Positions 1 through 61,592 of a stretch of DNA of 61,592 bases are shown piece by piece (position 1 is the first letter of the stretch; every line of letters begins with the position of its first letter). The DNA is from Terriglobales bacterium (GTDB lineage Bacteria > Acidobacteriota > Terriglobia > Terriglobales > Acidobacteriaceae), in contig DASTZZ010000075.1 of assembly GCA_035764005.1 (NCBI GenBank), forward strand, positions 1-61,592, given 5' to 3'. The notes below the pieces were generated by a model. That model did not search any database and had not been told where the DNA came from. It worked only from the letters and a program-made list of their open reading frames with translations. The position numbers and the translations under genes were made by a program.

Positions 1-446
1 TCGCGATCGAATGCAGGAAACCAGCGCGCGTTTACGATGTCATTCTCCGCATACGGAGTTCGCACCGGGGAAGTGAAGCGCAAGAACTTCGCCGGCTTCA
101 GCTTGCCGGTTCGCGCCATCTTTTCCAGCTTTTCGAGCTGCTTTTGCTGGCGCATGTTGGTGGGAAAAAGCTTCGGCAGACGCTCTTCCAGGCGAAAATC
201 GGTCGGAGTCGGATAACTGAAAAATCGATCACTATCCGCGACAATCTTCCGATTCAGCTCAGAGAAGTAGCGTTCCGCAGCGGCATTGTCGAACTCCGAA
301 AGGTTCTGCGGAAAGTTGCCGTTTACCTGCGGCCACGAGCGGGTCCACTCCACCCCCCACTCCAACGGACGCACAATGCGATTGGTATCGCGCGTGGTGA
401 GATGTGTCTCCCACGCATACATAGCCCTCTGCCAAAGTCCGCGCAT
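1..446 (-). CDS. alpha/beta-hydrolase-like protein, N-terminal part only (runs off left edge)
   Basis: An open leftward frame runs from an ATG at 446 (second in-frame ATG at 422) to the window edge without a stop, giving about 148 residues. The visible part has a Trp/Arg-rich start (MYAWETHLTTRDTNR at about residues 9-23) and a segment reading RFTSPVRTPYAEND near residues 125-138, followed by VNARWFP. From memory this resembles the N-terminal region of acidobacterial alpha/beta-hydrolase-fold proteins of unknown substrate. The catalytic part would lie outside the window, so no nucleophile can be checked. Neither candidate start has a convincing Shine-Dalgarno; AGAGG lies 3 nt before the ATG at 422. 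That it is coding is fairly sure; the family is uncertain. Confidence 0.5.
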   Translation of the reverse strand, partial: MRGLWQRAMYAWETHLTTRDTNRIVRPLEWGVEWTRSWPQVNGNFPQNLSEFDNAAAERYFSELNRKIVADSDRFFSYPTPTDFRLEERLPKLFPTNMRQQKQLEKLEKMARTGKLKPAKFLRFTSPVRTPYAENDIVNARWFPAFDR

Positions 447-485
447 TCCTAGTTCAAATTTAGCAAAAGAGGCTTTCCCCTGGAT

Positions 486-626
486 TGTCATTCCGAACGT
501 AGGCTCGCGCGTGCTGTTCGCGCGAGCAGGAGTGAGGAATCCCTACGGACTGCTAGGAATTTCCAACTCACATTTAGGCACACTGTAGGGATTCCTCACG
601 CCAACAGCAGGCGTTCGGAATGACAA
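486..626. repeat. nested inverted repeat, family A copy 1 (TCATTCCGA element)
   Basis: The outer arms GTCATTCCGAACG and CGTTCGGAATGAC are perfect complements. The inner arms GAGGAATCCCTAC and GTAGGGATTCCTC are also complementary. A further hairpin lies between the left outer and inner arms (CTCGCGCG and CGCGCGAG). Related copies lie at 8982-9126, 23710-23855 and 27739-27854. The element sits in the 627-bp gene-free gap between the hydrolase-like gene and the CDF gene. No transposase is present, so it is best seen as a MITE- or REPIN-like non-coding element. Confidence 0.85.
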
Positions 627-765
627 GGAGTGCGGGCGAAGGTGTCAATCCGGCAACGGCCGGCTTAAAGCAAAACAGGGCAGGCCAGCCCATTCTCCCC
701 CGAGACATCGGGCCTGACTTGCCCCTGGTTTCTCCCGCTAAGGAGAGCTTGCCGGGATACGGAAC

Positions 766-805
766 ACAGGTGACAGGGACACTTCCTGGCCCCTATCCCC
801 TGTGA
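766..805. repeat. short heptamer repeat pair (ACAGGKR and complement)
   Basis: Two direct heptamers, ACAGGTG and ACAGGGA (766-779), are followed by inverted-sense heptamers CCTATCC and CCTGTGA (792-805). This is a degenerate outlier of the stronger arrays at 912-946 and 1030-1064. Apart from these repeats and family A copy 1, I see nothing gene-like in 447-1073. Confidence 0.55.
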
Positions 806-911
806 GCAGTACCCCTCGACATAACCTTGCTTCAACTCCGCTGTCGCGACAATTACAAACTTCGGCAGGTACTTGCGTTGACATTAACCGGGAAGGAACG
901 GGGGAAAGGGG

Positions 912-1064
912 AGAGGGAACAGGTTACAGGGGACAGGTTACAGGGGGCGGGCCAACTTCGAATTTGCGTGTAGTAACCGGAAATGCTGAAGAGCAGTTCT
1001 CATGCCCGGTGCCGAAGCGTCGCCACCCTCCTGTAACCTGTTCCCTGTCCCCTGTTCCCTTTAG
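912..1064. repeat. inverted pair of 7-nt-period tandem arrays upstream of the CDF gene
   Basis: The left array (912-946) contains ACAGGTT, ACAGGGG, ACAGGTT, ACAGGGG in perfect 7-nt register. The right array (1030-1064) reads CCTGTAA, CCTGTTC, CCTGTCC, CCTGTTC, CCTTTAG, the complement of the same words. Transcribed together they could form a long stem with a loop of about 80 nt. The right array ends only 9 nt before the CDF start codon and occupies the position where a Shine-Dalgarno would be expected. The left side is also very G-rich, with runs of 3 to 5 G between 891 and 950. Confidence 0.8.
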
Positions 1065-1073
1065 ACTGTACCC

Positions 1074-2000
1074 ATGCACGCGCATGTACACGGGACGGCG
1101 AGCACCTCCAAGCTCCTGCGCATTGCGCTGCTGCTGACGCTGGCTTACATCGTTGTAACCGTCGTTGCCGGTCTGAAGGCACATAGTCTGGCGCTGCTCT
1201 CCGAGGCCGGGCACAACGTTTCTGATTTTCTCGCTCTGCTCCTCTCCTGGGTTGCCGTTTACCTCGCGACGCGTCCTCCGAGTTCGACCAAGACTTACGG
1301 ATATCACCGTGCCGGGGTTCTGGCTGCATTCGTGAACGCGGTCACGCTGGTGATCGTCGCGATCTACATCTTCATCGAGGCGGCCCATCGGTTGATGAAT
1401 CCCGTTGCGGTCCAGGCGCCGGTGATGATGATCGTTGCCGCCGCCGGCGTCGTCATGAATGGAGCCATTGCCATCATGCTGCGCGGCAGCAGTCACGACG
1501 TAAACGTTCGCAGCGCGTTCATCCACATGCTCGGCGACACGCTCTCGACGGCTTCGGTGATCATTGGTGGCTGGGCCATTCTGTGGACTGGACGAAACTG
1601 GATCGATCCAGCGCTCTCCTTTGCGATTGCGGCGCTGATCCTGTGGTCATCGTTCGGAATCATCCGCGAGACGTTGAACATCCTGCTTGAAGGCACTCCG
1701 AAGGGAGTGAGCATGGAGCGTCTGGCTCAGGCGATGAAAGAAGTCGATGGAGTGCGCGACGTGCACGATCTCCATGTCTGGAGCATTGGCTCGGAGATGC
1801 ACGCGCTCTCTTGCCACATTGCGATTGCCGACATTCCCCCATCGGAAAGCGAGATCATTCTGCATGAAGTAAAAGAGCGTCTGGCCGAAGGCTTCCACAT
1901 CCACCACACGACCATCCAGTTCGAGCACGAAAAGTGCGACATCGCCCACGGCTGTGTAATGCCGGTCTCGATCGAAGAAGCTCATCATCACGAACACTGA
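1074..2000 (+). CDS. CDF-family metal (probably Zn2+) efflux protein
   Basis: This 308-residue inner-membrane cation diffusion facilitator exchanges cytoplasmic divalent metal for protons. The N-terminus is His-rich (HAHVH) and is followed by about six membrane segments. The transport-site motifs are visible: HNVSD in the second helix (H47, D51) and HMLGD in the fifth (H151, D155). An HD-HD set is the arrangement associated with zinc-selective CDFs, as opposed to DD-HD. The cytoplasmic C-terminal dimerisation domain (about 205-290) includes DLHVWSIG and HHTTIQFE, and the protein ends in a His cluster. It stands alone with no adjacent metal regulator. No Shine-Dalgarno is visible because a heptamer array lies immediately upstream. 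Zinc preference is inferred from the motif only. Confidence 0.93.
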   Translation: MHAHVHGTASTSKLLRIALLLTLAYIVVTVVAGLKAHSLALLSEAGHNVSDFLALLLSWVAVYLATRPPSSTKTYGYHRAGVLAAFVNAVTLVIVAIYIFIEAAHRLMNPVAVQAPVMMIVAAAGVVMNGAIAIMLRGSSHDVNVRSAFIHMLGDTLSTASVIIGGWAILWTGRNWIDPALSFAIAALILWSSFGIIRETLNILLEGTPKGVSMERLAQAMKEVDGVRDVHDLHVWSIGSEMHALSCHIAIADIPPSESEIILHEVKERLAEGFHIHHTTIQFEHEKCDIAHGCVMPVSIEEAHHHEH

Positions 2001-2045
2001 GGGGATCGGGTGATCGGCCATCGGGTGAAGTGAAAGACGAAACCT

Positions 2046-2257
2046 GACGCGGATTTCGCGGATGGGACGCGGATCAACTCCGAATTCGAGACAGAAGTCA
2101 GATCAGGGCCAGCCTGTCTCTGCCGTGCAAATCCGCCTGCAAGTCTTTCGAGTGTTCACTTCATAGGAGTTGTTCAGTTTCAATCAAGAACCGGGAAACG
2201 AACCCGAATCATCCCGAGCTTTCGCGTGATCCGCGTCCCATCCGCGAAATCCGCGTC
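2046..2257. repeat. perfect 31-bp inverted repeat, 150-bp spacer (family D)
   Basis: The arms at 2046-2076 and 2227-2257 are exact complements built from the words GCGGATTTCGCGGATG and GGGACGCGGATCA. The arms carry internal direct echoes of CGCGGAT. The element fills most of the 336-bp gap between the CDF gene and the SemiSWEET gene. A short direct repetition of ATCGGGTG/ATCGGCC lies at 2005-2027, just after the CDF stop. I see no gene in the spacer. A double terminator or an immobile MITE-like insertion are both possible. Confidence 0.85.
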
Positions 2258-2336
2258 GTGTTTTGCATTTGCATTTGCATTTGTCCGCTGGTTCAAGCGA
2301 TGATCCGATGCCTTTCCCCTCTGCTACTCTGATTTC

Positions 2337-2618
2337 GTGAGCGTGCACAATCCTGCCTATTTCACCGTAATCGGACTCGCGGCGGGAACTTTCACCACGC
2401 TCTCATTCGTTCCGCAACTTGTGAAAACCGTGCGCACTCGGCGCACGAAAGATATGTCGGGATTGTGGCTCACATGCTTCATCTGTGGACTGATTCTGTG
2501 GCTGACCTACGGCCTGCTGCTTCCGTCCATGCCGATCATCCTGGCCAATGCCGCAACTCTGCTGCTTACGCTCCCGATTTTGTTCATCAAGATCGCCCAA
2601 CGGAATCGCCCCGAATAA
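2337..2618 (+). CDS. SemiSWEET-family sugar transporter (PQ-loop, single triple-helix bundle)
   Basis: The 93-residue protein has three hydrophobic segments (about 8-30, 40-62, 66-86). The PQ-loop motif FVPQLVKT lies in helix 1 (about residues 25-32), followed by RTKDMSGLWL, the usual SemiSWEET loop. SemiSWEETs dimerise to form a pore and carry out passive sugar movement across the inner membrane. The family length is about 85-95 residues, so this is full length. The start is a GTG at 2337; a second in-frame GTG follows two codons later and no clear Shine-Dalgarno decides between them. Substrate cannot be read from the sequence. Confidence 0.85.
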   Translation: MSVHNPAYFTVIGLAAGTFTTLSFVPQLVKTVRTRRTKDMSGLWLTCFICGLILWLTYGLLLPSMPIILANAATLLLTLPILFIKIAQRNRPE

Positions 2619-2702
2619 GACGTCACGCGCGCGCTGATCAGCATATCGTCGGCCATCCTTCCCCTTACCTAAGCGCAACAAAAGTAAGACAGAGGAGAGC
2701 TC

Positions 2703-2939
2703 ATGAAAATTTTCCGAAACATGGCATTAGTTGCCAGCCTGGCGATGTGTGTACCGCTGGTTGCACAAACCGCAGGACAGGACATGAAGAATGCCGGTCA
2801 CGATACAGCCAACGCAACCAAGAAAACCGCTCACAAAGTAAAGCGTGGAACCAAAAAGGGCGTCCACAAAACCGCTCACGCCACCAAGAAAGGCGCGAAT
2901 AAGGTAGAAGGGAAGACCGACACCACTAATCCCAAATAA
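2703..2939 (+). CDS. small secreted Lys/Ala/His-rich protein
   Basis: This 78-residue protein has a signal peptide (MKIFRNM then a hydrophobic run, cleavage likely after VAQT around residue 23). The mature part is highly basic and repetitive: KKTAHKVKRGTKKGVHK then TAHATKKGANK, resembling the tails of histone H1. AGGAGAG lies 6 nt upstream of the ATG. Short secreted proteins of this composition are common in acidobacterial genomes but their role is unknown to me. Binding to an acidic polymer such as extracellular DNA or polysaccharide is possible on charge alone. It lies between the SemiSWEET gene and the convergent OPT gene, with no evidence of an operon. Confidence 0.7.
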   Translation: MKIFRNMALVASLAMCVPLVAQTAGQDMKNAGHDTANATKKTAHKVKRGTKKGVHKTAHATKKGANKVEGKTDTTNPK

Positions 2940-2995
2940 GATATGAGGGCGCCACGCCTCACCGCTTGACTCGCAGCCTAGTCGTGGACCGCGGA

Positions 2996-5233
2996 CTAGT
3001 CCGTCTTGTGCTCGATCTGTTCCGCACTCTCAAGCGGTTTGCGGGCGAAGTAGTAGAGCGAGGCGGCTAACAAGGCAAATGTAATCACGGCGAGAATGTT
3101 GCTGTTCGCCGTTGCCGGAAATTTCGCTCCCCAACCAAGAGAATTTTCTGGCAGCTTTTTCAGCTTCTCCAGCAACTTGATGATGATCCCGATGAGGCCC
3201 ATGATGCCGCCCGCGGCAATGAGGCCGCTGGCAAATAAAGAGCCAGGGCTGACTTCGCTTTCTGCGGGAGTTTCTCCGGCGCGCTTAGCTGACGACTCCA
3301 CCAGCCAGCGAATGATTCCTCCAGCAAAGATCGCGAGCGTCGTTCCGATTGACAGATAAGCTCCGACAGCGAAAGCCAGAGAACGGATTCCCAGCAGTTC
3401 AACCACTACCACCAGAAACACGCCTAACATCACGAGTCCCCAGGGAAGCTTACGCGTGAGGATTCCATTGATCACAGTCGACATCAACTGCGCCTGCGGA
3501 GCAGCGGCCTGTTCGCTGCCGATTCCTTGAATCCATTGGACCTCAATCTGTCCTGTTTTGGGATCATAAAGGTACTTGCCATTCGCAACTTCGGGCGAGT
3601 TGATCGCGTTCAGCAGGTAGTAATCGGAGCCGGATTTTGTTATTTCCTGGCCCTGGGGATCCTTGTAGCTGAAGTGATCGCGATCAAACGTCTTTTTTCC
3701 GTTGTTTTCTTCGAGCGTCACGCCAGCAGGCAGATGATTGATATCGAGCTGCTTCGTGAGTGGACGAAATTGTTCCAGACCTTTGTTCATCCACGTGACC
3801 GTGTAGCCGACCATGAACGTAGAAACCGTTACACCAATCAGCAGTGCCGCCTGTTGCGCTCTGGGAGTCGAGCCGACAAGATAGCCAGTCTTCAAGTCCT
3901 GCGAAGTGTCGCCTGCATTCGAAGATGCGATGCAAACTACACCGCCGACAGCTAGTACCAGTGCGCCAAACGCTGGAGCCGTCCAGCCCAGCACCAGAAA
4001 GATGGCTGATGTAGCCATGAGGGTCGCGATCGTCATTCCCGAAACGGGATTCGCAGAGCTGCCGATAAGGCCTGTGATGCGCGAGGACACGGTGACAAAT
4101 AGAAATCCGAAGACAACGACGAAAATTGCAGCCGCCACATTGGCCAGAATAGAAGTCTGCGCACCGGGAATTGGCTTGAAAGTCAGGAATGCCCACATGG
4201 CGATGATCAGCAGTACCGATCCCCCAACTGTGACCCAGATAGGCAAATCCCTTTCGGTGCGCAATCCAGACTCCTCACCTTTTCCTCCGCCTAACTGCTT
4301 CAGGCTTGCACTCAATGCCGAAACGATCGTTGGAATCGTCTTCAGTAAAGTAATCAAGCCTGCGGCTGCAACAGCGCCAGCTCCCATAGGTTTGATATAG
4401 GCACTCCAGAGATCCGAAGGCGACATCTGGGCGATGGGGACGGTACCTGGATAAATCGCGCTGGGCAATCCTGCACCGAAGAAATGAATGGCCGGCATTA
4501 GCACGAGCCAGGAGAAAACTCCGCCGGCGAAGATCACGCCCGCAACGCGTGGACCGATAATGTAGCCGACGCCAAGATATTCAGAAGTAGTGGAAGCTCG
4601 TATGGACGCTCCGGGGTACGACTTCAGGTCCCACGTCGGCGTACCCGGCCAGGCGGCAAAAAGATTTTCATTTTGGAACAGGGTATAGAGCGCTCCAAGT
4701 CCGAGACCCCAGAAGACGCGGCTCGCGAAACTGCCGCCACGATCTCCGGCAACGAGCACATCGGCGCAGGCTGTCCCCTCGGGATACGTAAGTACGCCGT
4801 GCTCTTTCACGATCAGTTGCCGCCGGAGCGGAATCATGAAGAACACGCCCAGCAAGCCACCAACCAGGCTGAGTAAGAAAATGCGCGCGACTTCGAGCTT
4901 GAAGCCGAGAAAGATCAGAGCGGGCAAGGTGAAGATCACGCCGGAGGCGACGGACTGTCCCGCGTTACCAGTCGTCTGAACGATGTTGTTTTCGAGAATC
5001 GTGGACTTGCCGAAGGCGCGGAGGATGCTGATTGAGAGAACCGCAATCGGGATCGACGCAGAAACTGTCAATCCAGCGCGCAAGCCGACGTAAACCGTGA
5101 CAGCTCCGAACAGAATTCCGAAGAACGAGCCCAGAATCAGCGCGCGCGGAGTGAACTCTTTCAGCTTGGTCGCCGGCGGCACGTATGGCTCAAACTGTGT
5201 AGCTGGAATTTTGGGTTCAGTGCTGGTGGCCAA
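2996..5233 (-). CDS. OPT-family oligopeptide (or metal-chelate) transporter
   Basis: This is a 745-residue polytopic inner-membrane protein of the oligopeptide transporter family, which imports short peptides or related chelates by proton symport. Family signatures include the N-terminal segment ending YVGLRAGLTVSASIPIAV (about 48-65) and ENNIVQTTGNAGQSVASG (about 81-98). About 16 hydrophobic segments follow, with a hydrophilic insert around residues 490-570 that carries TKSGSDYYLLNAINSPE. Length fits bacterial OPT members. The gene is divergent from the ABC exporter pair, with a repeat-filled gap between them. The substrate class cannot be resolved from sequence alone. Confidence 0.92.
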   Translation of the reverse strand: MATSTEPKIPATQFEPYVPPATKLKEFTPRALILGSFFGILFGAVTVYVGLRAGLTVSASIPIAVLSISILRAFGKSTILENNIVQTTGNAGQSVASGVIFTLPALIFLGFKLEVARIFLLSLVGGLLGVFFMIPLRRQLIVKEHGVLTYPEGTACADVLVAGDRGGSFASRVFWGLGLGALYTLFQNENLFAAWPGTPTWDLKSYPGASIRASTTSEYLGVGYIIGPRVAGVIFAGGVFSWLVLMPAIHFFGAGLPSAIYPGTVPIAQMSPSDLWSAYIKPMGAGAVAAAGLITLLKTIPTIVSALSASLKQLGGGKGEESGLRTERDLPIWVTVGGSVLLIIAMWAFLTFKPIPGAQTSILANVAAAIFVVVFGFLFVTVSSRITGLIGSSANPVSGMTIATLMATSAIFLVLGWTAPAFGALVLAVGGVVCIASSNAGDTSQDLKTGYLVGSTPRAQQAALLIGVTVSTFMVGYTVTWMNKGLEQFRPLTKQLDINHLPAGVTLEENNGKKTFDRDHFSYKDPQGQEITKSGSDYYLLNAINSPEVANGKYLYDPKTGQIEVQWIQGIGSEQAAAPQAQLMSTVINGILTRKLPWGLVMLGVFLVVVVELLGIRSLAFAVGAYLSIGTTLAIFAGGIIRWLVESSAKRAGETPAESEVSPGSLFASGLIAAGGIMGLIGIIIKLLEKLKKLPENSLGWGAKFPATANSNILAVITFALLAASLYYFARKPLESAEQIEHKTD

Positions 5234-5303
5234 AGCTCTCCTCCGACCAACGGGCGAGCCCGCTGGCCCGTAGATTCTAAGGGCAAACGTCCAAAAGAAA
5301 CAG

Positions 5304-5452
5304 CAGAACCGGCGGCGGTAGCCGGTGGGCGGAGATGGGCGTCCAAGCCCATCTCCGGTTTACGATCGCGCACATAACTGAAGCACTCTGAATCCTCACC
5401 TGCGCAGCCGCGAAAGTCGCGGCTGCCCCATCGGCTACCGCCGGCGATTCTG
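5304..5452. repeat. imperfect inverted repeat with two internal hairpins (family G)
   Basis: The arms at 5304-5330 and 5425-5452 share the word CGGCGGTAGCCGRTGGG. Two perfect hairpins lie inside: GGAGATGGGC/GCCCATCTCC (5331-5356, 6-nt loop) and CAGCCGCG/CGCGGCTG (5405-5425, 5-nt loop). A related half-element is at 49290-49345. The element lies between the divergent OPT and ABC genes, so it must overlap or flank at least one promoter region. No promoter hexamers are obvious. Confidence 0.75.
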
Positions 5453-5488
5453 TGGAACTGCACGCGCAACGCCGGTGTCTATGGCCCT

Positions 5489-6253
5489 ATGCTCGAGGTT
5501 CGAAAGCTGACCAAGCGCTACTCGGCGATCCCTGCAGTGCAGGACGTGAGCTTCAGCATTCGTCCTGGTCAGATTTTGGGATATCTCGGGCCGAATGGCT
5601 CGGGCAAGAGCACGACAGTAAAGATGCTCACTGGCCTGATTGAACCTTCTGACGGGGAGATTTTCTTTCGCGGTGAAAACGTTCTGAAGAACCGGCTCTG
5701 GTTTAGTCGCCACTTTGGATATGTACCGGAAGAACCATATCTCTACGCCCACCTCACAGGACGCGAGTATCTGCAACTCGCCGGACGGCTCAGAGGAATG
5801 GAAAAGGCGCTGCTCGGACGAAAGATCGAAGCAATGCTCGAATTGTTCGGCCTCGCAGAATTTCGCGACACGCAGATGTCGTCGTACTCGAAAGGTATGC
5901 GGCAGAAGGTACTGCTGTCAGCAGCGCTGCTGCACGATCCTCAAGTACTGATTCTCGACGAGCCTTTTTCCGGATTGGATGTGACGGCCGCGCTAGTCTT
6001 CCGCTCGCTGCTACAGGCGCTGGCCAACGAAGGCAAGATGATTCTCTACAGCTCGCACGTGCTCGAAGTTGTAGAGAAAGTCTGCTCCGAGGTTGTGATT
6101 CTCCATCGCGGACGCGTGCTGGCCTACGATTCCGTTGCACGGCTGCGAGATCTCCGCGCTTCCACGTCCCTTGAAGATGTTTTTTCGCAGCTGGTCATGC
6201 AAGAGGACGTGAGCGCCGTTGCGTCGCAAATGATTGCCATAATGCGAGCGTAA
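5489..6253 (+). CDS. ABC transporter ATP-binding protein
   Basis: This 254-residue nucleotide-binding subunit shows Walker A GPNGSGKST (about 34-42), signature YSKGMRQK (about 132-139) and Walker B VLILDEP (about 152-158), with the switch His in SSHVLE. The layout (CcmA/NatA-like, with a C-terminal ASTSLEDVF motif) is that of ABC-2-type exporters rather than importers. The next gene, a large membrane protein, starts 2 nt after the stop and is its obvious partner. Together they probably form a two-gene exporter of unknown substrate. No good Shine-Dalgarno is seen; the ATG chosen gives the standard MLEVRKLTKRY start. Confidence 0.92.
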   Translation: MLEVRKLTKRYSAIPAVQDVSFSIRPGQILGYLGPNGSGKSTTVKMLTGLIEPSDGEIFFRGENVLKNRLWFSRHFGYVPEEPYLYAHLTGREYLQLAGRLRGMEKALLGRKIEAMLELFGLAEFRDTQMSSYSKGMRQKVLLSAALLHDPQVLILDEPFSGLDVTAALVFRSLLQALANEGKMILYSSHVLEVVEKVCSEVVILHRGRVLAYDSVARLRDLRASTSLEDVFSQLVMQEDVSAVASQMIAIMRA

Positions 6254-6255
6254 CT

Positions 6256-7992
6256 ATGCCGCTTCGACGCCGAGCCAGAGAATGGCTTGAAGCTACCCAC
6301 GGACCGCTATTCGAATTGCACCGCCACTACGCGCGTCAGCTCTTCGAAAGTGAACTGATCACCTCACCTGACGACCTCCGCCGCGTCGTGATCACTTGTC
6401 TGGCAGCGATTGCTTCACTCGGATTCATCGTTCCCAAGCTGTACTACAAGAAATACGAATTTCTGTCCCTCGGACCGAACGCCGATCTCTATCGCAGGGC
6501 GATCTATGCCGATCAGCTTTTCTTCATTGTGATGACCATTTTGGGAATTGCGGCTTTGGTGACATTTCAGTGGGATTCGCTGTTTCCGAGCCGACAGGAC
6601 TACCTGATTTTGCGTGCGCTCCCGCTCAAGCTGTCGCACATCTATTTTGCCAAGTTGACGACGTTGTGCGCGTTGGTCGTACTTGTGATTGCTCTGCTCA
6701 ATATTCCCTGCGCGGTTTCTTTCGCCTCGGTGATCTCCGGAGCTCACGATCTCGCTCCTTCATGGCTGGAGGCCTTTGCTGAATTCGCGGCGGCGTTCTG
6801 TGCAGGGGTCTTCGTTCTTTTCTTGTTAGCGCTGCTGCAAACCGTGCTGATGAATGTTCTGCCGCTGCGCTGGTACGCGCGCGCCTCGGCATCAGTGCAA
6901 TCGCTTCTGCTGGTCGCGGTGCTGTGCGCGATTCCCTGGGCGGTCGATCTGCCCAATGCTGTGCACTGGGTAGATTGGCGGCCGACTTGGAGCGGGTATG
7001 CGCCACCACTGTGGTATTTGGCGCTATACGAAAAGCTGATCGGCAAAGCCCGTCACGGCGATTCTGTTCTGGCGCTTCGAGGAATCGAGGCGATGATTGC
7101 CGCCATTGCTGCGACAATTCTGGTCAGTCTTTTATTTCATCGCCGCTACGCGAAGCGAATCTTCGAATCGGAAGTGAAGCTGCGCGGATCAAGACTTCAT
7201 TTGGCGGAGCGAATTGCCGAGTTCATCGCGCGCGATCCGCGGGAATCCGCGATTCTGTTGTTCGCGCTGCGCTCACTGGAGCGGCTTAAGCAACATCGGA
7301 TGATCCGTCTGGTGTACGCCGGAGTCGGCTGCGCCCTGTTGATCGAGAGCGGGATCGGACTCATTCTGACCGGCGCGATCAATCGCGGCCCGATTCAACA
7401 TGGCGCCGCACTGGACGCAGCCTTCGCTCTCCCCTTATTGCTGTTCTTTTTCCTGTTTACAGGATTGCGCTATGCCTTCCGCATTCCCGTAGACCTGCGC
7501 GCGAATTGGCTCTTCCGCCTCACGGCGCAAGATGCGAACGTGGAACGCGAGCGTGCATTGCGGCTCATCTATTTTGGATTCGCGCTGTTGCCGGCCGTGA
7601 TCACGACGCTTCCTTTCCTTCTCCTCGTCTTGATTCGATGGAAGGCAGTGTACGGCGTTTGTTTCGCTGCGCTCATCGCGCTGATCATCATCGAGCGCGA
7701 GCTCAGCAATACCGACACGATTCCACTCACGTGCTCGTACCTGCCGGGGAAGCGCAATATTCTCCACACCGGCATCATTTATTGGCTTACGGTGTTCGGG
7801 TTGACGACGATCCTCACAGCGTTCGAGGCGATTGGAGCAGCAAATCCCGTTCGCGCCGCGCTGGCCATCGGTGTCCTAGCCATGATTCTGTTCCGAGCAC
7901 AAAAGCGCGAATCGTCCTCTGAGATCCCCGAGCTTCGCTTCGAAGATATGCCGGAGCCTGCAGTCGCGACGCTCGGCCTCGCGCGAGAATAA
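6256..7992 (+). CDS. ABC exporter membrane subunit (large, multi-TM)
   Basis: The 578-residue protein has many hydrophobic segments spread over its whole length and a soluble N-terminal stretch of about 45 residues. It starts 2 nt after the ATPase stop, so the pair is co-transcribed and probably translationally coupled. I recognise no specific permease family. Its size and TM-rich pattern suggest a fused ABC-2-like permease with around 12 to 14 helices that could act as the whole membrane domain. The DPRESAILLFALRSL segment near residue 320 precedes the second helical block. The transported compound is unknown. Confidence 0.8.
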   Translation: MPLRRRAREWLEATHGPLFELHRHYARQLFESELITSPDDLRRVVITCLAAIASLGFIVPKLYYKKYEFLSLGPNADLYRRAIYADQLFFIVMTILGIAALVTFQWDSLFPSRQDYLILRALPLKLSHIYFAKLTTLCALVVLVIALLNIPCAVSFASVISGAHDLAPSWLEAFAEFAAAFCAGVFVLFLLALLQTVLMNVLPLRWYARASASVQSLLLVAVLCAIPWAVDLPNAVHWVDWRPTWSGYAPPLWYLALYEKLIGKARHGDSVLALRGIEAMIAAIAATILVSLLFHRRYAKRIFESEVKLRGSRLHLAERIAEFIARDPRESAILLFALRSLERLKQHRMIRLVYAGVGCALLIESGIGLILTGAINRGPIQHGAALDAAFALPLLLFFFLFTGLRYAFRIPVDLRANWLFRLTAQDANVERERALRLIYFGFALLPAVITTLPFLLLVLIRWKAVYGVCFAALIALIIIERELSNTDTIPLTCSYLPGKRNILHTGIIYWLTVFGLTTILTAFEAIGAANPVRAALAIGVLAMILFRAQKRESSSEIPELRFEDMPEPAVATLGLARE

Positions 7993-8077
7993 CGAACCAG
8001 CCACAACCGCTCCGTCTATTCGCCAAACAGTAATAGGCAAATTGCAATCAGCCTGCGTATGCTGGATGTGCTCTGAT

Positions 8078-8953
8078 ATGCGCTCCTGGTCTGGGAAAAC
8101 AACCCTTCGGAACTTCAGTTCACTGCTGCTACGCCCGCTGCGACACACGCTAATTGCCAATTGCCTATTGCTTATTGCCTATTGCTGGCTCCCAACTCTC
8201 GCCCACGCACAAGGCAACTACGAGATCCAGGTGTATGGCTCCGACATGGTCCCGCCCGGCAACACTATGGTCGAACTCCACAGCAATTACACGCTTACCG
8301 GCACGAAGGCAGCTCCAGGCAGCCGCTTTGCCGCAGACGGAACCGAGCCGACGACCGGCGCGGTCCACGAGACGGTGGAGATCACGCAAGGTTTTACTAA
8401 CTGGTTTGAAACCGGGTTCTACATCTTTACCAGCGCCCATCGTGACTTCGGATACGAGTGGGTGGGAGACCACATTCGTCCTCGCGTGCGTGTGCCTGAG
8501 AGTTGGCACTGGCCTGTTGGAGTGAGCCTGTCGAACGAGATCGGCTATCAACGCGCACGCTTCTCGCCGGATACGTGGACGTGGGAAATTCGGCCGATCG
8601 TCGATAAACAGCTTGGCCCCTGGTATCTGTCCTTCAATCCGACGCTCGAGCGTTCATGGCATGGCCCCAGCGTGAGCCAGGGAGTCGAGTTCTCGCCGAA
8701 CTTCAAGTTCAGCTATGACGTGACTAAGAAGATCGCAGCGGGCCTCGAATATTACGGAGCGTACGGGAATCTTACGGGATTCGATGCCTTCCACGAACAA
8801 CAGCAGGACTTCTTTCCGTCAATTGATCTGAATGTTTCTCCAAAATGGGAATTCAACTTCGGCGTCGGCGTAGGCGTTACACGATCCACTGACCACTTGA
8901 TCGTGAAGTGCATCGTCGGTCGGCGTTTCTCGTTTAGCCGCCACAAGCAATAG
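8078..8953 (+). CDS. putative outer-membrane beta-barrel protein of unknown function
   Basis: The open frame begins at a TTG at 8042, but the ATG at 8078 is preferred. It gives 291 residues with an N-terminal signal sequence ending in LAHAQ. The mature protein alternates polar and aromatic/aliphatic residues (for example WFETGFYIFTSAH and WEFNFGVGVGVT) and ends near GRRFSF, the pattern of an outer-membrane barrel with a near-terminal aromatic residue. The hydrophobic core of the signal peptide (CLLLIAYC) is encoded by five heptamer repeats at 8154-8188. I do not recognise the family. It stands alone downstream of the ABC pair. Confidence 0.6.
   Translation: MRSWSGKTTLRNFSSLLLRPLRHTLIANCLLLIAYCWLPTLAHAQGNYEIQVYGSDMVPPGNTMVELHSNYTLTGTKAAPGSRFAADGTEPTTGAVHETVEITQGFTNWFETGFYIFTSAHRDFGYEWVGDHIRPRVRVPESWHWPVGVSLSNEIGYQRARFSPDTWTWEIRPIVDKQLGPWYLSFNPTLERSWHGPSVSQGVEFSPNFKFSYDVTKKIAAGLEYYGAYGNLTGFDAFHEQQQDFFPSIDLNVSPKWEFNFGVGVGVTRSTDHLIVKCIVGRRFSFSRHKQ
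8154..8188. repeat. 7-nt-period tandem array inside a signal-peptide coding region
   Basis: Five heptamers in perfect register: TTGCCAA, TTGCCTA, TTGCTTA, TTGCCTA, TTGCTGG. They are the complement of the TAGGCAR words at 12790-12831. An inverted partner (AATAGGCAA) lies at 8032-8040. Read in the frame of the surrounding gene, the array encodes the hydrophobic core of the export signal. Confidence 0.85.
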
Positions 8954-8981
8954 GAAATGCCGTTCAGTACGGCCGTTGTTT

Positions 8982-9126
8982 CTGTCATTCCGAACGCCCG
9001 ATTTTGGCGGAGGAATCCCTATCAAGTCTAGGCATCGCTCGTCGATTCAGACTGCCTTCCTCTAACCTAACGTTGATTCTGACCGTAGGGATTCCTCACC
9101 GCAAAACCAGCGGTTCGGAATGACAG
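8982..9126. repeat. nested inverted repeat, family A copy 2
   Basis: Outer arms CTGTCATTCCGAAC and TTCGGAATGACAG flank inner arms GAGGAATCCCTA and TAGGGATTCCTC. The middle 60 bp is unrelated to that of the other copies. It lies between the convergent barrel-protein and PilZ genes, where it could serve as a bidirectional terminator. Confidence 0.85.
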
Positions 9127-9169
9127 AAATAAAACCCTCCGTGTCTTCGTGGTGAAAACTAAGGCAAGA

Positions 9170-9508
9170 TCATCCGAACTGATGCAGAGCTTTGCTGAGC
9201 CGTTCGTGGTGCTCGTCGTCGAACGCGACGAAGCGGAAGCCGAATTCGGAGTTTGCCTGCCGTTGCACTCCCTTGCCGATAAACTCGATCAGCCCCACGA
9301 TTGGGCCGATGGGAGTGGGGATAGCGATCTCAGCCAGTGTGCCGCTTTTAACTTGTGAAGCTAATAACGCACAGCCGCCCGTCATCGACAGCCGGCGGAG
9401 CGTGCCTTTCACCAGCTTATCTTCGACTCTGAAATCGGCTGGTTCAGGGTTGGGGAAGGTCGTCCTTGGAGCTCGAACTGAGGGATGAACTTTCGGGAAC
9501 GTTGCCAT
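9170..9508 (-). CDS. PilZ-domain protein (probable c-di-GMP binding)
   Basis: The 112-residue protein is almost entirely one PilZ-like domain. A basic segment (RVEDKLVKGTLRR, about 27-39) leads into LSMTGGCAL, matching the [D/N]xSxxG core of PilZ domains in relaxed form. Beta-strand-like segments follow, ending in FGFRFVAFDDEHHERL. In canonical PilZ the first motif is RxxxR; here only KGTLRR is seen before the Ser-Gly core, so c-di-GMP binding is likely but not certain. No cyclase or phosphodiesterase lies nearby. Confidence 0.7.
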   Translation of the reverse strand: MATFPKVHPSVRAPRTTFPNPEPADFRVEDKLVKGTLRRLSMTGGCALLASQVKSGTLAEIAIPTPIGPIVGLIEFIGKGVQRQANSEFGFRFVAFDDEHHERLSKALHQFG

Positions 9509-9611
9509 GCCAAGACTCTAGCTGCCGGAAGGGATAGATAGGAAGATTACCTTAGCCGTATCCGACGCCTGAATAGGTACAATGACCGACTGTAAGCTAT
9601 TGTAGATAGGT

Positions 9612-9735
9612 TATTTAACCCCGGAGGCACAGAGGCACAGAGGACCTCTTTTGGGTTTTCTCTTTTGTAAGACGTTCTCCCTGTCTCAGTTGTAAGACGT
9701 TCTGCGTGTCTCAGTGGCTCCGTGGTGAAACCTGC
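9612..9735. repeat. repeat cluster: 25-bp tandem duplication inside a GGCACAGAGG/CTCCGTGGTG element
   Basis: Two adjacent 25-bp units (9665-9689 and 9690-9714) share TTGTAAGACGTTCT and GTGTCTCAG-like ends with two mismatches. They are flanked by GGAGGCACAGAGGCACAGAGG on the left and CAGTGGCTCCGTGGTGAAA on the right, which are partial complements. A half copy of the right flank is at 9138-9160 (CCGTGTCTTCGTGGTGAAA). The 288-bp gap holds nothing else I can recognise. Confidence 0.7.
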
Positions 9736-9796
9736 TCCTTAGGAACTGCTAACATCGGCTGGGCGTAAACGTCTTCTGAACGGGAGGATTTGATTG

Positions 9797-10594
9797 ATGA
9801 CGAGCCCACTTCTTCGCTGTTTGCGTATCGCTGCCACGGTACTCGCGATAACCGGACTGGCTGTCGCTCAGGACCAGGGGACAGACAACGGCCGCGAATT
9901 CCACTGGACTGGAAAGCTGGCGCCGGACCAGGTGCTGGTGATTAAGGACATCAACGGCAACATCGACGCGAACGGATCGTCGAGCAGCGATCAGGTTGAG
10001 GTTTCGGCCAGAAAGAGCGGCTCCGGCGCCGAGGATGTGAAAATCCACGTGGTCAAGCTGAACGACGGTCTGATGATCTGCGCTGTGTATCCCGGCTTCT
10101 TCAATTCCGAGAACTGTGATTCCAGCTCCCATTTTGGGAACAACCACAACAATGCCCGTGTTGACTTCACGATTCATATGCCGCGTAATGTGCGGTTCAC
10201 CGGCAAAAATGTAAATGGCGAGGTGAATGCCGAGTCGATGGGCCGCTACGTCGAAGCGACCAGCGTGAATGGAAGCATCCACATTTCAACATCGAGCTGG
10301 GCCTCGGCGAATACGGTAAATGGATCCATCGACGCCACGCTTGGCCGTGCGGATTGGTCGGGGGATCTTGAATTCAAGAGCGTAAACGGCAGCATCAAGC
10401 TGCAGCTTCCCGCCAACGCGAACGCGGAAGTAGATTTCAAGAGCGTGAACGGCCATCTCGATTCGGACTTTCCGCTCACGGTACAAGGCAGCATTGGACG
10501 CCATTCGGTCCACGGGACCATCGGCAGCGGAGGACGCACGCTCGATATCAAGACCGTCAATGGCAGCGGAGAACTGCGCAAGGGCACGGTTTAG
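9797..10594 (+). CDS. secreted DUF4097-type beta-strand-repeat protein
   Basis: The 265-residue protein begins with a signal peptide (cleavage near GLAVAQD) and then consists of short beta-strand repeats. The motif VNGSI or VNGxI/L recurs at least six times (for example NVNGEVNAES, SVNGSIHIST, TVNGSIDAT, SVNGSIKLQ, SVNGHLDSD), the pattern of DUF4097 'putative adhesin' solenoids. GGGAGG lies 9 nt before the ATG at 9797; the in-frame TTG at 9794 is less likely. Such proteins are exported and often found beside anti-sigma or envelope-stress genes, but here it stands alone. A surface or periplasmic role is inferred. Confidence 0.75.
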   Translation: MTSPLLRCLRIAATVLAITGLAVAQDQGTDNGREFHWTGKLAPDQVLVIKDINGNIDANGSSSSDQVEVSARKSGSGAEDVKIHVVKLNDGLMICAVYPGFFNSENCDSSSHFGNNHNNARVDFTIHMPRNVRFTGKNVNGEVNAESMGRYVEATSVNGSIHISTSSWASANTVNGSIDATLGRADWSGDLEFKSVNGSIKLQLPANANAEVDFKSVNGHLDSDFPLTVQGSIGRHSVHGTIGSGGRTLDIKTVNGSGELRKGTV

Positions 10595-10600
10595 ATCAAA

Positions 10601-10669
10601 GTCAGTACCGTCCGCGATAGCGGATGGGTGGGTCCCGGAGACCCATCCGCTACCGCGAACGGTACTGAC
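10601..10669. repeat. long near-perfect hairpin (family F), possible terminator
   Basis: GTCAGTACCGT and ACGGTACTGAC form the base. The CGCG and TAGCGGATGGGT words pair with ACCCATCCGCTA and CGCG, with a GGTCCCGGAG-containing loop. It starts 6 nt after the DUF4097-type gene stop, so it may terminate that transcript, although no U-tract follows. A half copy lies at 55832-55862, which argues for a repeat family rather than a gene-specific terminator. Confidence 0.8.
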
Positions 10670-10743
10670 ACGACAAAGTCGGGATCACACGTTAAGAACG
10701 ACAGGAACACTACAGAGGAAGTCGGATACACAGTAGTCGGCGC

Positions 10744-10771
10744 AAAAAAATCCCGCCTCAGGCGAGGCGGG
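10744..10771 (-). terminator. rho-independent terminator on the minus strand with no minus-strand gene upstream
   Basis: An 8-bp GC-only stem (CCCGCCTC at 10752-10759, GAGGCGGG at 10764-10771) with a 4-nt loop is followed, reading leftward, by one A then seven T (10744-10750). This is a textbook intrinsic terminator for a leftward transcript. Rightward there is no U-tract. The nearest leftward gene upstream is beyond 13.5 kb, with rightward genes in between. The remaining gap to 10937 holds no ORF of note. Confidence 0.75.
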
Positions 10772-10937
10772 CTTCGATTCGATAGGGTGAACTCAATCTA
10801 TCGGCGAGCATCCTCTCGCACCATAGTCTTTTTGTAGTATCGTTCGGATAATCCAAAACCATTACAAATTGTGCTCACGCCCGCGACGTGCGGTTGTACT
10901 GCCGCTGCATCATCATAGTCGTCGGGCGAGGTGATAA

Positions 10938-11450
10938 ATGAGAACGCACTTTTCATTGCTGCCGCTTTTGTTCTTAGGCTTCATGGCTACGTATGCCACA
11001 GCTCAGAAAGTTACTCCCATTTCTGAACAGCGACTGAAACAGCTACTGCCCGCCACGGTCTTCATCGACGGCGAGAACGTGCCCACGCAGGAGCGGAATG
11101 CGGCGATGGTCGCATTGCCGAACGGCAAGATATTGATCGCTAGCCTGATCGAAACTGCCGGATACAGCTCGGCTTACCAGGAAAAATACAGCGGCGTCCT
11201 GCTTTCCCAAACTGGGTTTATGCTCGGCTCGAAATCGCTCGATCCTGGGGCATATGCATTTGGGCGAAAGAAGGACGGCGACACTGTCACGCTGCTCGTT
11301 TATAACTTGGGCGGAGATCAACTGGGCCAGATCGCAACCGCGAAACAGGAGAATCTACGTCCGGTGAAGCCGCTGCAAATCATCGCTGCTGAAGATGGCT
11401 CAGCACGGTTGTATCTCGGCCCTTACTACGTCGCGATCGCAGGCAAGTAA
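10938..11450 (+). CDS. secreted protein of unknown function, first gene of a two-component operon
   Basis: The 170-residue protein has a clear signal peptide (MRTHFSLLPLLFLGFMATYA, cleavage near ATAQK) and a soluble mature domain with no Cys. It contains NAAMVALPNGKILIASLIET and a GAYAFGRKKDGD stretch; I recognise no family. Its stop is immediately followed by the start codon of the histidine kinase, so the two are co-expressed and probably coupled. By context it may be a periplasmic ligand-binding or accessory protein for the kinase, whose extracytoplasmic domain is all-helical. This role is inference from position only. Confidence 0.75.
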   Translation: MRTHFSLLPLLFLGFMATYATAQKVTPISEQRLKQLLPATVFIDGENVPTQERNAAMVALPNGKILIASLIETAGYSSAYQEKYSGVLLSQTGFMLGSKSLDPGAYAFGRKKDGDTVTLLVYNLGGDQLGQIATAKQENLRPVKPLQIIAAEDGSARLYLGPYYVAIAGK

Positions 11451-12806
11451 ATGGCTGCTCCGCTGGCGAAGGCCCATTCCGCAATTTGGCGCGCGGGTTT
11501 GATTGGCCTTGCTGTCACCTTGAGTGCGGTCGTGGCTTACTCGTGGTACGTCACACAGCAGATCGCCGGCCTGCGCGAATTGCAGACCTCTATCACCGAG
11601 CGCAATCGCAAAGACTCATTGCAGTTGCTGCGCATTCAAAACAACCTCAACGACGCGGCTCTGAGCATGCGCGATATGCTTGATAATCCCGAGCACTATC
11701 CACTCTCAGCCTTTCAGGCCCAGTTCCAACGCATTCGCACTGATTTGAACGATGCTCTGCAACGCGAGCAGGAGCTAGCCGTTGCAACGCGCACGCCGGC
11801 GCAGAGTCAGTACCTCAGCAATTCCGTCTCCCAATTCTGGAATGCAATGGATCAGATGTTTGCCTTGGCTCGGCGAGGGAAGGAGACTCAAGCGCGGGAA
11901 GAGATCCTCACATCCCTACAGCCGCGGCAGGCTGCTTTGAGCAATGCCGTTGCCCGATTTCTCGTTGCCAATAACGAGAGCGAGCAGCAGGCACAGCAGC
12001 GGGTTACATCGATCTACGATCGCGTCCAACGCCAGGCCTACATCTTCCTGATCGCGACGCTCGCTGCGATCGTGCTTACCAGCGCGCTGATCATCCGGTC
12101 CAATCGTGGATTGTTCCGCCAACTCGCGATCGTCTCGCAGCAGCGTGGAGAGCTGGCACAGAAACTGATTTCTACGCAAGAATCGACTTTAAGCTACGTT
12201 TCGCGCGAGTTGCATGACGAGTTCGGACAGATTTTGACCGCTTTGGGAGCCATGCTGACTCGAGCGGAAAAGCGCAATCCCGATTCAGAACTAACTGAGA
12301 GCCTGCGCGAAATCCGCGAAGTCGCGCAATCGGCGCTGGACAAAACGCGGACGCTTTCCCAAGCCTTGCATCCCGTGATGCTTGACGAGTCGGGACTAGA
12401 GCAGAGCCTCGATTGGTATCTTCCGACGATTGAGCGACAAACAGGAATCGACATCTCCTACGAGAAATCAGGCGTGCCCTTCGAGGTGCCGCGCAGCGCC
12501 GGCGTGCACATTTACCGCATCGTCCAAGAAGCACTGAACAACATCAAAAGACACTCCGGAGCGCAGCGAGCATGGGTGCGTCTGCGATACGTAGCTGATG
12601 CGCTGGAGGTGGAAATTGAAGATCACGGTCGCGGTCTCCCGCCCTCCTCAAATGGTTCGCGAGGAATCGGTCTGGTAGGAATGCGTGAGCGCGCGCAACT
12701 GATCGGAGCAGAATTGAAGTTCAGTCAGCCTGCTGAGGGAGGAACGTTGGTGCGGTTGCGGGTACCGCGCGCGGAAAGGAATGCGGCGATAGGCAGTAGG
12801 CAGTAG
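11451..12806 (+). CDS. NarL-system sensor histidine kinase (HisKA_3 type)
   Basis: The protein has 451 residues: a TM at about 14-34, a roughly 160-residue helical extracytoplasmic domain, and a second TM at about 197-217. It also has the dimerisation/phosphoacceptor box SRELHDEFGQ (His255) and a HATPase domain (about 355-443) with EALNNIKRHS, EDHGRGLP and GIGLVGMRERA. This is the HisKA_3/NarX-NreB-DesK class. The signal-domain length is compatible with a four-helix bundle. The start codon abuts the preceding stop. The stop TAG is supplied by the third unit of a heptamer array, so the last residues (IGSRQ) are repeat-encoded. The partner is the LuxR-type regulator downstream. Confidence 0.93.
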   Translation: MAAPLAKAHSAIWRAGLIGLAVTLSAVVAYSWYVTQQIAGLRELQTSITERNRKDSLQLLRIQNNLNDAALSMRDMLDNPEHYPLSAFQAQFQRIRTDLNDALQREQELAVATRTPAQSQYLSNSVSQFWNAMDQMFALARRGKETQAREEILTSLQPRQAALSNAVARFLVANNESEQQAQQRVTSIYDRVQRQAYIFLIATLAAIVLTSALIIRSNRGLFRQLAIVSQQRGELAQKLISTQESTLSYVSRELHDEFGQILTALGAMLTRAEKRNPDSELTESLREIREVAQSALDKTRTLSQALHPVMLDESGLEQSLDWYLPTIERQTGIDISYEKSGVPFEVPRSAGVHIYRIVQEALNNIKRHSGAQRAWVRLRYVADALEVEIEDHGRGLPPSSNGSRGIGLVGMRERAQLIGAELKFSQPAEGGTLVRLRVPRAERNAAIGSRQ

Positions 12807-12877
12807 GCAATAGGCAGTAGGCAATAGGCAGGCGGGGGCGCTTGTTCGGCCTATTGCTTATTGCCTATCGCCTATTG
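12790..12877. repeat. inverted pair of 7-nt-period arrays between kinase and regulator
   Basis: The left array (12790-12831) has six exact heptamers alternating TAGGCAG and TAGGCAA. The right array (12850-12877) has four units, CCTATTG, CTTATTG, CCTATCG, CCTATTG, on the opposite sense. They can pair around an 18-nt G-rich loop, giving a long hairpin in the kinase-regulator mRNA. The left array contains the kinase stop codon; the right array ends 7 nt before an ATG of the regulator frame. Confidence 0.9.
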
Positions 12878-12905
12878 CGACTCTATGCTGCCCACATTCT
12901 CGAAG

Positions 12906-13538
12906 ATGCCCAAAAACAAAATCTCCGTCTTGCTCGTAGACGATCACACTCTCGTCCGCCGTGGATTTCGCCGCATGTTAGAAGACGAGAGCGATATCCA
13001 GGTTGCTGGCGAAGCCAGCAGCGGCGCCGAAGCCGTGGAGTTGGCGCGAAAGCTTAAGCCTCAAGTCATTCTCATGGACTGCGCGCTACAGGGCGAGAGC
13101 GGCATCAATGTGACGCGTACCATTATGGGATCGCTTCCCGAAACGGCAGTGCTGATGCTCAGCATGCATTCCGAGGAGACGCTGGTGCGGCAGTCATTTG
13201 AAGCCGGTGCGCGGGGCTACATCCTCAAAAACGCCTCGGACCTCGATCTTGCAGCAGCAATTCGACGCGTGTTGGACGGGGATATTGTCCTCGATGCGCA
13301 ACTCAAGCGCGCCGAAAACCTTAAAGGCGAGCGCACCGCGGGGCTGACAGCGCGCGAGCTCGAAGTTCTTCAGCTGATCGCGATGGGTAAGTCAAACAAG
13401 GAAATCGCCAGCGAGCTGGACGTGAGCGTCAACACCGTCGCCGTACATCGCGCGAACATCATGAATGCGCTCGGGCTGCACAAGACGGCGGAGTTGGTCG
13501 TGTATGCGATACGGAATGGATTGGTGAATTTGCCGTGA
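12906..13538 (+). CDS. NarL/FixJ-family response regulator
   Basis: The protein has 210 residues from the ATG at 12906: a receiver domain (VDDHTLVRR near the start, phosphoacceptor Asp about residue 58 in ILMDCAL) and a C-terminal LuxR-type HTH (LTARELEVLQLIAMGKSNKE to VNTVAVHRANIM). The frame is open back to 12861, but the earlier ATG codons at 12861 and 12885 lie in or just after a heptamer array, so the receiver-proximal ATG is preferred. Neither start has a strong Shine-Dalgarno. The sequence after the Asp (DCALQGESG) lacks the usual Pro of the receiver loop. Its partner is the upstream kinase; targets are unknown. Confidence 0.9.
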   Translation: MPKNKISVLLVDDHTLVRRGFRRMLEDESDIQVAGEASSGAEAVELARKLKPQVILMDCALQGESGINVTRTIMGSLPETAVLMLSMHSEETLVRQSFEAGARGYILKNASDLDLAAAIRRVLDGDIVLDAQLKRAENLKGERTAGLTARELEVLQLIAMGKSNKEIASELDVSVNTVAVHRANIMNALGLHKTAELVVYAIRNGLVNLP

Positions 13539-13596
13539 GCGCAATTGAGACTCATGAGCGACTCGCAATGCCTATCTCGTGCGGAAAAGCGGTCCT

Positions 13597-14007
13597 TCAC
13601 TCTCGAATGTAAGCTGCCGGCGTAACTATTTTGGTGGTTTCGAATTGCTTAAGACTTAGTAAATCGCGGTCTCCGGTAATAATTGAATGCGCATTACCGT
13701 TTATTGCCAGTTCCAGGATTTTGTCATCATCCGGATCGCGACAGACGCGGACTCGTCGTACGATCGGGATCATACGGATAAGGCGAACCAGCAATCGAAA
13801 AAACTGCTGTCGCTCTTCTACACTGACGTACGGGTCGAATTTCGGGCGGGACAAGACATCCGCCAATTCGCTCATCGTTGCTTCGGAACCGAGAATATCT
13901 GCAGTATCTACCGCTTTGCTGACCGCCTGTGCAGGAACGGAATCGGGAGATAGAAGCCGGCTGATGAATGCATTGGTATCGAGAACTACACGTTGTCTAA
14001 CGCTCAT
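13597..14007 (-). CDS. PIN-domain toxin of a type II toxin-antitoxin pair (COG1569-like)
   Basis: This 136-residue protein is a single PIN RNase domain. The acidic metal-binding residues are visible: Asp10 in VVLDTN, Glu47 in MSELADVL, Asp93-95 in DPDDDK and Asp113 in ITGDRDLL. PIN toxins are Mg2+-dependent RNases that are neutralised by a DNA-binding antitoxin. The start overlaps the end of the upstream antitoxin gene by 11 bp, the usual translationally coupled order. The start is ATG, giving MSVRQRVVLDTN. The RNA target is not predictable. Confidence 0.88.
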   Translation of the reverse strand: MSVRQRVVLDTNAFISRLLSPDSVPAQAVSKAVDTADILGSEATMSELADVLSRPKFDPYVSVEERQQFFRLLVRLIRMIPIVRRVRVCRDPDDDKILELAINGNAHSIITGDRDLLSLKQFETTKIVTPAAYIRE

Positions 14008-14245
14008 CCAGAAGCGATTTGAATTTGGCGTCGGTTAAACCGCGTTCGGCTGCGCGGGCAGCTATGCGGTCGCAAAAGCTCTGAAATTCCGCAGCATTGC
14101 TGTCACGCAGTCTTTCGTACTCCTCGGTCGATAGCAGGACGGCAATTTCCTGATCTTTACGCCGAATGCCAATGGGCTCTCTTTGCACAGCGTCAAGCAA
14201 AGAAGCGAAATCGTGTTTTGCGTCAGTATCGGAGACGTATTTCAT
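13997..14245 (-). CDS. Phd/YefM-type antitoxin
   Basis: The 82-residue protein begins MKYVSDTDAKHDFASLLDAV, which matches the Phd/YefM N-terminal DNA-binding fold. PIGIRRKDQEIAVLLSTEEYERL follows, the classic signature of that family. The C-terminal third is helical and charged, as expected for the toxin-wrapping tail. It overlaps the PIN gene by 11 bp and lies 28 bp downstream of the amino-acid permease. Autoregulation by antitoxin or complex binding upstream is typical of the family but no clear palindrome stands out in this short gap. Confidence 0.87.
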   Translation of the reverse strand: MKYVSDTDAKHDFASLLDAVQREPIGIRRKDQEIAVLLSTEEYERLRDSNAAEFQSFCDRIAARAAERGLTDAKFKSLLDER

Positions 14246-14273
14246 CTACCTATTATCCTAACAACGTGCGAGG

Positions 14274-15848
14274 CTACCTCGTGTAACTGTCTCCCGTGGG
14301 TTGCAGCACCGGTTCTGGATGTCCCTGCTGAACTTTGCTGTGATGACGGCTATACGCGAAGTAGATGATGAGCCCGATCACCAGCCAGACGATAAGTCGA
14401 ATCCACGTGGCATTCTTCAGGCTGTACATCATGTACGCCGAGGTGATGATTCCCATAATGGGCGTAAACGGCACCCAGGGAGTCACAAACGCGCGCTTCA
14501 CCGGCGTTCCGCGGCGGCGCAGCACCCAGATTCCCGAGCAGACGATGATGAAGGCCAGCAGTGTGCCGATCGAGACCATCTCGCCGAGTACGTTGATCGG
14601 CGTGAGAGCGCCGGCGAGCGCGACGCAGATACCCACAAAGATCGTCGAGAGGTAAGGAGTACGGAATTTGGGATGGACTTTACTGGCCCACGCCGGCAGG
14701 AGTCCATCGCGCGACATGGAAAAGAATACGCGCGATTGCCCGAGCAGCATGACCACCATGGTGCTGCTGAGTCCGCAAATTGCGCCGAGCTTCACCAGCA
14801 TGCTGCCCCAGCGCACACCGGTTACGTCGATGCCGATCGCGATTGGGTCGGGAACGTCGAGATTCGTGTACTTCACTAAGCCGGTCAGGACGAGTGCAAC
14901 CAGGATATAGAGCACTGTACAGATGACGAGGGAGCCCAGAATCCCGATTGGCATATCGCGTGCCGGATTCTTGGCTTCCTGCGCCGCCGTGGATACAGCG
15001 TCGAAGCCGATATACGCGAAGAAGATAATGCCCGCAGCAGTTGCTATTCCCGAAATCCCGAAGTCGCCGTAATGACCAGTGTTCTTCGGCAGGAAGGGAG
15101 TCCAGTTGGCGATCGCTTCGGCGCGATGGCCGAATATGTACGATGCTCCGAGTCCAAGGAAGACGAGGAGCACGGCAACTTTGATGATCACGATGAGTGA
15201 GTTGAAGTTGGCGGATTCCTTGATTCCGATCACGAGAATGACCGTCACGATCGCAATGCCGATAAATCCGAACAGATTGAAGGAGGAGGTCATCGTCGGC
15301 AGGGTGGCGGGATCGATGTGCTCAAGGTTGAGCTTCATGATGATGCCGGCCAAACGCTCCCAGTGTCCGTGATACAAAACGAACGGAGTGCCGGGCGCTC
15401 CGGCAAGCGTGGGGCTCACCCGGATGCCGAAATCACCGAGGAAGCTGAGTACATAACCGCTCCAGCCGCTGGCCACCGTCGCCGCGCCAAGGGCATATTC
15501 AAGAATCAGATCCCAGCCGATGATCCAGGCGATGAACTCGCCTAAAGTTGCGTACCCATATGTATAAGCTGATCCGGCCACGGGAATCATCGACGCAAAT
15601 TCGGCATAGCAGAGGCCCGCGAAGACGCACGCAACCGCCGCCAGGATGAAGGAGAGAACAATCGCCGGGCCGGCGTTCTCCGCCGACGCGGTGCCGGTAA
15701 GCACGAAGATGCCGGTCCCGATGATGGCGCCGATTCCCAGCGAGATAAGGTTCGTAGGACCAAGCGCGCGCCGCAGACTGTGCTCGCCGGTTTCTTCCGC
15801 CTCCTGCATGATGATGTTGAGAGGCTTCTTTGCCATTAAATCAGGCAT
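14274..15848 (-). CDS. APC-superfamily amino-acid permease (CAT/YfnA-like)
   Basis: The 524-residue protein has about 12 to 14 membrane segments. The N-terminal LGPTNLISLGIGAIIGTGIF (about 29-48) is the helix-1 substrate-binding motif of the cationic amino-acid transporter branch. CYAEFASMIPVAGSAYTYGY (about 79-98) is the helix-3 hallmark. The C-terminal LGEMVSIGTLLAF and GTPVKRAF segments also match that branch. It is the last gene of a leftward run and starts 25 nt after the previous permease stop. The in-frame ATG at 15836 is an alternative start. Substrate is probably an amino acid; more cannot be said. Confidence 0.92.
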   Translation of the reverse strand: MPDLMAKKPLNIIMQEAEETGEHSLRRALGPTNLISLGIGAIIGTGIFVLTGTASAENAGPAIVLSFILAAVACVFAGLCYAEFASMIPVAGSAYTYGYATLGEFIAWIIGWDLILEYALGAATVASGWSGYVLSFLGDFGIRVSPTLAGAPGTPFVLYHGHWERLAGIIMKLNLEHIDPATLPTMTSSFNLFGFIGIAIVTVILVIGIKESANFNSLIVIIKVAVLLVFLGLGASYIFGHRAEAIANWTPFLPKNTGHYGDFGISGIATAAGIIFFAYIGFDAVSTAAQEAKNPARDMPIGILGSLVICTVLYILVALVLTGLVKYTNLDVPDPIAIGIDVTGVRWGSMLVKLGAICGLSSTMVVMLLGQSRVFFSMSRDGLLPAWASKVHPKFRTPYLSTIFVGICVALAGALTPINVLGEMVSIGTLLAFIIVCSGIWVLRRRGTPVKRAFVTPWVPFTPIMGIITSAYMMYSLKNATWIRLIVWLVIGLIIYFAYSRHHSKVQQGHPEPVLQPTGDSYTR

Positions 15849-15873
15849 TCATTGTTCTCCTGTGTTTGCGATT

Positions 15874-17439
15874 TCAGCCTGCTTGACTCGGTAATTCTGA
15901 CGTCATTACGCGCGCACTTTGCCGCGACCAGAACAGGTACACGGGAATCCCCAGCAGCACGATGATTAGTCCGGGCCAAGTATATTGCGGCTTGTAGCGC
16001 AACAGTACGATCTCGATAAATATTGCCATCAATATATAGATTGCGGGCAAAACAGGATACCCAAAGGCACGATAGGGACGAGGCGCATCGGGCTGAGTTC
16101 GCCGCAGGACGAACAGGCCGCCGATGGTAAGGATGTAGAAGGCAATCTGCGCGAACATGGTCAGGTCGAGCAGTTGACCATAGGTGCCGGAGAGGCAGAG
16201 GACGCATGTCCAAACGGTCTGCGCAACCAGTGAGACTGCTGGAGTTTTATATCGCGGGTGCAGGTCGCCAATCGAGCGGAAGAACAGCCCATCTTTCGAC
16301 ATCGCGTAATAGATTCGTGCGCCGGCGAGGATCAGTCCGTTGTTGCATCCGAAAGTCGAGATCAGGATCGCGATAGCCATCAGCGCTGCTCCCGACGCTC
16401 CGAAAGCTTGCTGCATGACTGCCGTGCCGACGCGATCGTCGGCGGCGTACTGAATGCCGCGAGCAAGAATCGTGCTTCCGTGTGGATCGCCATGCAACGG
16501 CAGAACCATCAAGTAAACGAAGTTGGCAGCGATGTAGAGCAGGATGACGATGGTCGTGCCCAGCGCCAGCGAAAGAGGAATATTGCGCCGCGGATTCTCA
16601 ACTTCCGCCGCCGTGAACGTGACGCCGTTCCAGGCGTCGGCAGAGAACAGCGATCCAACCTGCGCTATCGCAACGATCGTCAACAAACCGACCAACGCGG
16701 TCGGACCTCCGATGCCGACCTGCACCGGATGCAACGTATGGAACGAGGCGTTCTGCCAGAAGTGTCCGAAGTTCTGGCGGATGGCTTCTGCGTTGCGTCC
16801 TAAGGCTGCGCCGATGAGCACCAGTCCAAGCAGTGCGGCCGTCTTGGAAAAAGTGAAGATGTTCTGCACGAACGCGCCGCTGCGCACGCCCAGAACATTC
16901 ACGCCGGTCAGCAGAAGAATGGTCGCGATCGCAACCAGGTTCTGGCGATTGAGACCCACGTCCATGTTGCCGAGCGCCAATGGGCCAACGACCCATTTTG
17001 GAACGTGACCGATGTGCCAGATCCATTTGTCGGCGGAGATCACCGGAAAGAGCACACCGAGAAATTTTCCGAATGCTACTCCCACCGCAGCGATGGTTCC
17101 CGTCTGGATCACCGTGAACATCGACCATCCGTACAGAAATCCCCAGAGCGGCCCGAGTGACTCGCGCAGGAAAATGTACTGTCCACCGGCTTTGGGCATC
17201 ATCGCGGCTAATTCGCCATAGGTCAGTGCGCCGACGATGGTCATGAATCCCGTCACAGCCCAGGCCAGGATGAGAAGTGCGGGCGACTCGACCAAACGCG
17301 CGATGTCGGCCGAGACGATGAAGATTCCGGAGCCGATCATGGAGCCAATTACAAGAGAGGTCGCGCTGGTGAGATTGATTCCCTTAACGAAGTCGGTCGA
17401 TTCGCGGACGGGTACGCGAACCTGGGTCTGGGTGGTCAC
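15874..17439 (-). CDS. APC-superfamily amino-acid permease (second copy, LAT/AAE-like)
   Basis: The 521-residue protein starts with a hydrophilic 20-residue tail, then INLTSATSLVIGSMIGSGIF (about 21-40), the helix-1 unwound-segment motif GSGIF. LTYGELAAMMPKAGGQYIFL lies at about 72-91. About 12 TMs are visible. It is clearly different in sequence from the neighbouring permease, so this is not a recent tandem duplication. The start is 12 nt after the thiE stop, and its own stop is 25 nt before the next permease. Tight spacing with ThiE and the kinase gene indicates one transcription unit. Substrate is unresolved. Confidence 0.92.
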   Translation of the reverse strand: MTTQTQVRVPVRESTDFVKGINLTSATSLVIGSMIGSGIFIVSADIARLVESPALLILAWAVTGFMTIVGALTYGELAAMMPKAGGQYIFLRESLGPLWGFLYGWSMFTVIQTGTIAAVGVAFGKFLGVLFPVISADKWIWHIGHVPKWVVGPLALGNMDVGLNRQNLVAIATILLLTGVNVLGVRSGAFVQNIFTFSKTAALLGLVLIGAALGRNAEAIRQNFGHFWQNASFHTLHPVQVGIGGPTALVGLLTIVAIAQVGSLFSADAWNGVTFTAAEVENPRRNIPLSLALGTTIVILLYIAANFVYLMVLPLHGDPHGSTILARGIQYAADDRVGTAVMQQAFGASGAALMAIAILISTFGCNNGLILAGARIYYAMSKDGLFFRSIGDLHPRYKTPAVSLVAQTVWTCVLCLSGTYGQLLDLTMFAQIAFYILTIGGLFVLRRTQPDAPRPYRAFGYPVLPAIYILMAIFIEIVLLRYKPQYTWPGLIIVLLGIPVYLFWSRQSARVMTSELPSQAG

Positions 17440-17451
17440 TGCCTGATAGTT

Positions 17452-18096
17452 TTACCTCATTTTCTCAAGGAAAGCCGCAGTTCTTTTACGCGGATCGGGG
17501 AGCAAATCGCTGATGACTGCGACCGAATCTGCGCCGGCTTCGATAACCGAGCGGCAGTTCTCGAGTGTGATTCCGCCAATCGCGACGAGCGGCTTTTGCG
17601 TGAGAGCCCGTGCGCGCTTGACTCCTTCGAGGCCGATTATCGGATCAGGATTCTCCTTCGAGGAAGTACTGAACACTGGACCAACAGCCACGTAATCTGC
17701 GGAAGATTCATCGCCCACTTTGACTTGCTCGGGATTGTGAGTGGAGATGCCGAGAATGCGCTCAGGTCCAACGATTCTGCGTGCGGCGTCCGGAGGAAGA
17801 TCGTCCTGCCCGACATGAACGCCGCTCACGCCGGCAGCCACGCAAAGATCAGCGCGGTCATTCAGGATCAACCGGACGTTCTCAGGAAGAACGCGCCGCA
17901 GCTCGCGCGCAATGCGAAGGATCTCGCGCGCCGAAGCATGCTTCTCGCGCAATTGAATCAGGGTCGCCCCACCGGCGGTAACTTCGTTTGCGAACTCGAT
18001 GATTTCTCGAAGTCCGCCTTTCCCGATTCGCGTTGGAACCAAAATGGGATAGAGGCGAGGCATGGACGCTCTGTCGATCAGGCTCAAGCCGTGCAA
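17452..18096 (-). CDS. thiE: thiamine-phosphate synthase
   Basis: ThiE joins HMP-pyrophosphate and the thiazole phosphate to give thiamine monophosphate. The protein has 214 residues. TIM-barrel signatures are LIQLREKHAS (about 46-55), LILNDRADLCVAAGVSGVHV (about 76-95) followed by GQDDLP, ISTHNPEQ, YVAVGPVFSTSSK and ALVAIGGI-like PLVAIGGITLEN. An internal Met at residue 12 (MPRLYPI, 18063) is a plausible alternative start. It begins 6 nt after the kinase stop and is followed by two amino-acid permeases. No other thiamine gene is in the window. There is no room for a TPP riboswitch immediately upstream, since that sequence codes for the kinase. Confidence 0.95.
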   Translation of the reverse strand: MHGLSLIDRASMPRLYPILVPTRIGKGGLREIIEFANEVTAGGATLIQLREKHASAREILRIARELRRVLPENVRLILNDRADLCVAAGVSGVHVGQDDLPPDAARRIVGPERILGISTHNPEQVKVGDESSADYVAVGPVFSTSSKENPDPIIGLEGVKRARALTQKPLVAIGGITLENCRSVIEAGADSVAVISDLLPDPRKRTAAFLEKMR

Positions 18097-18102
18097 CTCG
18101 CT

Positions 18103-20829
18103 TCAATCAAACAGCTCTTCCTTCCACAGCTTCTGCCCACCGAGCGATGTATGGAACGCCCAGAGAGCAAGCACTAACACGAGAGCGTAGGCGAAGATGC
18201 CTGCACCCGCGAACCAGCTTGAGAAGTCAGAGGTCATTGGAAGATTGAGTAAAAGATCGGTCACGAAGAATCCAGAAATCAATGCGATCAGGCCAAAGCG
18301 CACCATCACGAAAGCTGCGCTTCCATATAACAAAATCATTGTCGGAATATGAACCGCGAGATGTTGTGCTCCCAGGCTCCTGTAGAAGACCCAAATCCCG
18401 ACAAAGACCACTGTAGCCAGCCATGTTTTGCGAAGCAGGACGCGCAGAAGAAACAGGACGAAGAAAAAGACGAGCGTGCCCTGGAACTCCCACAGAACGC
18501 GCACCAGATAATTGCCCATCACATGCCGAGCACCGAGAAGAAATGCGAGATCTCCCCAGATCAGAGAATCTCCAAAGCGAGCCACGATCACTCCATAGCT
18601 ATTGAGAATCAGGTTGATCAGCAGACCCTCGAGGATGCCTATGAGCAAGTCCTTGCCTACGAGCGGATCGCGCCAACGACCGTGCAACAAACGCGTCCAG
18701 GAGATGATTGTCTGCGGCCAATGCCGCCTTACATAAGGCTCAAGCGCAAGGTAAAGAACTGCCACGGTAGCACTGAGAAAGAGCGAGCCGCAGATGGCCA
18801 GAAGCAGCAGGCCAAAGCTCCCAACGCCCGCCACAAAGTGGGCGCGCAGGACCCACACCACCATATCCACAATGAAATAGAACGTGCCGATCCGCCAGGC
18901 GGCGCTCAGATCGCTACGTTTCTTGCGCGTATTGCGATAACCCAGCCATGCCGAGGCGAAGAGGACGATTCCGCCAACGGTAGCTATGAAAATTCCTGAG
19001 GCTTTGTCTGAGGACTTTTCTTCGCGCACCTGGCGGTTCGGTTGGGTCCATGGCCCAATCAGACTGAACAATACGGGGCGTCCTCCCAGCGCTGCCGCTT
19101 CTACTCGAAGTGGAAAGCCGCTTTCCGGCCACGATCCGCTCCAAGCCAGGCGAGTGTCGGAAGCAGCCAGCGAGTTCCATAATGGCTCGGTCGGTTGAAA
19201 CTTTGAGAAATCCAGTCCGGCCAAAGCGAAGATCGGCTTCCAATCAAGCGATTTTGTGGGTAATGGGGCATCTTGTTTTTGCGGAGGAATCGCGCCGAAG
19301 CTGAGGAGTCTGCCCTGCGGATCCAACTCCACGACGATCATTCCCGAAATGATATTGGGTGGATCGTCAGGGCCGGTTAAGCCCGGATTTAAGCTAAAAC
19401 TGTCTCTAAATTCCGTAACCAACATCGGCTGCGGACTCGAACGGTACCAGTAATGGATCACCGGCGGAGGCTGAGAGAAGACCTTGTCCCAATCCGGATG
19501 GGCACTCTGAGCTTTGATGTAGTGCAGAAAATCGTCCGATTCCCAGAATCCCCAGTCGCTGTCAGCCGCAGGTTGCGTATAGCCAAGCTGATTCGCGATC
19601 TCCTGTGCTCGATGCGTGAGCACGTCGGGAGACAAGTTCATGTTCATCTTTGGGAGGCTGCTTACCCGAACGCCGATCCAGAAGCACGCGGCAAGAGCGA
19701 GCAAGATTCCCCCGATGCAGGGGACGGCAATGCGCGGCGCGAGGCCTTCGACCTCTCCCGCCGCGGCGACCATTTGCGGCGAAGGCGTTTCCCCCGCCGC
19801 AAGCGCGGCAGCCAACGGATCTCCACCGGGAAGAGCTGCAGCCACGGCCAGCACAGAAGCAGGGCGCATAGCTGGATCAGGCTCAAGGCAGCGCAGGATT
19901 ACGCGCTCCACTCCGGGATCGAGATCGCGCACCAAAGTAGATGGATTGGTGGGACTCGGCGATTCGCTCCGCGTCCGCACAATTTCTGCCAGAGTGTCGG
20001 CCTGGAAAGCACGCTTTCCGGTGAATATCTCGTACAAGACGAGCCCCAGCGCGTAGATGTCGCTCCTGGCTGTGACTTCTTTTCCGGCGAGCTGTTCCGG
20101 AGCCATGTAGGCCGGGGTCCCATATCGGACCTGCTCGTGAGGAATGTGCTCGGCCAGGTCAGCCAAGCCGAAGTCCATGATCACGACTTCGCCCTGACTG
20201 TTCAGCATGATGTTGGCTGGTTTCAGGTCGCGGTGCAGCACGCCTTTGTCGTGAGCAGCAGCTACTCCGGCGCAGAGCTTGCGCGCAATCTCGAGAGCTT
20301 TGTCGGAAGGAAGCCGCCCAATGCGACGCAACAACGAGCCAAGATCCTCGCCGTCGACGTACTCCATTGAGAGAAAGACCAAACCATCGGCTTCTCCGAT
20401 GTCGTAGATGCGACAGACGTTCGGGTGTGAGATTCTGCGCGCAATCCGAACTTCATTGTGGAAGCGTTCGAGTGTGACCGGATCTTGTGCGGTAGCTTCA
20501 GGCAGGAATTTCAGCGCGACCGGCTGCTGAAGGCGAAGATCGTCGGCGCGATAGACCTCGCCCATTCCTCCACGGCCGAGGAGGGCAATAACTCGATAGC
20601 GCTCGGCCAGAATCGTTCCTGGAATGAAGCGACCCTCATAGGAGGCGCTGCTCGGAGCCGATGACTTGGGAAAGCTCTTTGGCTTTGGAGTGCGTGGAGG
20701 CGCGGGAGTGACCGTGGCCGTAGCCATCGGATCGCTTTGCTGCGAACTGCCGCAGGAGGGACAGAATCTTGCATTGGAATCGATCTGCTGTCCGCAGGCT
20801 GAGCAGTAAATGGACGAAAGCTTGGCCAC
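18103..20829 (-). CDS. Ser/Thr protein kinase with N-terminal zinc ribbon and multi-TM C-terminus
   Basis: The protein has 908 residues. A zinc ribbon at the N-terminus (C9, C12, C23, C26 in YCSACG and CPSCG) is followed by a Pro-rich linker. A Hanks-type kinase domain (about 75-340) carries GRGGMGEVY, the Lys of VALKFLP, HRDLKPANIML, DFGLAD and YGTPAYMAPEQ, so it should be active. After one TM (about 372-392) come an extracytoplasmic segment of about 230 residues and then a block of roughly seven to nine TMs to the end. This places a kinase on the cytoplasmic side of a large membrane module of unknown function. It heads the unit with thiE and two permeases. Kinase activity is well supported; the signal it reads is not known. 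Confidence 0.92.
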   Translation of the reverse strand: MAKLSSIYCSACGQQIDSNARFCPSCGSSQQSDPMATATVTPAPPRTPKPKSFPKSSAPSSASYEGRFIPGTILAERYRVIALLGRGGMGEVYRADDLRLQQPVALKFLPEATAQDPVTLERFHNEVRIARRISHPNVCRIYDIGEADGLVFLSMEYVDGEDLGSLLRRIGRLPSDKALEIARKLCAGVAAAHDKGVLHRDLKPANIMLNSQGEVVIMDFGLADLAEHIPHEQVRYGTPAYMAPEQLAGKEVTARSDIYALGLVLYEIFTGKRAFQADTLAEIVRTRSESPSPTNPSTLVRDLDPGVERVILRCLEPDPAMRPASVLAVAAALPGGDPLAAALAAGETPSPQMVAAAGEVEGLAPRIAVPCIGGILLALAACFWIGVRVSSLPKMNMNLSPDVLTHRAQEIANQLGYTQPAADSDWGFWESDDFLHYIKAQSAHPDWDKVFSQPPPVIHYWYRSSPQPMLVTEFRDSFSLNPGLTGPDDPPNIISGMIVVELDPQGRLLSFGAIPPQKQDAPLPTKSLDWKPIFALAGLDFSKFQPTEPLWNSLAASDTRLAWSGSWPESGFPLRVEAAALGGRPVLFSLIGPWTQPNRQVREEKSSDKASGIFIATVGGIVLFASAWLGYRNTRKKRSDLSAAWRIGTFYFIVDMVVWVLRAHFVAGVGSFGLLLLAICGSLFLSATVAVLYLALEPYVRRHWPQTIISWTRLLHGRWRDPLVGKDLLIGILEGLLINLILNSYGVIVARFGDSLIWGDLAFLLGARHVMGNYLVRVLWEFQGTLVFFFVLFLLRVLLRKTWLATVVFVGIWVFYRSLGAQHLAVHIPTMILLYGSAAFVMVRFGLIALISGFFVTDLLLNLPMTSDFSSWFAGAGIFAYALVLVLALWAFHTSLGGQKLWKEELFD

Positions 20830-21030
20830 AGTTTCGGAGTGCAGGCCATGATACTAAAGGTCCCGGGAAATGGGAGGCGTTGCGTGACATAGAAAAGACC
20901 GCAGGGATAGCGTGGAGTCTCTGGACAGGGATCGCCCGGATTGCGGACAAATCTTCTTGCGTCACCGATCTGTGCAAAGGCGTGCGCGAAGCGTCCGTTG
21001 ATTCGCGTCGTGGTTTTGATGGTTTCGGTG

Positions 21031-21222
21031 CTAAGCGCCGGCCGCGAGAGATTTCCTGTCTTCCGGCTGCGGTTCCGGAAAGGGAATTATTTTGGCCTGA
21101 TTCATTTGGTGCATGGCGTTAGCGAGTTCGGGCGTGTCCTGCTCTCCGGCGAACCGATCGAAGAAATAGCCGAAGAGGATCAGGGCGCAGATGAAAGGGA
21201 ATAGTGTTACGGCGAGAAGCAT
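21031..21222 (-). CDS. small single-TM protein (tentative)
   Basis: The frame has 63 residues: one hydrophobic helix (MLLAVTLFPFICALILFGYF) and then a soluble, Gln/Pro/Glu-containing tail with IIPFPEPQPEDRK. A GGGAGG run lies 12 nt upstream of the ATG. The region is otherwise gene-free (20830-21222). Composition is plausible for a real small membrane protein, but I recognise no family and the length is within the range of chance frames. It would be the only gene between the kinase and the receiver-domain protein. Confidence 0.4.
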   Translation of the reverse strand: MLLAVTLFPFICALILFGYFFDRFAGEQDTPELANAMHQMNQAKIIPFPEPQPEDRKSLAAGA

Positions 21223-21376
21223 AGCGAGGGAGCCTCCCGGGGAACGCTAGCCAGTATGTCTCTAATGTGAGTTCTCCCGCAATGGGAAGATTCGCTTATA
21301 AGGTGAGACACGGGAGTAGCTGAATTGCAAAGAGGGGTTTCAGGGAAAACGGTCAGGAGGAAGAGCTCGAGGAAAA

Positions 21377-21557
21377 TCGTTTCAACGGATGCGTTTCAGG
21401 AGATGCGTTTCAGGAAAAGGCGTTTCAACAGCAGCGGTATTAAGTCCTAAGCTGCCTGCGCTCGTGCCAAACTGCATCGGAACCGCAAAAATCGACGTTT
21501 AAAACGACCTTTCTCGAAACGCCTTTAATTGAAACGCTTTTCCTGAAACGCTTTTTT
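21377..21557. repeat. inverted GCGTTTCA/TGAAACGC arrays (period 14-15)
   Basis: The left side (21377-21433) has four units beginning TCGTTTCA or GCGTTTCA, spaced 14, 14 and 15 nt. The right side (21513-21557) has three units of the complement GAAACGC. The best pairing, GCGTTTCAGGAAAAG with CTTTTCCTGAAACGC, is nearly perfect. The right side begins 3 nt after the stop of the leftward receiver-domain gene, so it may end or stabilise that mRNA. The 338-bp gap 21223-21560 otherwise shows nothing. Confidence 0.8.
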
Positions 21558-21560
21558 CCG

Positions 21561-23543
21561 TTAGCTGCGCTTGCGGAGATCGAGTTCGGCCATGATTTTC
21601 CAGACTAAATTCGGCAACTCTCGTTTCATCACCGATTCCACTGCGCCGGCGAGGTGGTTGGCGTCCTTCCCCGAAGTTGCGGCTTCGGGAGCAGCGCTCG
21701 GCTGCTCTGGTTGGTTTGGCGAGGCTTCGTGCCCGACGGCGGCGGCCATGGCGCGTCCGATTTCTGCTTCGGCATCCTGCGCGAGCGAAGTTGGCGCGCT
21801 GGGCGCAATCGCGCTGGCCGCGGCCGCCATCGCCATGGGGGCCGGCTCTGGAGCTTCGATGTGCGGAGCCTCCACAGGATGATGAGAGAGACCCTCGCGC
21901 ATCTGCTGGATCACGGCATCGTCGGTCTCAGGAGCAATGATCTCGATTTCCGCGGTTTCAGGTTCCGCCGTCTCTGATGCCGAGATGGTCGGAGTTATGT
22001 CGATGTCGTGCGCCTCAAAGCGGCGCACAGGCATTTCGATCACAGGAGCGGCTTCGACTTGCGCGGAGTGAATTTCAGAGGCTGCTTCGGGTTCTGTTTC
22101 CAGCATTGGCTCAGGAATGATCTCCGGAGTTGCTCCGGCTTCCTGGGCCGGTGCTGGTAATTCAAAACCGTGCATTGCCGATTCCACCTGCGCCTCGAAG
22201 CTATCCGATGGGGTTGGCTGCTCGGTCTCGAAATGGGAAGCTGCCTTCAGCAGATCAGCATTGGGACTCGCAGAATCGGTTGGAAGATTGAGCGAAGGCG
22301 CCTCATACGACTCCATCGCAGCATTCAACCGGGCTTCAAATTCGTCCACCGGAGCAGCGCTGTTATCGGTCGGCTGCTGCAAGGATTCCAGGAACTGATT
22401 TGCCAACTCCGCTTCGCTCGAACCAAAGCGCGTGGGGAAATCCATCGTGGATCGATGCGGATCGGTCTCCAGTGCCGGATCGCGAAGAATCTCAGTGGAA
22501 GAAGCGGACGTCTGGCGTGTCAGCTCCAATCCAGGCTCGTGCGCAACCGGCACATCGGGTACCGGAGGTGCAGCTGTGAGCTCAAGCTCCGGAACCGAGG
22601 AGACACTCGTCTCGTCGCGATGGCGGCGTTCTCCATGAATCTGAGTCTGCGACTGCGTTGGCAGGAACTCGTTATGAATAGGGAAGGCGCCAGTCGGCTG
22701 TTCGTGCATCGGCGTCTCAGGCGAAGCTGCTGCGTTCTCAGCAGGAACCTTCTCCTCCTGCGTCTCTGGCAGGTACTGAGACATGAAGGAAGGAATCGAA
22801 GGCTCGGCTGCTTTAGCCTCTGATTCCTGTTTGAAACTGCCGGCATCCTGGAAAGTCTCGATTTCTGCTGAGTGCGCTGCTCCGACGTGAAAATCGGGCA
22901 CGTTCGGCACAACCGTGTTGCTCAATCCCTGAACGGAATTCTCGATTGCAGATGCGGCCTCATTCATTTCCGGACCCTGCTGCAGCATCGCTTGGATGTG
23001 AGCGGCGTTGAGGCGGATCGTTTTCTCGTAGGGCTTCTCTTCTTTTTGCGCCGGTTCAGAGATCGCAGCATTTTCCGCGGTCGGCTCGGTCGCAACGCTC
23101 GCGACCGCAGCGTCAGGCTGCTTGTCGACAATCTTTATGCCCCTACCGGAATCGCCAGATGCCTTTGAAGGCTTTACTTTTTCCGCAATGCGATCGACAG
23201 CGGCGGTGAGATCAGTAGCTTCGAACGGCTTAACAATTACGCCATCTGCTTTTACGCGCGCGCCATCTTGCGCGTTGTACGGCTCCATGCGTCCGACGGT
23301 GAGTAGAACGGGCATCTTCGATGTTTCGGCGGCGCTGCGCAGCTTTTCGCAAAGTTCGAGGCCGCTGTATCCGGGCATGAATACGTCGAGAAGGACGAGT
23401 TCTGGTTTGATCTCAGCAATCTTTTTGGCGGCGGCGGCGCCGTTGCTCACCGTGACGACCTCATGGCCGGCCTCGCTGAGGATCTTCTTGCCCATGTTCT
23501 GGGCGGTCACGCTGTCGTCGGCAAGTAATATCTTGATGCCCAC
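21561..23543 (-). CDS. response-regulator receiver protein with a long acidic disordered region
   Basis: A GTG at 23543 with AAAGGA 6 nt upstream is the best start (660 residues); the frame is open back to 23612. The receiver domain (about 1-120) begins GIKILLADDSVTAQ and has the phosphoacceptor Asp in LVLLDVFMPGYSG. From about 150 to 620 the chain is Glu/Ala/Pro/Ser-rich and low in complexity, predicted to be disordered. It ends in a short amphipathic helix (VMKRELPNLVWKIMAELDLR) that is the only other conserved-looking piece. Receiver proteins with long acidic linkers and a C-terminal helix act as polarity or scaffold factors in some gliding bacteria (RomR-like). That parallel is inference. 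Confidence 0.82.
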   Translation of the reverse strand: MGIKILLADDSVTAQNMGKKILSEAGHEVVTVSNGAAAAKKIAEIKPELVLLDVFMPGYSGLELCEKLRSAAETSKMPVLLTVGRMEPYNAQDGARVKADGVIVKPFEATDLTAAVDRIAEKVKPSKASGDSGRGIKIVDKQPDAAVASVATEPTAENAAISEPAQKEEKPYEKTIRLNAAHIQAMLQQGPEMNEAASAIENSVQGLSNTVVPNVPDFHVGAAHSAEIETFQDAGSFKQESEAKAAEPSIPSFMSQYLPETQEEKVPAENAAASPETPMHEQPTGAFPIHNEFLPTQSQTQIHGERRHRDETSVSSVPELELTAAPPVPDVPVAHEPGLELTRQTSASSTEILRDPALETDPHRSTMDFPTRFGSSEAELANQFLESLQQPTDNSAAPVDEFEARLNAAMESYEAPSLNLPTDSASPNADLLKAASHFETEQPTPSDSFEAQVESAMHGFELPAPAQEAGATPEIIPEPMLETEPEAASEIHSAQVEAAPVIEMPVRRFEAHDIDITPTISASETAEPETAEIEIIAPETDDAVIQQMREGLSHHPVEAPHIEAPEPAPMAMAAAASAIAPSAPTSLAQDAEAEIGRAMAAAVGHEASPNQPEQPSAAPEAATSGKDANHLAGAVESVMKRELPNLVWKIMAELDLRKRS

Positions 23544-23549
23544 AATTCG

Positions 23550-23555
23550 TCCTTT
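23550..23555 (-). promoter_or_regulatory. Shine-Dalgarno that decides the GTG start at 23543
   Basis: Reading leftward, AAAGGA is followed by a 6-nt spacer and GTG. The upstream in-frame codons (to 23612) have no comparable site, and the receiver domain starts directly after the GTG. Confidence 0.65.
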
Positions 23556-23709
23556 AATGTCGCGCAAACGTACGGGTGCTGTGCAGGAAAAGTACTGTGC
23601 CGCCCCCTGCAAGTCAATGAAAAGGGAACCTGAATTGTAGCTAGGGTTATAGCTTAGTTACGGGTGGACGTGTACGGGAGTGCGCTGAATCTTCACGGCC
23701 TTTTCGGTG

Positions 23710-23855
23710 TTTGTCATTCCGAGCGGATGCTCACGCGTGCAGACCGCGTGAGCAGGTGAGAGGAATCCCTATCAGCTCCGAGAAATTTGTCTCAACAAGA
23801 TTTTGGAGGTCCATAGGGATTCCTCACGCCAAAAAAAGGCGTTCGCAATGACAAA
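23710..23855. repeat. nested inverted repeat, family A copy 3
   Basis: Outer arms TTTGTCATTCCGAGCG and CGTTCGCAATGACAAA (one mismatch in the GGAATGA core, showing decay), inner arms GAGGAATCCCTAT and ATAGGGATTCCTC. A CTCACGCG/CGCGTGAG hairpin lies near the left end, matching the CTCGCGCG/CGCGCGAG hairpin of copy 1. The rest of the 327-bp gap 23544-23870 shows nothing gene-like. Confidence 0.85.
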
Positions 23856-23870
23856 TTTTAAGAGCCGTTG

Positions 23871-24230
23871 TCATGCGGCGTGCCGAACTGTAATCGAGTG
23901 CTTAATTGACTCGTAAGCGCTGTCGGGAATCACGCGCCGTCCGACGAGATCGATCTTCGTCGTGTACGGACGATTCTCGACGATGCGAGCCGCCAGGGCA
24001 TCGCCGATACCTTTCAGCTCCTTGAGTTCGAAGATGGTGGCGGAGTTCAGATCGAGCAGCCCGTCCTCTGAACGATGTCGCCCTCGCATTCTTCGGCTGC
24101 GAGTCCGGCGAGCCGGTTGCGCCGGCTGCTCGGCCCCTTGCTGCTGTTGTCCTGACGTTCTCTGATATTTCGCTAATGCAAACAACCCGAGTGCTCCAAA
24201 TACAAAAACCAGAGCTGGTTTCATGCGCAT
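23871..24230 (-). CDS. ComEA-like helix-hairpin-helix protein
   Basis: The 119-residue protein has an N-terminal membrane helix (about 4-20) and a Gln/Arg-rich linker. A C-terminal HhH domain reads LDLNSATIFELKELKGIGD (about 57-75) followed by ALAARIVENRPYTT. This is the ComEA/T2SK-type arrangement that binds DNA at the cell surface in natural transformation. The canonical form is LNxA(T/S)xxELxxLPGIG; here Lys replaces the usual Pro (LKGIG). A second ATG at 24224 is equally likely as start. No other competence gene is in view, so a role in DNA uptake is inferred from the fold only. Confidence 0.8.
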   Translation of the reverse strand: MRMKPALVFVFGALGLFALAKYQRTSGQQQQGAEQPAQPARRTRSRRMRGRHRSEDGLLDLNSATIFELKELKGIGDALAARIVENRPYTTKIDLVGRRVIPDSAYESIKHSITVRHAA

Positions 24231-24401
24231 CCCTCCCGAAATAAGGTGTGATGGAGAGAGAAGAAGACACGGTTGTCACAGAGAGAGCAGCCGCTCGAAT
24301 CCCAGGGCTTCGCCGTGGGATTAAGGAATTACTGCAGTAATCCTGGTGCAGTCGAATTGCTTTGTTATCGCCGTAGGAATCTGCCTACACTGCGGCGAGA
24401 G

Positions 24402-25313
24402 ATGAAAAAGGTCTTCACCTTGCCGTTGCTGTTTGCTGGACTCGCGGCGCCGGCTGCGATCGCGCAGCAACGTGTCTTCGACTGGGTTCCGGACACCAAC
24501 GACGTGGTGCGCCTCGCGCCGGGCATGCGCCAGAATGCGCATCAGTATGGTCCCGGACAGGGTGGGGACATCAAACTGCAGCTAACCGCCCAGCGACCCG
24601 TAACGGTTGCGATGATCCATAGCAGCGACTGGAACAATGTGGCCAAGGATCCGGAAGCGATCCTTCGCGCAGAAGTGATGGACAAACTGCAATACCTCTG
24701 CGTGCAAGAGCATGTTGTGAATACCACGTATACCTGCACTTTGCCGGCGTCGGCTGATGCAATGGCCTTGATCGTCCGCGATGAACGCACCGGCGACCGC
24801 GCCGTTCTGGCTGGAATCGGCAATGTGCTGGGCGTACGTCACGCGGCTGCGGTGATTGCTCCCGCCAATGAAGTCAGTTTGCAGTACTACCGTTGGGATT
24901 GCGTCCAGAACTGCTATCACTCTGAATATCAGGGCTTCCGCCTCGCGAAAGAAAAGTTTGAACCCAACATCCTGAAGACCTACAGCCTGCCTCTGCCGGA
25001 GCATGATGGCGAGCAGGTGGATGTGAAGATGAAGTCTTCGGTGCCCATGCTTCTGGCGGTTGTGCCCTCAGATGTGGCGCAGCAGCTCTACAGTCATCCC
25101 GACATGCTGGACAACGCAGTGGGCAATGGCGTTTGCCAGCAGCGCGCGGCGCAGTCGGTGAACTTCGGCTGCCAACTGAACCCGAACGGCGTAGCTCAAT
25201 CGTTGATCGTTCTACCCGAGCCCTCAGCCGGAATTCCCAAAAAGGGCAAGACCGAGATTGAAGTAACATCCGTGAAGTGCGTCGCGCACTGCCGCGTCTG
25301 GGCAGCCAATTAA
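24402..25313 (+). CDS. secreted Cys-containing protein of unknown function
   Basis: The frame opens at 24273, but the ATG at 24402 is chosen because it begins a clear signal peptide (MKKVFTLPLLFAGLAAPAAI, cleavage near IAQQ). The mature 280-residue part has several Cys residues placed for disulfides (LCVQEH, YTCTLP, WDCVQNCYH, NGVCQQ, GCQLN, KCVAHCRVW). I recognise no family. It stands alone; its stop codon is part of the left arm of a 30-bp inverted repeat. Confidence 0.75.
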   Translation: MKKVFTLPLLFAGLAAPAAIAQQRVFDWVPDTNDVVRLAPGMRQNAHQYGPGQGGDIKLQLTAQRPVTVAMIHSSDWNNVAKDPEAILRAEVMDKLQYLCVQEHVVNTTYTCTLPASADAMALIVRDERTGDRAVLAGIGNVLGVRHAAAVIAPANEVSLQYYRWDCVQNCYHSEYQGFRLAKEKFEPNILKTYSLPLPEHDGEQVDVKMKSSVPMLLAVVPSDVAQQLYSHPDMLDNAVGNGVCQQRAAQSVNFGCQLNPNGVAQSLIVLPEPSAGIPKKGKTEIEVTSVKCVAHCRVWAAN

Positions 25314-25460
25314 CGTGGAGCCGGGCGCCCTCGCCCGGGTGTTTCGCTGCAATGTCCAAATTCGTTTTCAGGCTGTGAAAATAGGCCTGTTCTTCCCAGT
25401 TTTTTCATAAGCTTGGTATTCTCTCCAAAAACCCGGGCGAGGGCGCCCGGCTCCACGTTA
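25311..25460. repeat. perfect 30-bp inverted repeat overlapping a stop codon (family E)
   Basis: The arms 25311-25340 and 25431-25460 are exact complements, built around GGAGCCGGGCGCC and CTCGCCCGGGT, with a 90-nt spacer. Each arm is itself partly self-complementary (CCGGGCGCC/CCCGG). The left arm begins with the TAA of the secreted-protein gene. A decayed relative lies at 55763-55790. Confidence 0.88.
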
Positions 25461-25528
25461 GCTGCTCTCTCATCGCTATACTTGTAGCAGCCCTTTTCTG
25501 AACCTTCTACAGGCGAATTAACTAACAA

Positions 25529-25906
25529 ATGTACGAAGTCACCGTTGAAGACAGCTTTGCCGCGGGTCATTATCTGCGCAACTATCGCGGAAAATGCGAG
25601 AACCCGCACGGCCACAACTACAAAGTCCGCATCACTCTCCAAGGCAGGGAGCTCGATGCCGCCGGCTTGCTGCTCGATTTCAAAGAACTGAAGCAAGTTA
25701 TGAAACCGGTGATCGAACGCCTCGATCACCAGATGATCAACGACGTAGCACCGTTTACCACGCTGAATCCCTCCGCCGAGAACCTGGCGAAGTATTTCTA
25801 CGACGAGACAAGCTGCACGTTGAAAAAATCGACTTCAGGCCGCGTAAGCGTAAAAGAAGTCACAATCTGGGAGACGGATACGACTACTGCGCGGTATTCG
25901 GAGTGA
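25529..25906 (+). CDS. queD: 6-carboxytetrahydropterin synthase
   Basis: QueD turns 7,8-dihydroneopterin triphosphate into 6-carboxy-tetrahydropterin, the second step to preQ0 and queuosine. The 125-residue length is standard. Zinc ligands are His14 (FAAGH), His27 and His29 (NPHGHNY), with catalytic Cys23 (GKCENPH). LDFKELK and LDHQMIND follow, and the C-terminal catalytic Glu is in WETDT. It lies upstream of queE with only two heptamer arrays and a short spacer between. QueC, FolE and QueF are not in the window. Confidence 0.95.
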   Translation: MYEVTVEDSFAAGHYLRNYRGKCENPHGHNYKVRITLQGRELDAAGLLLDFKELKQVMKPVIERLDHQMINDVAPFTTLNPSAENLAKYFYDETSCTLKKSTSGRVSVKEVTIWETDTTTARYSE

Positions 25907-25909
25907 AGC

Positions 25910-25944
25910 GGCTTCCGGCTTCTGGCTGCTGGCTTCTGGCTAGT
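25910..25944. repeat. 7-nt-period tandem array just after queD
   Basis: Five heptamers: GGCTTCC, GGCTTCT, GGCTGCT, GGCTTCT, GGCTAGT, starting 3 nt after the queD stop and followed by TTTTT. The words are the complement of the GCCAGMA array at 60601-60649. Confidence 0.85.
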
Positions 25945-26007
25945 TTTTTGAGCATTGAAGAATGTGTTCAGATGAACACAGGAACAAGGCGCGAACTGCG
26001 CAGAATT

Positions 26008-26028
26008 AGCCGGTAGCCGGTAGCCTGA
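26008..26028. repeat. 7-nt-period tandem array just before queE
   Basis: AGCCGGT, AGCCGGT, AGCCTGA, ending 3 nt before the queE ATG. It takes the place where a ribosome-binding site would be expected, and no Shine-Dalgarno is visible. Confidence 0.75.
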
Positions 26029-26031
26029 TGT

Positions 26032-26712
26032 ATGTATCTCATCGAAATCTACAAATCCGTCCAAGGCGAATCTTCTTTCGCGGGATTGCCATGCATCTTT
26101 GTGCGCCTTGCCGGATGCAACCTGCGCTGCTCATGGTGTGACAGCGAGTACACCTTCACCGGCGGGCACAAATCCTCGATCGATGAAGTGATCAACAGAG
26201 TCCGAAGCCTTGCTCCCGTCAAACTTGTGGAGATTACCGGCGGAGAGCCGATGCTGCAGGAGCGCGAGGTCGTGCCGCTCATGCAGAAGCTCCTCGACGA
26301 TGGCTACGAAGTGCTGATCGAGACCAGCGGGGAACGTGCGTTGGAAAACGTTCCGAAAGCAGTTCACAAAATTGTCGATGTAAAGTGTCCCGCTTCGGGA
26401 GAAGGCGGGAGCTTCCGCATTTCCAACCTCGATGTACTAACTCCGGCTGACGAGATGAAATTCGTCATTGCTGATCGCGCGGATTATGAATTCGCACGGG
26501 ACTTCGTCCGCGAGCATCAGCTTGAGCAAAAGACGCGGAACATTTTGTTTTCTCCAGCATTCCGCAAAGATGCCGGCCCTGCGCGCGATGCTCGCAATTG
26601 CCTGCTCGATCCACGCGAACTGGTTGAGTGGATGCTCGCCGATGGTCTCAGCGCGCGCCTCGGGTTGCAGATTCATAAGTTCATATGGGAGCCGATGAAA
26701 AAGGGCGTGTAG
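26032..26712 (+). CDS. queE: 7-carboxy-7-deazaguanine synthase (radical SAM)
   Basis: QueE makes the 7-deazaguanine core from 6-carboxy-tetrahydropterin. The 226-residue protein shows the CxxxCxxC cluster (C29, C33, C36 in GCNLRCSWCDSEYTF), the EITGGEPMLQ motif and VDVKCPASGE. Lack of further cofactor-binding domains is normal for this enzyme. The start reads MYLIEIYKSVQGESSFAG, the usual QueE start. It pairs with queD 125 bp upstream, separated by heptamer arrays, and is probably co-transcribed. Confidence 0.95.
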   Translation: MYLIEIYKSVQGESSFAGLPCIFVRLAGCNLRCSWCDSEYTFTGGHKSSIDEVINRVRSLAPVKLVEITGGEPMLQEREVVPLMQKLLDDGYEVLIETSGERALENVPKAVHKIVDVKCPASGEGGSFRISNLDVLTPADEMKFVIADRADYEFARDFVREHQLEQKTRNILFSPAFRKDAGPARDARNCLLDPRELVEWMLADGLSARLGLQIHKFIWEPMKKGV

Positions 26713-26962
26713 AAGAGTCACCGCTCCCGCATCTTCCCAGGCTTCGTCTTTCCGTATTCAGCCGGCTCGACAGGTGAATTCAATTCAGCATCTCCCGTCA
26801 GTTCGAACTCAGAATGCGCTACTCGGGCAGTACGGAATTCGGGCGCTGCTCCGCGGCGCAGGTCATCCTCAAGCACGCGTCAATCCTCTAAGTAGTAGGC
26901 GCTTACCGACGCACACGATTACACAGCACGCGCCAGAAAAGACCTTTCGGAGGAGAACCAGA

Positions 26963-27721
26963 ATGAAACCGCTATCTATCTTCGCTGCATTGCTCTTATG
27001 CATTGCGGTTGGCGCGCCGTCTCGCGCGCATGCTCAAGACGCTTACACGCAGTCACAGAGTTGGCATCGAGTTCTGTCGGCTTCGGACCAGAGCCAATTC
27101 GATAAGTACTATTCCAAGTGGGTCGATGCCACACGCAAGAACGATCAGGATGACATTTCAGAGAACGCGCGCAAGATGCAGGAGATCATGGCGCGCTACA
27201 ACATTCCATCGACCGTCTCGTATGACCAGGTGGCTTCGATGGGAGGAGCAGCCGGTTACCCATCCCAGGCGTATCCAAACGCCGCCTATCCTACGGCTTA
27301 CGCGCAGCGACTCTCACCCGATGACCAGAAGGAATTCGATAAGGCCTACTCCAAGTGGGTGGAGTCAACGCGCAAGAACGACCAGGACGACATAAATGAA
27401 AGCGCGCGCAAGATGCAGGAGATCATGGCGCGTTACAACATTCCTTCGACGGTGCAGTTCGCTCAGGTTGCGAGCGGAGGCAATGCGGCAGCGTATCCGA
27501 ATTCTGCGTACGCTCCGGTAGCGCAGGGGCAGCGGCTCTCCAGCTCCGACCAGCACGAATTCGACGAAGCTTACAAAAAGTGGATGAAAGCTCGTCATAA
27601 GAAGGATCCGGACGATATTGAGAAAAGCGCGCGCAGGATGCAGGACATCATGGCGCGGTACAACATTCCCGCCAATGTGCCCTACGACACGATCGCGTCC
27701 CCAGGAGCTTCGTACAAATAG
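26963..27721 (+). CDS. secreted protein with three tandem about 70-residue repeats
   Basis: The ATG at 26963 has GGAGGAG 7 nt upstream and gives 252 residues. A signal peptide (cleavage near RAHAQD) precedes three repeats of about 65-75 residues. Each repeat runs from an L-S-x-x-D-Q motif through FDxxYxKW and R-K-x-D-x-D-D-I to ARxMQxIMARYNIP, joined by Ala/Tyr/Pro-rich linkers (such as YPSQAYPNAAYP). Repeats one and two are nearly identical; the third is more divergent (KKDPDDIEKS). Helical, amphipathic repeats suggest a binding or structural scaffold. I do not recognise the family. It stands alone. Confidence 0.85.
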   Translation: MKPLSIFAALLLCIAVGAPSRAHAQDAYTQSQSWHRVLSASDQSQFDKYYSKWVDATRKNDQDDISENARKMQEIMARYNIPSTVSYDQVASMGGAAGYPSQAYPNAAYPTAYAQRLSPDDQKEFDKAYSKWVESTRKNDQDDINESARKMQEIMARYNIPSTVQFAQVASGGNAAAYPNSAYAPVAQGQRLSSSDQHEFDEAYKKWMKARHKKDPDDIEKSARRMQDIMARYNIPANVPYDTIASPGASYK

Positions 27722-27738
27722 CCGTTGGCACTTAATCG

Positions 27739-27854
27739 TTGTCATTCCGAAATCGTTGTCATTCCGAGCAAAGCGAGGAATCCCTACAGAAGCCGAGAAT
27801 GCGCAGGCGTGGTAGGGATTCCTCACGCCAAAAGCAGGCGTTTCGGAATGACAA
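27739..27854. repeat. nested inverted repeat, family A copy 4
   Basis: The shortest copy. Its left end carries the outer arm twice in tandem (TTGTCATTCCGA at 27739 and again near 27755), followed by GAGGAATCCCTAC, GTAGGGATTCCTC and TTTCGGAATGACAA. The duplicated left arm suggests slippage or nested insertion. Confidence 0.85.
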
Positions 27855-28001
27855 GAGCCTCTTCCGAGTACAACCGTGCTGCGGCTCAATCCTTCCAATT
27901 ACTTAGGCCATTCGTTTAGAGTCTTCGTGCGTGGGTGGCAGCTCACAATCGCCGCTTAAAGCAGTTTCCTGGAACCGCACGGCGTAGGAAAAGAGGAATT
28001 T

Positions 28002-30722
28002 ATGCGCAAGCTAGTCGGTGTCCTGATCGCAATTGCCGTCATCATCGTTATCCTCATCTTTGCTTTGCCATCGCTGGTGAACGTGAACCAGTATCACGAC
28101 AAGATTCAGGCAGAGCTGCAGGACAAACTCCACCGCGACGTGACGCTCGGCAAAATGTCACTGAAGATCGTGCCGCTTTCCATCCGCGTCGCGGACGTGC
28201 AGATCGGTGAGGATCCCAACTTCCACACCGGACGTCCTTTCGCTACGACCTCCGACCTCGCCGTAAGTGCGAAACTGCTGCCTCTGATCAGGCACCAAGT
28301 CGATCTACGCTCACTGGAACTCGTGAATCCCAAAATAGAACTCGTGCGCAACGCGCAAGGCACGTGGAATTTCGCCAGCCTCGGACAGCAGCCCGCGAAT
28401 GCTCCTGCTCCCGCGCCCGCTGCGGCACAAAAGTCGGCAGCGAAGCCTGCGGCCAAGCCCAGCCCCACCGCTCCGAGCACGCCCGAGAGCAAGCCGGCGG
28501 AAAATCAGCCGAGCCAGCAGCTCTCGCTCGCGGAATTGAAGATCACCAACGGACAGGTCGCAATCACCGACGAGCAGAAACATCAGAGCCGCAGCGTCTA
28601 CGACAACATCGATCTCGACCTCACTGACTTTGAGCCGGGCAAGCCGTTCAATGTCACTCTGGCGGCTCATCTCCCGGGACAAGGCGATCAGTATGTGAAG
28701 TTTGATGGCACGGCGGGTCCGCTCAACCAGCAGAACTCGATGGCGACTCACCTCGATGGTCGTCTCAAGCTGAACCAGGTTTCTCTCGCCGGAGTGCAGA
28801 AGTTCCTGAACTCTCCGCAACTCAAGCAGTACGACGCGATCGCCAGCGGTGAAGCCAGCGTGCGCAACGACAACGGCACGATGGGCTCCACCGGCAATCT
28901 AGAGTTGAACAATGTGCGCATCAAGGGAATCGAGATCGGATACCCCATCAAAGCGGATTACAGCGTCGCCGACGATCTGAACACTGACGTAATCAAGATC
29001 GACAAAATGAATATCAACTTTGGGCCTACGCCGATCAGCCTTACCGGCGAAGTGAATACCAAGCCCACGCCGGCGCAGCTCGACGTGCAGCTCAAAGCCA
29101 ACAACGCTTCCATTACCGAGTTGGCAAAGCTGGCAGGAGCGTTCGGTGTCGCCTTCAATCCGGGAATGCAGGTCGGCGGAACGCTGAATACGGATATTCA
29201 CGCCAAAGGTTCCGCGGATCAGCCTGCGCTGAATGGAAATCTGAGCGCTTCGAATCTCGTAGTCAGCGGGAAAGACATTCCACAGCCAGTGAAGGTTCCA
29301 TCCATCACCCTGGTACTCACCCCTGACACTGTGAAGTCGAACGACTTCACCGCCCAGAGCGGCAGCACCACGCTGAACGGAAACTTCATGTTGTCGCACT
29401 ACACGACACCGAACAGCACGGTTGACGCGACCATTCGCACGAACGGCGCAAATGTCGGAGAGCTCATCAACATTGCGAAAGCCTACGGAGTCTCCGCTGT
29501 GGAAGGAATGAGCGGCTCGGGTTCGCTCACGCTGAATGCGCGCGTGCAAGGTCCAATGAAGCAGCCGGACAGGATGATCTATAGCGGCACCGGCGCACTG
29601 CAGAACGCCAGCCTCAACATGCCGAACTTCACCAAACCGGTGCTAATCAAGAATGCCGATTTGAAGTTCGCCCAGAATGCGGCCACGCTCGATAACCTCC
29701 AGGCCTCGCTCGGCAGTTCAACTGCGACCGGTTCCGCGACCGTCCAGAACTTTGCGGCGCCACAAATTAAATTCAATCTGAACGCCGACAAACTGAACAT
29801 CACCGAACTGCAACAGATCACCGGCGGAAACGCTCCGGCCAAGAAAGCTGAACTTGATCGTTTCTCGCTTGTTCCGGCGGCGAACGCGCAGGCTCGGAAG
29901 GCAGATAACGGCGGCATTTCGCATTTGGCAGGTTCGGGAGCCCTCTCGGTCGGCAGCATCATCTTCGACCAGATTGTGCTCAACAATTTCAAATCGAACC
30001 TGTCGTTCTCGGGTGATCCAGCAGGCAATCTGATGCGTACGCTCAACGGTGACGTGAACTTCAACACCGGCAACGGCAAGTTCCAAGGCATCGACCTGCT
30101 GCATGAGCTTTCCGCGATCGGGAAATTCTCGCAAGCGCAGCCGTCGCGCGGCTTCACCAACATCGTGAAGCTGGGTGGATTGATCAATATCAAGAACGGC
30201 GTTGCCAGCACCAACAATCTCGAAGCAGTCATCGATGGCGGCACTCTGGGAGCGCAAGGGACCTTCGATCTCGTAACCGAAGCCCTTAACATGCACGCCA
30301 ATGCAGTACTCAGCAAGGCTTTGAGCCAGCAGGTGGGAGGAACCGGAATCGGCGGCTTCATGAACACGGCGCTGGCCAACCGCAACGGTGAACTTGTGAT
30401 TCCCGTTTTGGTAACCGGCACGGTGAATCATCCGATCATCACGCCGGACGTCCAAAAACTCGCGCAGATGAAGCTCAACAACCTGTTGCCGACGACCGGC
30501 AATCCGGGCGCGCTGACCAGTGGCCTCTCCGGGTTGCTCGGCGGTAAAGGTGGTCAGCAAGGCAATGCCGTGCAGGGATTGTTGGGCGCCCTCGGTGGCA
30601 AACAACAACAACAGCAGCCCGAGAGCGACCAACAGCAGGGCAACGCCCAACAGCAAAAGCAGCAGCAGAATCCGCTCGGTGGCGTATTAGGTGGGCTGTT
30701 GGGGAAGAAGAAGCCGAAATAA
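28002..30722 (+). CDS. AsmA-family (AsmA-like) envelope protein
   Basis: The protein has 906 residues. An N-terminal TM (about 4-26) is followed by the AsmA start segment VNVNQYHDKIQAELQDKLHR, which leads into the long beta-groove. A Pro/Ala-rich linker lies near 125-168 and a C-terminal AsmA_2-like domain follows. The C-terminal region is low in complexity, rich in Gly, Gln and Pro (LLGGKGGQQGN and KQQQQQPES stretches). AsmA-family proteins are thought to bridge the periplasm and move phospholipids to the outer membrane. It stands alone; ruvB begins 285 nt later, across a gap without recognisable features apart from a short AAGGCC hairpin-like stretch near 30909-30925. Confidence 0.88.
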   Translation: MRKLVGVLIAIAVIIVILIFALPSLVNVNQYHDKIQAELQDKLHRDVTLGKMSLKIVPLSIRVADVQIGEDPNFHTGRPFATTSDLAVSAKLLPLIRHQVDLRSLELVNPKIELVRNAQGTWNFASLGQQPANAPAPAPAAAQKSAAKPAAKPSPTAPSTPESKPAENQPSQQLSLAELKITNGQVAITDEQKHQSRSVYDNIDLDLTDFEPGKPFNVTLAAHLPGQGDQYVKFDGTAGPLNQQNSMATHLDGRLKLNQVSLAGVQKFLNSPQLKQYDAIASGEASVRNDNGTMGSTGNLELNNVRIKGIEIGYPIKADYSVADDLNTDVIKIDKMNINFGPTPISLTGEVNTKPTPAQLDVQLKANNASITELAKLAGAFGVAFNPGMQVGGTLNTDIHAKGSADQPALNGNLSASNLVVSGKDIPQPVKVPSITLVLTPDTVKSNDFTAQSGSTTLNGNFMLSHYTTPNSTVDATIRTNGANVGELINIAKAYGVSAVEGMSGSGSLTLNARVQGPMKQPDRMIYSGTGALQNASLNMPNFTKPVLIKNADLKFAQNAATLDNLQASLGSSTATGSATVQNFAAPQIKFNLNADKLNITELQQITGGNAPAKKAELDRFSLVPAANAQARKADNGGISHLAGSGALSVGSIIFDQIVLNNFKSNLSFSGDPAGNLMRTLNGDVNFNTGNGKFQGIDLLHELSAIGKFSQAQPSRGFTNIVKLGGLINIKNGVASTNNLEAVIDGGTLGAQGTFDLVTEALNMHANAVLSKALSQQVGGTGIGGFMNTALANRNGELVIPVLVTGTVNHPIITPDVQKLAQMKLNNLLPTTGNPGALTSGLSGLLGGKGGQQGNAVQGLLGALGGKQQQQQPESDQQQGNAQQQKQQQNPLGGVLGGLLGKKKPK

Positions 30723-31007
30723 GCGGCGCACTTGCCTCAGCTCTCGAGAAATTCAACGGCTATGATCCTGACGTCCGCCGCGGCGGACGCGAAGAATCAC
30801 TGGGAATCTCTAGTGGACCAGGCCCTACATCGGCTCCTCGTCAAGGCCGCTTCGTGAAGGAGCCAAGAAGCAGCAATTAAGTCCGACAGATTGCGGGAGA
30901 TCCTTCGGCCAAAAGAAGGCCTTCAGGATGACAGCTCCGATCTTTTTTCTCTGAACGATCAACAACTCATTGCTTCCAGACGCAGTTCGCTTTACTATCG
31001 CCCGTAA

Positions 31008-32051
31008 GTGGCCGCCGCAAAACCCATCTCTGATCTGCGCGACCGGGTCGTCTCTGCCGGCATGGTGGATGATGACGCTTCATTCGAGCTCAAACTTCGC
31101 CCCAAACGTTTGAACGAATTCATTGGTCAGAAGAAGGTCAAAGACAACCTGTCTGTAGCCATTCAAGCTGCCAAATCCCGAGGCGAAGCTCTCGATCACG
31201 TCCTGCTCTATGGTCCGCCGGGTTTGGGCAAAACAACCCTGGCGACGATCATCGCCAATGAGATGGGTGTCGAGTACCAGCAGACGTCCGGGCCGGTGCT
31301 GCAGATCAAAGGCGACCTTACCGCAATCCTGACCAACGTGCGCGAAAAGCAGGTGCTCTTTTTCGACGAAGTTCATCGGCTGCAGCCGGCACTCGAAGAA
31401 ATCCTGTATTCGGCTCTCGAAGACTACAAGCTCGACATCATGGTTGGGCAGGGGCCATCGGCGCGAACGCACACGCTCGACGTTAAGCCGTTTACGTTTG
31501 TGGCCGCTACCACACGAGCCGGACTGCTATCCGCCCCATTGCGTTCCCGATTTGGAATTGTCCTGCGGCTGGAGTTTTATTCCGGTGAAGAGCTGAAGAT
31601 CATCGTTACCCGTTCGGCGGAAATCCTGGACGTTTCTATCGACGACGCTGGAGCGCTCGAGATCGCCAGCCGGGCTCGCGGGACACCGCGAATCGCCAAT
31701 CGCCTTCTGCGCCGCTGCCGAGATTATGCGCAGGTTCGCGGCTCAGGTCAGATCGATCGTGCTACGGCTCAGGCTGCTCTCGAGATGCTCGAAGTCGATA
31801 AGCACGGCTTCGACGAGATGGATCGCCGTCTGCTGCTGGCGATTATGGAGAAGTACCAGGGCGGGCCGGTCGGCCTGAATACCCTTGCTGCAGCGCTCGC
31901 CGAAGATGCCGATGCCATCGAAGACATCTACGAACCCTTCCTCATCCAGATCGGCTTCCTCGATCGCACGCCCCGCGGACGGGTGGCCACCCAGCTTGCC
32001 TATGATCATTTCGGCATCGCCCCTCCAAGAAGGCAAGCCGGTTTGTTCTAA
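31008..32051 (+). CDS. ruvB: Holliday-junction branch-migration helicase RuvB
   Basis: RuvB is the hexameric AAA+ motor that, with RuvA, moves Holliday junctions during recombinational repair. The 347-residue length is standard. [11 protein letters not shown] (about 31-41) leads to Walker [10 protein letters not shown] (69-77), Walker [11 protein letters not shown] (116-125), and sensor 1 in [12 protein letters not shown]. The arginine-finger region reads [10 protein letters not shown], and the C-terminal winged helix ends with RTPRGRVAT. Start is a GTG at 31008. ruvA and ruvC are not adjacent here. Confidence 0.97.
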
Positions 32052-32063
32052 CCCTCGCAAGTA

Positions 32064-32085
32064 GAGACGGGGCATGCCCCGTCTC
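32064..32085. repeat. 22-bp perfect palindrome (family H) after ruvB
   Basis: GAGACGGGGCA with its exact complement TGCCCCGTCTC, starting 12 nt after the ruvB stop. A decayed relative (GGCATGCCGCGTCT) is at 32129-32142. It lacks a U-tract, so terminator function is uncertain. Confidence 0.75.
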
Positions 32086-32214
32086 CTGGTAGCTGCCACG
32101 AGATGCTCCCTGCTCAGCCCAGCAGCGGCATGCCGCGTCTGTACCCTTGAGTGATGGGTGGAAGCTGCGGAAATCCAGAGTTGCCGGCCTGTTTCGCGCA
32201 TCCTACTGTATGAA

Positions 32215-32376
32215 ATGGCAAGAGTCTTCAAAGCAAAGAAATGCCCCAACTGTCTGGGTCGAGGCGTTTGCACTGACGGCTCGACATGCCCGACGTGCAA
32301 AGGTCACGGCGAGATTCCCTCTGCGTGGGACGTCGAAGTCCCCGAGGTTCCCTGCTGGAGCACCTCTTCGAGCTAA
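32215..32376 (+). CDS. small zinc-finger protein with two CxxCxGxG motifs
   Basis: This 53-residue protein carries CPNCLGRG (residues 9-16) and CPTCKGHG (about 25-32), the DnaJ-type CxxCxGxG zinc-binding repeat reduced to one pair. The chosen ATG (MARVFKAKKCPNC) lies within a longer open frame starting at 32158. It sits between ruvB and pyrR. Proteins this short with only the DnaJ zinc motif bind zinc and may act as chaperone-like or RNA-binding factors. I recognise no named family. Confidence 0.65.
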   Translation: MARVFKAKKCPNCLGRGVCTDGSTCPTCKGHGEIPSAWDVEVPEVPCWSTSSS

Positions 32377-32451
32377 GCTTCGGGGCTTAGGCTTGCCTCG
32401 TCTGGGGATTCCCTCGTATCATTTTCAGTCCACCCCGACTCACCTTCATTC

Positions 32452-33030
32452 ATGACTAGTCAAAGCCCTAAGCCACAGGTTGTGCTGCGTGAAAAAACGC
32501 GCCTTATGTCGGCCTCGGAGATCGAGCGCACGCTGGTCCGCCTGGCGCATGAGATTGTTGAAAAGAACAACGGCGTCGAGCGACTCGGATTCGTAGGCAT
32601 CAAGCGCCGCGGCGTGCCTCTGGCGAAGCGTCTGGCGGAACTGGTAAAGAAAATCGAGAAGGCTCCGGTCGAAGTGGGCACGCTCGACATCAACCTCTAT
32701 CGTGACGACCTCTCGACCACCGGACCGAAGCCTGTGGTGAATCCGATGGAAATCGGCTTTGACGTGAACGATAAAAACGTAATCCTGGTCGATGACGTTC
32801 TCTACACTGGCCGTACCATCCGCGCCGCGCTCGACGCTCTCTTCGACCACGGCCGCCCGCGCCGCGTGCAATTGCTGGTGCTCATCGACCGCGGCCACCG
32901 CGAGCTTCCCATTGAAGCCGCGTTCGTCGGACGCAACGTGCAAACCACGCAGAACGAGATTATCGAAGTGAAGCTGCAAGAGATCGATCCCAGCGAGCAG
33001 GTGCTGCTGGTGGAGAAGGTTTCGGCATGA
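32452..33030 (+). CDS. pyrR: PyrR bifunctional pyrimidine-operon regulator / uracil phosphoribosyltransferase
   Basis: PyrR binds uridine nucleotides and PRPP and in many bacteria attenuates pyr mRNA; it also has weak uracil phosphoribosyltransferase activity. The 192-residue protein carries the PRPP loop VILVDDVLYTGRT (about 110-122), IKRRGVPLA (50-58) and LIDRGHRELPI. Start is ATG. It is the first gene of the pyrR-pyrB-pyrC unit (4-bp overlap with pyrB). I looked for a PyrR-binding loop upstream; 32377-32451 shows no clear consensus, so whether attenuation occurs is open. Confidence 0.93.
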   Translation: MTSQSPKPQVVLREKTRLMSASEIERTLVRLAHEIVEKNNGVERLGFVGIKRRGVPLAKRLAELVKKIEKAPVEVGTLDINLYRDDLSTTGPKPVVNPMEIGFDVNDKNVILVDDVLYTGRTIRAALDALFDHGRPRRVQLLVLIDRGHRELPIEAAFVGRNVQTTQNEIIEVKLQEIDPSEQVLLVEKVSA

Positions 33031-34022
33031 ATCGAGGGGCGACGCCCCGCTCCCGCTCCGCAGGTTTTCGCAGCAGTATTCGTTCCGCTTCCCTCCGGAA
33101 GGGAAATTTTTCTCACTCTTCGCGATCGCTGCTGGACATCGAGTCTCTGAGCGATGCCGATATCCAGTTCTTATTGAAGAATGCCGCTCGGTTCGCGAAT
33201 GTCAGTCCCAAAACAGCACCGCTAATCAGACGCCACGTGGCCCTACTCTTTTACGAGGCCAGCACGCGCACCCGCTGCTCCTTCGAACTCGCGGCCAAAT
33301 CCCTTGGAGCATCGACCACTTTGGTGAGCCCGGCGGCTTCGAGTATCGAGAAAGGTGAATCGCTCATCGATACGGGACTCACACTGGCCGCGATGGGCGC
33401 CGAGTGCATTGTGATCCGTCATCCCTCTTCCGGCGCACCGCATTTGCTGGCTCGAGAGTTGCAGATTCCGATCGTCAACGCCGGAGACGGGATGCACGAG
33501 CATCCTTCGCAGGCGCTGCTCGACTGCTACACCATCCTCCAGCATCGTCGGTCCCTGAAAGACTTGCGCCTATTGCTGGTCGGGGATATCTACCACAGCC
33601 GCGTTGCGCGCTCGAACGCACTGCTGCTGTCGCGCTTAGGAGCGCATGTGACTTTTTGCGGGCCTCCTGCGCTGCTGCCCGATGTCGCAGAAACGATTGC
33701 ACCAGGCGTGCGTGTCACGCGCGCTTTCGACGCCGCGTTGCCTGAAGCAGACGTGATCATGATGTTGCGCGTGCAGAAGGAGAGGCTAGCTGGATTGCAG
33801 CTTTCCGTTGACGACTACGTGCGCGATTATCAACTCACGCCGGAGCGATTGGCGCTCGCTCCTCGCGATGCGCTCGTCATGCATCCAGGTCCGATGGTGC
33901 GCGGTATGGAGTTGACCAGCGATGTAGCCGATAATGCCCGTTCGCTCGTCCTCGAACAGGTGCGAAATGGCGTTGCCGTACGGCGCGCGATTCTGCTGCG
34001 TGCCCTTGGAGGTGGCCGATGA
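33027..34022 (+). CDS. pyrB: aspartate carbamoyltransferase catalytic subunit
   Basis: The enzyme condenses carbamoyl phosphate and aspartate in pyrimidine synthesis. The 331-residue protein has FYEASTRTRCSFE (about 75-87, carbamoyl-phosphate site), the GDGMHEHPSQALLD loop and MHPGPMVRGME. The ATG overlaps the pyrR stop by 4 bp. The first roughly 30 residues are Arg/Ser-rich, unlike typical PyrB starts, and their DNA contains GGGGCGACGCCCC. The true start might therefore lie closer to LLDIESLSD (residue 35) at a non-AUG codon. No pyrI is present, so this is an unregulated-type ATCase. Confidence 0.94.
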   Translation: MNRGATPRSRSAGFRSSIRSASLRKGNFSHSSRSLLDIESLSDADIQFLLKNAARFANVSPKTAPLIRRHVALLFYEASTRTRCSFELAAKSLGASTTLVSPAASSIEKGESLIDTGLTLAAMGAECIVIRHPSSGAPHLLARELQIPIVNAGDGMHEHPSQALLDCYTILQHRRSLKDLRLLLVGDIYHSRVARSNALLLSRLGAHVTFCGPPALLPDVAETIAPGVRVTRAFDAALPEADVIMMLRVQKERLAGLQLSVDDYVRDYQLTPERLALAPRDALVMHPGPMVRGMELTSDVADNARSLVLEQVRNGVAVRRAILLRALGGGR

Positions 34023-35311
34023 AGCCGCGCGCACACCCTCCCGATTCCATTCTGATTGCCGGCGGAACGCTGATCGACGGCTCGGGCTCCAAGCCTGCAC
34101 TTAGGGACATCCTGATAGAAGAAGGACGCATTCGCGCGATCGAGGTTCCAGGCAAAATTCCCCGAGCGGATCACTCGATCATTGATGCAAAGAACCTCAT
34201 CATCGCGCCCGGATTTATCGATCTTCATGTGCACCTCCGCGAGCCGGGGCAGAGCTACAAAGAGACGATCGCCACCGGCACCGCCGCCGCAGCGGCAGGC
34301 GGATTTACAACTGTCTGCCCAATGCCGAACACCGTGCCAGTGAACGACACACCTGAGATCACGCGCTGGATGCAGGCGCCGGAACGGCGTGCGTGTGTAA
34401 AGGTTCGTCCGATCGCAGCAGCAACGGTTGGTAGCAATGGCGAAAAGCTCACCGATTATCCGGAATTGGTGGAAGCCGGCGCCGTGGCAGTAACTGATGA
34501 CGGTCGTCCCATTTTGGGAGACGACATTATGCGCGATGCTCTCAAAGCTGCACACAAACTGGCGATTCCTGTCATCCAGCACGCGGAAGACACGCGCATG
34601 ACTCACGGTGGCGTAATGCACGCGGGGCCGACATCGTTTCGACTTGGATTGCGCGGCATTAACGCTCATTCAGAGGCCTGCATCGTAGGGCGCGACATCA
34701 ATTTGGCCGCTGAAATCGGCGCGCACGTACACATCGCACACCTATCGACAAAGGAGGCAGTCGAGTATGTGCGGACTGCAAAAGAAAAAGGAGTTCACGT
34801 CACCTGCGAGGTCACGCCGCATCATTTGCTGCTCACCGATGAAGAGGTCGGCGACTACGACACGAATTGCAAGATGAATCCGCCGCTGCGCAGTGAAGCC
34901 GACCGCGAGGCGATGTGGGACCGCCTGCGCGATGGCACCATCGACTGCATTGCCACGGATCATGCGCCTCACGCGGCTCACGAGAAAACCCAGGAATTCG
35001 ATCGCGCTCCCTTCGGAATCACGGGCCTTGAAACCGCCTTGCCGATCGCGCTCATGGTTGCAGGCGGCGATGCGAGCATGGCTGTTCAATGGCTCACGTC
35101 GAAACCTGCAGAGGTAATGGGCTGGCAAGACGCAGGTCGGGTGGTCGTAGGCGGCGTAGCCGATCTCACCATCTTCGATCCTGAAGAAGAGTGGGTCTTC
35201 ACCGCGGAGCTCTCAAAATCCAAATCAAAGAACTCCCCCTTCATCGGCAAGAACCTCTGCGGACGCGTGCGCTACACGTTTGTCGATGGGCGGCTGGTGT
35301 ACGCGCGCTAA
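34019..35311 (+). CDS. pyrC: dihydroorotase
   Basis: The zinc enzyme cyclises carbamoyl aspartate to dihydroorotate. The 430-residue type I protein shows the metal-binding FIDLHVHLREPGQ (about 66-78), VIQHAEDTRM, HIAHLSTKEAVE, and CIATDHAPHAAHEK with the catalytic Asp. The ATG overlaps the pyrB stop by 4 bp (ATGA), so the three pyr genes are translationally coupled. Length and motifs match PyrC of the 420-440 residue class. Confidence 0.96.
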   Translation: MKPRAHPPDSILIAGGTLIDGSGSKPALRDILIEEGRIRAIEVPGKIPRADHSIIDAKNLIIAPGFIDLHVHLREPGQSYKETIATGTAAAAAGGFTTVCPMPNTVPVNDTPEITRWMQAPERRACVKVRPIAAATVGSNGEKLTDYPELVEAGAVAVTDDGRPILGDDIMRDALKAAHKLAIPVIQHAEDTRMTHGGVMHAGPTSFRLGLRGINAHSEACIVGRDINLAAEIGAHVHIAHLSTKEAVEYVRTAKEKGVHVTCEVTPHHLLLTDEEVGDYDTNCKMNPPLRSEADREAMWDRLRDGTIDCIATDHAPHAAHEKTQEFDRAPFGITGLETALPIALMVAGGDASMAVQWLTSKPAEVMGWQDAGRVVVGGVADLTIFDPEEEWVFTAELSKSKSKNSPFIGKNLCGRVRYTFVDGRLVYAR

Positions 35312-35376
35312 CAAGTCGGGGTCGAAGGCAGTATTTCTGGCAATCCATCCGCTGCATCTCTATCATTAAGAGTTTG

Positions 35377-35411
35377 GCCGAAAGCCGATGGCCGACAGCC
35401 GAAAGCCTGTT
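35377..35411. repeat. 7-nt-period tandem array immediately before the acyl-CoA mutase start
   Basis: GCCGAAA, GCCGATG, GCCGACA, GCCGAAA, GCCTGTT in perfect register, ending 2 nt before the ATG at 35414. No Shine-Dalgarno is visible in its place. Confidence 0.85.
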
Positions 35412-35413
35412 TT

Positions 35414-37210
35414 ATGACTCCCGATAAAAAGAAAATCGTCGCTGAATCGCCGATTCAGGATGTATTTGAGAATCGGCATCCGTCTCCGTCCGAAATCGAA
35501 TGGGCTGAGAAGACGCTGGCTCCGGCACTGGAGAAATCTCCGGAGCGGCCAATCGGCGCGGCTTCAGGCGTGAATCTCGATGAGCACGGCAATGCCCGCT
35601 TCACTACCATTTCGGGAATGCCGGTTCGCCGTCTCTATACGCAGGCTGATCTTCCTGAAGACTGGAGCACTGAGACATACCTTGGACATCCGGGCGAAGT
35701 GCCTTACACGCGCGGCATTCACGCATCCGGCTATCGCGGCAAGCTCTGGACGATGCGCCAGTTCTCCGGCTTTGCTTCGCCGGAGGAGACGAATCAACGC
35801 TACAAGTATCTGCTCGCTCACGGCGGAGGCGGGCTTTCCGTCGCGTTCGACCTGCCCACGCTGATGGGTTTCGACTCCGATGCTGCCGAGAGCGAAGGCG
35901 AAGTTGGCAAGTGCGGTGTTGCGATTGATTCGCTGGAGGACATGGAGATCCTCTTCAACGACATCGATCTCGAAAAGACTACGGTCTCGATGACGATCAA
36001 CTCGCCTGCTTCGGTCCTGTGGGCGATGTATCTCGTCGTCGCGGAGAAGCAAGGCGCGGACTGGAAGAAGATTTCCGGAACGATTCAGAATGACATTTTG
36101 AAGGAATACATAGCGCAGAAGGAGTACATTTTCCCTCCTGCTCCCTCGATGCGGTTGGTAGTTGACACCTTCGAGTTCGGGACTCACTTCACGCCGAAGT
36201 TCAACACCATTTCGATCAGCGGATACCACATCCGCGAGGCCGGTTCGACTGCGCTGCAGGAGCTGGCATTCACGATCTATGACGGAGTTGAGTATGTGGA
36301 ATGGGCTCGCCGTCGCGGATTGAACGTCGATGAATTCGGCCCGCGGCTAAGCTTCTTCTTCAATTCCCATAACGACTTCTTTGAGGAGATCGCGAAGTTC
36401 CGTGCCTCGCGCAAGATCTGGTACCGGCTGATGAAAGACCGCTTCGGCGCGCAGAATGCACGCACGTGGCTGATGCGCTTCCACACGCAGACCGCCGGCG
36501 TCTCGCTCACGGCGCAGCAGCCGATGAACAACATCGCGCGGGTAGCCATCCAGGCGCTTGCCGCCGTGCTCGGCGGAACACAGTCGCTGCATACGGACAG
36601 CTACGACGAAGCGTTGGCACTCCCCACCGAAGATGCGGCACGCATCGCCCTGCGCACCCAGCAAGTGATCGCCTATGAGTCAGGCGTTGCGCAAACGGTC
36701 GATCCGCTTGGTGGCTCGTATTTCGTCGAGAAGTTTACGCTCGATATGGAGCAGGGCGCGTTCGATTACTTCGACAAGCTCGACGCCATGGGCGGAATGG
36801 TGAAAGCCATCGAGCGCGGCTATCCGCAGAAGGAGATCGCAGAAGCCGCTTATCAATATCAGCGCGCGGTCGAGAACAAAGAAAAGATCATCGTCGGCGC
36901 CAACGATTTCGTGATCGAAGAGAAATTGCCCGAGATTCTCTACATCGACTACGAGAAAGTAGCCGATCACCAGACGCGCAAACTCAACGCATTGAAATTG
37001 AGCCGATCAAACGACGAAGTTCAGCGCCGCCTCGAAGCGCTGAAGAAAGCCGCGGCACAACAGCCTGTCGTCAAGACCGACGGCAAAATGTCCAACGCGA
37101 ACACCATGCCCTACATCATCGACGCTGTGCGCGCCTATGCAACGGTCGGCGAGATCTGCAACGCGCTACGCGAAGTATATGGGGTCTACGAAGAAGTAAG
37201 CATCACATAA
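35414..37210 (+). CDS. icmA: B12-dependent acyl-CoA mutase large subunit, isobutyryl-CoA-mutase-like
   Basis: The protein has 598 residues and is the catalytic TIM-barrel half of the methylmalonyl-CoA mutase family; the B12-binding domain would be a separate protein. Conserved blocks are [60 protein letters not shown] and [14 protein letters not shown]. At the two positions that distinguish substrates, this protein has Phe117 (MCM: Tyr89) and Gln235 (MCM: Arg207, which binds the substrate carboxylate). Phe and Gln are the pair known from isobutyryl-CoA mutase (Phe80/Gln198), so isomerisation of isobutyryl-CoA and n-butyryl-CoA is the better prediction. The small subunit and the MeaB-type chaperone are not adjacent. 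The symbol follows the active-site call. Confidence 0.85.
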
Positions 37211-37254
37211 CAAACCTGGCTCAGTTTCAACAACTAAGGTCCAGCAGGGTCACG

Positions 37255-38448
37255 TTAGGGCGAGAGCAGGAAGGACTTTAATACGTAACCATCCAACAGG
37301 ACGATCTGGTTTGCGGCAGGAGATAATGCAAACGATGGTGTGTCCAAACGTTGCCAACCTTCACCTTCATCGTATGGATATGTAGTGGTCTTAAACCGAA
37401 ATCGCTGCTGTTTCGCGTCGCTATCGAACAGAACGAACGTGTCGAATCCTCGCGTAACTATAAAATCGCGGGAATGTCCGAAGCTGAACGCGAATAAGCT
37501 TCCTTTCTGGGTGGCTTCGACGTGTTCAATGTTGTCCCCCAGGCCGCCAAGTTTCTTGCGCAAGATAACGTTTCCACTCGGGTCAACCAGCCAAAGCTCT
37601 GCAGTCGTAGCTGCAACGATGACAGTTCCCGTAGATGTAGCTGCCAAGGCTACGCCTGTGCAGGCAGAACAGAACGGATGACCTTCGCGATCACCGATTT
37701 GCCTGACATAGACGAGATCCTCGCTCGGGGAAACAGATCCGCGCCGCGCCAAGTTATAGAAAACTTGATTCCCTGATATCAGGGACTCCCAACTGTATAG
37801 TGCAGTTCTGAAGCTCCGAATATCCTGCAGAGTCTCTGGGGAAATCCAGTGTTCTTCCGACCACCGTTCACTGTCCTTGTCAGTGTTCCAATGCTTTAGG
37901 AGGATGCTTTTGCCGTCGGCGGACACGAGTGGAAGCCACTGTTCGTTTCGCCAGTTGATTGATTGCAGCGTGCGCGACCTCAGCTCGTTCAAATTGGAAT
38001 CACACAATCTCAATGTAAGTCCGGCGTGGAAGAGAAAGTTCCCGTCCTTCAGGTTTAGCAGGTTGATGCTGCCGCCTCCGCGTGCTTCCAGCGCAACGTC
38101 TTTCCATGTGAGCTGTTTGGTCACATTGGCCGTCTGAGCGTTCAAAGCGACCAGCGTGTCCAAAGTGTGAACTGGAACAGGTGGAACGGCTCCGTTCTTT
38201 AAGAAACAATCCTGATGGAGTGCTGCAATGACGACTGTGGGTGCCGGAAAAATAATCCGAGCGTGGTCGGGAAACCAATCGCAATTGTCGTAGAGGTCAG
38301 GAACAGGCATCCGCAGCGTGGTACTCCAGCTTGGTCGGCGGCTGGCTTTGAACCTGCAACATACGGGATCGGTTCCATGTTTGTGCTCTGCAGTAGATGC
38401 TGCAGGGGTTGCAAGCAGGGCTATTAAGCAGAAAATTGCAATTCTCAT
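37255..38448 (-). CDS. secreted, beta-propeller-like protein of unknown function
   Basis: The ATG at 38448 gives 397 residues and a clean signal peptide (MRIAIFCLIALLATPAA, cleavage near STAE). Upstream frame to 38475 is probably untranslated. The mature part has Cys pairs (CCRFK, FCSACTG) and repeated beta-type stretches with SADGKSI, TSTGTVIVAATTAELW and PSGNVILRKKL motifs. This suggests a WD40/YVTN-like propeller of about five to seven blades. I recognise no specific family. It lies opposite and downstream of the mutase gene. Confidence 0.72.
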   Translation of the reverse strand: MRIAIFCLIALLATPAASTAEHKHGTDPVCCRFKASRRPSWSTTLRMPVPDLYDNCDWFPDHARIIFPAPTVVIAALHQDCFLKNGAVPPVPVHTLDTLVALNAQTANVTKQLTWKDVALEARGGGSINLLNLKDGNFLFHAGLTLRLCDSNLNELRSRTLQSINWRNEQWLPLVSADGKSILLKHWNTDKDSERWSEEHWISPETLQDIRSFRTALYSWESLISGNQVFYNLARRGSVSPSEDLVYVRQIGDREGHPFCSACTGVALAATSTGTVIVAATTAELWLVDPSGNVILRKKLGGLGDNIEHVEATQKGSLFAFSFGHSRDFIVTRGFDTFVLFDSDAKQQRFRFKTTTYPYDEGEGWQRLDTPSFALSPAANQIVLLDGYVLKSFLLSP

Positions 38449-38607
38449 TGAAATTGTGTTGCCATCGTCCAGCATTCAACCGATTAATGTGCTGAGGAAT
38501 CGCTTTTAGGCGATGCTGCCGATCTTAGCGTATCGCGCACGGTCGCCGGCCCACGTTGTTTCTCACGTAATCTAGGCAATTCTCTCCAACCGATTACAAT
38601 TGCCTGA

Positions 38608-39579
38608 ATGGCTCACCAGGCCCTGCAAACCGAACCGGCATCGCTCCACGAGCGCGCACAGCGGCTTGAAAGCACGCTGCGTTCGATCATCCGCGGCAGC
38701 GACGAAGTGGTACGCCTGGCGCTGGTGGCTGTTTTTGCTAAGGGGCACTTGCTGATCGAAGGCGTTCCCGGAGTGGGAAAAACCACGCTCGGCCATACGC
38801 TCGCGCGAGCCCTCGATTGCATCTTCCAGCGGGTCCAGTTCACCAGTGACATGCTGCCCAGCGATCTTCTCGGCACTTCGATCTACTCCGCTGCTGAAGA
38901 ACGTTTTGAATTTAAGCCTGGACCGGTGTTCACTAACGTACTGCTCGCAGATGAAATCAATCGCACGACTCCAAAAACGCAATCTGCGCTGCTTGAGGTG
39001 ATGAACGAAGGTCAGGTCACGGTGGATGGACAGGCCCGCGAAGTTCCGCGTCCCTTCTTGGTAATTGCCACACAGAATCCTGTAGAACACCACGGAACGT
39101 ATCCTCTGCCGGAATCTCAACTCGACCGTTTTCTGCTGCGCGTACAGATGACCTATCCGGCGCACGAAAGCGAGCGGGAGATTCTCCGCGCAGAAGCTGG
39201 AGCCGCGCGTCTGGATGAAGTCCGGCCGGTTCTTGGTGCCGGGGACGTGCTCGAGATGCAGGAGCAGGTAAAACAGATTCGCGTCGATGAATCGCTCGTG
39301 AACTACATGCTCGAGATCGTGAAGCGAACCCGCGAATCCGAGCAGCTGTCCCTGGGGGTGTCCCCGCGTGGTTCGCTCATGCTGTATCGTGCGGCCCAAG
39401 CCATGGCTTTTGTCGAAGGTCGTAGCTTTACCACTCCGCACGACTTCAAACGTCTCGCAGTTCCCGTGTTTGCACATCGTGTGGTAGTAAACGCACGCTA
39501 TAGCTCGAATCTCAAGGCGTCCGAGCAGGCCGAGCGCATTCTGGCAGAGATCGTAGACGGCGTCTCTGTCCCGTCTTAG
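38608..39579 (+). CDS. MoxR-family AAA+ ATPase
   Basis: MoxR ATPases act as chaperones for metal insertion or complex assembly, usually with DUF58 and VWA-domain partners. The 323-residue protein shows EGVPGVGKTTL (Walker A, about 51-61), LLADEINRTTPKTQSALLEV (Walker B, about 112-131), TQNPVEHHGTYPLPESQLDR (sensor 1 region) and SPRGSLMLYR. The next gene starts 2 nt after its stop and encodes a DUF4149-like membrane protein. The usual DUF58 and VWA partners are missing here, so it is an orphan MoxR. Confidence 0.94.
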   Translation: MAHQALQTEPASLHERAQRLESTLRSIIRGSDEVVRLALVAVFAKGHLLIEGVPGVGKTTLGHTLARALDCIFQRVQFTSDMLPSDLLGTSIYSAAEERFEFKPGPVFTNVLLADEINRTTPKTQSALLEVMNEGQVTVDGQAREVPRPFLVIATQNPVEHHGTYPLPESQLDRFLLRVQMTYPAHESEREILRAEAGAARLDEVRPVLGAGDVLEMQEQVKQIRVDESLVNYMLEIVKRTRESEQLSLGVSPRGSLMLYRAAQAMAFVEGRSFTTPHDFKRLAVPVFAHRVVVNARYSSNLKASEQAERILAEIVDGVSVPS

Positions 39580-39581
39580 CC

Positions 39582-40061
39582 ATGCGCTCGTTTGCACGTT
39601 TCCTGATCATTTTGGCTCTGGTGGTCTGGGTAGGCGGCATCATCTTCTTTTCCGCCGTGGTTGCGCCGGCTCTCTTCTCGATCTTGCCGAAACCTGAGCT
39701 CGCGGCTGGCGTAGTCGGTGTGTCACTTACGGCGTTGCACCTGATCGGCCTTGTTTGTGGTGTTGTTCTATTCGTGCTTACGTTTCTCATTCGCCCCGGA
39801 AAAGTGCGGGCGGTTCGAACGCTGGTGGGATTCATGATCCTGCTGACGGCGATCTCGCAGTTTGTGGTGATACCGCAGATGCAGCGCATTCGCGACCTCG
39901 TCGGCGGCTCCATTGAGGCACTTCCGCCGAAAGACGCGGGGCGTGCCGCCTTTGATCGTCTGCACCAGTTCTCCGTTGGGCTCGAGGGAGCTACGCTCGT
40001 GGCCGGCCTGGTTGTAATTGGATTGATCTCTCAAGACCTGAAAGAAGACGCTCGTCCCTGA
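39582..40061 (+). CDS. DUF4149-like membrane protein
   Basis: The 159-residue protein has four hydrophobic segments (about 6-28, 42-68, 80-98, 134-150). It matches the DUF4149/TMEM205 pattern: WVGGIIFFSAVVAPALF in helix 1 and AFDRLHQFSVGLEGATLV before the last helix. The function of the family is unknown. It is tightly coupled to the MoxR gene (2-nt gap), so the two proteins may act together, which is not the standard MoxR context. Confidence 0.78.
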   Translation: MRSFARFLIILALVVWVGGIIFFSAVVAPALFSILPKPELAAGVVGVSLTALHLIGLVCGVVLFVLTFLIRPGKVRAVRTLVGFMILLTAISQFVVIPQMQRIRDLVGGSIEALPPKDAGRAAFDRLHQFSVGLEGATLVAGLVVIGLISQDLKEDARP

Positions 40062-40065
40062 ATAA

Positions 40066-40872
40066 TCAGAACGCTTCTACTTCCGGAGTCGCCGCAAGCA
40101 AAGTTTTTGTGTACTCGTGACGCGGAGCGGAAGTGATCTGCTCCGCATCTCCGAGCTCCACGATCACACCCCTGCGCATGACAGCGATTCGCGTTGAGAG
40201 ATAGCGCACAACGGGCATCGAATGCGAGATGAACAGGTACGTCAGCCCGAATTCCCGCTGCAGCTTTGCCAGCAGGTTGACGATCTGCGCGCCGACGCTT
40301 ACATCGAGTGCAGAGACAGGCTCATCGAGCACCACGAACCTCGGGTTCAGCGCCAGTGCGCGCGCGATGCCGATGCGCTGCCTTTGTCCGCCTGAGAACT
40401 CATGAGGAAAGCGATCGAGCGCGCTCTCGTCGAGTCCAACGGCTTGCAAGAGTTCGGCGGCACGAACGCGCGGCGGTGCAGTTCCATTGTGGTCCGGTCC
40501 GCCGTGAATGCTCCAGGGTTCGCGCACGATATCGAACACATGCATGCGCGGGTTGAGCGAGGCAAACGGATCTTGAAAAACGATTTGCATGTCTCGGCGC
40601 AGCTTGCGCATTTCCGAATGTGACGCGCCGAGAACGTCCTGCCCATCGAATCGCACTGATCCCGAGGTCGGCTCGATCAGCCGTAAAACCATTCGTCCCA
40701 AGGTGGTTTTGCCGCATCCGGATTCGCCAACCAGACCCAAAGTCTCTCCGGCAAAGATATCGAGAGAGACACCATTCACCGCCCGTATCTCTTCGTCAGC
40801 CCGGCTGAACACGCCGCCGCTGCGGGTGTAAACCTTCGTGAGTTCCCGAATCTCGACCAGCGCCTGCGGCAT
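40066..40872 (-). CDS. OppF/DppF-type ABC ATPase, without adjacent permeases
   Basis: The 268-residue protein shows Walker [11 protein letters not shown] (about 52-61), the Opp-type Q-loop [12 protein letters not shown], signature [15 protein letters not shown], Walker [13 protein letters not shown] and [12 protein letters not shown]. The peptide/nickel transporter family normally has two ATPases and two permeases in one operon. Here it stands alone between convergent and divergent unrelated genes. It may serve permeases elsewhere, perhaps with the SBP_bac_5 protein at 52.5 kb. The switch motif reads HSMPVV where HDLxVV is usual. Confidence 0.92.
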
Positions 40873-40933
40873 GTAGCGATGCTAGCAAATGCTCTGAGAG
40901 GGGCAGCATGGCATTGGCGGTACAATCCTGACA

Positions 40934-41464
40934 ATGGCGGAATCTCCCACTCCCGTTCCCTCGTTCGGCGGTTCGACCAACGCAGAGGAATCGCGTCCGC
41001 CAATTGTTCCTATCGCAATCGGCGCTCTCGCAGTTGCGATCGTGATTGCGTTGCTCGTTTTTTTGGGGAGAAAAGGTTCGAATGAGACCAGTGCGCCTTC
41101 AACTCCCGATCCCTATGCCGCCAATCTCGTGATCTCCAGCCCGTCGATGAGCACCGCCGCAAACTTCGCCGGCCAGGAAGTTACCTACATCGAGGGCAAA
41201 ATCGCGAACAACGGCGACAAGACCGTGACTAGCGCGATCCTGCAGATCGTCTTTCACGACAGCCTCGGGCAGGTGGTGCAAAAGGAAACGCAGCGGCTGA
41301 TGGTGATCACCACGCGCCAGCCCTACATCGACACTGCGCCTCTAAGCAGCGCGCCCTTGAAGGCTGGACAGACACGTGAGTTCCGCCAGACTTTCGAACA
41401 CGTCAGCGCAGAATGGAATACGCAGCTTCCAGAAATGACCATCGTCAAGACATCGACGCAATAA
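40934..41464 (+). CDS. membrane-anchored protein, DUF2393-like
   Basis: The 176-residue protein has a Pro/Ser-rich N-terminal tail and a TM (about 24-44). An outer soluble domain (about 60-176) has beta-sandwich-like segments: EVTYIEGKIANNGDKTVTSA, VVQKETQRLMV and EFRQTFEHVSAEWN. The last segment resembles DUF2393/FxLYD-type domains found in acidobacterial membrane-anchored proteins. Function is unknown. It stands alone, divergent from the lone ATPase and convergent with the ROK gene (6-nt gap between stops). Confidence 0.7.
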   Translation: MAESPTPVPSFGGSTNAEESRPPIVPIAIGALAVAIVIALLVFLGRKGSNETSAPSTPDPYAANLVISSPSMSTAANFAGQEVTYIEGKIANNGDKTVTSAILQIVFHDSLGQVVQKETQRLMVITTRQPYIDTAPLSSAPLKAGQTREFRQTFEHVSAEWNTQLPEMTIVKTSTQ

Positions 41465-41470
41465 AGAAAT

Positions 41471-42214
41471 CTACTTTGATCCCGCAGTGCGTACGATGCC
41501 GTGGCGCACGCTTTCGTCCTGCCACATGCGGAAGCCGCCGATGAACGCGTTCTTGTTGCTGCCGAGACGAACGCCGGCGGGAAGCTGATCGAGTTTCTTG
41601 GCATTCCCACCGCCTAGGACAACGTCGTCCGCCTGCACTGCTTGCCGAAGCTGTGCCACGACATAGAAGACATTCTTCTGCCACTTCTTTCGTCCCAGCC
41701 GCTCAAGACCGCGCTTCCCGAGATAGTCCTCGTAGGTGCGGCCTTTTTTATAAGGAAGATGAGCGAGTTCCATGGGCTGCAGCACGCCGTCCACGATCAT
41801 CGCTGAACCGAGCCCTGTGCCTAGCCCCAGGAAGAGCATGCGTCCTTTCTTGTAGCTGCCAAGAGCCTGCATGGCGGCATCGTTGATGATCTTCACCGGC
41901 TTTCCGAAAGCTTTGCGATAGTCGAATTTCACCCAACCGGGCGCGAGATTGAATGGCTCATTGATTGGCCGACCCTGTACCACTGGGCCTGGATATCCGA
42001 TCGAGACCGCGTCATATTTCCAATCCCTCACCGCGTCCTTTACCTGGTTGACCATCTCTCGCGCGGTGAGTTTGGGACCAGACGGAACTTTGCGCACCTC
42101 TTTTTGGCCGGTAGCGAGCAGCTTTACGTGCGTACCGCCAACGTCAATAGCGAGTACGTGCTGCTTTGATTGCTGTGGTGTTGTGCTTTGGGAAATGCTC
42201 TTGATCCTGGTCAT
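41471..42214 (-). CDS. ROK-family kinase, polyphosphate-glucokinase-like
   Basis: The protein has 247 residues: phosphate-1 motif AIDVGGTHVK (about 22-31), GYPGPVVQGRP, LAPGWVKFD, INDAAMQALG and GLGTGLGSAMIVDG. ELAHLPYKKGRTYEDYLG takes the place of the zinc-site CxCGxxGC of classical ROK glucokinases. That replacement is the mark of polyphosphate/ATP glucokinases (PPGK). The most likely reaction is glucose phosphorylation using polyphosphate or ATP. The C-terminal ADDVVLGGGNAKKL also fits. It stands alone, about 210 bp from the envelope cluster that follows. Confidence 0.85.
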   Translation of the reverse strand: MTRIKSISQSTTPQQSKQHVLAIDVGGTHVKLLATGQKEVRKVPSGPKLTAREMVNQVKDAVRDWKYDAVSIGYPGPVVQGRPINEPFNLAPGWVKFDYRKAFGKPVKIINDAAMQALGSYKKGRMLFLGLGTGLGSAMIVDGVLQPMELAHLPYKKGRTYEDYLGKRGLERLGRKKWQKNVFYVVAQLRQAVQADDVVLGGGNAKKLDQLPAGVRLGSNKNAFIGGFRMWQDESVRHGIVRTAGSK

Positions 42215-42428
42215 GAGCGTTTACTCAGCAGAGACTACCGCAATCGTACAAAACTTGGGAAATGGGCTGCCGATCTGCGTCCGATCGCAGATTTCAGGCT
42301 GTTGGTGAATAAAACTGAGAAATATTACGCAAGTTCCATTTCGGCCCATGTCAATTCGTAACTTTCTAAAACAATTCTTAACAGGGGATGATGCAACTCG
42401 GTCCTACTCTGAGGGTTGAGGAGGCGTC

Positions 42429-42674
42429 ATGAGCGCTCGTCCCCTTTTTCGAATAGTCTGGCTTGCTTTGAGTGTGCTGCAGATCGCAACCGTCGTCTGC
42501 GCTTTTGAACGCCCTGCTCACGCGTACGTCGATCCCGGATCGGGATACATGCTGCTGCAGGTGATCGGCAGTATGTTTGCCGGCGCCGTCTTCTATTTAC
42601 GTCACCGGTTGCGCCGGCTGTTTGCATTCGGAGCTCATTCCTCTTCGGAGGCCGACTCCAGCACAGAGAAGTAG
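42429..42674 (+). CDS. small membrane protein with a YVDPGSG motif
   Basis: The 81-residue protein has two hydrophobic helices (about 7-25 and 40-57), a YVDPGSGYMLLQVIGSM motif between and into them, and a short Ser/Glu-rich tail. Tiny proteins with a (Y/I)DPGSG motif accompany surface-polysaccharide gene clusters in several phyla; their function is unknown. It is the first gene of a three-gene unit; the Shine-Dalgarno of the next gene overlaps its stop. The start has GAGG 5 nt upstream. Confidence 0.75.
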   Translation: MSARPLFRIVWLALSVLQIATVVCAFERPAHAYVDPGSGYMLLQVIGSMFAGAVFYLRHRLRRLFAFGAHSSSEADSSTEK

Positions 42675-42677
42675 GAG
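42673..42677 (+). promoter_or_regulatory. Shine-Dalgarno overlapping a stop codon, deciding a TTG start
   Basis: AGGAG overlaps the TAG stop of the upstream small gene and lies 6 nt before TTG at 42684. There is no earlier start in that frame, so a TTG start with translational coupling is likely. Confidence 0.7.
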
Positions 42678-42683
42678 TATCCG

Positions 42684-44057
42684 TTGTCCTCCCCCGCTGC
42701 AACCTTTCGCGATCCCGCCGGCTCGCTTCGCATCGACGATGAGCGCGTGCTGCGTACAGTCCACCCAGAGTACGCCGAAGATTGCCTGAATTTCCTCGGT
42801 TCCGAATTGGCACAGAACTGGATTGCCAGCGGTCGTCTGGTAGAAACTCGTATTCTCTCGAGTGCGCCGGGCGAGCAACTCGAACTGGAACACCAGAGGG
42901 TTTTCTTTCCTTCCTATCCCTGGGAGTGGACGCCCAGCCAGTGGATCGCAGCCGCCGAACTCACACTCGACTTCGCCGAGCAGCAGTTGTCGATCGGCAG
43001 AGTGCTGAAGGACGCAACGCCGCTAAACGTCTTGTTTGAAGGCAGCCGACCGGTGTTTGTCGATGTCCTCTCCACCGAAGCCCGAGAGCTCGAAAATCCG
43101 TTGTGGATGGCCTATGGGCAATTCGTCCGCACATTTCTGCTACCGCTGGCTGCATACAAATATCTCGGATGGCCGCTGGCTGCGAGCCTCTCGCGGAGGG
43201 ACGGGTATGAACCGCGCGATCTGTATGCTCATCTGTCTACATTGACACGACTTCTACCCGCAGTTTTTTCGCATGTGACTCTCCCATTCCTGCTTGAGAA
43301 GAAGAACGCAAACAGCACCTCCGCGGCAAAACTGAAACAGCGACCCGAAGTCGCGCTCTACATGCACCGGCAGCGCATCAAGCGCCTGCGGCGAGCGCTG
43401 CGTGCCTTTACTCCCAAAATGGGAGCATCAAAGTGGAGCGCTTACCCTGAGAGCGCCTCGCACTACAGCTCCAGCGACCGCGACGAAAAGCGCGAGTTCA
43501 TCGAGCGGATTCTCTATACGGCCAAGCCAGCTCACGTGCTCGACATCGGCGCGAACACTGGCGAGTACTCGCGTTTAGCCGCGCACGCCGGAGCGAATGT
43601 GGTCGCCTGGGATACAGACGTTGCCGCCTCCGAGCAAAACTGGCGCGCAGCATGCGAGTCCCGGCTTCCCATATTGCCTCTGATTGCCGATGCCGCGCGA
43701 CCTACTCCGGCTCTCGGTTGGCAAAATGCGGAGACCAGTTCGCTGCTCGATCGTGCCCGCGGACGGTTCGATTTGGTGATGATGCTCGGCCTCATTCATC
43801 ATTTGTTACTCATCGACCAAATCCCAATGGCAGAGATCGCGCGTTTGGTAAATGAATTCACGACTCGCTGGGCGGTCGTCGAATGGGTTCCGGCAACGGA
43901 CGTTCGCTTTCTCGACCTTTGCCGCGGACGCGATATCCTTTACGCGCATCTCGACGAACGCGCATTCCTCAGGAGCTTCACCCAGTATTTCGAACCGGTA
44001 GCGCGGAAGCCGCTGAGCAATGGGCGCGTACTCTTCTTCCTCCTGCGGAATCATTGA
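42684..44057 (+). CDS. SAM methyltransferase fused to a kinase-like N-terminal domain
   Basis: The protein has 457 residues from a TTG start. The C-terminal half is a class I methyltransferase: VLDIGANTGEYSRLAA (about 286-301), an acidic motif II in VVAWDTDV, and LVMMLGLIHHLLL. The N-terminal 200 residues are unusual. They contain LKDATPLNVLF (Asp110, Asn115) and PVFVDVLS (Asp127), the layout of a kinase or aminoglycoside-phosphotransferase catalytic loop (D-x4-N) followed by a metal-binding Asp. NoeA-type methyltransferases with this N-terminal region are recalled, but the kinase-like reading is mine. Kinase plus methyltransferase in one chain recalls WbdD, which caps O-antigen with methyl phosphate, in reversed order. 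It is coupled to the small gene before and followed after 3 nt by a membrane AP-superfamily enzyme. Confidence 0.75.
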   Translation: MSSPAATFRDPAGSLRIDDERVLRTVHPEYAEDCLNFLGSELAQNWIASGRLVETRILSSAPGEQLELEHQRVFFPSYPWEWTPSQWIAAAELTLDFAEQQLSIGRVLKDATPLNVLFEGSRPVFVDVLSTEARELENPLWMAYGQFVRTFLLPLAAYKYLGWPLAASLSRRDGYEPRDLYAHLSTLTRLLPAVFSHVTLPFLLEKKNANSTSAAKLKQRPEVALYMHRQRIKRLRRALRAFTPKMGASKWSAYPESASHYSSSDRDEKREFIERILYTAKPAHVLDIGANTGEYSRLAAHAGANVVAWDTDVAASEQNWRAACESRLPILPLIADAARPTPALGWQNAETSSLLDRARGRFDLVMMLGLIHHLLLIDQIPMAEIARLVNEFTTRWAVVEWVPATDVRFLDLCRGRDILYAHLDERAFLRSFTQYFEPVARKPLSNGRVLFFLLRNH

Positions 44058-44060
44058 GGC

Positions 44061-45602
44061 ATGAAGGCGCAACACCTGCTCGAAGGCTGCGGCGCTGCAA
44101 TCCTGATTTTGCTCGCATATCTCTGGCCGCAGATTTCGCCAAGCCATGCTGCGTTGTATTTTTCCGTGCTGCCGGTAAACACCGTTAGCCGCGGAATTCT
44201 GATCGATCTGGTCGTTGTGGCCCTCGCCTGGGCGGCGGTCACCTTCCTCGTTGCGCGCAGCGACAAAGAGAATCGCAGTCCCGCATGGACCATCCTGCTG
44301 GCCATCGCGGTAGTTGTTGCCGTCGCGTCGGTTGCGAAGGTTGCGGAGCTCCGGCAGCGAGTTCCCAAACCGGGAATTTTGGACGCAGGCGTCCTCCTCT
44401 TGGGGTTCGCTGCCTGGCGGTGGGCGCCAGCCGTCTATACTCGCAGCATCAGCGTGTTCCGCTTTGCCCTCGTTCTGATCGGATGCTGCATCTTCTGGAT
44501 GCTGCCCAAGCTCCTCTTCGTCGCATTCCACCGACCTGCGCCGGATGCAGTTTCATTTCGGCGCCCGTCAGGCGATCCTGACGCAAGCAGCGAGCGCATC
44601 GTCTGGATTCTGCTCGACGAGCTCTCGTATCAGCAGGTGTTCGAGATTTCTCATTCGAATCTGAAGCTGCCGGCTCTTCACCAGCTCGCCAGCGAAAGCT
44701 TCTCCTTTTCGCATCTCAGCGCGCCCGGTTACTACACGGCCAAAGTCGTGCCGTCGCTGATTTTAGGCCGACAAATCGCGGAGCTGGAGAGCACGCTTGA
44801 CGGTCAAGCAATCATCCGAACAGAAAAGGATTCTCATTGGCACGCCTTAGATCCACAGCAGACGCTCTTCGCCGAAGCGCAGCGCGATGGATGGACAACC
44901 GGCGTTGCGGGCTGGTCGAATCCATATTGTCGTCTGCTCGGCAGCGTGCTCGATTCGTGCTTCTGGTATCCCGACCAGTTCACGCCGGCTTACATGTACT
45001 CGCATATGTCGCCGCAAAAATCGACAATTGAAAATGCTCTCGCGCCGCTCAGCAGCTCAGTGCGCCGGCTGATGCACGAGAAGTCGAAAGATCCGAGTTC
45101 GGTAGACTTTCACGTTCGCGACGCAGAAGGCGTGCTTGCTCCAGCAGTGAAGCTTGTTGCCGACAAAGACATCCGCTTCGCGTTCGTGCATATGCCTGTG
45201 CCGCATCCCCCGGGCGTCTACGACCGAGCTACCCAGCAAGTTCGTAACGGCGGCTCGTATCTCGACAATCTCGCATTGGCCGACCGTGACCTGCAGGCGC
45301 TGCTGGATTCATTGCATTCGGCGGATCTAGATCGTCATACCATCGTAGTCGTCTGCTCGGATCATTCCTGGCGAATCCCGCTCTGGCGCGGCGCTGCGTG
45401 GTGGACCAAAGAAGACGAACAAGCCGCGCAGACCGGCTTCGATCCTCGTCCGGTCCTGCTCGTTCACTTCCCCGGCCAGCAGCAAGGGACCGTGGTCCCG
45501 CAGGCGATGAACAGCCTCGTCATGCACGACGCCATAGCCGATCTCCTGCGCGGCCGCATTTCGAATGCAACGCAGTTTTCCCATTGGATAGGCGACTTGT
45601 AA
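44061..45602 (+). CDS. membrane-bound alkaline-phosphatase-superfamily enzyme (sulfatase/phosphoglycerol-transferase-like)
   Basis: The protein has 513 residues: about five TMs in the first 160 residues, then a soluble domain facing the outside. Superfamily signs are VWILLDELSYQ (about 186-196, metal-binding Asp), a Thr in GYYTAKVVPSLILG as possible nucleophile, and VVVCSDHSWR (metal-binding Asp-His). The layout is like LtaS/EptA-type enzymes that move phospho-groups onto envelope polymers. It starts 3 nt after the methyltransferase stop. By context it modifies the same surface glycan or lipid as the fusion protein. The exact reaction cannot be told. Confidence 0.82.
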   Translation: MKAQHLLEGCGAAILILLAYLWPQISPSHAALYFSVLPVNTVSRGILIDLVVVALAWAAVTFLVARSDKENRSPAWTILLAIAVVVAVASVAKVAELRQRVPKPGILDAGVLLLGFAAWRWAPAVYTRSISVFRFALVLIGCCIFWMLPKLLFVAFHRPAPDAVSFRRPSGDPDASSERIVWILLDELSYQQVFEISHSNLKLPALHQLASESFSFSHLSAPGYYTAKVVPSLILGRQIAELESTLDGQAIIRTEKDSHWHALDPQQTLFAEAQRDGWTTGVAGWSNPYCRLLGSVLDSCFWYPDQFTPAYMYSHMSPQKSTIENALAPLSSSVRRLMHEKSKDPSSVDFHVRDAEGVLAPAVKLVADKDIRFAFVHMPVPHPPGVYDRATQQVRNGGSYLDNLALADRDLQALLDSLHSADLDRHTIVVVCSDHSWRIPLWRGAAWWTKEDEQAAQTGFDPRPVLLVHFPGQQQGTVVPQAMNSLVMHDAIADLLRGRISNATQFSHWIGDL

Positions 45603-45714
45603 ACCAGCCCATCACCGCATTCGGCGCTGAAATTCGCTTCTTCTCTGGCCAGCATTCCGGCAAGGTTGCGCATCTAACCCGCGAGGCAGTCTCTCCGCCC
45701 ACCGCCCGCTTCGC

Positions 45715-48165
45715 ATGGAACGCTACATCTGCATCCACGCCCACTTCTACCAGCCACCCCGTGAAAATCCGTGGTTAGAAACGGTTGAGGTGCAGGATTC
45801 AGCATATCCATTTCACGACTGGAACCAGCGCATCACCAGCGAGTGTTACGCGCCGAACGCGGCCTCGCGCATTCTCGATCATGAAGGCTGCATTGCGGCG
45901 ATCACGAACAACTATGCCAAAATCAGCTTCAACTTCGGCCCGACTCTCCTCTCCTGGATGGAAACTCAGGAGCCGGAAGTCTATGTCGCCATTCTTGAAG
46001 CAGACCGGCTGAGCCAGGAGCGATTCTCGGGTCACGGATCGGCGATCGCGCAGGGGTACAACCACATGATCCTGCCGCTGGCGAACAATCACGACCGTTA
46101 CGCGCAGATCTGCTGGGGTATCCGCGACTTTGAGTCCCGCTTTCATCGCATGCCCGAAGGCATGTGGCTGCCGGAAACCGCTGTCGATCTCCCAACGCTC
46201 GACATCATGGCGCAACTCGGCCTGAAGTTTACGATCCTGTCGCCGTATCAAGCCTGGCGGTATCGCCGCATCGGCGCGCGCGCATTTCGCGATGCTTCTG
46301 GAGGAAAGATCGATCCTTCGCGTCCTTACCTGGTTCGGCTAAACGAAGGGCGTTCCATTACCGTCTTTTTTTATGACGGACCTATTTCGCAAGCGGTCGC
46401 CTTCGAGAAGCTTCTGAACAGCGGAGAGCAATTTGCGAATCGACTCGCGGGCGGATTCTCCGATGCGCGCGATTGGCCGCAGCTTATGCACATCGCCACC
46501 GACGGTGAGAGCTATGGGCATCATCATCCTCATGGCGACATGGCATTGGCCTATGCACTCCAGTTCATCGAAGAAAAAGGCATCGCGAAGCTAACGAATT
46601 ATGGCGAGTACCTTGAAAAGCATCCTGCGGAGCATGAAGTCCAGATTATTGAGAAAAGTGCATGGAGCTGCTCTCACGGGGTAGGACGCTGGTTTGAGAA
46701 CTGCGGCTGCAACTCCGGTGGACGGGGCGACTGGAATCAGAACTGGCGCGGTCCTCTGCGTCACGCGCTCGACTGGCTGCGGGACACGGTCATGTCGCTC
46801 TATGAGCAACGCGGCTCGCAGCTATTTGATGATCTATGGAAAGCACGGAATGACTACATCGCCGTAATCGTCGATCGTTCCAACCAGAGCCTCGACCGCT
46901 TCTTCGCTGAAAACTCAAGCCACGAACTCACGCACGAAGAGCGCGTTGCGGCACTCGATCTGCTGGAAATGCAACGCCACGCCATGCTCATGTACACGAG
47001 CTGCGGATGGTTCTTTGATGAGCTCTCCGGCATCGAGACCGTTCAGGTGATCATGTACGCAGGCCGCGTGATTCAGCTTGCGCAGAAGCTCTCGGAATAT
47101 GATGACGGCGAGGCCATCGAAGCGGGATTTCTAGAGCGTTTGCAGCACGCGCTCAGTAACATTCCTGATTACCAGAATGCCGCAGAAATGTACCGCAGGT
47201 GGGTGAAGCCCGCCATGGTGGGCCTGGAGCAAGTGGCCGCGCATTATGCCATCAGTTCCCTTTTTGAAACCGGAGCGTCAAAGTACTCCTACACCATCGA
47301 GCCTGCCGATTACCAGACGTTCATCTACGGGAAGATGCAGCTTGCCATCGGCCGAGCGGAGGTGTGCTCGCGCGTCACCCACGAGTGCGGACACTACACC
47401 TTCGCGGTCCTGCACATGGGTGACCACTCGCTCAGTGCAGGGGTGCGCGTCTTTGCCGGAGACGAGGCTTACAAACGCACGGTGCAGGATCTGCGCCAGG
47501 CATTCTCGCGCGCCGATATCCCAGGAGTTATCCGCGCGCTCGACAAGCACTTTGGCGGACCGACTTACTCGCTCAAATCTCTCTTCCGCGACGAGCAGCG
47601 GCGCATTATGGATCACATTCTCGAATCCACCCTGCGCGAAGCCGAAGCCAGCCTGCGCGGAATCTACGAACACCATGCGCCGCTCATGCGCTTTTTGTCC
47701 GATGTGAAGTATCCCAAACCGAAAGCTTTGGCTCTCGCGGCCGAGTTCGTGATCAACGCCTCACTGCAGCGCGAGTTTCGTGCCGAGTTTCTCGATCTTG
47801 GCGAGGTTCGAAATCTGCTCAACCAGGCGCGCGATGAAGGAGTGCAGCTCGATTCTGCAGGGCTCGCATATCTCATGGAGCGCAAACTCAATGGGCTTAC
47901 CGAGCAGCTCGAACGCCATCCCAGGAACCTCGGCCTGCTGAAAAAGATTTCTTCTTTGATCGATCTTTTGCGCGAGTTGCCGTTTGCAGTCAACCTCTGG
48001 AAGGTCGAAAATCTCTATTACCAGATGTCCCGTACGGCGTATCCCAAGCTGCGCGAACAGGGCAGCGCGCCGGGCGAGTGGTTTGACAGTTTCCTTGAGC
48101 TCGGATGCAAACTTCGCATTCGAGTAGAAGCGGTACCCACGATGCAGATGGCCATCGCCACCTGA
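45715..48165 (+). CDS. GH57-like protein with DUF3536
   Basis: The 816-residue protein begins MERYICIHAHFYQPPRENPW, the typical start of this family. The GH57-like (beta/alpha)7 part has IHAHFYQPP, WLPETAVDLPTL (Glu at the nucleophile position, about residue 157) and TDGESYGHHHPHGD. The second half is the DUF3536 domain, with CGHYTFAVLHMGDHSLSAGV. GH57 enzymes act on alpha-glucans (amylase, branching enzyme, 4-alpha-glucanotransferase); this DUF3536 branch has no proven activity that I know of. No signal peptide is present, so it is cytoplasmic. It may belong functionally with glycogen-type metabolism. Confidence 0.9.
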   Translation: MERYICIHAHFYQPPRENPWLETVEVQDSAYPFHDWNQRITSECYAPNAASRILDHEGCIAAITNNYAKISFNFGPTLLSWMETQEPEVYVAILEADRLSQERFSGHGSAIAQGYNHMILPLANNHDRYAQICWGIRDFESRFHRMPEGMWLPETAVDLPTLDIMAQLGLKFTILSPYQAWRYRRIGARAFRDASGGKIDPSRPYLVRLNEGRSITVFFYDGPISQAVAFEKLLNSGEQFANRLAGGFSDARDWPQLMHIATDGESYGHHHPHGDMALAYALQFIEEKGIAKLTNYGEYLEKHPAEHEVQIIEKSAWSCSHGVGRWFENCGCNSGGRGDWNQNWRGPLRHALDWLRDTVMSLYEQRGSQLFDDLWKARNDYIAVIVDRSNQSLDRFFAENSSHELTHEERVAALDLLEMQRHAMLMYTSCGWFFDELSGIETVQVIMYAGRVIQLAQKLSEYDDGEAIEAGFLERLQHALSNIPDYQNAAEMYRRWVKPAMVGLEQVAAHYAISSLFETGASKYSYTIEPADYQTFIYGKMQLAIGRAEVCSRVTHECGHYTFAVLHMGDHSLSAGVRVFAGDEAYKRTVQDLRQAFSRADIPGVIRALDKHFGGPTYSLKSLFRDEQRRIMDHILESTLREAEASLRGIYEHHAPLMRFLSDVKYPKPKALALAAEFVINASLQREFRAEFLDLGEVRNLLNQARDEGVQLDSAGLAYLMERKLNGLTEQLERHPRNLGLLKKISSLIDLLRELPFAVNLWKVENLYYQMSRTAYPKLREQGSAPGEWFDSFLELGCKLRIRVEAVPTMQMAIAT

Positions 48166-48188
48166 GTCACAACCTCCGGAGGTACTCC

Positions 48189-49274
48189 ATGGACCTGCTC
48201 GATCGCCTCGATGTTCATATTCCTTCCCAAGCGAAGAAGATTCTGATCGGCGCCGCCGCGGTTACGGCAGGAGGTCTCATTTTGGGAGCGGCTGCTGCAG
48301 GAATCGCGGCATCCACCTTGGCGCGCCGACGCGATAACTTTTCGCTGCACGGTAAGACGGTGTTCATCACCGGCGGCTCGCGCGGGCTTGGGCTTGCGAT
48401 GGCGGAGGAGTTCGCGCGCCGCGGCGCACAGGTAGCGATCTGCGCCCGGGACGAAGAAGAGCTGGAACGCGCGCGTCAAACTATCGAACGTGAAGCCGGC
48501 GGGTCGGTGATGACTTTCGTCTGCGACGTCTCCGATCGCGAGCAGGTGGAGAGCACGGTTCTGAAGGTTCAGAGCCATTTCGGCGCGCTCGATGTGCTCG
48601 TAAATAATGCGGGCATCATCGCCGTCGGTCCGGTCGAGAACCAGAATCTCGAAGACTTCGAAGAGGCGATGAAGATCAACTTCTGGAGCCAGGTGTACGC
48701 CACCCTTGCTGCCCTGCCCGAAATGCGCCGGCGCGGCGAAGCGCGCATTGTGAACATCACCTCAATCGGCGGCAAAGTGAGCGTGCCCCATCTGCTGCCC
48801 TATAGCTGCTCGAAGTTCGCGGCGGTCGCGTTTTCGGAAGGCCTCCGCTCAGAACTCGGCAAAACGGATGTGAAGGTCGTGACGGTAGTTCCGGGACTCA
48901 TGCGCACCGGCTCACACATCAACGCCGAATTTAAAGGCAAACACAGCCAGGAGTTCACCTGGTTCAGCCTGAGCGGCACCAATCCGATGACGTCGATCAA
49001 TGTGAAGCGCGCGGCGAAGCAGATCGTCGATGCGACTCAAAGCGGACGCGCTGAGCTGATTATTTCATGGCAGGCGGAGCTGCTGGCGCGCTTCCACGGA
49101 CTCGCGCCCGGGCTCACCACGGAGATCCTGAGCCTGGTGAATCGCACACTGCCCAGCGCCGGCGATTCCGACGAAAAGCGCAAAGGCAAGGACAGCCACA
49201 ACGCCGTAACGAAGTCACCGCTGACGGCGCTCGGCGAAATGGCAGCTAAGCGCTACAACCAGAAGCCCGCGTAA
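48189..49274 (+). CDS. SDR-family oxidoreductase with N-terminal membrane segment
   Basis: The ATG at 48189 has GGAGG 6 nt upstream (frame open to 48105) and gives 361 residues. An N-terminal hydrophobic stretch (about 18-45) precedes a Rossmann domain with TGGSRGLG (NAD(P)-binding), NNAG, the catalytic Ser in ITSIGG and YSCSK. The C-terminal tail (about 310-361) is charged. The presence of a TM in front of an SDR is common in a subclass of membrane-associated reductases. Substrate is unknown. Confidence 0.9.
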   Translation: MDLLDRLDVHIPSQAKKILIGAAAVTAGGLILGAAAAGIAASTLARRRDNFSLHGKTVFITGGSRGLGLAMAEEFARRGAQVAICARDEEELERARQTIEREAGGSVMTFVCDVSDREQVESTVLKVQSHFGALDVLVNNAGIIAVGPVENQNLEDFEEAMKINFWSQVYATLAALPEMRRRGEARIVNITSIGGKVSVPHLLPYSCSKFAAVAFSEGLRSELGKTDVKVVTVVPGLMRTGSHINAEFKGKHSQEFTWFSLSGTNPMTSINVKRAAKQIVDATQSGRAELIISWQAELLARFHGLAPGLTTEILSLVNRTLPSAGDSDEKRKGKDSHNAVTKSPLTALGEMAAKRYNQKPA

Positions 49275-49289
49275 GAGTTCCAAGCAAAA

Positions 49290-49345
49290 CAGAACCGCCG
49301 ACGGTAGGCGGTCGGGCAGCCGCGTGGTTTGCGGCTGCTTCAGTT
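49290..49345. repeat. half copy of the family G element
   Basis: CAGAACCGCCGACGGTAGGC and CGGTCGGGCAGCCGCG followed by a GCAGCCGC/GCGGCTGC hairpin, matching the complement of 5400-5452 with scattered changes. It occupies part of the gap between the two SDR genes. Confidence 0.65.
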
Positions 49346-49430
49346 CAGTAGTCGAAGCATTTGGGATCGGAACTCTCCATTCGGCGATTTCCGACCCCCC
49401 GGCGATTGCTGCCGGTTCCGAGGAGCAAGC

Positions 49431-50405
49431 ATGGCCATCAAATCCCGCAAAACTCAGTCAAAATCCAAAGCCGGCGAGCAGCAAAAATCAGAAAAGAAGA
49501 CCAAGGGAACAGTGATGCAGTTCCCGGCCAGCAAAGGACGGCAGCACGAGCCGAAATCCCCGTTGCCTTCGCAGCATCAGCCGCGTCCCGGCATCGAGGC
49601 CAAAATGGAACCGAAGCCGCGCTATCAGGCTCCCCTCTACAAAGGTTCCGAGAAGTTAAAGAACAAAGTCGCGCTGATCACTGGCGGCGATTCCGGCATC
49701 GGCCGCTCCGTTGCTGTGCTCTACGCGCGTGAAGGCGCCAACGTCGCGATCGTGTACCTCGCCGAAGAGCAGCAGGATGCAGACGAAACCAGGAAAGCAG
49801 TCGAAAAAGAAGGACGCGAGTGCCTGCTGATTCCGGGCGACGTGAAAGACGCCGTCTTCTGCCGACGCGCGGTCGCGCAAACCGTTCGCAAGTTCGGCAA
49901 ACTCGATGTCCTCGTCAACAACGCTGCTTATCAGCATCGCCAGGAGGGCCTGGAGCAGCTCAGCGAAGAGCAGTGGGAGAAGACCTTCCGCACCAACATC
50001 TTCGGCTACTTCTATATGGCCAAAGCGGCTCTGCCGCATCTGAAGCCTGGCAGCGCGATCGTGAACACCGGTTCTGAAACAGGACTCGAAGGCAACAAGA
50101 AGCTCCTCGACTATGCCAGCACGAAAGGCGCTATTAACGCGTTTTCGAAATCGTTGGCGCAGAACCTGGTCGAGAAAGGCATTCGCGTGAACTGCGTGGC
50201 GCCGGGCCCCGTCTGGACTCCGCTCAATGTCGCCGACAAACCGGCCGAAGAAGTCGGCAAGCATGGCGAAGATGTGCCCATGGGCCGTCCGGCACAGCCG
50301 GAAGAAGTCGCGCCGGCGTATGTGTTCTTCGCGGCGGAAGCGTGTTCGAGTTATATCACCGGAGAAGTGCTTTCCATTATGGGAGGCGAAACCACAGCGG
50401 CGTGA
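49431..50405 (+). CDS. SDR-family oxidoreductase (general stress protein 39/YhdF-like)
   Basis: The ATG at 49431 has GAGGAG 5 nt upstream; 324 residues result. About 65 N-terminal residues are Lys/Gln/Pro-rich and disordered, then comes an SDR domain: TGGDSGIGRSVAVLYAREGA (NAD(P) site), NNAAYQ, the catalytic Ser in NTGSETG, and YASTKGAI (Tyr-Lys). GRPAQPEEVAPAYVFFAAE follows. This is the GSP39/YhdF branch, linked to stress or envelope tolerance in Bacillus; the substrate is not established. It follows another SDR gene but is not closely similar to it. Confidence 0.9.
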   Translation: MAIKSRKTQSKSKAGEQQKSEKKTKGTVMQFPASKGRQHEPKSPLPSQHQPRPGIEAKMEPKPRYQAPLYKGSEKLKNKVALITGGDSGIGRSVAVLYAREGANVAIVYLAEEQQDADETRKAVEKEGRECLLIPGDVKDAVFCRRAVAQTVRKFGKLDVLVNNAAYQHRQEGLEQLSEEQWEKTFRTNIFGYFYMAKAALPHLKPGSAIVNTGSETGLEGNKKLLDYASTKGAINAFSKSLAQNLVEKGIRVNCVAPGPVWTPLNVADKPAEEVGKHGEDVPMGRPAQPEEVAPAYVFFAAEACSSYITGEVLSIMGGETTAA

Positions 50406-50483
50406 GATGGCGCAACAACACTCAGGCGGCACGAAATCATCGCCTGCATCTCACTCGAAAAGGGAGAAAGGAGAACAATATTC

Positions 50484-51188
50484 ATGCCATCAGCAAGCAG
50501 TCGAACGACTACCGATCATGACGAGATTCGCCAATGGGCGGAGGAGCGCGGCGGACGTCCGTCGTGCGTAAGAAACACCGGAGGCAGAGACGACATCGGC
50601 ATTCTGCGCCTGGATTTCCCGGGTTACAGCGGCGAAGGATCTCTCGAAGAGATCTCCTGGGATGATTGGTTCGACAAATTCGATGAGCGCGGCCTCGCGT
50701 TGCTGTTTCAGGAGACCACCGCAGGAGGACAGCGCAGCAATTTCAATAAGCTCGTAAGCCGCCAGACAGCCAGGCAGGCACAAACTGCGCATCGTGGCAC
50801 TGGTCGCCGTACGCAGGCGACTTCGAAATCGCGAAGCGCGTCCAGTAGCGCGCGCAGCAGCTCACGCTCAAGCAAATCGACGCGTTCGCGCAATCAGAAT
50901 CGCAGCGAAGGCCGCTCCTCGCGCCGGAAGACAACCGCACGCGCGGGCGAGAGTCGCGGACACAGCTCTTCGCGATCTGCTTCTTCTCGTACCAGCAACG
51001 CACGGGCAAAGCGCAGCTCATCCCGCTCGGGTCGCGGGACTGAAACCGGCACACGCACTTCTCGCGCCAGCAGCACACGTCGTAGCAGCAGCGGAATGCG
51101 AACGTCGAAATCGCGGGCAGCGCAAGCAGGATCGCGGACGAAGGCCAAATCCAAGAGTTCGCGCTCGAATCTTCGTCGCGCAGCCTAG
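50484..51188 (+). CDS. small conserved domain with a Ser/Arg-rich tail
   Basis: The 234-residue protein has an ATG with AAGGAG 10 nt upstream. The N-terminal 95 residues form a compact domain (TTTDHDEIRQWAEERGG, ILRLDFPGYSGEGSLEEISW, FQETTAGGQRSNFNKLVS). I recall this as a small stand-alone domain, sometimes misannotated as a branching enzyme. From about residue 97 the chain is almost only Ser, Arg, Lys, Thr, Ala and Gly (SRSSKSTRSRN-like), like eukaryotic RS or histone tails. Nucleic-acid or polyphosphate binding is possible on charge. Function is unknown. Confidence 0.78.
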   Translation: MPSASSRTTTDHDEIRQWAEERGGRPSCVRNTGGRDDIGILRLDFPGYSGEGSLEEISWDDWFDKFDERGLALLFQETTAGGQRSNFNKLVSRQTARQAQTAHRGTGRRTQATSKSRSASSSARSSSRSSKSTRSRNQNRSEGRSSRRKTTARAGESRGHSSSRSASSRTSNARAKRSSSRSGRGTETGTRTSRASSTRRSSSGMRTSKSRAAQAGSRTKAKSKSSRSNLRRAA

Positions 51189-51379
51189 GAAAGTCTGTCC
51201 GATTCGTTCCCATCAGCAATTGCCTGTAGAGCCGGGATTTCGTGATTTGCGAACGATGCAGTAATGCACTTACGAGTCTCGGTTCGTGCAGGTGCTCGAT
51301 ATCTTTTCGCTGCAATCCTCTTTGCAAAGCTATTCTCATCCTTCCTGTCTGTACATGCGTGCTAAACTCCGCCTAGCTC

Positions 51380-52570
51380 ATGCTGAAAGTGCTTTGCCGT
51401 TGGCTGCTGGTCGGATTTCTTTTTGCGCCGGCAAGCGTGCTTTGTCAGGACATCCCCTCCGCGGCTGCGCAGCTTGCGGCGCGCATTACCGAGCGCTCCA
51501 CGCCCGGCGCGGTTTCGATTGCAATCACTAATCGCTCGTCGCTGAGTGATGACGCGGTCACGACTCTCCGCTCCGAATTGCTGCAGCAACTGCAGGCGCG
51601 TGGCTGGCGCGCTAAAAGTTCCACTGAAGGTGGAACTACGATCAACATCACGCTAGCAGAAAGCTTTCGCAATTACGTCTGGACGGCCGAGATATTCGAG
51701 GGCGAAGTACGCAAGGTAGCCATCCTGGAGATGCCCCGCCCCAGGCTGGCGACCGAGAGCACCAGTGATCCGGTCGTGCTGGCGCGGACTCTTCTCATCT
51801 CCTCTGATGAGCCGCTGCTCGACGTCGCGTTGGTGGAGGGCAAGATTTCAGAAGGCGCGCACCTGACTGCGCTTACCAGATCTTCCGTGCAGTTGTTTCA
51901 AATGCAATCAGGACAATGGCATCTTACGCAGACGCAACCCCTCGGCATCGCGCCGGGAGGAAGTCGCGATTTGCGCGGTCGGCTGTTCATTCAACAAGGC
52001 AGCATCATCGACGCCTACCTGCCCGCCCTGCACTGCACAGGAGTGATTACACAGACGCTCTCCATCACCTGCCGTCAAAGTGATGATCCCTGGCCAGTCG
52101 GCGAAGATCGCCGCCTTGAAGCTTTCTATGCCTCAACCCGGAACTACTTCAACGGTATTCTCTCCGGTCAATCCGCCCAAAACGGGACTGTCAATCCCTT
52201 TTATTCTGCTGCCGTTCTGAGCGATCGGGTACTCTACTCCGGAATCGACGGACGTGTGCGCTCACGGGTAAATGGGCAAACCTCCGCTATTCCCGCAGCA
52301 AAATGGGGCAGCAACATCGCTGCCGTTCAGAGCACGTGTATTCGGGACATTGTGATTGCCGGCTCGCAAGGAGACTTTACTCAATCCGACGCCGCTACGG
52401 CGTACGCCGTTTCCAATTCGGAACTGACACCCGTTGCCCAGCCGGCGCCTTTTCCTGGACCGATTATCAATCTGAATCCCTCACCCGGCGGTCAGCAGGC
52501 CGTTGCGGTAGTTTCATCTCTATCTGGACGCTATGAAGCGTATCTGCTTACTCCTCGCTGCAATTACTAG
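51380..52570 (+). CDS. secreted protein of unknown function, first gene of a signalling operon
   Basis: The 396-residue protein has a signal peptide (MLKVLCRWLLVGFLFAPASV, cleavage near LCQD) and a mature part with a helical start (AAAQLAARITERS), then beta-rich sequence. I recognise no family; the TolB-like N-terminal part (a SerThr-rich region with GGTTINITLAESFRNYVWTA) suggests a periplasmic binding protein. Its last 38 bp overlap the next gene, so the two are translationally coupled. Context suggests a role with the peptide-binding protein and the sensor kinase that follow. Confidence 0.72.
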   Translation: MLKVLCRWLLVGFLFAPASVLCQDIPSAAAQLAARITERSTPGAVSIAITNRSSLSDDAVTTLRSELLQQLQARGWRAKSSTEGGTTINITLAESFRNYVWTAEIFEGEVRKVAILEMPRPRLATESTSDPVVLARTLLISSDEPLLDVALVEGKISEGAHLTALTRSSVQLFQMQSGQWHLTQTQPLGIAPGGSRDLRGRLFIQQGSIIDAYLPALHCTGVITQTLSITCRQSDDPWPVGEDRRLEAFYASTRNYFNGILSGQSAQNGTVNPFYSAAVLSDRVLYSGIDGRVRSRVNGQTSAIPAAKWGSNIAAVQSTCIRDIVIAGSQGDFTQSDAATAYAVSNSELTPVAQPAPFPGPIINLNPSPGGQQAVAVVSSLSGRYEAYLLTPRCNY

Positions 52571-53915
52571 CCTGGTTGCGCTCTCCCTTGCGGCTACGCG
52601 CCCGCATTACGGCGGCACGTTGCGGCTGGAGATGCGAGGAACGTTTTCGTCGTTCGATATTGCTCCGGATTCAAATGGCAACCGCTCTCGTGTGCGGGAT
52701 ATCGTTTTGCGCAGTGTCTGCGATCGGCTGACCGCAATCGACGCCACTGGTACGCCCCGACCCTCGCTGGCAACCGCGTGGCGCGTCGAGGGGGAAGGGC
52801 GAACATGGCTGTTCACACTGCGCGATGGAGTCGCAATGCAAAACGGGACGACGATGACGCCGCAGACGGTGATCGCGGCGCTCACTGCGCAAAATCCAAA
52901 TTGGCATTTCCAGATTAACGGCAAGGAACTTCGCATCGATAGTGACGCCCCCATTCCGGAAATGCCGTTCGAGCTTGCCGAGTCGCGCAACTCCATTTGC
53001 ATAGCTGGGGCTGACGGCCGCTGGATCGGCAGCGGGCCTTTTCAGATCTCAGATTTCCGAGCCGGGCAGTACGTCGAACTGCAGGCATTCGACGACTCCT
53101 GGCAGGGTCGCGCGTTTGTCGATCGCGTCCGCATTCAGATGACCAGGTCGCTCGCGGACCAGGTCAATGATTTCCAGCTCGCCCGTGCCGACGCCATTGA
53201 GAGCGATCCGACTCAACCTCGTCCGACGAACAGTTCTACGGGAATATTTTCTCGACCTCTCGAGGTCATCGCTCTCGCGTTTACACCAAATCATCCTGCA
53301 GCGTCTGATCCGAGAATCCGCGAGGCGCTTGCGCGATCCATCGATCGCAATTCCATCTTCACCGTGCTGCTGCGCCGTCAAGGCGAAGCCAGCGCCGCGC
53401 TGCTTCCAGAATGGATCTCAGGATATGCACATCTCTTCAATTCAGCGCAGGATCTCGGAAGTGCAGTGCGACTGCGCAATCAGGCGGCCGCGCTCTCAAC
53501 GTTGTCGCTGGTCTATGACGGGGCAGACGATCTTGCGCGCCTGATTGCTGAACGCGTCTCACTCAATGCTCGCGATGCGGGGATCACGCTCCAGCCGCGT
53601 CCGGAATCGCCGATGTTCCGCAGCTTCGACGCTGACGTTCGTCTCATTCGCGTGCGCATTGAATCACCCGATGCCGCGTCGGCCCTTGCGTCAATCGGCA
53701 ATGCCCTCGATAACGCGACCTTGCAGCGGGCGCGATCGGCCACAACTGCCGATCAACTATTCTCTGTCGAAAATGACGCGCTGAAGGATTTCTCGATTAT
53801 TCCGATCGCGCACCTTCCTGAGTCGTTCAGCATCGCTCCGGCAGTGCACGACTGGACTTTGGGCATCGCCGGCGGTGTCGATTTGGGAAATCTCTGGATG
53901 GAGCCGCCAAGGTGA
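52533..53915 (+). CDS. periplasmic SBP_bac_5 (peptide-binding-type) protein without transporter genes
   Basis: The 460-residue protein has a signal peptide (MKRICLLLAAITSLVALSLA), then RPHYGGTLRLEMRG, a common start of family 5 solute-binding proteins. VCDRLTAIDATGTPRPSLA, AWRVEGEGRTWLFTLRDGV and DPRIREALARSIDRNSIFTV are typical SBP_bac_5 blocks. Such proteins feed peptide or nickel ABC importers. None of the permease or ATPase genes is nearby. It overlaps the previous gene by 38 bp and the sensor kinase by 4 bp (GTGA), suggesting that it acts as a sensor co-factor for the kinase, not as an import subunit. Confidence 0.86.
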   Translation: MKRICLLLAAITSLVALSLAATRPHYGGTLRLEMRGTFSSFDIAPDSNGNRSRVRDIVLRSVCDRLTAIDATGTPRPSLATAWRVEGEGRTWLFTLRDGVAMQNGTTMTPQTVIAALTAQNPNWHFQINGKELRIDSDAPIPEMPFELAESRNSICIAGADGRWIGSGPFQISDFRAGQYVELQAFDDSWQGRAFVDRVRIQMTRSLADQVNDFQLARADAIESDPTQPRPTNSSTGIFSRPLEVIALAFTPNHPAASDPRIREALARSIDRNSIFTVLLRRQGEASAALLPEWISGYAHLFNSAQDLGSAVRLRNQAAALSTLSLVYDGADDLARLIAERVSLNARDAGITLQPRPESPMFRSFDADVRLIRVRIESPDAASALASIGNALDNATLQRARSATTADQLFSVENDALKDFSIIPIAHLPESFSIAPAVHDWTLGIAGGVDLGNLWMEPPR

Positions 53916-55735
53916 GTCTGAGGTGGCGGCTACTCTTGATCTTCGGCAGCATCGTTGTCGGCACTGTCGTAGTTATTTCCTATGTCGTATCAGCCGGCGC
54001 TCGCAGGGCCTTCCACAGTTTTGAAGACCAGCAAACTGAGGCGATCAAGAATCAATTCGAAAACGAGTTCGCGCTTCAGGGGAAAAATCTCAACCTGCGC
54101 GCGCAGGCGATTGCGCGTTCGCAAGCGGTCCGCGACATGGCTATGGCTCTCAGCACTCCAGGAGGAGATCCGGCGCCGTACTTGACCCTGGCCTCGTCGC
54201 TCGCCTCACAACAGCAACTCGATTACCTCGATCTTTTCGGTCCCGAAGGTGCAATCATCTCGTCGGCAGAGTGGCAGGCTAGATTCGGCGTGCATGAAAG
54301 CTGGATCACCGAAGTCCCGAATTGGGACCAACAAAGCTATTTTCTCCATGAGCAGGAAACTGCCGAAGGAAAGAACCTGGCTCTCGTCGATGTGAAGCAG
54401 GTCCCAGGAGTGGATCGCAATTTCTACGTTCTTGCCGGACGCCGCATCGATTCCGCGTTTCTGAAAAATCTCTCCGAAGTCCTGCCGGGCAATACCAAAC
54501 TCCTTCTCTGGCAGCCGGAAGGCAGCTCCTCGGGCGACCTGCAAGATGCATCCGGCGCGATCCCGGTTCCGGACGATCTGAAATCGGTGCTGGAGCAGGC
54601 ACACAATGGAAACAAAGAAGCGCGCGGACACGTTCGGCTGAACAGCACTTCCTACGCGGTTCGAGCGATTCCACGCTCAGGCCGCGAGTCGCGCACCCTC
54701 GCTGTCATTGTGATCGCGAGCAGCCAGGCCGAGCTCAGCGATCTGCAGACCCGGATTCGAACCACCGCCCTGCTGATTGCCTTGGCCGGAGTAGTACTGA
54801 GCATCATCGCCAGCGGATGGTGGGCAGGCCGCATCAGCCGCCCAATCGAAGATCTGACTGCCGCAGCCGAGGATGTAGCTGCGGGGAATTGGGGACGCAA
54901 GGTCGATGATGCAGGAGCGAACAACGACGAAGTTGCACGCCTGATTGCCTCGTTCAACCAGATGACCGGCGAATTGCTCCGCCAGCGCGATCGCGCCGTG
55001 CAGGCCGAGCGCGTCGCCGCGTGGCGAGAGCTCGCGCGCAGGCTCGCGCACGAACTGAAGAATCCCCTCTTCCCTCTGCAGATCACGGTCGAGAATCTGA
55101 TGAAGGCCCGTCAGCAGAACTCGCCTGAGTTCAACGACATCTTTGCGGAAAGCACAACTACGCTGCTCGCCGAGCTTAACAACCTGAAGAAGATCGTTGG
55201 ACGTTTCAGCGATTTCTCCAAAATGCCGGCGCCGCGTCTTCAGGCAGTAAGTGTGAACCAGCTGCTCGAAGAGATTGCGCGTCTCTTTGCTCCACAACTC
55301 TCCAGCGCGGCCAATCCAATCAAGCTTGAGACGAACTTCTCGTCCTTCGATACAACGATCTCAGGTGATCCCGACCTGCTGCGGCGCGCATTCGAGAACC
55401 TCGTCCTGAACGCCATTGACGTAATGCCGAAGGGCGGCATGCTACGAATCGCGACTTCAGCAAAGGGCGGCATCGTAGCCGTCGAGATCTCGGACACAGG
55501 CGCTGGACTCACGGAAGAAGAAGCCAAACGCCTCTTCACCCCGTACTACACGACCAAGCAGCACGGCACCGGATTAGGCCTCGCCATCGTGCAATCGGTC
55601 ATCAGCGATCACGGAGCGAGCATCGCCGTATCCAGCATTCCCGGAAAGGGAACAAAGTTTCGCATCGAATTCCAGAGTGCCAGCGTGGAGCCGGTCGCCC
55701 CCAGCCGGGTGTTGGGTGGAAGTACGAAGATGTGA
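53912..55735 (+). CDS. NtrY-like sensor histidine kinase
   Basis: The protein has 607 residues from a GTG that overlaps the preceding stop. TM1 is at about 6-28, an extracytoplasmic domain runs about 30-285 and TM2 lies at about 287-310. HAMP (SRPIEDLTAAAEDVAAGNWG) is followed by the phosphoacceptor box LARRLAHELKNPLFPLQ (His about 381) and a HATPase with LVLNAIDVMPKGG, DTGAGLTEEE and GTGLGLAIVQSV. NtrY-type kinases sense envelope or nitrogen signals and phosphorylate NtrC-type regulators, and one follows downstream. The ligand may be delivered by the SBP. Confidence 0.93.
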   Translation: MSLRWRLLLIFGSIVVGTVVVISYVVSAGARRAFHSFEDQQTEAIKNQFENEFALQGKNLNLRAQAIARSQAVRDMAMALSTPGGDPAPYLTLASSLASQQQLDYLDLFGPEGAIISSAEWQARFGVHESWITEVPNWDQQSYFLHEQETAEGKNLALVDVKQVPGVDRNFYVLAGRRIDSAFLKNLSEVLPGNTKLLLWQPEGSSSGDLQDASGAIPVPDDLKSVLEQAHNGNKEARGHVRLNSTSYAVRAIPRSGRESRTLAVIVIASSQAELSDLQTRIRTTALLIALAGVVLSIIASGWWAGRISRPIEDLTAAAEDVAAGNWGRKVDDAGANNDEVARLIASFNQMTGELLRQRDRAVQAERVAAWRELARRLAHELKNPLFPLQITVENLMKARQQNSPEFNDIFAESTTTLLAELNNLKKIVGRFSDFSKMPAPRLQAVSVNQLLEEIARLFAPQLSSAANPIKLETNFSSFDTTISGDPDLLRRAFENLVLNAIDVMPKGGMLRIATSAKGGIVAVEISDTGAGLTEEEAKRLFTPYYTTKQHGTGLGLAIVQSVISDHGASIAVSSIPGKGTKFRIEFQSASVEPVAPSRVLGGSTKM

Positions 55736-55753
55736 ATTAATCTGCGAGTCGCG

Positions 55754-55865
55754 AATCCACCAGACACGCGGGCGAGGCGCCTGGCTCCACGCTGACTTGC
55801 TCTGATGCGACAATGATGACTGCTCTCAGTAATCAGTACCGTCCGCGCGGTAGCGGATGGGTTAC
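55754..55865. repeat. decayed copies of families E and F between kinase and regulator
   Basis: A single family E arm (GCGGGCGAGGCGCCTGGC then TCCACG) at 55763-55790 and a family F half (CAGTACCGTCCGCGCGGTAG then CGGATGGG) at 55833-55862. The latter lies inside the upstream part of the regulator frame, which argues for the later start at 55882. Confidence 0.65.
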
Positions 55866-55881
55866 AGCGACATCAGCAGCA

Positions 55882-57264
55882 ATGAAAAAAGCTTATCTGC
55901 TCATCATCGACGACGAGCCCAACACTCTGGCTTCGCTCTCTCGCGCTTTTCGCCTCGCCGGGCACGAGGCCACAGTCTGCGATCAGCCGGCGCGCGCGCT
56001 GGAGCTGGTGAAGAACCAAAGCTTTGATCTAATTCTTTCCGACGTTGTCATGCCCGGCAAAGACGGCATCGCTCTGCTAGAAGAAATCAAGTCACTCGGC
56101 GTGACCACGCCCGTGGTCATGATGTCCGGACAAGCGCACATCGACATGGCCGTCCGCGCGACAAAACTCGGCGCTATCGATTTCCTGGAAAAGCCCATCT
56201 CGACCGACAAGCTCCTGCTCACGCTCGAGAACGCAGTACGCCTCACGCGTCTGGAGCAGGAAAATCGCGAGTTGCGCGGCACGCTAGGCAAGCATGAGCT
56301 GGTCTGGCGCGGCGAAGTAATGTCACGGTTAATGACGCAGATCGAACGCGTCGCAGCCAGCGAGACCCGTGTCTGCATCCTCGGCGAGACCGGAACGGGA
56401 AAAGAACTGGTGGCGCGCACGCTGCATCAGAAGAGTCCGCGCAGCGCAGGTCCATTCGTCACGCTCAACTGCGCCGCAGTGCCTGCCGAGCTAATCGAGA
56501 GCGAACTCTTCGGACACGAGAAAGGATCATTCACCGGCGCCGCCGCACGCCATCTCGGCAAATTCGAGCAAGCCAGCGGAGGCACGCTCTTCCTCGACGA
56601 GATCGGTGACATGCCTCTGTCCATGCAAGCCAAGCTGCTGCGCGTGCTGGAAGAAGGAGAGGTGGAGCGCATCGGCGGAAGCGGGACGGTGAAGGTCGAT
56701 GTCCGTGTAATCGTCGCTACGCATCGAGATCTCGCTGAACAAGTGCGCGAAGGCAAGTTCCGCCAGGATCTCTTCCACCGTGTTTATGTCTTCCCGTTAG
56801 CTCTGCCGCCGTTGCGAGAGCGCCGCGACGACATCCCCGTCCTTATCGACCACTTCCAAAAGCAGATCGCGCGCCAGAACAACTGGAAACCGACGCAGTT
56901 CACGCCCGATGCTATTGCCGAGCTGCAGCGATATGCGTGGCCGGGCAATGTCCGCGAGTTGCGCAACGTAGTCGAGCGTCTTCTGCTGCTCGCTCAGGAC
57001 AATGAGGTGGATTTAGCGACAGTGAGAATGGCCCTCCCGCCGACCCCTGCTCCAGTTGCGGGAACCCCGGCATCCGACGGTAACGGCACGCTCTCCGAGC
57101 GCATGGATCAGGTCGAGCGCTCCATCATTCTCAGCGAACTAGAGCGCCAGCAGTTCCATATCACCAACACCGCCAAGGCGCTCGGACTCGAACGCAGCCA
57201 TCTCTACAAGAAGGCGCAGCAGTTGGGAATCGATCTGGCCAGCGTGCGCAGAGGCGGGGGATAA
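55882..57264 (+). CDS. NtrC-family sigma-54-dependent response regulator
   Basis: The frame opens at 55813, but the ATG at 55882 avoids a repeat-encoded extension. It gives 460 residues: receiver domain (IIDDEPNTLA, phospho-Asp54 in ILSDVVMPG), AAA+ domain with GETGTGKELVARTLH (Walker A), ESELFGHEKGSFTGAA and FLDEIGDMPL (Walker B), and a Fis-type C-terminal HTH (LGLERSHLYKKAQQLG). The sigma-54-contact motif reads GSFTGA instead of GAFTGA. That is a known variant in active members of the family. Partner kinase lies directly upstream. The target promoters should be sigma-54-type. Confidence 0.93.
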   Translation: MKKAYLLIIDDEPNTLASLSRAFRLAGHEATVCDQPARALELVKNQSFDLILSDVVMPGKDGIALLEEIKSLGVTTPVVMMSGQAHIDMAVRATKLGAIDFLEKPISTDKLLLTLENAVRLTRLEQENRELRGTLGKHELVWRGEVMSRLMTQIERVAASETRVCILGETGTGKELVARTLHQKSPRSAGPFVTLNCAAVPAELIESELFGHEKGSFTGAAARHLGKFEQASGGTLFLDEIGDMPLSMQAKLLRVLEEGEVERIGGSGTVKVDVRVIVATHRDLAEQVREGKFRQDLFHRVYVFPLALPPLRERRDDIPVLIDHFQKQIARQNNWKPTQFTPDAIAELQRYAWPGNVRELRNVVERLLLLAQDNEVDLATVRMALPPTPAPVAGTPASDGNGTLSERMDQVERSIILSELERQQFHITNTAKALGLERSHLYKKAQQLGIDLASVRRGGG

Positions 57265-57380
57265 AGCAAATTCGGCGCAATCCATCAAGGCAAATCATCG
57301 TTCCCCTCAGCGCCAATCGGCTGACTCGACCCTGCTGGTTTGCTATATTCGAGAATCACTAATCCCTGACCGGAGGGTCG

Positions 57381-58487
57381 GTGCCCAGCCAGCAGCAGGT
57401 CAAGTGGTCACAGCTACGTGTCGGACTCACGGTTCTGGTTGCGAGTGTCACCCTCGCCGTTCTGATTTTCGTCATGAGCGGCACTGTCAGTCCTTTCAGC
57501 CGCAAGATCGCTCTGCGCGCCTACTTTGAGAACGCGGCCGGCCTGGTAAAAGGCGCCCCTGTGCGACTCGCAGGCGTCGACATCGGCAATGTGGACGCTG
57601 TGCACTACGTCAGCGATCCAAAACGAAAAAGCACTCCGGTGGAGGTGGTGATGAAGATCAGCTCACACCATCAAAACGAAGTCCTCCATGGCACGGCGGC
57701 CAACCAATACAAAGACGGTTCTCTAGCGACACTGGAAACCGCGGGGGTACTCGGAGCTACGTTCGTTGACATCGACAGCTCAAGAGCCTCCGGCCCGCCG
57801 GTCAAAGATGGTGACGAGCTGAAGACCACCGAAAGCCCCGGCGTCCAAGACGTCCTCAAAGCCAGCCAAGGGACGCTCGAAAAGCTGAATACCATCCTCA
57901 ACAACGTGAACAGCATCGTCGATACAATCCAGAATGGGAAGGGAACGATCGGGAAAATCATTAAGGATCCTGAACTTTACAACCATGCGAATGGACTCGT
58001 AGCGCAACTCCAGATCCTCACTACCCAGATCAACGAAGGCAAAGGTAGTGTGGGCAAGCTGCTCGCCTCGGACGAGCTCTACAACAAGTTGAACGACACG
58101 GTCACGAAGTTCAGCCAAATTGTGGATGACATCAATGCCGGAAAAGGAAACGTCGGCAAATTCCTCAAAGACGAGCAGCTCTATAACAACATCAACGAGA
58201 CCACGGCTAAAGCTCGCGATCTGATGAATGACATCGACGCGGGCCGGGGCACGCTAGGCCTGGTGGCAAAGAACAAAGAGTTCGCCGCCAAAATCGATCG
58301 CCTCACCACGAACCTCGAGCAGATCTCGAATCGGCTCGCAGCCGGCGAAGGATCAGCCGGCCTGCTCCTGAAAGATCCGCGCCTCTACAACAACGCCGAC
58401 CAGATGCTGATAGAAAGCCGCAATCTCGTGAAAGCGATCCGCGAGAATCCGAAGAAGTACCTGACGATTCATTTCAAAATCTTCTAG
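57381..58487 (+). CDS. MCE/MlaD-family lipid-transport protein with tandem C-terminal repeats
   Basis: The protein has 368 residues from a GTG at 57381 (GGAGGG 3 nt upstream, rather close). A TM (about 14-33) is followed by the MCE/MlaD domain (about 40-120: FENAAGLVKGAPVRLAGVDI, LETAGVLGATFVDID). From about 175 to 355 there are five repeats of about 35-45 residues, each with a G[KR]GxxG motif and often LYN (for example NGKGTIGKIIKDPELYN). MCE proteins form hexameric rings that carry phospholipids between membranes; here no MlaE permease or MlaF ATPase is adjacent. The coiled-coil-like repeats probably extend the ring. Confidence 0.9.
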   Translation: MPSQQQVKWSQLRVGLTVLVASVTLAVLIFVMSGTVSPFSRKIALRAYFENAAGLVKGAPVRLAGVDIGNVDAVHYVSDPKRKSTPVEVVMKISSHHQNEVLHGTAANQYKDGSLATLETAGVLGATFVDIDSSRASGPPVKDGDELKTTESPGVQDVLKASQGTLEKLNTILNNVNSIVDTIQNGKGTIGKIIKDPELYNHANGLVAQLQILTTQINEGKGSVGKLLASDELYNKLNDTVTKFSQIVDDINAGKGNVGKFLKDEQLYNNINETTAKARDLMNDIDAGRGTLGLVAKNKEFAAKIDRLTTNLEQISNRLAAGEGSAGLLLKDPRLYNNADQMLIESRNLVKAIRENPKKYLTIHFKIF

Positions 58488-58614
58488 AAATGGACAGTCG
58501 GCATTCAGTAAGAACAAGCTTCTAAAGCGTTAAAAAGAGAGTTGCTGGTTCCACATCCAGCTACTCCGAATCAAAAACTTATGCCCTCTCACCATCCGGC
58601 TTCTACAGCAGAAA

Positions 58615-58887
58615 TCAATTTCGCGACGAGTTCCAATGTTCGAGTTGTCGAAGCCTCCCGCTGATGATCTGAAGCGTGTACACGAGAGCGGAAAGCTCTA
58701 GAGGATTGAGGGAGGAGGGATCACGCTGTAGCTGACAGCAAGTCTGGAAGAGTTCACTTGTGAGCTCCTGGTTCAGCACACGCAGAAAGCCGACTTCCTC
58801 GTGATCGTCCTCCGCACCAGTGGGCACTGACATCAGGTACGTGGCCTTTGACCCTTTGAAGTCGTGCATGTTGAAAATCGGTCGCAT
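58615..58887 (-). CDS. hypothetical protein, 90 residues (tentative)
   Basis: The frame has 90 residues, with alternative starts at residues 7 and 19. It has no signal peptide or TM. The central part (EVGFLRVLNQELTSELFQTC then CQLQ) and the Leu-rich end (LNPLELSALVYTLQIISGRL) look helical. A weak AGG lies directly before the ATG. It falls in a region (58488-59099) with no better gene on either strand. I recognise no family; the possibility of a chance frame is real. Confidence 0.35.
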   Translation of the reverse strand: MRPIFNMHDFKGSKATYLMSVPTGAEDDHEEVGFLRVLNQELTSELFQTCCQLQRDPSSLNPLELSALVYTLQIISGRLRQLEHWNSSRN

Positions 58888-59099
58888 CCTGAGTTGCTGA
58901 ATTGGGCTAATGACATTATTGAGGAGTGGTTAAGCGTGAGACGCCGCTACCATGCGGAGCGTTGCAGTGGAATCCCAACGTTTCGAAATTCCGGTGCTGC
59001 TGGCGCAGGTAGAGGAAATTTCATCCCGCTTCGCGTTGCCCGTGGCGCAATCTGACGCATCCAACGGGAGGATCACTGTGAGACCAATTTGGAGAAGTC

Positions 59100-59306
59100 A
59101 TGGCCGAGACGAATTGCGTCGAGTGTGGCCGGTTGCACGATACCTACAACGCGGCGACGATCCGATACATGAAATTCTGCGAGTGCAAACGGGACACTCG
59201 GGATGTACAGCAAGGCAATCAGCTCTTCACTGAAATGAATGATGCAATGCTGGCATTCATGTCCCATCGGAGAACACATCCGATCAACCAATTGTTAACC
59301 CGCTGA
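59100..59306 (+). CDS. small Cys-rich protein, CxxC
   Basis: The 68-residue protein has CVECGRLHDTYNAAT near the start, then CECKRDT, and GGAG 6 nt upstream of the ATG. The C-x-x-C plus 'Y..AT' pattern is one I recall from small acidobacterial proteins of unknown function. The rest is helical (LFTEMNDAMLAFMSHRR). A zinc- or metal-binding role is possible. It lies upstream of wecB with a 120-bp gap. Confidence 0.5.
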   Translation: MAETNCVECGRLHDTYNAATIRYMKFCECKRDTRDVQQGNQLFTEMNDAMLAFMSHRRTHPINQLLTR

Positions 59307-59426
59307 AGTTCTTACCTGCGAATTAATGGCGAGACTTCCAGCTGCTATGCCTCTTCCACAGCAGCGTTGTCGCTGCTGTTCATCGCGACGAGCTTCCCAA
59401 TACGGATAAAATGCTGGGACGATCTC

Positions 59427-60527
59427 ATGCTTGTTCTGCATGTAGTTGGCGCTCGTCCGAATTTCATGAAGGCAGCTCCCTTGTTTCGTGAGCTGCAGAA
59501 GCACTCAGGAATTCGCCAGGTGCTGATCCATACCGGCCAGCACTACGACGTAAACATGTCAGACGTATTCTTCCAGCAGCTTCGCATTCCTGCTCCGGAC
59601 GTGAATCTGCAAGTCAGCTCCAAAACTCACGCGCAACAGACGGCTGAGATTATGAGCCGCCTGGAAGGCGTCGTGCTCGAGCATCGACCCGACTGGGTGC
59701 TCGTCTACGGCGACGTGAACTCGACCGCAGCTGCCGCCCTCGTCTGCGCCAAGCTTCAAGTTCGCGTCGCGCACGTGGAAGCCGGACTGCGTTCCTACGA
59801 TCGCTCCATGCCGGAAGAGCTAAACCGCCTCGTGACAGACCAGCTTTCCGATCTGCTCTTCACCCCGTCGGAGGACGCGAACCGCAATCTCGCGCGCGAG
59901 GGCATTCCGGCGGAGAAGGTCCATCTGGTGGGCAACATCATGATCGACACTCTGATCGAGATGCTTCCCGAATCGGGAAAACACATGCCTGCGGATGTCC
60001 CACCGAGGTTCGGCCTGGTGACGCTGCACCGGCCATCGAACGTTGACGATCCGCACTGGCTGCGCGAGATGCTGGCCGAGCTGCACCACATTGCCTCCGA
60101 GCTGCCCATCATCTTCCCCGTGCATCCGCGCACGCGCGAGCGCATCGCGCAACTGCGTGCGGGTAGCAATGGCCTGCGCCTCCTCGACCCTCTGCCTTAC
60201 CTGTCGTTCCTGGCGCTGCAGCAGCGCGCGAGCATCGTCGTGACCGACTCCGGCGGCATCCAGGAAGAAACAACTTATCTCGGCGTCCCGTGCCTTACCG
60301 TCCGCGACAACACGGAGCGGCCCATCACCATCGACGAAGGCACGAACGTACTAGTGGGGCGAAGTCCCAAGCGGATCCGCGAGGAGATCGAACAAGTCCT
60401 GGCAGGAAAGGCGAAGCAGGGAAGGATTCCCGCGCTGTGGGACGGCAAGACCTCGCAGAGAATAGCGAGCGTACTAATGCGCGACCGCGCGAGAGCTGCG
60501 CGCGCAGGATCGCTCGGCAGTGCCTAG
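59427..60527 (+). CDS. wecB: UDP-N-acetylglucosamine 2-epimerase (non-hydrolysing)
   Basis: WecB interconverts UDP-GlcNAc and UDP-ManNAc for envelope polysaccharide. The ATG at 59427 (frame open to 59367) gives 366 residues with the usual MLVLHVVGARPNFMKAAP start. Further motifs are HTGQHYDVNMSD, VYGDVNSTAAAALV, HVEAGLRSYDRSMPEELNR (catalytic) and VVTDSGGIQEE. Length matches the family. Other genes of the ManNAc pathway are not in the window. The gene is followed by two short tandem repeats and a convergent gene. Confidence 0.95.
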   Translation: MLVLHVVGARPNFMKAAPLFRELQKHSGIRQVLIHTGQHYDVNMSDVFFQQLRIPAPDVNLQVSSKTHAQQTAEIMSRLEGVVLEHRPDWVLVYGDVNSTAAAALVCAKLQVRVAHVEAGLRSYDRSMPEELNRLVTDQLSDLLFTPSEDANRNLAREGIPAEKVHLVGNIMIDTLIEMLPESGKHMPADVPPRFGLVTLHRPSNVDDPHWLREMLAELHHIASELPIIFPVHPRTRERIAQLRAGSNGLRLLDPLPYLSFLALQQRASIVVTDSGGIQEETTYLGVPCLTVRDNTERPITIDEGTNVLVGRSPKRIREEIEQVLAGKAKQGRIPALWDGKTSQRIASVLMRDRARAARAGSLGSA

Positions 60528-60540
60528 GCGTGTAAATCGC

Positions 60541-60649
60541 GCGACCGTGGACGAAAGTCCATGGCGTCCACGAAAGTCCACGGCGTCCACAAAGTCCCGG
60601 GCCAGCAGCCAGCAGCCAGAAGCCAGAAGCCAGCAGCTAGCAGCTGCCT
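60541..60649. repeat. tandem repeats between wecB and the convergent phosphoesterase gene
   Basis: First (60554-60597), two units of 19 and 18 nt beginning AAAGTCCAYGGCGTCCAC, plus a third partial unit. Then (60601-60649) seven heptamers: GCCAGCA, GCCAGCA, GCCAGAA, GCCAGAA, GCCAGCA, GCTAGCA, GCTGCCT. The heptamer array ends directly at the last base before the stop codon of the leftward gene. Confidence 0.85.
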
Positions 60650-61592
60650 TCAGCTATTCGCCGTCTCCGCGCCGACATCGCAATTGCCATTCGTAGGCTG
60701 CGAAGGCAGCGACGGAGGCGTCGCCAGATGCGGGGTCGAGAAGTCGAAGAACTCCATCATATCGTCAGCGTTGGCATCGCGCGCCGTAAGCGGCTGCAGC
60801 CCAAAACGGTCCTCGATGAACTTGAGGATGGACGTATGATCCCTCACCACATGCGACACAAAGTGCGGCTTCACCCATGGCGAGACCACCACCAGCGGCA
60901 CCCGCAGACCGCTATGGGCGAAGTCGCCCGAAGGCTCGCCGCAGCAGAGCATGGGCGCGATGTTGTCCGGCTTCGTCAGGCCGGCAGGCTGGACATGGTC
61001 GTAGAATCCCCCAGGCTCATCCCAAGACAAAAAAAAAGCTGACGAATGCCAGCTTGGGCTCACGAGCAGGGCGTTTATTATTTTCGCGACCTCCGCCGCC
61101 CCGGTCTGTATATCGCTCCCCGGATGCTCATCCGCCCCCGCCGACCCTCCGCCGCGATCGATGAACACCACCTGCGGCGTCGTCGACTCCGACTTCACGT
61201 CAGTGAAGTACTGGCTGATGGGGAAGACCTTGCCGCTGTCGCGCTGGTAGGTAGCCCAGTCGGCAAGCGAGTTCGTCTCGTCCACGCGGTAGACGCGCCA
61301 CTTGATTCCCGCCGCGTCCAGCCGATCGAAGATCGTCGCCTGCTGCCATCCACCGCCCGGCGGACTGTCATTATTAATGTGCCCAAACGACGTCGCGGCA
61401 AACAGGTACATGCGATTGGGAATCGTCCGCGTTTCCACCGACGAAAAGTAGCGGTCGCTAGTCCCAAACTGGAACCCAAGCTCGTAGTAGTAGGGCAGGT
61501 CCGTCCAGTCGTAGTAGCCCATCGAGCGCCGCCCGCCCGAGTCGATGCTCGAAGGCAGATAGTTCTGCGTCTCCAGCGGAAACCGGTCCATC
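60650..61592 (-). CDS. phospholipase C/acid phosphatase-like phosphoesterase, C-terminal part (runs off right edge)
   Basis: About 314 residues are visible, open to the window edge, so the N-terminus is missing. Motifs of the phosphoesterase (PLC-A/AcpA) family are FGTSDRYFSSVETRTIPNR, IFDRLDAAGIKWRVY, FFLSWDEPGGFYDHVQPA (metal-binding Asp) and GLRVPLVVVSPWVKP, followed by DHTSILKFIEDRFGL. These enzymes are usually secreted and cleave phosphodiesters or phosphomonoesters. Two Cys in a CCGE segment may form a disulfide or metal site. Direction is leftward, convergent with wecB. Confidence 0.9.
   Translation of the reverse strand, partial: MDRFPLETQNYLPSSIDSGGRRSMGYYDWTDLPYYYELGFQFGTSDRYFSSVETRTIPNRMYLFAATSFGHINNDSPPGGGWQQATIFDRLDAAGIKWRVYRVDETNSLADWATYQRDSGKVFPISQYFTDVKSESTTPQVVFIDRGGGSAGADEHPGSDIQTGAAEVAKIINALLVSPSWHSSAFFLSWDEPGGFYDHVQPAGLTKPDNIAPMLCCGEPSGDFAHSGLRVPLVVVSPWVKPHFVSHVVRDHTSILKFIEDRFGLQPLTARDANADDMMEFFDFSTPHLATPPSLPSQPTNGNCDVGAETANS

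Follow-up and report, generated by a model that had tools for sequence, protein, structure and literature searches.

What does a protein that carries a kinase-like half and a methyltransferase in one chain do when its gene lies between those of a small membrane protein and of a membrane enzyme of the alkaline phosphatase superfamily? This question is raised by three adjacent genes on one strand (+) of a 61,592-nucleotide stretch of DNA from a soil acidobacterium, the whole of which is called the window here. The original prediction was that these genes phosphorylate and methylate a surface polymer, by comparison with WbdD, the Escherichia coli O9a chain terminator of the O-antigen, in which a kinase and a methyltransferase likewise share one chain.

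The three-gene module

42429..42674, + strand: small membrane protein, ATG start, 81 aa, contains AHAYVDPGSGYMLLQ (ORF listing)
42684..44057, + strand: kinase-methyltransferase fusion, TTG start, 457 aa (ORF listing)
42684..43412, + strand: kinase-like half of the fusion, residues 1-243 (predicted fold and invariant residues)
43413..44057, + strand: class I SAM methyltransferase half of the fusion, residues 244-457 (Pfam Methyltransf_23, structure model, WbdD profile match)
44061..45602, + strand: alkaline-phosphatase-superfamily membrane enzyme, ATG start, 513 aa (Pfam Sulfatase)

The genes are separated by 9 nt (first and second) and 3 nt (second and third), and the direct neighbours of the cluster are genes of the ROK family and of GH57. 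Coordinates, start codons and lengths of these tightly coupled frames all agree with the original prediction, as does the TTG start of the fusion in AAGTAGGAGTATCCGTTG, where the Shine-Dalgarno sequence AGGAG overlaps the stop codon of the first gene.

A predicted kinase fold in the N-terminal half

Residues 1-230 of the fusion matched nothing in Pfam or NCBIfam. With phmmer, the whole fusion gave no match among PDB sequences up to E 10, and a profile of the kinase half gave none at E 10. When a model of the full-length fusion (pLDDT 90.9) was compared with the PDB, the methyltransferase half alone was shown, and for this reason the N-terminal half was given a model and a search of its own. 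With the AlphaFold2 model of residues 4-243 (pLDDT 90.7), a structure search (VIA) returned protein-kinase or kinase-homology domains for all 50 matches listed (Z 9.8-10.5); WbdD was not among these 50 and may stand further down.

Residues R24, D110, N115 and D127 are invariant in 63 of 63 aligned rows, which represent 58 distinct sequences once duplicates are collapsed, the window being counted. By analogy, they would correspond to K72, D166, N171 and D184 of PKA, an assignment that the available part of PMC9758233 makes for its own family member. On the AlphaFold2 model, a protein-kinase fold is predicted for the N-terminal half. Given this kinase-like predicted fold and the invariant catalytic residues, neither an unrelated fold nor a loss of Asp110, Asn115 or Asp127 among the 58 sequences was found, and the kinase-like character first proposed for this half holds up.

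Two features nevertheless suggest that the kinase half could be inactive, or a nucleotide-binding regulator, with the methyltransferase and the phosphatase as the sole enzymes and the methyl group placed on a non-phosphate group. An Arg (R24) stands in place of the usual catalytic Lys, and the ion-pair Glu could not be assigned in the kinase domain of the family, according to the part of PMC9758233 available. We regard such an inactive half as unlikely. D110, N115 and D127 are kept to phylum distance and in the rhizobial relative NoeA. Degenerate pseudokinases usually lose these catalytic D, N and D residues.

The methyltransferase half and the WbdD parallel

Pfam places Methyltransf_23 at about residues 268-389 of the fusion. 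When a profile of the methyltransferase half was compared with 177,635 PDB sequences, the top four matches were WbdD chains (E 9e-7 to 1.6e-6) and the next stood at 2.9e-5. Y254, H372, H373 and R448 are invariant in this half (the last three in 63 rows), and H372, H373 and R448 align on WbdD H132, H133 and R203, each required for phosphate methylation (PMC3482155). The complete His-His-Arg set was present in 1 of 24 other, unrelated methyltransferases sampled. Tyr16 of WbdD, also required for methylation, was uncovered or unmatched in the alignments and did not align on Y254. With a profile of the whole fusion (27 rows), WbdD ranks third to fifth (E 1.5e-4 to 2.1e-4), below two arginine methyltransferases, and in the fold search it ranks 16th (Z 16.6), the best of many tied methyltransferases reaching Z 17.7. 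By fold, then, many methyltransferases match as well as WbdD, which speaks for an inactive kinase half and a methyl acceptor other than phosphate; the His-His-Arg set, matching the phosphate methylation of WbdD, speaks against it.

The two proteins are not built alike. WbdD runs from methyltransferase (residues 7-212) to kinase to coiled coil, whereas the fusion has the reverse order, kinase (1-243) then methyltransferase (244-457). The kinase domain of WbdD has a kinase fold (PMC3482155), as predicted for the N-terminal half of the fusion, and profile alignment of the two kinase halves gave no match. In the genome, wzm, wzt and a mannosyltransferase gene are neighbours of the WbdD gene; the window cluster directly adjoins ROK-family and GH57 genes. 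We rejected the fusion as a member of WbdD itself on the grounds of its reversed domain order. The comparison with WbdD is upheld for the chemistry of the methyltransferase halves, related by profile and by the aligned His-His-Arg; the protein as a whole has the opposite domain order and falls in another family.

The NoeA/Lani_1194 family

Sequence places the fusion, over its full length, in the NoeA/Lani_1194 family of kinase-methyltransferases. It matches an annotated noeA (H20) over 99% of its length in tblastn (26.6% identity, E 9e-31) and the corresponding protein in BLASTP (27% identity, 4e-45). The conserved R, D, N and D and the His-His-Arg set are common to NoeA and the fusion. The family was described in 2022 as predicted kinase-methyltransferases, and its authors connect it to NoeA/NoeB (available part of PMC9758233); the window fusion is a further member of a family already known. 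That part of the paper counts 816 neighbourhoods, with one neighbour in 65% of them and another, of alkaline-phosphatase fold, in 38%; the word Acidobacteria does not appear in it. The family features are found in the window, namely a predicted Arg-for-Lys kinase domain with D, N and D, a C-terminal class I methyltransferase and a neighbour that, from its Pfam Sulfatase match, would have the alkaline-phosphatase fold. Phosphate-methyl chemistry, a Thr nucleophile and the co-occurrence of unlinked genes go beyond what the same part of PMC9758233 contains.

The gene order nodL, 71-aa ORF, noeA, noeB of the Sinorhizobium/Ensifer operon reproduces the order of the window genes, with a small membrane ORF, a kinase-methyltransferase and a phosphatase-superfamily gene in succession. 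The rhizobial copy lies beside nodL, whereas the window copy, 27% identical in its protein, lies between ROK-family and GH57 genes. The accessible portions of the sources describe noeA and noeB as nodulation genes of host specificity, presumed to act on Nod factors, and name no specific reaction. In the literature searched, mostly papers free of subscription, the identifier Lani_1194 was found only in the 2022 paper (PMC9758233), and we found no further description of the family, no test of its chemistry, no measured activity of any member and no mention of the motifs YVDPGSG and YIDPGTG.

A probable threonine-type membrane enzyme

The third protein matches Pfam Sulfatase (E 1.1e-11) and has hydrophobic segments at about residues 36-68, 71-98 and 127-157 by hydropathy. 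Its Thr226 aligns on the sulfatase Cys, the nucleophile position, and D186, H377, H382, D434 and H435 align as putative metal ligands. At this position, 43 of the 44 rows with a letter carry Thr and one (L010) carries Ser. NoeB is a distant relative, weakly matched in pairwise BLAST (E 0.007), with the Thr and the metal-site residues in common. Alignment and hydropathy together point to a Thr-type enzyme of the alkaline phosphatase superfamily with a membrane-anchored N-terminus. Since the nucleophile would be Thr and not Cys, phospho-chemistry is favoured over sulfo-chemistry.

The original prediction had left open either a phospho- or a sulfo-group; the latter now appears unlikely. A formylglycine sulfatase, in a module handling sulfated polymers, would agree with the Pfam family and with the best PDB sequence matches, which are sulfatases. 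It would need a Cys (or Ser) for conversion to formylglycine, and the window has Thr226, as do nearly all rows and NoeB at that position. We therefore rejected this candidate as very improbable.

LtaS, EptA and MdoB are Thr-type transferases of the same superfamily. They are like the third enzyme in their N-terminal membrane segments, their alkaline-phosphatase-superfamily domain and the Thr at the nucleophile position; unlike them, the third enzyme is without a recognisable donor-specific family. By eye or annotation, a second phosphatase copy (L083) sits between fucose-synthetase-like and galactopyranose-mutase-like genes.

The small YVDPGSG protein

The 81-aa protein matches no family in Pfam or NCBIfam and resembles the 71-aa ORF upstream of noeA. 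By hydropathy, its N-terminus is hydrophobic (segment 5-27) and ends in AHA, directly before YVDPGSG; next come a weaker second hydrophobic stretch, seen by eye and falling short of the threshold, and then a basic tail. All 52 rows of the small gene, the window among them and at least two of them duplicates, have a Y-x-D-P motif, and most rows extend it to the hydroxyl-bearing Y-x-D-P-G-[S/T]. Position -3 is Ala in 40 of the 52 and position -1 is Ala or Gly in 45. Signal peptidase would probably cut just before YVDPGSG.

Such a partner brings up the idea that the fusion modifies a protein, the kinase half phosphorylating (or AMPylating) it, possibly the small YVDPGSG protein before export, and the methyltransferase acting on the same protein. 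Among the matches listed, protein kinases come nearest to the predicted fold, and within Acidobacteriaceae the fusion has the small protein as its constant partner, with Y-x-D-P-G-[S/T] fixed in most rows. On the other side, the substrate of WbdD, which the methyltransferase half matches best by sequence, is a sugar phosphate (PMC3482155), and YVDPGSG is predicted to be periplasmic after signal-peptide cleavage, away from a cytoplasmic enzyme. We consider a protein substrate improbable.

Distribution and co-occurrence

Of 396 genomes sampled from the phylum of the window, 81 (that of the window included) carry a near-full-length fusion, and the cluster also occurs in Planctomycetota, Gemmatimonadota and rhizobia. 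Among the 58 distinct fusion sequences, window included, the small gene lies upstream on the same strand in 49 and downstream in one, and the phosphatase lies within the fetched stretch in 40. With 49/58 and 40/58, the arrangement is not due to chance.

Within Acidobacteriaceae, the family of the window, the three genes co-occur, as judged from their sequences. The fusion is unlinked in eight genomes of the family, and each of these has the small gene and the phosphatase elsewhere. In the 25 family genomes without a full-length fusion, neither the small gene nor the phosphatase was found, bar one weak partial phosphatase match (E 3.6e-4). The absence of the fusion from these 25 rests mainly on the 396-genome survey, in which scoring covered the few best candidates of each genome. 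Outside the family, a phosphatase profile run on 19 distant loci (12-18 kb) found the partner near nine and gave no match at ten. The conserved three-gene neighbourhood that had been expected is hence established within Acidobacteriaceae only, since ten distant loci have no phosphatase match.

By eye or annotation, there are three single hints of a glycan setting: one fusion (L054) has export-like genes on one side and chain-length-like genes on the other, the second phosphatase copy L083 has the neighbours named above, and the Smac51 plasmid copy has a glycosyltransferase nearby.

The flanking genes of distant relatives were compared with control stretches. Leaving out two of 20 stretches (L116, where ORF calling missed the fusion, and L131), as well as proteins above 900 aa, the fusion itself and phosphatase matches, gave 120 neighbours from 18 loci. 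The controls, 20 stretches minus L151, gave 124 proteins at 19 loci. Genomes of the neighbour set supplied 16 of the 20 stretches, and other genomes four. Among the 25 commonest families at the 18 distant loci, no enrichment for polysaccharide synthesis was found next to the fusion. The neighbours are heterogeneous, with glycosyltransferase group 1, Wzy_C and PMT_2 matching two each, and glycosyltransferase family 2 is present in two control proteins. With flanking genes not clearly enriched for polysaccharide synthesis, a surface polymer as the substrate is still inferred.

A possible envelope-modification pathway

We hold it somewhat more probable than the contrary that the window encodes a NoeA-type envelope module, which would phosphorylate an exported glycan or lipid, methylate the phosphate and then carry out a periplasmic phosphotransferase step. 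What the enzymes do, in which order and on what class of substrate is inferred. The kinase half, whose fold is predicted, would act in the cytoplasm and phosphorylate a hydroxyl group of a glycan or lipid that is linked to the membrane or bound for export; the methyltransferase half would then methylate that phosphate with SAM, and a methyl phosphodiester would result. The third protein, with a predicted topology that anchors it in the membrane and places its catalytic domain outside, would act through its Thr as the nucleophile and either transfer or remove a phosphoryl group once the product has been exported. After its predicted cleavage, the small protein may be a membrane partner of this periplasmic step.

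The module could also make and use a lipid-linked methyl-phosphate donor, which we think improbable. The kinase would phosphorylate a membrane lipid or carrier, capping by the methyltransferase would turn the phosphate into a methyl phosphodiester, and on the outer side the Thr enzyme would move the methylphosphoryl group onto a surface glycan. LtaS uses phosphatidylglycerol and EptA phosphatidylethanolamine, and a lipid donor would parallel both. If true, it would explain the joint retention or loss of the three genes within Acidobacteriaceae without a tie to a polysaccharide locus, and would give NoeA/NoeB a reaction.

Conclusions

For the NoeA-type module that we favour, a methyltransferase in NoeA resembling the phosphate-methylating site of WbdD, and a NoeB resembling Thr-type phosphotransferases, would give noeA and noeB a specific, testable reaction. 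With the fusion in 81 of the 396 genomes from its phylum and the cluster extending to Planctomycetota, Gemmatimonadota and rhizobia, a single assay could serve to annotate an envelope modification of wide occurrence.

The three genes and the kinase-like half of the fusion

The three open reading frames lie exactly where the original prediction had placed them, nearly abutting and all on the + strand.

42429-42674, + strand: small YVDPGSG membrane protein, 81 aa; ORF, no family in Pfam or NCBIfam
42684-44057, + strand: fusion protein, 457 aa, TTG start; ORF, AGGAG overlaps the stop of the preceding gene
44061-45602, + strand: phosphatase, 513 aa; ORF, Pfam Sulfatase-superfamily domain

The proposed TTG start, with its Shine-Dalgarno in the previous stop, thus agrees with the AGGAG found there. 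The neighbours of the cluster are an oppositely oriented ROK-family gene and, downstream, a gene for a large GH57 and DUF3536 protein (45715-48165, same strand, 112 bases past the phosphatase stop), which had no match in the other loci compared (flanks of 1.5 to 5 kb).

Pfam assigns a methyltransferase domain to the second half of the fusion; the first half matches nothing in Pfam or NCBIfam. With the structure predicted for this half alone (residues 4-243, pLDDT 90.7), 49 of the best 50 Foldseek matches listed were protein kinases, at modest E-values (1.5e-4 to 1.1e-3). All 50 rows listed by VIA were protein-kinase or kinase-homology domains covering the whole model (Z 9.8-10.5, rmsd 3.5-7.1, 180-200 aligned residues). 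The kinase-like fold put forward for this half is therefore supported by structure prediction, as is, by sequence, the conservation expected of Asp110, Asn115 and Asp127: together with R24, they are invariant in 63/63 rows (58 distinct, NoeA among them). By analogy with the assignment made in a 2022 survey, R24, D110, N115 and D127 would correspond to K72, D166, N171 and D184 of PKA (PMC9758233). That survey describes this family from Lani_1194, with a kinase, a methyltransferase, Arg in place of Lys and conserved neighbours; the kinase reading, to which the original prediction came from sequence alone, is thus already published (PMC9758233).

A methyltransferase resembling that of WbdD

The original prediction compared the fusion with WbdD, the O-antigen chain terminator, and the comparison fits the methyltransferase half. 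Searched against 177,635 PDB sequences, the profile of this half placed WbdD chains first (E 9e-7 to 1.6e-6; next 2.9e-5). A 27-row profile of the whole fusion ranked them third to fifth, after two arginine methyltransferases, and by fold WbdD does not stand out from the many methyltransferases that score alike (rank 16, Z 16.6 vs 17.7 for the best). In a global profile alignment with a plasmid WbdD, H372, H373 and R448, invariant in 63/63 rows, fall exactly on H132, H133 and R203, which WbdD needs for phosphate methylation (PMC3482155); a second WbdD sequence gave identical placement. As a control, 12 genomes were searched for other methyltransferases, and 24 of these, from 9 of the genomes, were aligned by the same procedure. 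In these rough alignments, His-His occurred in five, Arg in eight and all three residues in one, three having no letter at the His positions. Tyr16 of WbdD and the invariant Y254 of the fusion were not aligned on each other. The WbdD-first profile and the aligned, invariant His-His-Arg suggest that the methyl step of the fusion is probably WbdD-like.

The fusion is nonetheless not WbdD itself: its kinase precedes its methyltransferase, the reverse of the WbdD order, and its kinase half has no profile match to the WbdD kinase. In the 2022 survey, WbdD is compared with a second family, Lcin_0519, the two being termed clearly different (PMC9758233). An O9-type O-antigen set (rfbK, wzm, wzt, WbdD, wbdA) lies on a 27-kb Enterobacter plasmid (L085), where WbdD is annotated only as a methyltransferase-domain protein.

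A functional unit within the bacterial family

The fusion has full-length relatives in 6/60 other genomes, where two further matches cover only part of the methyltransferase, and at 21 loci on contigs titled Acidobacteriaceae, Granulicella or Acidobacteria. Across the phylum, a near full-length fusion occurs in 81/396 sampled genomes (its own genome counted, one partial and one split match excluded). For 58 distinct fusion sequences (the window counted, duplicates collapsed, two methyltransferase-only loci excluded), the small gene lies upstream on the same strand in 49 and downstream in one; the phosphatase lies within the fetched stretch, often only 1.5 kb, in 40.

Eight loci, all from a single genus (L040-L042 and L044-L048), carry the fusion without adjoining partners. 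At L040, as read by eye, it has a nadD-like gene on one side and an rsfS/rlmH-like pair on the other. Both partners were present elsewhere in 8/8 of these genomes, adjoining each other in two (G160 and G423). In 25 genomes of the same bacterial family without a full-length fusion, seven of them from that same genus, the small gene was found in 0/25 and the phosphatase in 0/25, bar one partial match at E 3.6e-4. The former count is credible because the identical query recovered the small gene in 8/8 unlinked-fusion genomes. Since the genes are kept or absent jointly across these 8 and 25 genomes, they behave as one functional unit within the family, linked or not.

Outside that bacterial family, co-occurrence is weaker: in 10/19 distant stretches, each 12-18 kb long, a phosphatase profile found no partner. 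Some diverged partners may have gone undetected there, as happened with the annotated Planctomycetota copies and the Gemmatimonadota ones identified by eye.

The small protein and the nodulation operon

The Y-x-D-P motif is present in 52/52 small-protein rows, the window counted. Position -3 is Ala in 40/52 and position -1 Ala or Gly in 45/52, the pattern of a signal-peptidase site, so that the mature protein would start with YVDPGSG, outside the membrane. The constancy with which it accompanies the fusion suggests that it is an active partner.

When plasmids were searched at the protein level, 65 records matched, 57 from Sinorhizobium; among the 40 listed, two are annotated NoeA (26.6% identity, 99% of the protein covered). 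The gene order in Ensifer canadensis is nodL, a 71-aa ORF, noeA, noeB. This unnamed ORF (L031:3751-3966; ...PAHAYLDPGTGSMLVQ...) belongs to the YxDPGxG small-protein family and matches the small protein of the window at 8e-9; it may belong to the nodL-noeA-noeB operon as a part that has been overlooked. NoeA matches the fusion at 4e-45 and NoeB the phosphatase at only 0.007, with the Thr and metal-site residues in common. The 2022 survey already links NoeA/NoeB to the Lani_1194 family (PMC9758233). The small-fusion-phosphatase order also occurs in Planctomycetota and Gemmatimonadota copies (the Gemmatimonadota phosphatase read by eye), and the small gene follows the fusion in a deltaproteobacterial copy.

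The third enzyme and a model for the cluster

The third enzyme had been expected to act on a phospho- or a sulfo-group, and the evidence favours the former. Thr226, aligned on the sulfatase Cys, is Thr in 43/44 rows with a letter and Ser in one (L010; 45 rows, 42 distinct), which makes a formylglycine sulfatase unlikely. D186, H377, H382, D434 and H435 are conserved, also in NoeB, and the hydrophobic segments lie within the first 160 residues, the pattern of LtaS, EptA and other Thr-type phosphotransferases. One genome holds a second copy (L083:1477-3159) between fucose-synthetase-like and UDP-galactopyranose-mutase-like genes, a surface-glycan setting as read by eye.

Of the surface-polymer modification originally proposed, the predicted phosphorylation and methylation are retained as a model, on a glycan or a lipid. 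A Pfam tally of 120 flanking against 124 control proteins gave no clear polysaccharide enrichment near the fusion, which fits a modifier of something made elsewhere and leaves room for the bolder reading of a lipid-linked methyl-phosphate donor. In the most economical model, the putative kinase would first phosphorylate a glycan or lipid destined for export, the putative methyltransferase would then methylate that same phosphate, and the Thr enzyme would act last, outside, on the exported product.
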